From: an uncultured Pelagibacteraceae bacterium
Lineage (GTDB): Bacteria > Pseudomonadota > Alphaproteobacteria > Pelagibacterales > Pelagibacteraceae
Direction: 5' to 3'
Length of the DNA: 38,100 nt
Assembly (NCBI GenBank): GCA_902572945.1
Contig: CACGHU010000005.1
Coordinates: forward strand, 1 to 38,100
The translations under genes were made by a program, and so were the position numbers. Shown here piece by piece: positions 1 through 38,100 of the stretch (position 1 is its first letter; every line of letters starts with the position of its first letter). The notes under the pieces are model-generated. The model was not told the DNA's origin and did not search any database. It was given only the letters and a program-made list of their open reading frames with translations.

Positions 1-383
1 ATAATTTATATGTAAATATTGGTGCACTTCTCATACATGTTGCAAAAATTGATGAAAACTACTCAGAAAAAGAAAAAAAAATAATTAAAAAAACATTATT
101 AGAACTTGGTTTAAAAGAAGATGCATTAGATGGAGTGTTCAAAAAATCCGAGGAAACTGAAAAAAATTCAAATCAAATTCTTGAGTTTACCAGAGAAGTT
201 AAAAATAAAGATCAAGAATTTAAAATTAAGATAGTAGAAGCTTTATGGAAAATAATTTACGCAGATAATGTTTCTGACATGTATGAGATGAGTCTGATGC
301 GACGATTAACTGGTTTGCTTTACTTAGACACTAAAATAGTAGGCGACATAAAAAATAAAATCATAAGTTCTTCAAGCAAATGA
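1..383 (+). CDS. TerB-like (tellurite resistance TerB family) protein, 5' end truncated by window
   Basis: Reading frame of the 135..383 ORF stays open upstream to base 3 ([44 protein letters not shown]...); helical acidic/basic pattern and '[21 protein letters not shown]' typical of TerB-like proteins. Confidence 0.7.
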
Positions 384-706
384 CATATTTAGTAAACGAT
401 AAATGTATAAAATGTAAATTGACAGATTGTGTTGATGTTTGCCCAGTTGACTGTTTTTATGAAGGAAAAAATATGCTTGTAATTAAACCTGATGAGTGTA
501 TAGATTGTGGCGTTTGTGAACCAGAGTGTCCCGTGGATGCTATTGTTCCTGACACTAACAAGGACACTGAAAAATGGTTGGAGATAAATACAAAATATTC
601 AGAAATTTGGCCAAACATAAACAAGAAAAAAGATCCACCAGACGATCATAAAAAATTTGAAAATGAAGAAAATAAATTTGAAAAGTATTTTAAAGAAAAC
701 CTTTAA
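380..706 (+). CDS. fdxA: 7Fe ferredoxin, FdxA type
   Basis: [21 protein letters not shown]...[16 protein letters not shown] cluster-binding motifs; overlaps preceding stop by 4 nt. Confidence 0.93.
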
Positions 707-1538
707 AAAAAAAAGTAAATCACCAAAAAAAGTTAAGACTAGAGTTTCAAAAACAAATAAAAAAAAAGTTACTAAAAAATCCCTAAAAACCAAAAAAACA
801 AAAATAGAAAAATTAAAAAAAATTCCACACAAAAAGACTCAAGAAAAAACAACTAGTCCTAACTTAAGAATTCTAAAGCAAAATGAACAAAAGCCTGAAA
901 TAAAAAAAATTAAAAAACAAGAAACACAAAAAAAAGATTTTAAACCTAAGGATTACGTTGTTTATCCAAAACATGGAGTGGGTCAAATATTATCTATTAA
1001 TAATAAAACCATCGGGGGCATAGAAGTGCAATGCTATGATATTAAATTTGAAAAAGATAAAGCTGTTGGTCTTTTGCCAATTAATAAACAATCTCACTTA
1101 AGACCATTATCGACTGTTAACCAAGTGAATAAATCGATATCAATCTTAAAAGGTAAGCCAAAAATTAAAAGATCGATGTGGAGCAGAAGAGCACAAGAAT
1201 ATGAACAAAAAATTACATCAGGTAAAATTTATGAATTGGCAGAAGTAGTAAGAGATTTGAATAAAGGTGATGACTTGATGGTTGATCAATCTTATAGCGA
1301 AAGACAATTATTTGAAAAAGCTTACGAAAGAATTTTGTCAGAATTTCAAATAGTCCTAAATTTGTCCTACGAAGATATTCAAAAAAAGCTTAATAAAGCC
1401 TTGCGAAGAAATTTAGAAAACCAATCACAATCAGCACCTAAACAAACTAAACAAATTCAAGAAAGTTCCGAGAGCACTAATGAAGATGAAGTTGCCGAAG
1501 ACAATGAAGTGGGACTTGTAGAGGAAAATCCAGAGTAA
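663..1538 (+). CDS. carD: CarD/CdnL-family transcriptional regulator with Lys-rich N-terminal extension
   Basis: Track ORF 657..1538 begins TTG; first ATG at 663. '[20 protein letters not shown]...' is the CarD_CdnL/TRCF RNAP-interaction domain. About 95 aa of Lys-rich sequence precede it; the start overlaps the fdxA 3' end. Confidence 0.88.
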
Positions 1539-1540
1539 AA

Positions 1541-1577
1541 AAAACGCTTCCCACACAAAAGTTATGAGAAGCGTTTT
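1541..1577. terminator. Bidirectional intrinsic terminator between carD and the small basic ORF
   Basis: Inverted repeat aaaacgcttc (1541-1550) / gaagcgtttt (1568-1577), 10-bp stem with A/T tracts on both sides, between convergent genes. Confidence 0.75.
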
Positions 1578-1591
1578 AATTCAAGAAAAAA

Positions 1592-1657
1592 CTATCTTCT
1601 TTTTTTTCTTCTTTTTTTAGCTTTTTTCTTCTTAGCTTTTTTTCTTCTTTTAGCCAT
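1592..1657 (-). CDS. Tiny highly basic protein, 21 aa: MAKRRKKAKKKKAKKRRKKRR
   Basis: Manual reverse translation of 1592-1657 (atg gct aaa aga aga aaa aaa gct aag aag aaa aaa gct aaa aaa aga aga aaa aaa aga aga tag); SD-like AGGGAG just upstream, promoter-like elements at 1706-1734, terminator downstream. Below the track's length cut-off. Confidence 0.75.
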   Translation of the reverse strand: MAKRRKKAKKKKAKKRRKKRR

Positions 1658-1705
1658 CTTTAGCTCCCTTTAGTTGCGCGAATCATTTGATTCGCTATTG
1701 AATAT

Positions 1706-1734
1706 AATTTATTTTTTTAATTAAGTTATGTCAA
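1706..1734 (-). promoter_or_regulatory. Predicted sigma70 promoter for the 21-aa ORF
   Basis: Minus strand TTGACA (1734-1729), 17-nt spacer, TAAATT (1711-1706). Confidence 0.55.
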
Positions 1735-1845
1735 ACATTTAATTAATTACAAAAAAGTTTAGTGTTGAAAAAAAAATTTAATTATTTTTTTTATTATTTG
1801 ATTGTTAAAAAGATAAGAGTTTATGCGACTTATAAGCAAATAAAA

Positions 1846-3531
1846 TTAATTATTTAAATAAAGATTTTCTAAATCTTTTTTATAATTTTCTAAGATAATT
1901 TTTCTTTTTAACTTTAAAGTTGGAGTTAACATTCTATTTTCAATTGTAAATTCATTAAAAATTATTAAATATTTTTTAACTTTTTCAATTAAAGACAAGT
2001 TTTTGTTTGTAATTTCAATAAATTTTTTAATTTCATCTTTATTTGCACTCTTTTCTGCAACAATTAATGCAACGAGATAGTTTTTTTTATCTCCATAAAC
2101 AAAACTTTGTTTAATATTTTCATTTAAACAAAGTAAATTTTCTATTTTTGTTGGTGAAATGTTGTCTCCTCCTAAATTAACAATTAATTCTTTTTTTCTG
2201 TCTGTAATTTTTAAATTTCCCACTCTGTTTATTTCACCTATGTCTCCAGTATATAACCACCCATCTTTAATTATTTCATCAGTCTCTTTTTGTTTATTCC
2301 AATATCCTAGCATTACATTTTCTCCCTTTATCAATATTTCACCATCCTCAGCAATTTTGACAGAATTTGTTCTAAAAGGAGGACCTACTGTTTCGACTTG
2401 AATTTGGTCTGGAATGTTACAACTAACAACTGGTGAAGCTTCTGTTAGTCCATAACCTTGAAGAGTCGGAAGCCCAATAGAGTTTAAAAATTCACCAATT
2501 TTTTGGTCAAGTGCACCACCTCCTGATACAAAAGCCTGGAGGTTTCCACCAAACTGTTTTTTTACTTTTTTTCTGACTAACACATCACAGATAAAATCTA
2601 TCAAAATTTCATAATAATTAAGTTTAATTTTTTTTAATTTTTTTGTTCCAAGGGCAATAGTAGAATCAATAAGCTTTTTTTTAAAGCCTCTCTGCTTACT
2701 AAAATTTATATTAATTTTATTAAATAAATTTTGGTAGAATCTTGGCACTGCCGTCATTATTGTTGGTTTTGCTTCAGACATATTAGTAAGCAATTTTTCT
2801 AAACTCTCAGCATAAAATATTTTAGCCCCAATTAATATTTGTACAAACTGAACTGTATGCTCATAAGAATGGGACAATGGAAGCCAAGTTAGAAATACAG
2901 GATTTTTTTTTTTAATTAAAGGTAAAAGTAAATCATAAGCGCCTTCACAGTTAGCTAAAATTCCACCATGACTTAAAATAACACCTTTAGGGTTTCCAGA
3001 AGTTCCAGATGTATAAATTATACAAGCTGGCATATTCCTTTTTAAATTACTATTTATTATTTTATCATCAAAAGTTTCATTAAAAATATCATTAATCAAT
3101 AAACTGTTTACATCTATTTTTTCAAAAGAAATTATTTTTATTTCATCGTTATTTATAAAATCTTTAATTTTTTTAAATTGAGAATTATTAGAAACAATAA
3201 TTAAAGTTGGCTTACAATCTTCTAAAATATATTTATAGTCATTTTCTGAATAGGTTGTAAATATTGGCACAGATATTCCACCTGCATTCATAATTGAAAT
3301 ATCAGAAATCAACCAATTTGGATTATTTTCTGAAAGAATTAAACACCTATCACCGGAGTTTATTAATGTTTTTATTTTATTCGAAAGCTTAAAAATATTC
3401 TCAGATACATCTTTCCAACTATAAATTGTTTTTTCAGATTTCAATGAATTTAAAAAAGGTTTAGAGTTATCTACTTCTTCTAGTTTTTTAAAAAATAACT
3501 CAACAAGACTATTTATTTTCGATACTTCCAT
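1846..3531 (-). CDS. AMP-dependent long-chain fatty acyl-CoA synthetase
   Basis: AMP-binding motif 'ACIIYTSGTSGNPKGVILSH', 'GYGLTEASPVVS', 'GWLYTGDIGEI', 'ITDRKKELI'. Confidence 0.93.
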   Translation of the reverse strand: MEVSKINSLVELFFKKLEEVDNSKPFLNSLKSEKTIYSWKDVSENIFKLSNKIKTLINSGDRCLILSENNPNWLISDISIMNAGGISVPIFTTYSENDYKYILEDCKPTLIIVSNNSQFKKIKDFINNDEIKIISFEKIDVNSLLINDIFNETFDDKIINSNLKRNMPACIIYTSGTSGNPKGVILSHGGILANCEGAYDLLLPLIKKKNPVFLTWLPLSHSYEHTVQFVQILIGAKIFYAESLEKLLTNMSEAKPTIMTAVPRFYQNLFNKININFSKQRGFKKKLIDSTIALGTKKLKKIKLNYYEILIDFICDVLVRKKVKKQFGGNLQAFVSGGGALDQKIGEFLNSIGLPTLQGYGLTEASPVVSCNIPDQIQVETVGPPFRTNSVKIAEDGEILIKGENVMLGYWNKQKETDEIIKDGWLYTGDIGEINRVGNLKITDRKKELIVNLGGDNISPTKIENLLCLNENIKQSFVYGDKKNYLVALIVAEKSANKDEIKKFIEITNKNLSLIEKVKKYLIIFNEFTIENRMLTPTLKLKRKIILENYKKDLENLYLNN

Positions 3532-3535
3532 AATT

Positions 3536-3620
3536 TGGTGGGCGAAGAGAGAATCGAACTCTCACTTCTTGCGAAACACGATTTTGAGTCGTGCGCGTCT
3601 ACCAGTTCCGCCATTCGCCC
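3536..3620 (-). tRNA. tRNA-Leu (anticodon CAA)
   Basis: Reverse complement GGGCGAATGGCGGAACTGGTAGACGCGCACGACTCAAAATCGTG...GAGAGTTCGATTCTCTCTTCGCCCACCA; acceptor GGGCGAA/TTCGCCC, anticodon loop CTCAAAA, class II variable arm, encoded CCA. Confidence 0.96.
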
Positions 3621-3687
3621 AATTATAAACAATTAATTTTTATTTAAATGAATAGTATAAAAAGTTATTTTGTAATAAAACCAAAAA

Positions 3688-4287
3688 ATGTTCAAAAGAT
3701 TTTACAATAAATCAATAGAATTAGCGTCTAACAAGAGATCAAATTTATACTTAGGTATTGTTTCTTTTATTGAAAGTTCTTTTTTCCCAATTCCACCAGA
3801 TGTGATGATTGTACCAATGGTGATTGCAAAAAAAGATTCTTATTTAAAAATTTTTTTAATCGCTACAGTATTTTCTGTTCTGGGTGGCATTTGCGGTTAT
3901 TTAATTGGTTATTTGTTTATAGATTTAGCTATGTATGTAATTGAATTTTATAATTATGAAAACAAAGTATTAAAGTTGAAAATGGACCTTTCACAAGGCA
4001 GTGGTATGGTTATATGGCTTGGTACTTTATTCTTAGCTGGATTTACACCTTTACCATATAAAGTTTTTACAATAACAAGTGGTCTAATCGCATTTGATAT
4101 AATTGCATTTATAATAATCAGCTTTATTTCAAGAGGTTTAAGATTTTATTTAGTTTCAATTTTGACTGCAAAACTTGGGGAAAAATTTGTTAAATTAATA
4201 GAACAAAAAGGCGCAGTGTGGTCCTCAATAATTGGTATTATTATAGTATGTTTTCTGGCTATTTTTTATTTTGCTTTTATTAAATGA
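3688..4287 (+). CDS. YqaA/DedA-like (SNARE-associated/VTT domain) membrane protein
   Basis: Multi-TM protein with 'FIESSFFPIPPDVMIVPMV' and 'LGTLFLAGFTPLPYKVFTITSG'. Confidence 0.85.
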   Translation: MFKRFYNKSIELASNKRSNLYLGIVSFIESSFFPIPPDVMIVPMVIAKKDSYLKIFLIATVFSVLGGICGYLIGYLFIDLAMYVIEFYNYENKVLKLKMDLSQGSGMVIWLGTLFLAGFTPLPYKVFTITSGLIAFDIIAFIIISFISRGLRFYLVSILTAKLGEKFVKLIEQKGAVWSSIIGIIIVCFLAIFYFAFIK

Positions 4288-4775
4288 CAATGAGACCATT
4301 AAAGTACAAAACTGTAATAAACTTAATATTAATTTTCTCTGTTTTTTCAATTTTATTTGCATTTTATGTTGAGTATATTTTAGGTCACAAACCATGTAAT
4401 CTTTGTTTATTACAAAGGCTTCCATATATTGCTTCAATTATATTAGTAGTCTTAGTTATAATTTTCAAAAATTTGGAAAAAATTTCTTTCTTCCTTTTGA
4501 GTTTGATATTTTTGGCAGGATCATTGCTTGCTATTTACCATGTTGGGATTGAACATGGTTTAATTTCGGAGTCATTTGTATGTGGAAATAATATTGATAC
4601 TAGTATTACTGATAAGAGTGAGATCATGAAACAATTACAAAATAAAGAAATTAGCTGTAAAGATGTCACTTTTACTATTTTTGGTGTATCACTTGCTACA
4701 ATAAATACTTTTATTTCTGTATTATTAGCGACTATAACCCTATTAATATTTATTAAATATGAAAAAAAGCGATAA
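4284..4775 (+). CDS. dsbB: Disulfide bond formation protein B (DsbB)
   Basis: 'HKPCNLCLLQRLPY' CxxC motif plus four TM segments and periplasmic Cys pair (CGNN...SCKD). Confidence 0.9.
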   Translation: MTMRPLKYKTVINLILIFSVFSILFAFYVEYILGHKPCNLCLLQRLPYIASIILVVLVIIFKNLEKISFFLLSLIFLAGSLLAIYHVGIEHGLISESFVCGNNIDTSITDKSEIMKQLQNKEISCKDVTFTIFGVSLATINTFISVLLATITLLIFIKYEKKR

Positions 4776-5292
4776 AAAAAAAATTGAAGAATTCATAAGA
4801 GTTGATCATGCAGGAGAAAGAGGTGCGATTAAAATCTATGAAGGGCAATTGTTAGCCTTAAACACATTTATTAAAGACGATGAGCTAAAAAAAACAATCG
4901 AAGAAATGAAAGAGCATGAAAGAGAACATGCAAATTATTTTGAACAAGAAATAAGAAAAAGAAGTATCAAACCCACAAAATTTTTACCACTATGGGATTT
5001 ACTTGGTGTTGGTTTGGGTTTCGGATCAACTTTGTTAGGAAAAAAGGCTGCGATGCTTTGTACTGCATCAGTTGAGGAAGTTATAGATGAACATTACCAA
5101 AATCAAATTGACCAAATTCAGTCAGATGAAAAAGAGCTTAAAGAAAAAATTATAAAGTTTAGAGAGGATGAACTTCATCATAAAGATATAGCTTATGAGA
5201 AAGGAGCTTCTAAAGATGGTATTTACTCTTTATTCGACAAAATTGTTAAAACAGGTTCCAAAATTGCAATTAGAGTATCTGAAAAGATCTAA
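4759..5292 (+). CDS. coq7: COQ7-family demethoxyubiquinone hydroxylase
   Basis: 'IRVDHAGERGAIKIYEGQL', 'EHEREHANYF', 'EEVIDEHYQNQID', 'REDELHHKDIA' diiron ligands. Confidence 0.92.
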   Translation: MKKSDKKKIEEFIRVDHAGERGAIKIYEGQLLALNTFIKDDELKKTIEEMKEHEREHANYFEQEIRKRSIKPTKFLPLWDLLGVGLGFGSTLLGKKAAMLCTASVEEVIDEHYQNQIDQIQSDEKELKEKIIKFREDELHHKDIAYEKGASKDGIYSLFDKIVKTGSKIAIRVSEKI

Positions 5293-5859
5293 TTAAGGCT
5301 CAAGCTCAACATCCCAATAAAGATAATCAATCCAAGTTTTATGTAGGAAATTTGGAGGAAAATGTTTTCCATTTCGATGAAGATCTTCTGTGGTAGGTTG
5401 ATAGGGTGCTTGGTTAAGAGTCATTCCAGATTTATTCAATAATCTACCACCTTTTTTAACATTACAACTCGAACAAGCAGTTACAACGTTATCCCAGTCG
5501 GTTTTTCCACCTTTAGATCTAGGAAGTAAATGATCAAAGGTTAATTCTTTCTTACTACCACAATATTGACAACTGAACTTGTCTCGTAGAAATACATTAA
5601 ATCTAGTAAAGTTTGGATTTGAAATTGGCTTAATATAACTTTTAAGTGCAATTACGCTTGGAAGCTTCATGCTAAACGAAGGGCTGTGAACAATCTTATC
5701 ATAGTAATTTACAATAGAAACTCTATCTAAAAAAACTGATTTGATAGAATCTTGCCAGCTCCATAGAGACAAAGGATAATAGCTTAAGGGCCTGTAGTCA
5801 GCATTTAGAACTAATGCTGGACAATTATCCAGTGAAGTTTTCTTGTCAATAAAAGTCAT
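5293..5859 (-). CDS. HNH endonuclease family protein
   Basis: 'CQYCGSKKELTFDHLLPRSKGGKTDWDNVVTACSSCNVKKGGR' HNH/zinc motif. Confidence 0.9.
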   Translation of the reverse strand: MTFIDKKTSLDNCPALVLNADYRPLSYYPLSLWSWQDSIKSVFLDRVSIVNYYDKIVHSPSFSMKLPSVIALKSYIKPISNPNFTRFNVFLRDKFSCQYCGSKKELTFDHLLPRSKGGKTDWDNVVTACSSCNVKKGGRLLNKSGMTLNQAPYQPTTEDLHRNGKHFPPNFLHKTWIDYLYWDVELEP

Positions 5860-5920
5860 TAAAATAGAATAACTTATAAAATTTTAATAATCAATATTAT
5901 CAAGAGAAATATTAATTTTT

Positions 5921-6571
5921 TTATATTATTTTTTTTATATATTTTAATGCTAAACTTAGCGCTTCAATAGGTATATGATGAGAACAATTTTTTATCATGT
6001 TAACTTCTACTTTTATTTTATTTCTTTCTAAAAAATCTTTGGCTTCTAATAAGTTTGACGAAGGAACAACTTCATCTGCGTCACCGTGAAACAGCAACAT
6101 ATCAGTATTTGAAATAATTCTTTTTTGTAAATCTTCCTTGTCTATTATTTTTCCAGAAAATCCTATCACTGATCTGAAACTTTGACTACAAATTAAACCT
6201 AAATTAATTGACATCATGCAACCTTGACTAAATCCTGCTAAAATTATTTGCGAGTTATCAATATTATAATTTTCTTTAATTTGTTCTATATACTCTATTA
6301 AAATTTTTTCAGCCTTTTTAACTTCTGTGATGACATAATCTGGATCATCGATACTTAAATCAAACCATTGAAAACCAGTTGGATTTAATTTGCACACTTG
6401 ATGTCCATCAGGACATAAAAATATTGTGTTATCTATAAACCGCTTCCAAGTAAATGCTATTGAACTTATGTCTGCACCATCACCTCCATATCCATGAAGA
6501 AGTATAATTGCATTTTTTATTTTATCTTTTTTTTCAGACTCAATAATTTTAGAGTTTAAAACAAATGTCAT
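5921..6571 (-). CDS. Phospholipase/carboxylesterase family alpha/beta hydrolase
   Basis: 'ILLHGYGGDGADISSIA', 'LAGFSQGCMMSINLGL', 'LFHGDADEVVP', terminal His. Track start (6619) is TTG inside the upstream gene; ATG at 6571 follows the tlpA-like stop and is more plausible. Confidence 0.87.
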   Translation of the reverse strand: MTFVLNSKIIESEKKDKIKNAIILLHGYGGDGADISSIAFTWKRFIDNTIFLCPDGHQVCKLNPTGFQWFDLSIDDPDYVITEVKKAEKILIEYIEQIKENYNIDNSQIILAGFSQGCMMSINLGLICSQSFRSVIGFSGKIIDKEDLQKRIISNTDMLLFHGDADEVVPSSNLLEAKDFLERNKIKVEVNMIKNCSHHIPIEALSLALKYIKKII

Positions 6572-6575
6572 AAAA

Positions 6576-7106
6576 TTAATTATAAGTAGATAGCCATTTA
6601 ATAAATTTTTTATCCTCAAAATCTACAGATCCTAAAATTCTTGCAAACTCTTCTCCATTTTTATTAATCAAAATAGTTGTTGGAAGTCCTATTAATGAAA
6701 ATTCATTAGCAAGTTTAACCGATTCACCGTAATAAAGTTTCAAATTTTTGATTTCTAAATCCTCAAAAAATTTCTCAGCTTTATCTAAATTTTCTTTTCC
6801 AACATTTATTGGGATGATAATTAAATTATCGATTTTTTTAATTGATTGGAGAATATCTAAAGATGGCATTTCTTCTCTACATGGAGCACACCATGTGGCC
6901 CAAAAATTTACTAAAATCAAATTATTTTTAAAATCCTGAAGTGAAACTGCTAAATCTTCTGAATTTTTAAAGACTATATTTGAAACTTTCTTTGGATCTT
7001 TATGAATTATAAGATTTTTTATATCCGGCTTTTGATCAGCACTAGCAATTAGTGGAAATAATAAATATATAAATATTAAAAATAATTTTAAGCTTAATAA
7101 TCTCAT
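6576..7106 (-). CDS. TlpA-like thioredoxin-fold thiol:disulfide oxidoreductase
   Basis: Signal peptide, 'LVNFWATWCAPCREEMPSLDIL', cis-Pro 'IGLPTTILINKNG'. Confidence 0.9.
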   Translation of the reverse strand: MRLLSLKLFLIFIYLLFPLIASADQKPDIKNLIIHKDPKKVSNIVFKNSEDLAVSLQDFKNNLILVNFWATWCAPCREEMPSLDILQSIKKIDNLIIIPINVGKENLDKAEKFFEDLEIKNLKLYYGESVKLANEFSLIGLPTTILINKNGEEFARILGSVDFEDKKFIKWLSTYN

Positions 7107-7113
7107 TCTAAAA

Positions 7114-7121
7114 TGTATAGT
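7114..7121. promoter_or_regulatory. Overlapping divergent -10 elements between tlpA-like gene and argH
   Basis: 23-bp gap contains TATAGT (+, 7116-7121) overlapping TATACA (-, 7119-7114), 7-8 nt from each start codon. Confidence 0.4.
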
Positions 7122-7129
7122 TACATATC

Positions 7130-8521
7130 ATGAGTAAAAATAAAAACAATAAACCAGTTTGGAGTACAAGAATTAATAAAAATACCTCTAATTTATTTGC
7201 AAAAGTAGGCAGTTCAATAAATATAGACAAAAGACTTTATAAACAAGATATAAAAGCTTCATCCGCCCATGTGGAAATGCTACTTAAAAAAAAAATTATT
7301 TCGCTACAAGTCAAAAATAAAATTTCTTGGGGTCTTCAGAAAATTTTAAATGAAATAAATAAAAAAAAATTTTTGTTCAATAGTAAAAGTGAAGATATTC
7401 ATATGAGTATTGAACAAAGATTATTTGAATTAATAGGTGAGGATGCTGGATTTATCCACACAGCGAGATCTAGAAATGACCAAGTTTTAGTAGATTTTAA
7501 ACTTTGGATGATCGAAGCTACAGAAGATATTATTAAAGAATTAGATTCTTCAATTAAGTTGATATTAAAAATTGCAGCGAAGAATGTATATACGGTAATG
7601 CCTAGCTTTACTCATTTAAAAAATGCTCAACCAATATCATTTGCTCATTATATTTTAGCTTATATAGAGATGTTTAGTAGAGACAAAAAAAGATTTTTTA
7701 ATAATAAAGAATTATTATCTGAAAATCCTTTAGGTGTGGCAGCTATAGCGGGAACCAGCTTTGATATAGATAGAGAATTTACCACAAAAAAACTTAAATT
7801 TAAAAAGCCAACAGGTAATTCTATTGATACAGTTTCAGATAGAGATTTTGTTTTAGATTTTCTTTATTCTATTTCAGTTTGTGCAAATCATATATCTAGA
7901 TTTGCAGAGGAATTTATTCTATGGAACTCTGATGCTTTTGATTTAATTAAACTTAAGGATAAAGTTGTTACTGGATCTTCAATAATGCCGCAAAAGAAAA
8001 ATCCAGATACTCTAGAGTATTTAAGAGGCAAAACAGGAAATATCTACGGGAATTTATTTTCTATGCTCACAATTCTTAAAGGTTTACCATTATCTTATTT
8101 TAAAGATTTACAAGATGATAAAGAATTAGCTTTTAAATCTTTTGACCAAATTACAATTTCATTAAAAATAATGAGAGAGGTATTGAGTAATTTTAAAATC
8201 AATAAAAAAAAAATGATACAATTAGCACAGACAGGTTATACTACAGCTACAGATCTTGCTGACTATATTGTGAGACAATATAAGTATCCATTCCGAAAAG
8301 CATACTTGATAACTTCAAAAATTGTAAATTTATGTGAAAATAAAGGTAAGGCCCTTGATGAGCTAACCATCGATGAAATAAAAAGTATTGATAAAAAACT
8401 TAATGAAGATGTATTAAAATTATTTAATCTAGAAAATTCAATAAAATCAAAAAAATCTTATGGTGGAACTTCTTTTGAAAATATAAAGAAAATGATAAAA
8501 AAATACAAAAAAAATGTTTAA
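7130..8521 (+). CDS. argH: Argininosuccinate lyase
   Basis: 'HTARSRNDQVLVDFKLW', 'GSSIMPQKKNPDTLEYLRGKTG' fumarase/ASL signature. Confidence 0.96.
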   Translation: MSKNKNNKPVWSTRINKNTSNLFAKVGSSINIDKRLYKQDIKASSAHVEMLLKKKIISLQVKNKISWGLQKILNEINKKKFLFNSKSEDIHMSIEQRLFELIGEDAGFIHTARSRNDQVLVDFKLWMIEATEDIIKELDSSIKLILKIAAKNVYTVMPSFTHLKNAQPISFAHYILAYIEMFSRDKKRFFNNKELLSENPLGVAAIAGTSFDIDREFTTKKLKFKKPTGNSIDTVSDRDFVLDFLYSISVCANHISRFAEEFILWNSDAFDLIKLKDKVVTGSSIMPQKKNPDTLEYLRGKTGNIYGNLFSMLTILKGLPLSYFKDLQDDKELAFKSFDQITISLKIMREVLSNFKINKKKMIQLAQTGYTTATDLADYIVRQYKYPFRKAYLITSKIVNLCENKGKALDELTIDEIKSIDKKLNEDVLKLFNLENSIKSKKSYGGTSFENIKKMIKKYKKNV

Positions 8522-8633
8522 AAAAATATTATTAATTCTGTTTTGTTCAATAATCCTTTTTTCTTGTGGAAAAAAAGGTGATCCAGAGTACAAAGCTCAA
8601 AAAAAACAATTAAAAATTGTCAAAATAATTTAA
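8514..8633 (+). CDS. lptM: LptM/YifL-like small lipoprotein, 39 aa
   Basis: MFKKILLILFCSIILFSCGKKGDPEYKAQKKQLKIVKII*; lipobox FSC followed by 'GKKGDPEY' as in LptM; overlaps argH end and lysA start (TAATG). Missing from the ORF track because of size. Confidence 0.82.
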   Translation: MFKKILLILFCSIILFSCGKKGDPEYKAQKKQLKIVKII

Positions 8634-9847
8634 TGAATTTTAAGAAAAATAAGCTTTTTGTTGAAAAAGTTAATAGTTTAAAAATAGTTAAAAAATATGG
8701 GACGCCCACTTATTGTTATTCGATTTCAAGATTAAAAAAAAATATAAGTAATTTTCAAAAAAACTTTAGCACCATAAATCCTTTGGTATGTTTCTCAGTA
8801 AAATCAAATAGTAATTTGCAAATTTTAAAAGAAATAAAAAAAACAGGAATGGGTGCTGATGTTGTTTCAAAAGGAGAAATGTTACAGGCTCTAAAAGCAG
8901 GCATATCTCCAAAAAAAATTGTTTTCTCTGGAGTGGGGAAAAAAACTGAAGAGTTAAAATATGCAATTGAAAAAAAAATTTTATTAATAAATGCCGAGTC
9001 AGAAAGTGAAATATTTGAAATTGAAAGATTAGCAAAAATCAAAAAAGAAATTGTAAATGTTGGTATAAGACTTAATCCAAATATTGACGCAAAAACTTTA
9101 AATAAAATCTCAACAGGTAAACGTGAAGATAAATTTGGTTTAACTGAAAAAGCATTTTTGAAAACATTAAATAATTTTAAAAACTCAAATTTTGTAAAAG
9201 TAAAATGTTTAAGTGTCCATATAGGTAGTCAAATTACAGATTATAAACCATATTTAAAAATGATTAACGAATTGGATAGAATTATAAAAAAATCAAACCA
9301 CTTTTTTGAATACATAGATTTAGGTGGTGGAATGGGTATTCAATATGAAAAAAAAACAAAGTTATTTAATTATAAAAAGTACAACTCAATAATTAAAAAT
9401 TTTTTAAAAAAACATAAAGTTAAAATCATTTTTGAACCTGGAAGGGCAATTATCGCAAATTCTGCTGTCTTATTTACTCAAATTATTTATATTAAAAATA
9501 CTGACAAGAAAAAATTCATAATATTAGATGCTGCAATGAATGATTTTATGAGACCTGCTCTATATGGGTCATTCCATAATATTATACCTTTATTAAAGAA
9601 AAATAAGAAAAGTAAAAAAGTACATGATTTTGTAGGCCCTGTATGTGAAACAACAGATAGATTCTTATCCTTAAAAGGCTTTCAAAATCTTAAGGAAAAA
9701 GAATTTTTAGCAATTTCTGATGTTGGTGCGTATGGAATGTCCCTCTCGTCAAATTATAATTTAAGACCAAAACCTTCTGAAATAATGGTAAATAAAAAAT
9801 CAATGAAATTAATTTTGAAAAGACAAAAATTAATAAATTTTATTTAG
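8633..9847 (+). CDS. lysA: Diaminopimelate decarboxylase
   Basis: 'CFSVKSNSNLQILKEI', 'SVHIGSQITD', 'DLGGGMGIQY', 'FEPGRAIIANSA', 'GPVCETTDRF', 'DVGAYGMSLSSNYN'. Confidence 0.95.
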   Translation: MNFKKNKLFVEKVNSLKIVKKYGTPTYCYSISRLKKNISNFQKNFSTINPLVCFSVKSNSNLQILKEIKKTGMGADVVSKGEMLQALKAGISPKKIVFSGVGKKTEELKYAIEKKILLINAESESEIFEIERLAKIKKEIVNVGIRLNPNIDAKTLNKISTGKREDKFGLTEKAFLKTLNNFKNSNFVKVKCLSVHIGSQITDYKPYLKMINELDRIIKKSNHFFEYIDLGGGMGIQYEKKTKLFNYKKYNSIIKNFLKKHKVKIIFEPGRAIIANSAVLFTQIIYIKNTDKKKFIILDAAMNDFMRPALYGSFHNIIPLLKKNKKSKKVHDFVGPVCETTDRFLSLKGFQNLKEKEFLAISDVGAYGMSLSSNYNLRPKPSEIMVNKKSMKLILKRQKLINFI

Positions 9848-9863
9848 TTTAAAATTTCTGTTT

Positions 9864-10574
9864 ATGTCAAAAAAATATTTTTCTTTTATATTTTACAGTG
9901 GTGTAATCCTAGTTTGTATTTTATTCTTGCCATCTTTGTTTATGCCAAAAAAAATAGTAATTTTTGGTGGAAAAATATTAGGACATTGGTCAAAATTCTG
10001 TGTAAAATTTCTTCTATCAACAGAAATAAGAATTATTGGCAAAGAAAATATTTTAGAAAACCAAAATTTTTTTATAGCTTGCACCCATCAATCAGCATTT
10101 GAAACATTCTATTTACAATCAATTTTTAATGGACCAAAATTTATATTGAAGAAAGAACTTGTTAATATCCCAATTTTTGGGTGGTATCTTAGAAAAATTG
10201 GATCAATACCAGTAGAAAGAAATAAAATTTCTAAAGAAAAAATGAATTTGTTGGATACAATTAAAAATTCATCTTATGATAACAGGCCGATCGTAATTTT
10301 TCCTCAGGGAACAAGAACAGATCCACAAGACAGACCTAATTTTAAAAAGGGTGTGGCTAGAATTTATGATGAATTAAATATCAGTTGTTTACCTGTCGTG
10401 ATAAATTCGGGAGAAATCTGGCCTAAAACTGGCAGTCTTGCCAAGAATAAAAAGATAACTATTTCTATACTTAAACCAATAAAGCCTGGACTTAGAAATA
10501 AGGAATTCCTAGTTTCTTTACAAAACACGATGTATGAAGTTCTTAATAAAACTTCTAACCTTTCATCGGCATAA
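9864..10574 (+). CDS. plsC: 1-acyl-sn-glycerol-3-phosphate acyltransferase
   Basis: 'CTHQSAFET' (HX4D/E-type), 'FPQGTRTDP', 'GVARIYDELNISCLPVVINSG'. Confidence 0.9.
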   Translation: MSKKYFSFIFYSGVILVCILFLPSLFMPKKIVIFGGKILGHWSKFCVKFLLSTEIRIIGKENILENQNFFIACTHQSAFETFYLQSIFNGPKFILKKELVNIPIFGWYLRKIGSIPVERNKISKEKMNLLDTIKNSSYDNRPIVIFPQGTRTDPQDRPNFKKGVARIYDELNISCLPVVINSGEIWPKTGSLAKNKKITISILKPIKPGLRNKEFLVSLQNTMYEVLNKTSNLSSA

Positions 10575-11667
10575 CAACATAAATGCTATCAAAATCTGAA
10601 GGGTCTTTGATTAAAGCAGGAGACCCAGTTTCATTCAAATAAAGTTCTATTCTCTCCCCATCCAATTGTGACGCTATATCAATTAGGTATCTTGAGTTAA
10701 AACTTATATTTAATTCATGATCAAAGGAAACATTAATTGTCTCATTTCCATCACCACTGCTTGTATTATTTACAGATAAATTTAATTTATCTTTAGTTAA
10801 AATAAATTTTACACTGTCTTTTTTATCTAATGAGACAGATGCAACTCTGTCAACCGAGTCCATAAATAACTTAAGATCTACTTCTAATCTCTTTTTATTA
10901 TCCTTTGGAACAACTTGAATATAATTTGGAAACTTTCCATCAATTAGTTTTGACACAAGTATGCTATTTTCCATTTCAAACTTTATTTTTGATTTTTCGT
11001 TAGAAATTTTTACTTCTCCCTCATAGTCTTCTAAAAGATTTACGAGTTGAAAAATTGTTTTTTTCGGAAGTATTATTGGATTGAAAGTAATTTGGTCTTT
11101 TAATGGAACTTTTGAAATTGACATTCTATGGCTATCTGTAGCTGCTGCAGTCAAATATGTTTTATCATCTAATTTAGTTTGATGCATATAAATCCCACTT
11201 AAATAGTGTCTTGTTTCATCATTTGAAACAGAGAATTTACATTTATTTAATAACTTCAGTAATTCTTTTGATTTTAATGAGAAACTACTACCACTAAAAT
11301 TCTCTTCAGTAACAGGAAATTCTGAAGCAGAAATACAATTTAGATTAAAAATTGATTTTTCAGACTCTAAATGAATTTTATTTTCGCTAGTTTGATTAAA
11401 ATTAATTTTTTTTCCTGATTTAAATTTTCTTATTATGTCATACATAATTGAAGATGTGGTAGTTGTTTTTCCCTCTTCTAATATTTCAACATTTTTAATT
11501 TCATTAATAAATATTAAATCAAGATCGGTTGCGATGATTTTTAGTTTTGAATTTGACGCATCTAGAAGAACATTAGAAAGAATTGGAAGTGTGCTTCTTT
11601 TCTCAATTACTCCTTGACAGTACCCCAGTGATTGCTGAAGATCATTCTGATTGACATTAAATTTCAT
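10555..11667 (-). CDS. dnaN: DNA polymerase III beta sliding clamp
   Basis: 'RSTLPILSNVLLDA', 'ATDLDL', 'ATDSHRMS', C-terminal 'YVVMPMKG'; downstream of dnaA. Confidence 0.96.
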   Translation of the reverse strand: MKFNVNQNDLQQSLGYCQGVIEKRSTLPILSNVLLDASNSKLKIIATDLDLIFINEIKNVEILEEGKTTTTSSIMYDIIRKFKSGKKINFNQTSENKIHLESEKSIFNLNCISASEFPVTEENFSGSSFSLKSKELLKLLNKCKFSVSNDETRHYLSGIYMHQTKLDDKTYLTAAATDSHRMSISKVPLKDQITFNPIILPKKTIFQLVNLLEDYEGEVKISNEKSKIKFEMENSILVSKLIDGKFPNYIQVVPKDNKKRLEVDLKLFMDSVDRVASVSLDKKDSVKFILTKDKLNLSVNNTSSGDGNETINVSFDHELNISFNSRYLIDIASQLDGERIELYLNETGSPALIKDPSDFDSIYVVMPMKG

Positions 11668-13090
11668 TTCTCTGGTTATTATATAAAATTTGATTTTTTA
11701 ATGTATCAATACTATTACAAAGTTCACTATCATTTTTTTTTAGAGACTCTATAGTTTTTATTGAGTGAATCACAGTTGTATGATCTCTGTTAGAAAAATC
11801 TCTTCCAATTTCAGGTAGAGACTTAGATGTCAATAGTTTTGTTAAATATATTGCTGTTTGCCTTGGTCTTACTAGGTATCTTGATCTCCTCGAGGACAAC
11901 ATTTCGGTTTTGGAAATTTTAAAAAATTTACATACTAAAGATTGTATAAGGTCAACTGTAACTTTATTTTCAGAATAATTGAGTAAGTCTTTTAACACAA
12001 TTTTAGTTTCTGATATGTTTGGTGTTTTATTATAAATCCTTGAGAAAGAGACTATCCTATTTAAAGCTCCAACTAGTTCTCTAATACTATTCTTTATTTC
12101 TTTACTCAAAAATACTTGAATCTCCTCTGAAATATTTAGTTGTTGTGAGGAATAATTTTTCAATTCTTCTACCTTTGACTTAATAATTTTATATCTTAGT
12201 TCATAATCAGGTGGTTGTATGTCAATTACCAATCCACCAGAAAACCTAGATTTAATTCTTTCTTGTATTCTATTAAGTTTATTTGGTGGTCTATCTCCTG
12301 AAATAATAATTTGAGATCCCTTATCAAGTAGAGCGTTAAAAGTATGAAAAAATTCTTCTTGCATCACTTCTTTGCCATTCATAAATTGAATATCGTCAAT
12401 TAAAAAGACATCTGCATTTCTAAAATAGTCTTTAAATTTTACCATTTCATTTGATTTAATTGATTTTACAAACTGATACATGAATCTCTCTGCTGAAATA
12501 AGCATCACTTTGCTTTCTTCTTTCAACTTAAGACCAATTGAATTTAAAAGATGAGTTTTTCCCATTCCGACACCACCATAAATATACAAAGGATTGTAAT
12601 GTGATGATTTATAGGACACTTTTTTTGAAGCTTCAAAAGCCAATCTATTACTTGAGCCTATGATAAAATTTTCAAAGCTTTTGTTAGGATCAATACGATT
12701 ATATTGAAACACATAATCTTTTATAAACGAAATATTATTTGTAGAGATATCTGTAGTTTTAAAATCTACTCTTTTTTGTTCTAAATTATTTTGCTCTTCG
12801 TTAACTGATAATTCTATTCTACTTATTTCAGTTTTATAAGTTCTTACAATGCTCAAAATTTGATCCAAATATCGAGAAGTAATCCAGTCTCTTATAAAAC
12901 GAGTTGTTACTGACAACAAAACATAATTATTAAACTCTTCCTCAAACGAAATTTTTCTTAGCCAACTATCATAAATATCTTTTCCAAACTTATCTTTCAT
13001 TTCAGTTTGAATTTTTCCCCAAGAAATTTTTACAATTTGATCTGTTTTAAGAATATTTTTGTTTTCCATGAGAATATTTAAGAATTTCAT
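11657..13090 (-). CDS. dnaA: Chromosomal replication initiator DnaA
   Basis: 'YNPLYIYGGVGMGKTHLLNSIG' Walker A, 'VFLIDDIQFMNGK', C-terminal 'RPRQTAIYLTKLLTSKSLPEIGRDFSNRDHTTVIHS'. True start may be the internal ATG (MENKNILK..). Confidence 0.97.
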   Translation of the reverse strand: MKFLNILMENKNILKTDQIVKISWGKIQTEMKDKFGKDIYDSWLRKISFEEEFNNYVLLSVTTRFIRDWITSRYLDQILSIVRTYKTEISRIELSVNEEQNNLEQKRVDFKTTDISTNNISFIKDYVFQYNRIDPNKSFENFIIGSSNRLAFEASKKVSYKSSHYNPLYIYGGVGMGKTHLLNSIGLKLKEESKVMLISAERFMYQFVKSIKSNEMVKFKDYFRNADVFLIDDIQFMNGKEVMQEEFFHTFNALLDKGSQIIISGDRPPNKLNRIQERIKSRFSGGLVIDIQPPDYELRYKIIKSKVEELKNYSSQQLNISEEIQVFLSKEIKNSIRELVGALNRIVSFSRIYNKTPNISETKIVLKDLLNYSENKVTVDLIQSLVCKFFKISKTEMLSSRRSRYLVRPRQTAIYLTKLLTSKSLPEIGRDFSNRDHTTVIHSIKTIESLKKNDSELCNSIDTLKNQILYNNQRNEI

Positions 13091-13273
13091 ATAAGAACTT
13101 TAAAAAATTTTAATCAACAAAAATTTAATAAAAATAAAAAAAAAATAAAATCTGTAAGTGTATTTTTTTTTAAAAAATTAAATCTATAATAGAAATTATT
13201 TTTAAACTTTAAGTAGTAATTTTAAATTTAAAAATAATAAAAAGAAAAATCTCTTTACAAATTTAACAAATCT

Positions 13274-13314
13274 ATATTTAGTGTTTTAATAACAGATGTT
13301 AAGATATTTAGTGT
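13274..13314. repeat. 11-nt direct repeat atatttagtgt, two copies at 30-bp period, upstream of dnaA
   Basis: atatttagtgt at 13274-13284 and 13304-13314 in the rpsT-dnaA intergenic region. Confidence 0.6.
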
Positions 13315-13353
13315 AGATCAAAAGTTGAGCGTATGGATGTCGCTTGAGGGTTG

Positions 13354-13614
13354 TTAAAGAGCGTTAATTTTTTTTGTAAGCCTTGACAAATTTCTAGAAG
13401 CATTTCCTTTTTTTACAATGCCAGTTTTCGCAATTTTCATAATTTCTGAATTTAACTTTGGCAAATAACTTAAAGCCTCTTTTTTATTTTTCTTTTCAAT
13501 CAAAACGTTCATTTTTTTTATGGCATTTTTAAATCTGCTTTTTCTAAGCTTGTTAACTTTAGTTTCTCTGGATATTCTTCTAGTGGTTTTAATCGCGGAT
13601 TTTGTATTAGCCAT
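13354..13614 (-). CDS. rpsT: 30S ribosomal protein S20
   Basis: 'MANTKSAIKTTRRISRETKVNKLRKSRFKNAIKK' and 'KTGIVKKGNASRNLSRLTKKINAL'. Confidence 0.96.
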   Translation of the reverse strand: MANTKSAIKTTRRISRETKVNKLRKSRFKNAIKKMNVLIEKKNKKEALSYLPKLNSEIMKIAKTGIVKKGNASRNLSRLTKKINAL

Positions 13615-13666
13615 AACGGGTGGAGATATAACTGCTCAAATTGGTACGGTCAACTAATTATTTTTT

Positions 13667-14530
13667 CTATTTTTGACAATTGGCGCAATAGAAAGTCGAT
13701 CTATTTGAAATTATTATACGTTTAATTTCACCATCACAATAAATTTTTGGACAATTTTTACCTTCTCTTTCATAAACTTTAAAATATTTCTGAAAACTGC
13801 CCAAATCACCTGAAGTATTAACAAAATTTCTTATGCTTGAACCACCTTTTTTAATTGAATTATTTAAAACGATTTTTGAATATTTCACTATATCCCTCAA
13901 TTCTATTTCTGAAAGGTCGCATGATTTTTTTTTAGGATTTATTTTACTTTCAAATAATATTTCTGATGCGTAAATATTTCCAATACCAGAGACAAATTTT
14001 TGATCTAAAAGATAATTTTTTATGTTTTTTTTCTTATCATGTAACTTGCCTTTTATGTAATTGTAGTTAAATTTTCTATTAAATGGCTCAATTGCATAAT
14101 TGTTAATAAAATTTTTTAATTTTAAAGGATTATTTAAAATTTTGAAATATCCAAATCTTCTCGGATCATTATAAATAAGTCTCAATTTTTTAAATATTAT
14201 TTCAACATGATTATGTTTTTTTGGTAAAAATGGTGAATGATAAAAACTTGAGTTTGTTATTAAATTTTTATTTTTCTGTTTAACAATATGTAATGTACCT
14301 GACATTCCTAAATGTAAAATACAATATATCTTATTTGAAAGTTCAATAATTATGTATTTGGAAAATCTTTTAATATTAACAATTTTTTTTTTTTTGAGAA
14401 TACTCTTAAAATTATTTGGGATTCTAAATCTAAGATTTCTATTTCTTACTATTACATTAAGAATTTTTTGAGATTTTACGTTTTTTATAAGTGACTGTTT
14501 GACAATTTCTACTTCTGGCAATTCTGGCAT
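13667..14530 (-). CDS. mutM: Formamidopyrimidine-DNA glycosylase
   Basis: N-terminal 'PELPEVEIVKQSL', 'GIGNIYASEILF', C-terminal zinc finger 'CDGEIKRIIISNRSTFYCANCQK'. Confidence 0.95.
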   Translation of the reverse strand: MPELPEVEIVKQSLIKNVKSQKILNVIVRNRNLRFRIPNNFKSILKKKKIVNIKRFSKYIIIELSNKIYCILHLGMSGTLHIVKQKNKNLITNSSFYHSPFLPKKHNHVEIIFKKLRLIYNDPRRFGYFKILNNPLKLKNFINNYAIEPFNRKFNYNYIKGKLHDKKKNIKNYLLDQKFVSGIGNIYASEILFESKINPKKKSCDLSEIELRDIVKYSKIVLNNSIKKGGSSIRNFVNTSGDLGSFQKYFKVYEREGKNCPKIYCDGEIKRIIISNRSTFYCANCQK

Positions 14531-14564
14531 TAAGTACTATATTATCAGATATTAAGAAAAAATA

Positions 14565-15269
14565 ATGAAACAAATTTTACAAAACCATAAAGGACTTGTT
14601 CAGAAGGTCTTTGATAAAGTGTCAAACAAGTACGATTTGATGAATGACTTTATGTCGCTTGGTATTCACAGACTTTGGAAGAAAGATTTAATAAATATTA
14701 TGTCTCCATCTAAAAATTCGAAATTAATAGATGTAGCATGTGGTACCGGGGATATTGGAAAGCTCTTCTTAGAGGCAGTTAATTATAAGGGTGAAGTTTA
14801 TAATGTTGACCCAAATAAAAAAATGATTAACGAAGGAGAAAAAAAATTTAAAAATATTAAAAATATAAATTGGTATATAAATTCAGCTGAGAATTTAAAG
14901 TTTAAAGATAATTATTTTGATTTCTATACAATAAGCTTTGGATTAAGAAATACTAAAAATATTGATAAATCCTTAAAAGAAGCATTTAGAGTTTTAAAAC
15001 CAGGTGGTAAATTTCTTTGTCTAGAATTTTCAAAAGTTCAAAATGAAAATTTAGGCAAAATTTATAAAGAATATTCAAAATTGATACCAAAATTAGGAGA
15101 TTTTATCGTAGGAGATAGAGAACCATATGAATACTTAGTCGAAAGTATAGATAAATTTATTAATCAAGAAGAGTTACTTGATTGCATGAAAAAAAACAAT
15201 TTTAAAAATTGTAAGTATAGAAATTTTAATGGTGGAATAGTTGCAATTCATTCTGGTTGGAAGGTTTAA
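14565..15269 (+). CDS. ubiE: Ubiquinone/menaquinone biosynthesis C-methyltransferase
   Basis: 'VFDKVSNKYDLMNDFMSLGIHRLWKKDLI', 'DVACGTGDIG', 'FGLRNTKNIDKSLKEAFRVLKPGGKFLCLEFSKV'. Confidence 0.96.
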   Translation: MKQILQNHKGLVQKVFDKVSNKYDLMNDFMSLGIHRLWKKDLINIMSPSKNSKLIDVACGTGDIGKLFLEAVNYKGEVYNVDPNKKMINEGEKKFKNIKNINWYINSAENLKFKDNYFDFYTISFGLRNTKNIDKSLKEAFRVLKPGGKFLCLEFSKVQNENLGKIYKEYSKLIPKLGDFIVGDREPYEYLVESIDKFINQEELLDCMKKNNFKNCKYRNFNGGIVAIHSGWKV

Positions 15270-16834
15270 TGTTAAAAAAAATTTTTATTTTATTAAGGAT
15301 CGCAAGAAGGTTGGCAATATCTGATGCCGTAGAAATAATTTCTAGAATACATCGACCACCACTTATAATTAAAGTTTTATTAAATATTTTCGCCTTTTCA
15401 TTTTCAAAAAAAAATGACCAGAGTAATAAATCTGATGAAGATAAACTCTGCGAGTCCATACAGGGTATGGGTACAACTTTTATAAAATTAGGCCAGTTTT
15501 TAGCTACAAGACCAGATATAATTGGAGAGGATGTTTCAAAAAAATTAGAGAAGCTTCAAGACAGACTACCGCCCTTTACAATGCAAGAAGCTAAAAATAT
15601 TTTAAAAGAGAGTTTAGGTAATGATAACTTTAAATCTATATTAAATCTAAGTGACCCTGTGGCTGCAGCTTCAATAGCACAAGTACACAAAGCACAAATT
15701 AATGAAAATGGGGTCATAAAAGATGTTGCAATTAAAATATTAAGACCTGAAATCAGAAAAGTTTTCAATGAAGAAATAGATGCTTTAATGCTTCTAGCAT
15801 ACATAATTCAAAGCACAATAACAAAAACTAAAAGGCTTAAGTTGGTAGAAGTAGTTTTTCTTTTAAAAGAAATTACCAATCATGAAATGGATTTAAGATT
15901 TGAAGCAGCAGCTGCTAACGAATTTGCTGAAAATACAAAAAATGACTCTGGGTTTTTTGTGCCTAAAATATACTGGAATTATACAAGTGAAAAAGTTTTA
16001 ACATTAGATTGGGTCGATGGAGTGTCAATTAGAGAAAAAGATTTAATAAACGATAAAAATATAGATGTAAAAAATATTGCATCAAATATTATTCAACACT
16101 TTTTAAGGCACGCAGTTAGAGATGGCTTTTTCCATGCGGATATGCACCAAGGTAATCTATTTATAAATGAAAGTGGACAGATAGTGCCAATTGATTTCGG
16201 TATAATGGGTAGAATAGACAAAATTAATAGAAGATACCTTGCAGAAATTTTATTTGGTTTTATTCAAAGAGATTATAAAAAAGTTGCTGAAGTTCATTTA
16301 GTGGCGGGCTTAGTTCCAAATAACGTAAACGTTGATGAACTTGCTCAAGCTTTGAGATCAATAGGTGAACCAATTTTTGGTCAATCCGTAAAAGATATTT
16401 CTGGTGGAAAATTACTAAAACAATTGTTTGATATTACAGAAAAATTTAATATGCAAACGCAACCTCAGCTTCTATTATTACAAAAAACAATGGTGGTAGT
16501 CGAAGGCGTTGCAAGAAAACTTAATCCTGAAACTAATATTTGGGAAACCTCAAGACCAGTTTTAGAAAAATGGCTGAGGGAAACAAAAGATCCAATAAAT
16601 AATTTTACAGAAACTTTAAAAGATTCTGCTGAAGTTTTGAGAAAACTACCTGAATTACCACAGATGATGGAAAAGGCCAATCAAGCGCTAACTTTTCTTG
16701 CAAGCGGTCAAATCCCCCAAAATTCAAATTCTTACTCTGCAATGAAAAACAAAGAACTTGAAATGAAATCCTTTAGAAATCAAAGTATTATTGGCTTATT
16801 ATTGCTTGTATTTATAGGTTTCATGGTATTTTAA
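15269..16834 (+). CDS. ubiB: UbiB-family (ABC1/ADCK-like) ubiquinone biosynthesis kinase-like protein
   Basis: 'GTTFIKLGQFLATRPDIIG', 'AAASIAQVHKA', 'FFHADMHQGNLF', 'DFGIMG'. Track start at 15257 is TTG; ATG at 15269 overlaps the ubiE stop. Confidence 0.95.
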   Translation: MLKKIFILLRIARRLAISDAVEIISRIHRPPLIIKVLLNIFAFSFSKKNDQSNKSDEDKLCESIQGMGTTFIKLGQFLATRPDIIGEDVSKKLEKLQDRLPPFTMQEAKNILKESLGNDNFKSILNLSDPVAAASIAQVHKAQINENGVIKDVAIKILRPEIRKVFNEEIDALMLLAYIIQSTITKTKRLKLVEVVFLLKEITNHEMDLRFEAAAANEFAENTKNDSGFFVPKIYWNYTSEKVLTLDWVDGVSIREKDLINDKNIDVKNIASNIIQHFLRHAVRDGFFHADMHQGNLFINESGQIVPIDFGIMGRIDKINRRYLAEILFGFIQRDYKKVAEVHLVAGLVPNNVNVDELAQALRSIGEPIFGQSVKDISGGKLLKQLFDITEKFNMQTQPQLLLLQKTMVVVEGVARKLNPETNIWETSRPVLEKWLRETKDPINNFTETLKDSAEVLRKLPELPQMMEKANQALTFLASGQIPQNSNSYSAMKNKELEMKSFRNQSIIGLLLLVFIGFMVF

Positions 16835-16841
16835 TCTCCAA

Positions 16842-18041
16842 ATGAGTGAATTAAAAAATAAAAAAGTTTTATTAGTAATAACAGGAGGAATTGCTGCCTA
16901 TAAATCTTTGGAATTAATTAGACTTCTAAAAAAAAAAGGAAGCTTGGTTAAAACAATTCTATCAAAGAATGCTAATAAATTTGTAACACCTCTATCAGTT
17001 AGTTCACTATCTCAAGAAAAAGTTTATTCAGATTTATTTGATGCAAGTTCTGAAGCTGAAATGGATCATATTTCATTATCTAGATGGGCAGATATAATTT
17101 TAATTGCACCTGCAACTGCAAACACACTATCTAAAATTTCAAATGCTAGTGCAGATGATTTGGCATCAACTGTTCTGTTGGCTGCTGATAAAGAATTCTT
17201 TATTGCTCCAGCCATGAATGTAAGAATGTGGGAAAATAAATCTAATAAAAATAATGTGGATATACTAAAAAATATGGGTCATGAGTTTATAGGTCCAGAT
17301 GTTGGGGACATGGCGTGTGGTGAGTATGGTGAAGGTAAAATGACAGAACCACTAGAAATCATTAAATATTTAGACACAAAATTAAAAGAATTAAAAAAAA
17401 ATAACGGCCTTAAGGCACTTGTAACTGCTGGACCAACCAAAGAATTTATCGATCCCGTGAGATATATAACAAACAAATCAAGTGGAAAACAAGGATATGA
17501 GATAGCAAATTCACTTAGAAAAAGTGGATTTAGCACCACTCTTATATCTGGACCTACTCAACTTAATTCAATTAAAGGCGTCAACACAATCAATATTAAT
17601 TCAGCAAAAGAAATGTTTGATGCAGTAATTGAAAATCTACCAGTAGACGTGGCTGTTTTTTCTGCTGCAGTTGCAGATTATAAAGTCAAGAATATTTCAG
17701 AAACTAAAATTAAAAATAAAGATAATTACAATCTTAGTTTAGAAAAAAATATTGATATACTAAGGCATGTTTCGAACCATAATTCTTTAAGGCCTAAATT
17801 GGTTTTAGGATTTTCAGCTGAGACAAATGATATAATCGCAAATTCACAAAAAAAAATTAATGAAAAAAACTGTGATTGGTTGGTTGCAAATGATGTATCA
17901 AATCAAGAGATAGGCTTTGATTCTGACTACAATGAGGTAAGCATCTTATATAAAAATGGAGAAATTGAAAAAATTTCTAAAGATAAAAAATCCGAAATCG
18001 CGAACAAAATTGTAGAAAAAATTGTTTCAAATCTGGGCTAA
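16842..18041 (+). CDS. coaBC: Bifunctional phosphopantothenoylcysteine decarboxylase/phosphopantothenate-cysteine ligase
   Basis: 'ITGGIAAYKSLELIRLLKK', 'APAMNVRMWEN', 'VTAGPTKEFIDPVRYITNKSSGKQGYEIA', 'AAVADYK'. Confidence 0.96.
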   Translation: MSELKNKKVLLVITGGIAAYKSLELIRLLKKKGSLVKTILSKNANKFVTPLSVSSLSQEKVYSDLFDASSEAEMDHISLSRWADIILIAPATANTLSKISNASADDLASTVLLAADKEFFIAPAMNVRMWENKSNKNNVDILKNMGHEFIGPDVGDMACGEYGEGKMTEPLEIIKYLDTKLKELKKNNGLKALVTAGPTKEFIDPVRYITNKSSGKQGYEIANSLRKSGFSTTLISGPTQLNSIKGVNTININSAKEMFDAVIENLPVDVAVFSAAVADYKVKNISETKIKNKDNYNLSLEKNIDILRHVSNHNSLRPKLVLGFSAETNDIIANSQKKINEKNCDWLVANDVSNQEIGFDSDYNEVSILYKNGEIEKISKDKKSEIANKIVEKIVSNLG

Positions 18042-18044
18042 CTA

Positions 18045-18482
18045 ATGGTTAAAGTTTTAGTTAAAAGATTTGATCCAAAAGTAAAACTGCCAAAATACAA
18101 GACTAGTGGCTCATCCGGTATGGATATAATGGCATTTATTGAAAAACCAATCAAAATCAAACCTGGTACATCAGCTTTAGTTCCAACTGGAATATCAATA
18201 GCGTTTCCTGAAGAATTTGAAGTTCAAATAAGACCAAGATCTGGATTAGCAGCTAAACAAAGTATTGGTGTTCTTAACACTCCTGGAACAATTGATAGTG
18301 ATTATCGAGGTGAGCTAAAAGTTATAATATTTAATCATGGAGAAGATGAATTTATAGTAAATTGCGATGATAGAATAGCACAAATGATTCTCACACCGGT
18401 TTTAAAAATCGAATTTGAGGAAGTAAATGAACTTCCTAAAACAATTAGAGGAAGTGGAGGTTTTGGTTCTACTGGTAAATGA
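18045..18482 (+). CDS. dut: dUTP diphosphatase
   Basis: 'SGSSGMDIMA', 'RPRSGLAAKQSIGVLNTPGTIDSDYRGE', 'DRIAQMIL', 'RGSGGFGSTGK'. Confidence 0.97.
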   Translation: MVKVLVKRFDPKVKLPKYKTSGSSGMDIMAFIEKPIKIKPGTSALVPTGISIAFPEEFEVQIRPRSGLAAKQSIGVLNTPGTIDSDYRGELKVIIFNHGEDEFIVNCDDRIAQMILTPVLKIEFEEVNELPKTIRGSGGFGSTGK

Positions 18483-19237
18483 GGAAAAATCTTTCCACAA
18501 AGCAAATTGAAAAATATTCAAGACAAATAGTTTTAAAAAATATTGGAATTATAGGTCAAAAAAAAATAATTAATTCAAATGTTTTAGTTGTTGGTGCTGG
18601 TGGTCTTGGCTGTCCAATTATTGATTATTTATCCAGAGCAGGAGTAGGTAAGATAGGCATAATTGATTTTGATAAAGTAGATGTATCAAACATACATCGT
18701 CAATCAATTTATACATTGCGAGATGTAGGAAAATATAAAGTTGAAGTGTTAAAAAAAAAAATAACTGACATTAATCCTGATGTTAAAACTAAAATTTATA
18801 AAAATAAAATAACAAAAAAAAACGCTTATAAATTATTAAATCAATTCGACATTGTTGTAGATGGTTCAGATAATTTTAAGACAAAATTTTTATTGAATCA
18901 ATTTGCATATAAATTAAAAAAAATATTTATAGTCGGTGCTATCAGTAGATACGATGGCCATATTTTTTCTTTTAATTTTAGAAAGAATAATGAGGCATGT
19001 TTAAAATGTTTCTATCAATCAGAAGTTAATGAGGAAATTTTAAACTGTGAAACTGATGGAATTTTAGGTCCTGTTGCAGGTATAGTAGGCAACATACAGG
19101 CAAATGAAGTTCTTAAAAATATATTGGGTATTAAAAATGAATTAACAAATAAAATCCTAATAATTAATCTTTTAAGTTTAACTTTTAGACAAATAAGATT
19201 TTCAAAAAAAAAGAATTGTATATGTGGCAAAAAGTAA
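18479..19237 (+). CDS. MoeB/ThiF/HesA-family adenylyltransferase
   Basis: 'YSRQIVLKNIGIIGQKKI', 'VLVVGAGGLGCPIIDYLSRAGVGKIGIIDFDKVDVSNIHRQSIY', 'DGSDNFKTKFLLN', 'GPVAGIVGNIQANEVLKNILG'. Confidence 0.92.
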   Translation: MRKNLSTKQIEKYSRQIVLKNIGIIGQKKIINSNVLVVGAGGLGCPIIDYLSRAGVGKIGIIDFDKVDVSNIHRQSIYTLRDVGKYKVEVLKKKITDINPDVKTKIYKNKITKKNAYKLLNQFDIVVDGSDNFKTKFLLNQFAYKLKKIFIVGAISRYDGHIFSFNFRKNNEACLKCFYQSEVNEEILNCETDGILGPVAGIVGNIQANEVLKNILGIKNELTNKILIINLLSLTFRQIRFSKKKNCICGKK

Positions 19238-19662
19238 TTTTTCTTATTTTAATTTTTTTTTGTTCGAACGCATTAAGTAATGAAAAATACTTTTTGATGC
19301 TCAAAAATTCTAAAGTAAATGTAAGAATGGGTCCAGGTTTAGATTATCCTGTAAAATTTATTTATAATAAAAAATATTTACCATTGAGAGTCATTGATAA
19401 AAAAGAGAACTTTCGTAAAGTGATTGACCACAAAAAAAATAGTGGATGGATACACATCTCTCAATTGAAAAAAGTAAATTCCGTAATAGTTTTATCAAAA
19501 AGAATTCTTTTTAAAAAACCTACTTTTAACTCTAAACCTATCGCAAATATTGAGAGTGGTAGATTATTTGTATTAAAAAAATGTAAAAAAGACTGGTGTG
19601 AGGTTAGTAGTCTAAACTATACAGGGTGGATTAATATGGATAATGTTTGGGGTAAAGACTAA
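19222..19662 (+). CDS. Exported SH3-domain protein
   Basis: Signal peptide 'MWQKVIFLILIFFCSNALS' then 'SKVNVRMGPGLDYPVKFIY...SGWIHISQLKK' bacterial SH3 repeats. Track start 19216 is TTG; ATG at 19222. Confidence 0.85.
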   Translation: MWQKVIFLILIFFCSNALSNEKYFLMLKNSKVNVRMGPGLDYPVKFIYNKKYLPLRVIDKKENFRKVIDHKKNSGWIHISQLKKVNSVIVLSKRILFKKPTFNSKPIANIESGRLFVLKKCKKDWCEVSSLNYTGWINMDNVWGKD

Positions 19663-19911
19663 TTATTTTTTCTTACTCAATTTACTTGTCCAGATTTTGT
19701 CTAACACAAAATACCATACCGCATTAGCTAAAGGCTCTACAATTGCATCTGTTAATGCGATCATAAACGATACGTCTGCTATTAACATTAAAACTGTAAT
19801 TGCAATTGCAAAATGTCCTATTGTGTATATTAAAGTTCTTAATAGTGAACCCTTGTTACTATCATAAAACGATTTGCTAGTTTGAAATATGCCTCTAGTT
19901 AGTTCAGTCAT
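19663..19911 (-). CDS. DUF2061-like small membrane protein
   Basis: 'SFYDSNKGSLLRTLIYTIGHFAIAITVLMLI...ALTDAIVEPLANAVWYFVLDKIW' resembles the DUF2061 pattern. Confidence 0.78.
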   Translation of the reverse strand: MTELTRGIFQTSKSFYDSNKGSLLRTLIYTIGHFAIAITVLMLIADVSFMIALTDAIVEPLANAVWYFVLDKIWTSKLSKKK

Positions 19912-19925
19912 AAACTAATTATAGC

Positions 19926-22139
19926 CTAGTTAAGTTTTAAATCAAATCTGTCTGAATTCATTACTTTTGTCCATGCTGCAACAAAATCACTAATAAATTT
20001 TTTCTCTCCATCCTCACAAGCATAGACTTCAGCAATAGCTCTTAATTGAGAATTAGAGCCAAATATTAGATCTACTCTAGTGCCTTTCCACTTAACTTTG
20101 TTTGTATTTCTATCTTTGCCGACAAATAACTGCTCTTTTTTATCAACTTCTTTCCAAGTTGTGTTCATATCTAATAAATTTTTAAAGTAATCATTAGATA
20201 ATGAACCAGGTTTTTTCGTGAATACGCCATTATCTGATCCATCATAATTAGTGTTCAACACTCTCATGCCACCGACTAAAACTGTCATTTCTGGCGCTGT
20301 CAGTCTCATCAGTTGTGCTTTATCAATTAAAAGCTCTTCTGCTGAAATATTTGTTTCTGAATTTAAATAATTTCTAAATCCATCTGCTTTTGGTTCTAAT
20401 AAACTAAATGAATTTATATCAGTTTGATCTTGTGATGCATCACCTCTTCCTGCAGAAAAAGGAACCTCAACTTTATGACCAGCCGTTTTAGCTGCTTTTT
20501 CAATAGCAACACAACCACCTAAAACTATCAGGTCAGCAATTGAAACATTTTTCTTTTTCCCATCAAATTGGCTCTTAATTTTCTCTAATACTTTTATCAC
20601 CTTGTCAGTTTTCGACATCTTGTTTACCTCCCAATTTCTTTGAGGTTCAAGTCGTAATCTTGCTCCGTTTGCTCCACCTCTTTTATCGGAACCTCTAAAA
20701 GTCGATGCAGATGCCCACGCGGCTGATACTAATTCTGAAGTTTTAAGTCCTGATTTTAAAATTTGAGCTTTTAGTTTTTTGATTTCACTTTTTTTGATTT
20801 TGTATTTTTGTTTTGGTACTGGATCTTGCCAAATTAATTGCTCTTTTGGTACATCTGGACCTAAATAGCATGCTCTTGGGCCCATGTCTCTGTGCGTAAG
20901 CTTAAACCATGCTCTAGCAAAAGCATCGTGGAATTCTTTTGGATTGTTATGGAAATGTCTTGTTATTGGTCCATAACTTGGATCAACTTTTAATGAAATA
21001 TCGGTAGTTTGCATCATTGGAGGATGTTTTTTTCCTCTCTCATGTGCATCAGGAACCATTTTAATTTCTTGACCATTTTTTTTTGGTGTCCATTGATGTG
21101 CGCCTGCAGGGCTCTTGGTTAATTCCCACTCGTGACCATACAAACAATCTAAATATCCCATATCCCACTTAATTGGATTTTGTGTCCAAGCGCCTTCTAT
21201 TCCAGAGCTGATAGTATCAACTCCTTTTCCACTTTTATAATTACTATTCCAACCAGTTGCTTGTTCATGAATTTTTGATCCTTCTGGTTCTGGACCTTTG
21301 TGAGACTCAGGGGCTGCCCCGTGAGATTTTCCAAATGTATGTCCACCTGCAACTAAGGCTGCAGTTTCGTAATCATTCATTGCCATTCTGCCGAATGTTT
21401 CTCTGATATCATGCGCTGCTAATAATGGATCAGGATTTGCATCAGGACCTTGAGGGTTAACATAAATTAATCCCATGTGAGAGGCTCCTAATGGTTGTTC
21501 TAAATCTCTTTTTCCACTGTATCTATTTACACCTAACCATTCTTTTTCTGATCCCCAATAAATATCTTCCTCTGGTTCCCAGATATCTTCACGACCAGCA
21601 CCAAAACCAAAAGTTTTGAAACCCATGGAGTCAAGTGCAATATTTCCAACTAAAATAAATAAATCTGCCCAAGAAATTCTTTTTCCGTATTTTTTCTTTA
21701 TAGGCCAGAGTAACAATCTTGCTTTATCTAAGTTAACATTATCGGGCCAACTGTTGAGTGGAGCGAAACGCTGATTACCCGTACCAGCACCTCCTCTTCC
21801 ATCGCCAGTTCTGTACGTACCTGCTGCATGCCAAGCTAATCTTATAAATAATGGACCGTAATGACCATAATCAGCTGGCCACCAATCTTGCGAGTCTGTC
21901 ATTAATTTATGTAGATCTTTTTTAAGAGCTTTATAATTTAATTTCTTAAATTCCTTTGCATAACTAAATTTTTTATCCATCGGATTTACTAATCTAGAAT
22001 GCTGGCTTAGTATTTTAAGATTTAGACTGTTCGGCCACCAGTCTCTATTGGAAGTTCCTTTTCCAGTTGGATGTTTTGGTGGTGTTCCAGTACCTGTGAA
22101 TGGACATTTTGACTGTTCTTTTAAAATTTCTTTACTCAC
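19926..22139 (-). CDS. katG: Catalase-peroxidase
   Basis: '[38 protein letters not shown]', '[18 protein letters not shown]', '[13 protein letters not shown]', '[34 protein letters not shown]'. Confidence 0.98.
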
Positions 22140-22176
22140 AACTCTAATTTAATAAGTTTGTCGAATATGTCAATAT

Positions 22177-22193
22177 ATTAGAATGATTCTAAA
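22177..22193. promoter_or_regulatory. Irr (ICE)/PerR-like operator upstream of katG
   Basis: aTTAGAATGATTCTAAA: core TTAGAAT-G-ATTCTAA is a perfect 7-1-7 palindrome; 16 of 17 positions fit TTTAGAA-N3-TTCTAAA counting N as fit; just upstream of the katG start (22139, minus). Confidence 0.65.
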
Positions 22194-22237
22194 GTGTTTT
22201 TTTGTCCTACTTTATAAAATGTGAATAATAATAGTTA

Positions 22238-22651
22238 TTATTTATTAGAAACTTTTACTAAAACCTCTATAGATTTAATTTTTTTTCCGGGGAGGTTTTT
22301 TCTCAATTTTATTTCCTCTACATCGTTATCATGAAAATCTACTAGCTCATTAGTAGTCTCATTATAAAAATGGTGGTGATTTGTTACATTGGTATCAAAA
22401 TATGTTTTATCAGAATTTAAAGAAATTTCCTTTATGTAGCCTTTATTCTTAAAGGCGTTAATCGTATTATAAATTGTAGCTTGAGATATTTTAGTATCTA
22501 ATTTCTTTTTTAAAATTTTTCGAAGATCTTCTATTGTAAAATGAAAAGTTTTTTTTCTATCAAAAAGAATCTCACACATTTTTAATCTTTGCCTAGTAGG
22601 TCTTAAGCCTGCAGATCTTAGTTTTTCCTCAAAATGAGTATTATTATTCAT
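22238..22651 (-). CDS. irr: Fur-superfamily regulator, most Irr-like
   Basis: 'LRSAGLRPTRQRLKMCEILF', 'ISQATIYNTINAFKNKGYIKEISLNSDKTYFDTNVTNHHHFYNE' (HHH motif) and synteny divergent to fabA-fabB-fabI as in other Alphaproteobacteria. Confidence 0.8.
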   Translation of the reverse strand: MNNNTHFEEKLRSAGLRPTRQRLKMCEILFDRKKTFHFTIEDLRKILKKKLDTKISQATIYNTINAFKNKGYIKEISLNSDKTYFDTNVTNHHHFYNETTNELVDFHDNDVEEIKLRKNLPGKKIKSIEVLVKVSNK

Positions 22652-22728
22652 TATTTAGCCTAATTTATCAGTTCAAATCTAATTGTATATTGTAAATTAT
22701 CTAAATACAGTATTAAAGAACAAATTTT

Positions 22729-23232
22729 ATGGAAAAAAAATCAGCATATAATTACGATGACTTAATAAAGTGCGGTAATGGTGAGCTTTTTGGACCCGGG
22801 AATGCAAAACTTCCATTGCCTCCAATGCTGATGTTTGACAGAATTACAGAAATTGAAGAAAATAAAGGTGCTTTTAAAAAAGGAGTTTTAAAAGCAGAAC
22901 TAGACATTAAAAATGAGTTATGGTTTTTTGATTGTCATTTTAAAGAGGACCCAGTTATGCCTGGATGCTTAGGACTTGATGCAATGTGGCAACTGGTTGG
23001 ATTTTATTTAGGCTGGCTTGGAAACCCTGGAAGAGGAAGAGCGTTAGGAGTTGGGGCAGTTAAGTTTACAGGTGAAGTTTTAAAAAATGTAAAAATTGCA
23101 ACATATGAAATTGATATGAAGAGAATTTTAGTAAAAGAAGGTACGACAGTAGGTTTAGCAAATGGAATTCTTAAAGCTGATGATAAAAAAATTTATTCTG
23201 CTGAAAATTTGAAAGTTGGATTGTTTAAATAA
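22729..23232 (+). CDS. fabA: 3-hydroxydecanoyl-ACP dehydratase/isomerase
   Basis: '[15 protein letters not shown]', '[51 protein letters not shown]'. Confidence 0.97.
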
Positions 23233-24443
23233 TGAAAAGAGTTGTAGTAACTGGAATTGGTGTGGTTTCTTGTTTGGGTAATAATCAAGAAGAAGTTTAC
23301 AATTCTCTTATAAATTCAAAATCTGGCATTACTTTTTCTGAAGAGTATAAAGAATTTAATCTCAAGAGCCATGTTCATGGATTACCAAATATAAAATTAG
23401 AAGACCACGTAGATAGAAAAGTTATTAGATTTATGGGTAAAGGTTCAGCTTACAATTATGTAGCTATGAATGAAGCTGTAAAAGACTCTGGTTTAGAGGA
23501 AAAAGATGTAAGTAATATTTCTACAGGAATGGTAATGGGGTCGGGGGGACCTTCAATTGAAAATGTAATTTTGGCTGCAGATAAAACTAGAGAAAAAAAT
23601 CCAAAAAAAATGGGACCGTTTGTAGTACCGAGAACTATGGCAAGTACAGCATCTGCTACGCTTGCTGTGCCATTTAAAATTAAAGGTGTAAATTACACGA
23701 TAAGTTCTGCATGTGCTACTAGTGGACACTGTATCGGTAATGCAATGGAACTAATTCAATTAGGAAAACAGAATATCATATTTGCAGGCGGTAGCGATGA
23801 AGTTCACTTTGCAATGACAGCAATGTTTGATGCAATGACCGCTTTATCATCTAAGTACAATGATACGCCAGATAAAGCATCTAGACCTTATGACAAAACA
23901 AGAGATGGATTTGTTATATCAGGCGGTGGAGGTGTTTTAGTGCTTGAAGAATATGAGCATGCAAAATCAAGAGGTGCAAAAATTTATGCAGAATTAACTG
24001 GGTACGGCGCAACATCTGATGGTTATGATATGGTCGCTCCATCTGGTGAAGGTGCAGTTAGATGTATGCAAATGGCTTTAAAAACTGCGAAAAATAAAAT
24101 TGATTATATTAATACACATGGAACCTCTACGCCTGTGGGTGATATAACTGAATTGAAAGCAGTAGGAGAGGTATTTAAAGATTATAAACCGAAAATAAGT
24201 TCAACTAAATCATTATCTGGGCATTCCTTAGGTGCTACTTCAGTCCACGAAGCTGTTTACAGCTTAATAATGATGAAAAATAATTTCATTTCAGCATCTG
24301 CAAATATTTCAGATATGGATGATGAAGCAAAAAAATATCCAATTGTTACAAAAGTAGAAAAAGATGTTTCTTTGAATTCAATTATGTCTAATAGTTTTGG
24401 ATTTGGTGGAACAAACGCAACTTTAGTTTTCGAGAAAGTTTAA
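23232..24443 (+). CDS. fabB: Beta-ketoacyl-ACP synthase I
   Basis: '[15 protein letters not shown]', '[21 protein letters not shown]', '[12 protein letters not shown]', '[12 protein letters not shown]', '[14 protein letters not shown]'. Confidence 0.97.
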
Positions 24444-24445
24444 TA

Positions 24446-25234
24446 ATGAGTTTAATGAAAGGCAAAAAAGGATTAATCATGGGTGTTGCCAATGAAAGAT
24501 CCATTGCTTGGGGAATATCACAAAAATTAGCTGAAGCTGGGGCAGAACTAGCTTTTACATATTTAGGAGACGCTCTTAAAAAAAGAGTAATTCCATTAGC
24601 AGAAAAATTAAATTCAAATGTAACTTTTAGCTGCGATGTTGAGAAGAAAGAGGAAGTAGTAAAACTATTTGAGGATGTAAAATCTAAATGGGGTGAGATT
24701 GATTTTGTGGTACATGCCATAGCATTTTCAGATAAATCTGAGTTATCAGGAGAATATCTAAATACAACAAGAGAAAACTTTTTAAGGAGTATGTTAATTT
24801 CATGTTTTTCATTTACAGAGGTTGCAAAAGAAGCCTCAAAAATAATGAAGCAGGGTGGAAGCATGATTACTCTGAGCTATGAGGCAAATAAAGCTATACC
24901 AAATTATAATGTAATGGGTGTTTGTAAAGCTGCTTTAGAAGCAAGTGTAAAATATCTTGCAAGAGATCTTGGGTCTAAAGGAGTAAGGGTAAATGCTATA
25001 AGTGCAGGTCCAATTAAAACTTTAGCAGCATCTGCAATTGGTGATGCAAAATTTTTATATAAGTGGAATGCTGATCACTCTTTTTTAAAAAGAAATGTAG
25101 ATAATCTTGATGTTGGAAATTCAGCTTTATATTTGTTAAGCGATATGGCTGGAGGTGTTACAGGTGAAATTCATTACGTAGATGCTGGATACAATAAAGT
25201 TGGGATGCCTGATCCAAAAAATATAAGTGAATAA
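24446..25234 (+). CDS. fabI: Enoyl-ACP reductase (NADH)
   Basis: 'GLIMGVANERSIAWGISQKLAEAGAELAFTY', 'YNVMGVCKAALEASVKYLARDLG', 'RVNAISAGPIKTLAASAI'. Confidence 0.97.
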   Translation: MSLMKGKKGLIMGVANERSIAWGISQKLAEAGAELAFTYLGDALKKRVIPLAEKLNSNVTFSCDVEKKEEVVKLFEDVKSKWGEIDFVVHAIAFSDKSELSGEYLNTTRENFLRSMLISCFSFTEVAKEASKIMKQGGSMITLSYEANKAIPNYNVMGVCKAALEASVKYLARDLGSKGVRVNAISAGPIKTLAASAIGDAKFLYKWNADHSFLKRNVDNLDVGNSALYLLSDMAGGVTGEIHYVDAGYNKVGMPDPKNISE

Positions 25235-25675
25235 ATGCCGACTTATACAGTTACTAATTCAAACTTTAATTTAACTAACAAACAACAAAAAGATTTAGCG
25301 CAAGGTATAACCAAAGTTCATAATGTAATTACAGGTGCAAACACTTATTTTGCTCAAGTTATATTTAATAAAACCAAAAAAAATAATCATTTTATGGGAG
25401 GTAAAAAGGTAAAAGAGCCCTCGTTGTTTTTGCTTGGTCAAATAAGAGCTGGTAGACCTAAAAAAATTAAGGATAGATTAATTTCTGATTTGAAAAATAT
25501 CTTAGTAAAAAATACAAAATTAGATGAAACTCAAGTATGGGTTTATATAGTTGATCTACCACCTTCACAGATGATTGAATATGGTGCGGTACTCCCGGAA
25601 TCGGGTAAAGAATTACAGTGGTTCAAAGGATTATCAAATAAACTTAAAAAGAAACTTTCACAAATGGAAAAATAA
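25235..25675 (+). CDS. Tautomerase-superfamily protein, cis-3-chloroacrylic acid dehalogenase (cis-CaaD)-like
   Basis: Pro after Met1; 'HNVITGANTYFAQVIFN', 'GQIRAGR', 'VWVYIVDLPPSQMIEYGAVLPESGKELQWF' closely parallels remembered cis-CaaD sequence; His28, Arg70, Arg73, Tyr103, Glu114 present at cis-CaaD numbering. Confidence 0.82.
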   Translation: MPTYTVTNSNFNLTNKQQKDLAQGITKVHNVITGANTYFAQVIFNKTKKNNHFMGGKKVKEPSLFLLGQIRAGRPKKIKDRLISDLKNILVKNTKLDETQVWVYIVDLPPSQMIEYGAVLPESGKELQWFKGLSNKLKKKLSQMEK

Positions 25676-25678
25676 ATA

Positions 25679-25831
25679 ATGTTAATTCTAGTTTGGTTTA
25701 TTGTTTGTATTATATTTTATGTTGTCCAAATGATACTGGGTGATTCTGGTCATGCGCTTGAAGTATTTGCTGCAGTAAGTGCAATTGCTATCTTCTTAAT
25801 AAGTAAAATTAAACACAAAATAAATAAGTAG
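25679..25831 (+). CDS. Small membrane protein, 50 aa (not in ORF track)
   Basis: MLILVWFIVCIIFYVVQMILGDSGHALEVFAAVSAIAIFLISKIKHKINK*; two hydrophobic segments; 3-nt gap after the tautomerase stop. Confidence 0.65.
   Translation: MLILVWFIVCIIFYVVQMILGDSGHALEVFAAVSAIAIFLISKIKHKINK
25788..25827 (+). repeat. 40-nt direct repeat copy 1 (3' end of the 50-aa ORF)
   Basis: ctatcttcttaataagtaaaattaaacacaaaataaataa; matches 26477-26516 at 36/40, including a perfect 24-mer taaaattaaacacaaaataaataa. Confidence 0.9.
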
Positions 25832-25833
25832 GA

Positions 25834-26466
25834 TTGAAAAATAATTTTCTAATAATTTTTAAAATTCTTCTTTTCAGCTTGCTTTTGACTAGTTGTAACA
25901 AGACTGATAAGTTAGATGATGTAAATGAAATTTTATTGTTCGGGGACAGTTTAATGTCTGGTTACGGTTTAAAGGAAAACCAAGCACTTTCAATAATATT
26001 AGAAAATGATTTAAAAGAAGTTGGATATAATATCAAAGTGATAAATGGAAGTGTTTCTGGAGATACTTCAGAAGATGGATTGGATAGAATTGAGGAATAT
26101 ACCCCTGATAGCGATATCGATTTGATTGTTTTAGGATTAGGCGCAAATGATATGCTTAGAAGAATTAATCCAGATCAAACAGAAAATAATTTAAGGAAAA
26201 TTATAGAAATTATAAAAACTAGAAATATAAAAATAATTTTGGCAGGCATGAAAGCGTCTCCAACAAACGGATTAGCATATAAAAAGAAATTCGATGATAT
26301 TTTTCCTAAGTTAGCAGAGGAATATGATTTAAATTTAATACCTTTTTTACTAAAAAAAGTGGCATTAAATCCAAAGTTTAATCAAAGTGATGGAATTCAT
26401 CCAAATTATGAAGGTGCCAAGGTGATTTCAGAAACAATAAAAGAAAGTATAATTAATTTAGATTAG
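25834..26466 (+). CDS. tesA: Arylesterase/lysophospholipase L1-like SGNH hydrolase (TesA type), probable lipoprotein
   Basis: Block I 'ILLFGDSLMSGYGL', 'GSVSGDTSEDGL', 'LGLGANDMLR', 'SDGIHPNYEGAKVI'; lipobox-like 'LLLTSC'. TTG start. Confidence 0.9.
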   Translation: MKNNFLIIFKILLFSLLLTSCNKTDKLDDVNEILLFGDSLMSGYGLKENQALSIILENDLKEVGYNIKVINGSVSGDTSEDGLDRIEEYTPDSDIDLIVLGLGANDMLRRINPDQTENNLRKIIEIIKTRNIKIILAGMKASPTNGLAYKKKFDDIFPKLAEEYDLNLIPFLLKKVALNPKFNQSDGIHPNYEGAKVISETIKESIINLD

Positions 26467-26476
26467 TAGGGACGTA

Positions 26477-26516
26477 CTATTTTTTTAATTAATAAAATTA
26501 AACACAAAATAAATAA
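26477..26516 (+). repeat. 40-nt direct repeat copy 2 (coding-like remnant downstream of tesA)
   Basis: ctatttttttaattaataaaattaaacacaaaataaataa; in the corresponding frame encodes IFLINKIKHKIN, compared with IFLISKIKHKIN in copy 1. Confidence 0.88.
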
Positions 26517-26521
26517 TATAT

Positions 26522-27703
26522 TTATCTTTGAGTATTTTTAAATATATTTTCGGCAACTTTTTTATATCCATAAGTATTATAATGGCCAGGTAATTCAAAA
26601 GGGAAAAGCTTTAGAGGATTTTTCTCCTTTGCAAAAACCTCTTTGTGAATATCTATAAAAGGGATATTTAAATCTTTGGTGATTCTTTTAATTTTTTTAT
26701 AATTTTTCTGTTTATAATTGCTTAATATATATCTCTCATACTCTGGCAAATATACAAAGTAAAAATTTGAATTATTTTGTTTAGCAAATTCTAAAGTTAA
26801 TTTTAATAATGTTTTAAACTGTGGACGTGGTTTAGAATTTTCCCTCAATCCAGCTCTCGTTTTTTTTAATTTTAAGAATTCTATTACTCCCAAGCTTATA
26901 TTTTGTTTTTTTTTAAAATTATTTTGATTCTTTGATCTATCTTTTTTTTCTTTTACTTCTGCAAGTGGAATTTTGGTTATTATATCTATCTGCTGTTGTT
27001 TGTTTTTAAGATTTTGCGAAAAATTTTTATCCTCAAAATATTTTTTTAATATGTTATTTTTAAGCTCTAACGTAAATTCATAATTATCATTACCCTCATA
27101 ATATAACCATAAAATATTTTTTACATTAGATTGTTCTGGAAAATATTCTTTTAAAGTTGCATATTCCATTAAAGGTCCATTGCCTCTATAGCCTAAATTG
27201 ATTACTGCTTTACCAGTAAGATTTCTTAAAACAGAGGGAATATCATTTGGCCTATTAACACAGTCACCAAAAGTAAATGAGTCTCCAACCAAAACAAACT
27301 CTATTTCACTTTTTTTCCATTCTTCACCAGGATTATTAAATCCATATTTATCTGTATCAATAATTGACCAGTAACCATTTTCATTACAACAGATTATTTT
27401 TGAATTTGAGGGTCCAGACAAATGAAATAAATCTAAGTTTGAAGAACTTCTTAAATGGTGAGGTAAGAATGGTATTATTATATTCTCACCTTTATTTAAA
27501 AAATATTCTGCAATTTGAACATTTGTTCTGAAGTCGTATTGCTTTCCAGTTTTTTCTTTATAAATTTTTTCTTTTAAAAAGTTACTATTATTTATTTCAG
27601 AAGTTTTTTTTGAATTTGTAATTCTTATGTAGCCCTCGAAGGTATATAAGGCAATTATAATAGCTACTAATATTATAATGGTGTAAACTCTGAAAGTTTT
27701 CAT
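26522..27703 (-). CDS. Membrane-anchored SGNH/GDSL-like hydrolase
   Basis: N-terminal TM; 'EFVLVGDSFTFGDCVNRPNDIPSVLRNLTGKAVINLGYRGNGPLMEYATLKEY', 'LWLYYEGNDNYE', C-terminal 'ELPGHYNTYGYKKVAENIF'. Confidence 0.72.
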   Translation of the reverse strand: MKTFRVYTIIILVAIIIALYTFEGYIRITNSKKTSEINNSNFLKEKIYKEKTGKQYDFRTNVQIAEYFLNKGENIIIPFLPHHLRSSSNLDLFHLSGPSNSKIICCNENGYWSIIDTDKYGFNNPGEEWKKSEIEFVLVGDSFTFGDCVNRPNDIPSVLRNLTGKAVINLGYRGNGPLMEYATLKEYFPEQSNVKNILWLYYEGNDNYEFTLELKNNILKKYFEDKNFSQNLKNKQQQIDIITKIPLAEVKEKKDRSKNQNNFKKKQNISLGVIEFLKLKKTRAGLRENSKPRPQFKTLLKLTLEFAKQNNSNFYFVYLPEYERYILSNYKQKNYKKIKRITKDLNIPFIDIHKEVFAKEKNPLKLFPFELPGHYNTYGYKKVAENIFKNTQR

Positions 27704-27764
27704 TTTTTATTTTCAAATAACAAGCTTTTTAGTATTTTTGAATTTATTTTTCTTACTCTTCCAA

Positions 27765-28820
27765 TCATTTCTTAGAAATAGTTTTTTTTATTAATGCTGA
27801 TTTTAAATACGGGTAAACCATTTTTGCAATTTTTTCTGAACCATTTTTATTTGTATGGATATTATCAATGAACGAGTTATTTAATGGCATATTTATTATT
27901 TCATCAAGTTTTATTATTGTGTAGTTGTATTTTAAAGAAAACTTTTTAAGTTCTGTGTTTAATAAGTGCAACATTTTATCACCATTAATATTGTACGTAA
28001 TTTGGGTAATAAAAATAGGCTGTATTTTCCAAATTTCCAACTGTTGTTTTAAATTTTCTAAATTTGATTTAAAATTTTGTATAATTGCTAAATCCTTCTC
28101 ATTTTCAATTTTATAATTTTTTTTAGCATAGTCGAATGAAATGAATTCATTGCTTTTAAGTTTTTGTAATAAATCTGGATCGTTAGTTAAATAAGCACTT
28201 ATATTATCTTCACTATAAAAATATTTATCTTTAATTATTTTAATTTTCTCCCAAAAAAAACTTTTTTGAGTTATATTCCAAAAAAAGTTTTGAAAATAAC
28301 TTAAATTAGCTTCATAATTATGCCATCTATTAGGGACTATTTTTCTATCGTTAATTCCTAAATAATAAATAATCACTTCTGGTTTAAAATTAGGTATATT
28401 TTTAAACCAACTAGAAAATTCATTTACGTGACCAACTAAGGATTTTCCAGCCTGTGAAGCGTTATAAATCTTAATATCTAACTCGTCCTTTTTCAAATAA
28501 GAATTTAGTTTACCAACTATTGTCTGATCGTAATCTAAAAACATTTCATCTCCAGTACTTCCACCATTAAATATAATTTTTATTTTAGATGGATCATATT
28601 TTTTATTTATATATGGTCCTTCTCTAAAACCATAAAAGTCTCTAAAATAATTTATTTGTTTATTTTCATGTTGAAAAACTATTTTTTGAATTCTTTTTCC
28701 CCTCATATCCGGTCCAAAATTAAATTCTTTAAACCAGTATCCAAAAAAAATTTCTATAGTTAAAATGAAAACTAGAAGGACAAAAATATTATAAAAAATA
28801 ATTTTAAAAAATTTAGACAT
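27765..28820 (-). CDS. Membrane-anchored SGNH/GDSL-like hydrolase
   Basis: N-terminal TM; 'IIFNGGSTGDEMFLDYDQTIVGKLNSYL', 'IYYLGINDRKI', 'FIDNIHTNKNGSEKIAKMVYPYL'. Confidence 0.7.
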   Translation of the reverse strand: MSKFFKIIFYNIFVLLVFILTIEIFFGYWFKEFNFGPDMRGKRIQKIVFQHENKQINYFRDFYGFREGPYINKKYDPSKIKIIFNGGSTGDEMFLDYDQTIVGKLNSYLKKDELDIKIYNASQAGKSLVGHVNEFSSWFKNIPNFKPEVIIYYLGINDRKIVPNRWHNYEANLSYFQNFFWNITQKSFFWEKIKIIKDKYFYSEDNISAYLTNDPDLLQKLKSNEFISFDYAKKNYKIENEKDLAIIQNFKSNLENLKQQLEIWKIQPIFITQITYNINGDKMLHLLNTELKKFSLKYNYTIIKLDEIINMPLNNSFIDNIHTNKNGSEKIAKMVYPYLKSALIKKTISKK

Positions 28821-28873
28821 TTTTTTTTAGAAGGGGCGTTCATTTTTTTTATTTTCCAGTAACAATCAGGCTA

Positions 28874-29098
28874 CTAACAACAACTGCAACTTTTTTTTTC
28901 TTTAATCTTTGATTTAGTATCAGGTTTGATTTCTTCTAATTCTTTCTTTTGTTTTTGAATAGCTTGCTTTTCCTTTGAAATTTTATCCTCAAAATATGTG
29001 TAAAGTGAGGAAAATCCTAACTTAGATGCTTTTTTTTCCTCGTAGCCTCTTCGACCTTTTAAATTTTCAATTATTTTTAATATTTCTTGATTTTGCAT
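28874..29098 (-). CDS. Small coiled-coil-like protein, 74 aa, with C-terminal CSCC
   Basis: 'MQNQEILKIIENLKGRRGYEEKKASKLGFSSLYTYFEDKISKEKQAIQKQKKELEEIKPDTKSKIKEKKSCSCC'; immediately downstream of pnp. Confidence 0.65.
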   Translation of the reverse strand: MQNQEILKIIENLKGRRGYEEKKASKLGFSSLYTYFEDKISKEKQAIQKQKKELEEIKPDTKSKIKEKKSCSCC

Positions 29099-29108
29099 AT
29101 TTTATTTT

Positions 29109-31181
29109 TTATATCGCTGCCTGCTTGATTGAAAGTTTAACTTTTCCTCTATCAAAGCCAATTACTTTAACCTTAACTTCATCACCTTCTTTTACAACGT
29201 CAGTCACTTTAGCGACTCTTTTATCTGCGAGTTCAGAAATATGAACTAGACCATCTTGTTTGCCTAGAAAGTTAACGAAAGCACCAAATTCCATAATTTT
29301 CATAACTTTGCCATTATAGATTTTATTTAATTCAGCTTTTGCTGTTAAGTCTTTAATCATTTGCATAGCTTTGTTTCTAGCATCTTCATCCGGAGCTGCT
29401 ACTGTTACAATACCTTCGTCATTAACATCAACTTTTGCTCCTGATTTTTCAACAATCTCTCTTATTGTAGCGCCACCTTTACCAATCACAGTTGCAATAT
29501 CTTTTTTATCAACAGTAATTTTTTCCATCTTGGGTGTATGTTTTCCAACATTGTCTCTTGATTTAGCTAATGCTTTATTCATCTCGCCAAGAATATGAAT
29601 TCTTCCATCTTTTGCTTGTTTTAAAGCCTGTTCCATTATTTCAAATGTTATTCCTGTAATTTTAATATCCATTTGAAGGGAAGTGATGCCGTCTTTAGTT
29701 CCAGCAACTTTAAAATCCATATCACCTAAATGATCTTCATCTCCAAGGATATCTGATAAAACACTAAACTCATCACCCTCTTTGATTAATCCCATTGCAA
29801 TACCTGCTACTGGCTCTTTTATTGGAACTCCCGCATCCATTAATGCTAACGATGAACCACAAACAGTTGCCATTGAAGATGATCCATTAGACTCTGTGAT
29901 TTCAGATACAATTCTAAATGTATATGGAAAACTTTCTTTTGATGGCAAAGATGAATTGATCGCTCTCCAAGCAAGTTTACCATGACCAATTTCTCTTCTA
30001 CCTGTTCCAATCCTTCCCGTTTCACCAACTGAAAATGGTGGGAAATTATAGTGAAGCATAAATCTTTCTCTTTGAAGACCATCTAAGCTCTCGATTCTTT
30101 GTTCATCATCCGAGGTACCCAATGTAGTAGTTACAATTGCTTGAGTTTCTCCCCTAGTAAAAAGAGCAGAACCATGAACTCTCGGTAATATACCTACTTC
30201 ACACATTATTGGTCTAACATCTGCTAAACCCCTACCATCAATTCTATTTTTATTTTTAAGAATGTCTGTTCGCACAATTCTTTTTTCTAAATTTTTAAGC
30301 TCGTAATTTACGTCTAGCTCAGTGTAATTTTCATCCTCTTCGTAGAGTTTTTTTGCTTTTTCAGTAATTTCAGATATTTGATTTGACCTATCTTGCTTAT
30401 CTCTTGTAGAAAAAGCTTTTTTCAAATCCTCAGTAAACTCCTTTTCTAGTTTTTTCTTAACTTCAGATAAATCTTTTTTCTCAACAACCCAATCTGGTTT
30501 TCTACATTCTTTAGCGAATTCCTCTATCATTTTAATAACTGGAACAAAATTTTCATGACCAAATTTAACAGCATTCAACATCTCTTCTTCTGTTAATCCA
30601 TTTGCTTCAGACTCAACCATTAGCACTGCATCTTTAGTTCCTGCAACAACAAGATCTAATTTAGATTTTTCTAATTCTATTTTTGATGGGTTTAAAACAT
30701 ATTTTCCATCAATGAAACCAACTCTTGAGGCTCCAACTGGTCCAAGAAATGGCATTCCAGATATTGCTAAAGCTGCAGATGATGCAATAATGGATAAAAT
30801 ATCTGCTTCATTTTCTTTATCATAAGAAATTACTGTTGGGAGTAACTGAACTTCGTTTTTAAATTCGTCTGGAAACAAAGGTCTTATAGGTCTGTCAATT
30901 AATCTTGAAATTAACGTTTCACTTTCTGTTGGTCTCGCTTCTCTTTTAAAATATCCCCCTGGAATTTTTCCTGCAGCATAATATTTTTCTTGATAATTAA
31001 CTGATAATGGGAAGTAATCAACTTCTGGATTTACTTTTTTTGCTCCGACCACTGTTGCTAATACTACAGTTTCACCACACGTAGCAATTACTGCGCCATC
31101 TGCTTGTCGAGCAATTTTTCCTGTCTCTAACTTTATTATTTTACCATTTAGTTCTATTTCTTTTTTATATTCTTTAAACAT
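29109..31181 (-). CDS. pnp: Polyribonucleotide nucleotidyltransferase
   Basis: '[30 protein letters not shown]', '[11 protein letters not shown]', KH domain '[25 protein letters not shown]', S1 domain '[21 protein letters not shown]'. Confidence 0.98.
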
Positions 31182-31184
31182 TTT

Positions 31185-31433
31185 CTACTTTCTTAAATTT
31201 AATTTCGTAATTACGTTTTTATAAGCTTCCAACTTATTTTTTTTTAAATAATCTAATAGTTTTTTTCTTTTATTTACCGCTCTCAACAAACCAACTGAAG
31301 AATGTTTATCTTTTTTGAACAAGTTCATGTGTTTGGATAGATTTTCAATTTTTTCTGTTAACAAAGCTATCTGGACCTCTGAGGAACCGGTATCTTTGTC
31401 ATGAATAGCAACTTCTTTAATCTTTTTACTCAT
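31185..31433 (-). CDS. rpsO: 30S ribosomal protein S15 (slightly short)
   Basis: 'DTGSSEVQIALLTEKIENLSKHMNLFKKDKHSSVGLLRAVNKRKKLLDYLKK'. Confidence 0.96.
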   Translation of the reverse strand: MSKKIKEVAIHDKDTGSSEVQIALLTEKIENLSKHMNLFKKDKHSSVGLLRAVNKRKKLLDYLKKNKLEAYKNVITKLNLRK

Positions 31434-31812
31434 ATTTTTCCTGTCTGTTTGTATTTTTAATTAAATTTTCAATTTTTTCTGCATAATCAAATGATTCATC
31501 TTTTACAAATAGTAATTTTGGAAGAAATTTCATAGTAATTTTTTTTGAAAGAACTTTTCTTACTACAAATGAAAATTCTTTTAACACCTCAATTACTTCC
31601 TTTGCATTTTTACCCCCTAAAGGTAGTACAAATGCCTTCGCTGTTTTTAAATCTGGACTCATCCTTACTTCAGTTACTGTGATATTATTTGTTTCTATAT
31701 TAGGTAATTTTGCTTCTCCTCTCATAAATATGTTGCCTAAAGCCTGTTTTATCATTTCTCCTACTCTTAATTGTCTTTGTGATAGAGTTCTACTATTTTT
31801 TTTTGATCTCAT
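31426..31812 (-). CDS. rbfA: Ribosome-binding factor A
   Basis: 'SQRQLRVGEMIKQALGNIF', 'ITVTEVRMSPDLKTAKAFVLPLGG'. Confidence 0.92.
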   Translation of the reverse strand: MRSKKNSRTLSQRQLRVGEMIKQALGNIFMRGEAKLPNIETNNITVTEVRMSPDLKTAKAFVLPLGGKNAKEVIEVLKEFSFVVRKVLSKKITMKFLPKLLFVKDESFDYAEKIENLIKNTNRQEKYE

Positions 31813-34013
31813 ATTCTTCTTTCAGTTATTTTGGAGTTATATGCCTCAATTATATCGTTTTTTTGAAAATCATTAAAATCTTTTAGAGTTATCCCACACT
31901 CAAGACCTGCTGATACTTGTTTTGCTTGATTTTTTTCTCTGAAAATTGTGTTTATCTTACCATTGTAGATTATAGAACCATCTCTGATTACCCTAGCGTT
32001 TGCATCATTTAAAATTTCACCATCTATAACTTTTGAGCCTGCTACTTTTCCAACTTTAGATACTTTAAATATTTCAAGTATCTCTGCAGAGCCTATGATT
32101 TGTTCCTCTATATCTGGCGACAACAAGCCTGACATTTTATTTTTAACAAAGTCTAATACTTCGTAAATAATATTATATGAAGATATAGAAATTTTTTCTT
32201 GCTCTGCTAGTTTTTTAGCCTCTTTAGTAGGTTTTACATTAAAAGCTATTAATATTGCATTAGATGCTTTTGCTAGGCTTACATCTGTCTCAGTAACCAT
32301 TCCAATATCAGACAAAATTATTTTTGGTTTTATCTCCTCATGCTTGATCTGCATAACTGCGCTGATGATTGCCTCAGAGGAACCATGAACATCTGACTTT
32401 ATAATAATATTAAACTCCTCAGTCTTTTTATCATTAAACGCGGACTCTTGGGTTGCAAATGTTATAGGATTTAAGCCAGTCTTTGCCTCCTCTATTCTTG
32501 CCTCACACAAAGATTTTGCTTCTTTTTCATTTTCCAAAACCACAAAATCATCTCCTGACTTCGATGCTCCATTTATACCTAAAACCTCAACAGGAGACGC
32601 AGGATATGCCTCTTGGATACTTTGACCTAAATCATTAATAATTGCCCTAACTTTTCCCCACTTTAATCCACTGACAAAATAATCTCCCTTTTTAAGTGTG
32701 CCGTTTGTAACAATTATATTTGCAATTGGTCCTCTACCAATATCAACTTTTGACTCTAAAACAACTGCATTAGCTCTAACATTGTAGTCTGCTTTTAAGT
32801 CTAACAATTCTGATTGAAGAGAAATTGACTCAACTAGTTTAGAAAGATTTTGTTTTGTTTTAGTAGATATTTCAACCATTAAAGTGTCACCTGATAACTC
32901 TTCTGCAATAAGCTCATGCTCAAGTAATTGATTTTTAATTTTTTGAGGATCTGCCTCAGGCAAATCACATTTATTAATAGCAACAACAATAGGTACTTTT
33001 GCTGCCTTAGCATGTTTTATTGATTCAATTGTTTGTGGTTTAACTCCATCATCAGCTGCAACCACTAGAACAACTATATCTGTAAGCTTTGATCCTCTCG
33101 CTCTCATTTCAGTGAAGGCAGCGTGTCCAGGTGTATCAATAAATGTAATCTTATTTGAATTATGCTCAATCTGGTATGCTCCAACGTGCTGGGTTATACC
33201 TCCAAACTCGCCTGAAACAACATTTGTCTTTCTTAAAACATCAAGTACTGATGTTTTTCCATGATCCACATGTCCCATAACAGTTACGATTGGCGGTCTG
33301 CTTTTTAAATTTTCTGATTTAGTCTCTTTTATTTTCTTTATTATTTCGTCGGCTTTTTCCTCTTTAATCGGATTGTGTCCAAATTCTTTAACTAAATACT
33401 CAGCGGTATCAGAATCAATTGAGTGATTTATTGTTGCGGTAACACCCATTCCTAAAAGATGCTTTATAATATTGCTCGATTGTTCTGCCATTCGGTTTGC
33501 TAACTCTCTAATTGTTATTATTTCAGGAATATTTACGTCCCTTTTAACTGGTTTTAAATTTTCTCTGATGTCTGCTTTTTGTATATTTCTATTCTCCTTT
33601 TGCTTAGCTCTTTTTAAAGAAGCTAAGCTTCTTGCCCTACCTTCGTCATCGCCGCTTAATGCTCTAGAAACTGTCAATTTAAGCTCTCTTCTTTTAATTG
33701 ATGTTTTACTTTTTACCTCTTTCTTGTCAGTATCCGCTTTTAGTCTTCTTGTTGCTCTTTGTTCAGCAAGTTTTCTTTTTTCATAATCATTTGAGGGGAC
33801 GTTTGATTTTTCAAATGTAGATGGTTTTTTTTCAATGTAGGATTTTTTTGGATTAAAATTTGATCTGTTTAAATTAAATGATTTTTTGTTTGAAAATTTA
33901 TTTTTTTTCTCGATTAAAACAGAATTTTTACTTTGAGTTTTAGCTCTTTCAATACTCGATATGGATTTTTTTACATTTCCTGATAATTTTAATTTGATTT
34001 TCTTTTTGTCCAT
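31809..34013 (-). CDS. infB: Translation initiation factor IF-2
   Basis: 'RPPIVTVMGHVDHGKTSVLDVLRKTNVVSGEFGGITQHVGAY', 'FIDTPGHAAFTEMRARGSKLTDIVVLVVAADDGVKPQT', 'NKCDLPEAD'. Confidence 0.98.
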   Translation of the reverse strand: MDKKKIKLKLSGNVKKSISSIERAKTQSKNSVLIEKKNKFSNKKSFNLNRSNFNPKKSYIEKKPSTFEKSNVPSNDYEKRKLAEQRATRRLKADTDKKEVKSKTSIKRRELKLTVSRALSGDDEGRARSLASLKRAKQKENRNIQKADIRENLKPVKRDVNIPEIITIRELANRMAEQSSNIIKHLLGMGVTATINHSIDSDTAEYLVKEFGHNPIKEEKADEIIKKIKETKSENLKSRPPIVTVMGHVDHGKTSVLDVLRKTNVVSGEFGGITQHVGAYQIEHNSNKITFIDTPGHAAFTEMRARGSKLTDIVVLVVAADDGVKPQTIESIKHAKAAKVPIVVAINKCDLPEADPQKIKNQLLEHELIAEELSGDTLMVEISTKTKQNLSKLVESISLQSELLDLKADYNVRANAVVLESKVDIGRGPIANIIVTNGTLKKGDYFVSGLKWGKVRAIINDLGQSIQEAYPASPVEVLGINGASKSGDDFVVLENEKEAKSLCEARIEEAKTGLNPITFATQESAFNDKKTEEFNIIIKSDVHGSSEAIISAVMQIKHEEIKPKIILSDIGMVTETDVSLAKASNAILIAFNVKPTKEAKKLAEQEKISISSYNIIYEVLDFVKNKMSGLLSPDIEEQIIGSAEILEIFKVSKVGKVAGSKVIDGEILNDANARVIRDGSIIYNGKINTIFREKNQAKQVSAGLECGITLKDFNDFQKNDIIEAYNSKITERRI

Positions 34014-34023
34014 AACTCATCTT

Positions 34024-35577
34024 TCAATCTTTGTAGATTTTGCTTCTTGCTGACATGATTAAATCGTCAGCCTCTTTTTTCGAAAGAGCGAAATCCTCTA
34101 AATAGCCACTAATTCTTACCCTTTCACCTTTTACAACGTCATATCCACCAGTTAATTCATCGGATGCTAAATCTGCAAAATCAGTAAGGGTTAGTATTTT
34201 TTGTTCACCTAATGTAACTAACATACCAGGTGTCAATCCTTCATGATTAATTAAACTATTTTCAAGACCAAGTTCTTTTATTTTTTTTGAAATTTCTTCT
34301 TGATCTTTTTTATAATATTCTTTCGCTCTTTCTAATAATTCTTTTGCGGTATCTTCTTCTATACCTTCTATTTTAACTAAATTTTCTAAGGAAGAATCTT
34401 TTAAATCATCAATCGAGGAAAAACCTTCGGCTACTAGTAACTGACCCAGTGTCTCATCTAATTCCAAATTTTTAACAAAATTTTCTGTTTTTTCTTTAAA
34501 TTCAGTTTGTCTTCTCTCTGAGTCCTCTTGATCTGTCATAATGTTTATTTCATAATTCATCAGTTTAGTTGCTAGTCTTACATTCTGTCCTCTTCGGCCA
34601 ATTGCTTTACTTAAATTTTCCTCTGTCAAGATTACATCTAATTTTTTATTTTCTATATCAACGTTGACTCTCTGGACTTCTGCAGGTGATAACGCATTGG
34701 AAACTACTACCGCAGGGTCTTCAGACCAATTTACAATATCAATTTTTTCACCTTGTAATTCGTTTACTACAGCTTGGACTCTACTGCCTCTCATACCTAC
34801 ACATGCTCCAACTGGGTCTAATGAATTATCTATAGCTTTAACACAAATTTTTGCGCGACTACCTGGATCACGTGCAGAAGAAATAATTTCAATTAAACCA
34901 TCGTATATTTCAGGAACCTCTTGAATAAAAAGTTTTTCCATAAATTTAGGATGTGCTCTTGAAAGAAAAATTTGTTGTCCCCTTGGCTCTCTTTTTACAT
35001 CACTACAATATGCTTTTACCCTATCTCCAGCTTTTATATTTTCTCTTGGTATCAATTCATTTTTCTGAATAATTGCCTCTGTTCTTCCTAAATCAACAAT
35101 GACATTTCCAAATTCAAGTCTTTTAACAATTCCACTCAATATAGTATCTTTTTTATCTTTAAAATCGTTGAATTGCCTTTCTCTTTCAGCCTCTCTTACA
35201 TTAAAACTTATAACTTGTTTTGCTGTTTGTGCTGCAATACGACCAAAATCAAAAGAAGGCAATGTTTGCAAAATAGTGTCTCCAATTTTTTTGTCTTTAT
35301 TTTCTTGACCTAATTTATGAGCATCATCTAAACTAATTTCAGTATTTAGGTTTTCTGGATTTTCAGTGATTACTAATTTTCTAAAAATACCAATATCTCC
35401 ACTTTCTCTATCTATTTGTACTTCGATTTCGTTCTCTTGACCAAACTTAGACTTCGCAGCTTTAGCTATTCCCGTCTCCATGGAGTTTATTATAACTTCT
35501 TTATCTATTGATTTTTCTAAAGCAACTGCCTCAGCTATTCTAATTAGTTCTAATTTATCAGCTCTTCTATTTAACAT
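34024..35577 (-). CDS. nusA: Transcription termination/antitermination factor NusA
   Basis: 'GAKI..DPVGACVGMRGSRVQAVVNELQGEKIDIVNW', 'AIGRRGQNVRLATKL', S1 domain and C-terminal HhH-type repeats. Confidence 0.97.
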   Translation of the reverse strand: MLNRRADKLELIRIAEAVALEKSIDKEVIINSMETGIAKAAKSKFGQENEIEVQIDRESGDIGIFRKLVITENPENLNTEISLDDAHKLGQENKDKKIGDTILQTLPSFDFGRIAAQTAKQVISFNVREAERERQFNDFKDKKDTILSGIVKRLEFGNVIVDLGRTEAIIQKNELIPRENIKAGDRVKAYCSDVKREPRGQQIFLSRAHPKFMEKLFIQEVPEIYDGLIEIISSARDPGSRAKICVKAIDNSLDPVGACVGMRGSRVQAVVNELQGEKIDIVNWSEDPAVVVSNALSPAEVQRVNVDIENKKLDVILTEENLSKAIGRRGQNVRLATKLMNYEINIMTDQEDSERRQTEFKEKTENFVKNLELDETLGQLLVAEGFSSIDDLKDSSLENLVKIEGIEEDTAKELLERAKEYYKKDQEEISKKIKELGLENSLINHEGLTPGMLVTLGEQKILTLTDFADLASDELTGGYDVVKGERVRISGYLEDFALSKKEADDLIMSARSKIYKD

Positions 35578-35592
35578 TTGTTCCTTCCAAAA

Positions 35593-35616
35593 AAAAATGG
35601 GCCGAAGCCCATTTTT
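35593..35616 (-). terminator. Intrinsic terminator after metK (minus strand)
   Basis: Minus strand AAAAATGGGC-TTCG-GCCCATTTTT followed by further T: 10-bp stem with UUCG tetraloop. Confidence 0.88.
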
Positions 35617-35671
35617 GAAATTTCAATAATGTGGTTTGAATATAAGTATTTTTAGTAAATATTCAACTTAT

Positions 35672-36835
35672 TTACTTCTGAAATACTGATGCTTTGTCAG
35701 TTTTTTCCCACGAAAATGATCCATCACTGCCTGGTTCCCTACCAAAATGTCCATAAGCTGCAGATTTTTCATATATTGGTTTATTTAATCCTAGCATTTC
35801 TCTAATTCCTCTTGGACTTAGATCAAAATTTTCTTTTATAAGTTTCTCAACATGCAGATTTTTTTCTTCATCGTTGCTGAATAAGTCCACATAAATAGAC
35901 AAGGGTTTTGATACTCCTATTGCGTAAGCTAACTGTATCAAACATTTATCTGCAATTTTTGATGCCACAATATTTTTTGCTAAGTATCTAGAAGCGTATG
36001 CTGCAGACCTATCAACTTTGGTAGGATCTTTGCCTGAAAAAGCTCCCCCGCCGTGAGGTGCCGCACCTCCATATGTATCAACAATTATTTTTCTTCCAGT
36101 CAAACCGCTGTCTCCATCTGGACCACCAATTACAAAATTTCCTGTGGGATTAATATATATTTCATTTTCATCAAGACTCCCAAGTAAGTTTTTTGGGATA
36201 GATCTTTCAATATAAGGCATACAAAGATCTTTTACTTGTGCTAAATTCACATCTTTTGAATGTTGTGTAGAAATCACGACTGATTTTACAGCTTTTGGCT
36301 TGCCATCTTTGTATTCAATAGTAATTTGACTTTTTGAATCTGGTTCGATTCCTTTAAGCTTTCCTGATTTTCTATCTTCAGCCATAAGTCTTAATATTCT
36401 GTGCGAAAAATGAATTGGAGCTGGCATAAGTACATCAGTCTCATTGCATGCATAACCAAACATAATTCCTTGATCCCCTGCACCTTCATCCTTATTACCA
36501 GATGAGTCCACTCCCATAGCAATATCAGCTGATTGGGAGTGTAAATGACATTCAATTTTAGTTGCTTCTTTGTAAGTAAAACCATCCTGATCGTAACCAA
36601 TATCTTTAATACAATCTCTAACCTTGGAAATTAATTCGTCTTTTTTTATATCCGGTCCTCGTGTTTCCCCAGCCAAAACAACTTTATTTGTTGTGGTCAA
36701 AGTCTCACATGCTACCCTCGCTTCGGGTTCCATGCCTAAATAAGTGTCTACAACCATGTCTGAAATTCTATCACAAACTTTATCTGGGTGACCTTCTGAT
36801 ACTGATTCACTAGTGAACAAATAATCTTTTTTCAT
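35672..36835 (-). CDS. metK: S-adenosylmethionine synthetase
   Basis: '[20 protein letters not shown]', '[16 protein letters not shown]', '[19 protein letters not shown]'. Confidence 0.98.
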
Positions 36836-36836
36836 T

Positions 36837-38100
36837 TTATTTTATCTCCCTATTTGTTTTTAAAAAAAAAATTAAGCTAATATAAATAGTGATAAAATAA
36901 AAGAACATATTATTCCCATATTTAGAAAAAAAAGTTTTTTTAGTGTTTTTTATTTGGTTTATTTCAATTACTCCCTCATAAGTTGACTCTGATATTTTCG
37001 AAATTTGTCCGTAAGCATCGACTAAAGCTGATGTTCCATTATTGGTTGATCTAATGATGCTTTTACCTTCTTCGATTGATCGAAAAATAGAGTGAGAAAA
37101 ATGTTGATGGGGTCCAATTGATTTTCCAAACCATCCGTCTTCTGAAATATTTATAATCAAGTCATAATTATTTTTCTGTGATAGTCTACCTGAATAAATA
37201 ATTTCGTAACAAATTAATGGTAGAAAACTTATATCGAATTGATAATTTTCTAAATTAATTATATTTCTTTTTTCTCCAGATGAGTACGAATTATAAAAAT
37301 TCGTAATAGATTTTATACCTAAATTTTTTAAATACTTTTCCAAAGGTAAAAATTCACCAAATGGAACTAGTTTGTTTTTATTATAAACTTCTATTATATC
37401 TAAATTATTATTTACTACAGCCAATGAGTTAAAGGTTTTGTTATTAACAATATTGTTAACCCCAAATATTATTAAATGCTTATCGCTAAATTTTTCGTTA
37501 AAAATATTTTTGTATTTTTTTAAATTATCCAATTCTGTGTTATTAAACATACCTTCGGGCCAAACAAATATAGTTTTAGTATCTTTATTTGGTTTGCTTA
37601 ATTTTATTAAACTTTGAAGTATATCTTCCTCATTTTCAGTATGGTAAAATCTTTCAATTTCAATTTTTGGAGAAACGACCTTTATTAAAAAATTATTATT
37701 TTTAAATGAGTTTTCCCTCGATTTTTGAAGATTTAGATAACCAAATACAACTCCAGAAATTAATAATAATCCAAATGAAATTACAAAATATTTATCGTAT
37801 TTACCTGTGTTTAGGTAAAACAGCGAAGGCAAGACAAATAACGTCAAACAAAACAAATTAAAACTATATGTCCCGATCAATGAAAGTATTTGCAACAAAT
37901 AAGGAAAATCAGAGAATGAAAATGATATTAAGTTCCAAGGAAAACCCGATAAAATATTTCCTCTTAAATATTCTAAAATTGAAATTAAGCCCGAAAAGGC
38001 TAAGACTAAAGATATATTACTAAATCTTTTAAAGTAAGAGAAAAAGTATGTAGCTAGACCGTAAAATATTCCTAGAAACAGTGGAATTAAGACTAGTGCG
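36837..38100 (-). CDS. lnt: Apolipoprotein N-acyltransferase (5' truncated by window end)
   Basis: Nitrilase-like domain 'FVWPEGMFN', '[13 protein letters not shown]', '[10 protein letters not shown]', '[17 protein letters not shown]'; the frame stays open upstream of 37898 to the window edge, with '[21 protein letters not shown]'. Confidence 0.95.

Follow-up and report, generated by a model that had tools for sequence, protein, structure and literature searches.

The rhtB RNA as a probable antisense regulator of a histone H1-like micro-protein in SAR11 bacteria

Introduction

In Chlamydia trachomatis, the stem-loop small RNA (sRNA) IhtA has a loop complementary to the start codon of hctA, the gene coding for the H1-like protein Hc1 (PMC4355289, PMC3469542). 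Chlamydia also has Hc2, of 165–237 aa (PMC2848022), and Pseudomonas has AlgP, of 352 aa and with an N-terminal domain (PMC9239181). Meyer et al. (2009; PMC2704228) described the rhtB motif, a hairpin located upstream of rhtB or proC that had no assigned target and was considered possibly a terminator or a regulatory element. In our search of the literature the motif did not reappear in any later study.

Here we have analyzed a window of 38,100 nt from an uncultured Pelagibacteraceae bacterium together with genomes of the order Pelagibacterales. The reading that we prefer, with a probability of roughly 0.72, is that the rhtB RNA would act as a trans-encoded, Hfq-independent sRNA repressing the translation of an H1-like micro-protein that would bind nucleic acids.

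Results

A micro-gene convergent with carD

A preliminary description of the window, made from its letters, had proposed a minus-strand gene for a 21-aa hyper-basic protein, equipped with its own promoter, 5' palindrome, Shine-Dalgarno (SD) sequence and terminator, and had taken it for a real gene rather than AT-rich noise. We have recovered the ORF and all four signals (Table 1), the SD being one base off the position first given: GGGAGCTAAAGATG is found at 1668–1655 on the minus strand, with the SD sequence GGGAG 6 nt ahead of the ATG.

Table 1. Location of the micro-gene, its putative expression signals and its neighbor in the window.
Feature	Position	Strand	Description
Micro-gene ORF	1592..1657	-	21-aa hyper-basic, H1-tail-like protein, 17/21 K/R, MAKRRKKAKKKKAKKRRKKRR
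Promoter TTGACA-17 nt-TAAATT	1706..1734	-	Genus consensus TTGACATAAC...TAAAAAT
5' hairpin GCGAATCA-AA-TGATTCGC	1678..1695	-	Palindrome GCGAATCAAATGATTCGC, predicted 5' end of the transcript
SD, spacer and start codon GGGAGCTAAAGATGGCTA	1651..1668	-	Perfectly complementary over 18 nt to the loop of the rhtB sRNA, encoded elsewhere in the genome
Putative intrinsic terminator	1541..1577	-	15-pair terminator-like stem with T-run
carD	657..1538	+	Convergent neighbor, synteny anchor; CarD_TRCF_RID and CarD_C domains

This was the only ATG-started ORF of 18–45 aa with at least 60% K+R in the window, and none appeared in 60 dinucleotide-preserving shuffles. Promoter-like sites were as frequent in the window as in the shuffles, so the promoter match is weak if taken alone. 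Conservation speaks for it: across genomes, 131 of the 151 different sequences upstream of the gene kept TTGACATAA, at a distance of 40 nt from the hairpin in 111 of 143. The hairpin, of the type CGAATCAn(1–5)TGATTCG, is conserved in the genus (189 micro-gene loci), and CGAATCA precedes the orthologs in other genera too. The terminator, with its A/T flanks, likely also serves the convergent carD. An Rfam scan of the whole window gave a tRNA alone, and at the micro-gene locus no known RNA.

An ORF of 66 nt falls under common gene-caller length limits, and trypsin would cut such a protein into very short fragments, leaving no usable tryptic peptides. Both would explain why the micro-gene has been overlooked.

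The CarD of this lineage has a lysine-rich, H1-tail-like N-terminal extension of ~80 residues (657–950 in the window), and this extension and the micro-protein are two polycationic products of convergent genes. Elsewhere in the same genome, another region (G000:C1:49535-49595, L032) is 77% identical in DNA to the coding part of the micro-gene; in it we looked for a K/R-rich ATG ORF and found none.

Conservation along the order

Every Pelagibacter carD locus with enough downstream DNA had the ORF, always convergent with carD. The 199 loci parsed in the genus gave 88 distinct coding sequences (CDSs), for proteins of 21–35 aa that changed in length by whole codons. CDSs of identical proteins differed at 217 third and 7 first codon positions, and among CDSs of the same length 2220 of the 4321 differences were at third positions. 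Acidic codons were nearly absent (one in about 2,200), and GAA never appeared in frame, though AAA, AAG and AGA make up most of the codons. Ten further genera of the order have an ortholog beside carD, in all 26 usable loci, and in the sister family it reaches 76–91 aa, H1-tail-like and with KAAPKKKKKAA repeats (e.g., MEELKVIFAKARKKAKKKAAPKKKRKAAKRKPAKKK...). A CarD-anchored search in other alphaproteobacteria found a basic ORF near carD in 0 of the 29 loci examined, and therefore we treat the gene as specific to the Pelagibacterales at this locus.

The preliminary description had expected a real gene to keep its place in SAR11 genomes with synonymous changes, and this is the pattern found. 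The synteny, the length changes in frame, the synonymous replacements and the scarcity of acidic codons argue strongly that the micro-ORF is a real gene, present order-wide in the Pelagibacterales. In one Pelagibacter ubique assembly (L061:3727-4401) an ORF of 224 aa, of unknown family, lies between carD and the micro-gene.

Nature of the micro-protein

The micro-protein and its orthologs contain 60–81% K+R and 0–2 acidic residues. The order and number of the K/R/A units drift, while the composition stays. Lys/Ala/Pro low-complexity repeats with near-zero acidic residues, as in H1 tails, were found, being the repeats of the sister family of the type KAAPKKK. Profile searches of Pfam and NCBIfam with short and long forms gave no match, nor did a PDB sequence search at E up to 10. 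With no curated family or solved chain matching, we call the protein H1-tail-like and do not file it as a member of any family. It is probably a polycationic, disordered protein of the histone H1-tail type and, judging from composition, would bind nucleic acid by charge, probably chromosomal DNA. This agrees with one of the two functions first guessed for it, an H1-tail-like nucleic-acid binder, which the longer orthologs and the conservation of composition rather than sequence favor. Within this range of sizes the 21-aa form seems to mark the reduced end, with a presumed change from long to short.

A second copy of the leader in the loop of the rhtB RNA

The leader of the micro-gene contains the 14-mer GGGAGCUAAARAUG (R is A or G, just ahead of the AUG). 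We searched 298 Pelagibacterales genomes for it, as GGGAGCTAAARATG, with the reversed pattern as a control. The genus gave matches in 193 genomes, some 150 of which had exactly two sites, and the reversed control gave none in the 298 genomes. The second site turned out to be the loop of the Rfam RNA rhtB (RF01814), as complement: with the sequence CAUCUUUAGCUCCCGG on the Rfam strand, this loop is exactly complementary to SD plus AUG. Membership was assigned by a covariance-model score above the gathering cut-off (55 bits); the locus in the genome of the window (G000:C1:46262-46344) scored 76.4 bits, and 152 of 201 genomes of the genus had a match over the cut-off. These loci are thus the same RNA as that of Meyer et al. 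Among 30 genomes from ten other genera of the order none passed the cut-off; there were only sub-threshold matches, some of which are the carD-downstream region itself.

Two genomes showed unusual numbers of sites. One from another genus (G440) has a single exact GGGAGCTAAARATG site, a different leader at its own micro-gene and no RF01814 over the cut-off. Another (G426, 87% estimated completeness) has three leader 14-mer sites, two G-type and one A-type, either from a mixed genome or from a duplication.

The transcribed strand could be assigned from three features. An own promoter, as expected of a trans-encoded sRNA, was found on the Rfam strand, where the extended -10 TGnTAnnnT is present in the 60 nt upstream in 67 of 71 loci, vs. 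3 of 69 on the opposite strand, and starts 15–17 nt ahead of the hairpin in 65 of 71. The stem pairs comprised 557 Watson-Crick, 11 G-U and 0 A-C on this strand, a pattern expected only if the Rfam strand is the RNA. A clear T-tract, or T-rich tail, follows the stem in only 26 of 71 loci, which agrees with the description by Meyer et al. (PMC2704228). Promoter, G-U changes and T-tracts together indicate that the rhtB RNA is transcribed from the strand antisense to the leader, with its own predicted extended -10 promoter. Instead of a TTGACA -35 box, there is a conserved AATGCA ~36 nt upstream of the hairpin (G000:C1:46262-46344 and equivalents), where a regulator of the sRNA may act.

Predicted pairing between loop and leader

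We paired the micro-gene leader with the rhtB loop in 57 parsed genomes having both sites. In 56 of them they share a complementary run of 14–20 nt that spans SD and AUG; the odd pair (G185) is a parsing error, the rhtB loop of this genome being normal. The 14-nt core gave 754 Watson-Crick cells, 2 G-U and 0 mismatches. At the variable R position the partners agreed in all 40 genomes placed on the CarD tree, on which R changed three times at each site, always in both partners. Complementarity is therefore conserved with compensatory change, yet three joint changes are too few for significance, or for a formal test by independent pairs, and they support the pairing in a suggestive way. Individual departures are small. 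In the genome of locus L100 an A-to-G change in the mRNA still pairs as G-U, in a further genome (G323) the mRNA starts its core with U, which makes one terminal mismatch with the loop, and proline-type peptides (AUGCC) retain a C-C mismatch just past the core. The sRNA of the genome of the window forms a hairpin that leaves its loop open (-19.8 kcal/mol). Its predicted duplex with the leader has -35.5 kcal/mol, and the runner-up among 45 start regions of the window has -24.0.

Leaders are fixed in the genus, where the rhtB RNA exists: two forms account for 192 of the 199 parsed loci. In the other genera, without RF01814 over the cut-off, we found 17 forms in 26 loci. Neither the trans-encoded antisense RNA (rhtB, RF01814) nor this fixation was visible to the preliminary description from the window. 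In the sister family (L304-L312) the leader of the long orthologs is strongly conserved, CTAACCTCTAACTAAACCC...GGGGGGAGAT, which hints at a different leader-based control where the rhtB RNA is absent.

Discussion

Proposed mechanism

We propose that the rhtB transcript would be an RNA of 50–85 nt, starting at GATAGTCC and antisense to GGGAGCUAAAGAUG, that forms a short hairpin with its own extended -10 promoter and a ~20-nt loop antisense to SD and start codon. The micro-gene would give a transcript of ~160 nt with a leader carrying SD and AUG, and pairing of loop and leader would occlude the ribosome-binding site of this mRNA. Since SD and AUG both lie within the pairing, initiation would most likely be repressed. 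The gene and its conservation, the sizes of the orthologs, the complementarity, the joint changes, the strand of the sRNA and the lack of Hfq or ProQ matches are all read here from sequence; we infer from them that the micro-gene and the sRNA are transcribed, that the micro-gene is translated, that the sRNA represses it in response to some trigger and that the protein binds DNA.

The occlusion would work without Hfq or ProQ. Hfq was matched in 0 of 13 largely complete Pelagibacterales genomes and ProQ in 0 of 10 (G012, G082, G155, G201, G202 and others), with the expected matches in the named controls. This suggests that the long perfect pairing may stand in for an RNA chaperone.

Alternative explanations

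Polycations promote annealing, and in genomes with no Hfq or ProQ match the micro-protein could itself be the RNA-annealing chaperone, aiding the rhtB sRNA on its own mRNA in a negative feedback like that proposed for FsrA/FbpB in Bacillus. The small basic proteins FbpA-C of Bacillus subtilis, proposed as sRNA partners (PMC7430163), offer a precedent. We consider this unlikely, since the protein is present in genera, and in a sister family, without the rhtB RNA, indicating an ancestral role independent of it, and the KAAPKKK repeats of the longer orthologs favor binding of DNA or of polyanions in bulk. Equally unlikely is a wider version in which the protein would be a general annealing or condensing factor for DNA and RNA, with the rhtB sRNA as a homeostatic feedback on its mRNA.

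The 14–20 nt shared by both loci might also be a common binding site, so that RNA or DNA of the rhtB locus mimics the leader and draws a third factor away from it. The identical SD and AUG sequence is indeed present on the sense strand of that locus. Nevertheless, promoter, G-U stem pairs and T-tracts place transcription on the antisense strand, and the match spans exactly from SD to AUG, in an open loop, which makes titration very unlikely.

Lying immediately ahead of rhtB, proC or some other gene, the hairpin may have a role in cis. That it is mainly a leader or attenuator of the amino-acid exporter gene rhtB, with the mRNA of the peptide binding the loop in trans and altering read-through, is less likely still. 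A LysE-family rhtB is found ~40 nt downstream in most loci, about a third of the loci have T-tract termination, and the peptide is nearly all Lys/Arg and Ala, a run of Lys/Arg codons. On the other hand, the downstream gene is swapped (proC, others) while promoter and hairpin persist, i.e., the unit outlives its neighbors, and the peptide is kept in other genera without the rhtB RNA.

The second function first guessed, a ribosome-associated or ribosomal peptide, recalls eL41 and bS22/mS38, and eL41 and bS22 have similar size and basicity. It is highly improbable, because a range of 21–91 aa through gain and loss of repeats and an interchangeable K/R order are unlike a protein docked on rRNA, which would have conserved length and sequence and match a known chain, and the PDB search gave none. 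Finally, a small ORF with an antisense RNA over its ribosome-binding site recalls a type I toxin-antitoxin pair encoded in trans, with the rhtB RNA as antitoxin, but typical type I toxins are hydrophobic and patchily distributed, and the hyper-basic protein has fixed synteny across the order, near-universal presence and orthologs without the RNA, which makes this reading highly improbable.

Comparison with known systems

Few cell types in the ocean are as abundant as the SAR11 bacteria, in which very few regulators are known. If the sRNA reading is correct, an RNA motif orphan since 2009 gets a single, precise and testable target: with respect to Meyer et al., the rhtB motif gains a candidate trans target and a promoter-supported strand. 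Besides, the locus brings to light a gene of the whole order that would escape standard annotation and proteomics, and the series from 85 to 21 aa would clearly exemplify a protein of which genome streamlining has left nothing but charge.

Like Hc2 and AlgP, the proteins of this family have Lys/Ala/Pro-rich low-complexity repeats and vary in length by repeat number, although the one in the window is far shorter, essentially a bare tail of 21 aa. With FbpA/B/C of B. subtilis (PMC7430163) the SAR11 case shares a small basic protein connected with an sRNA; there the protein helps the sRNA on other mRNAs, whereas here the sRNA would target the mRNA of the protein itself, and the sequences are unrelated. 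A close parallel is IhtA-hctA, in which a loop is likewise antisense to the start codon of the mRNA of an H1-like protein. The sequences are again unrelated, and the pairing differs, 14–20 nt over SD and AUG in SAR11 vs. a functional clamp of 7 nt around the AUG in Chlamydia. The hosts differ as well, SAR11 being a free-living oligotroph with no known developmental cycle and a protein of 21–35 aa. An antisense loop covering the start codon thus seems to have been recruited on two occasions to control an H1-like protein, once in Chlamydia and once in SAR11, in the latter apparently without Hfq.
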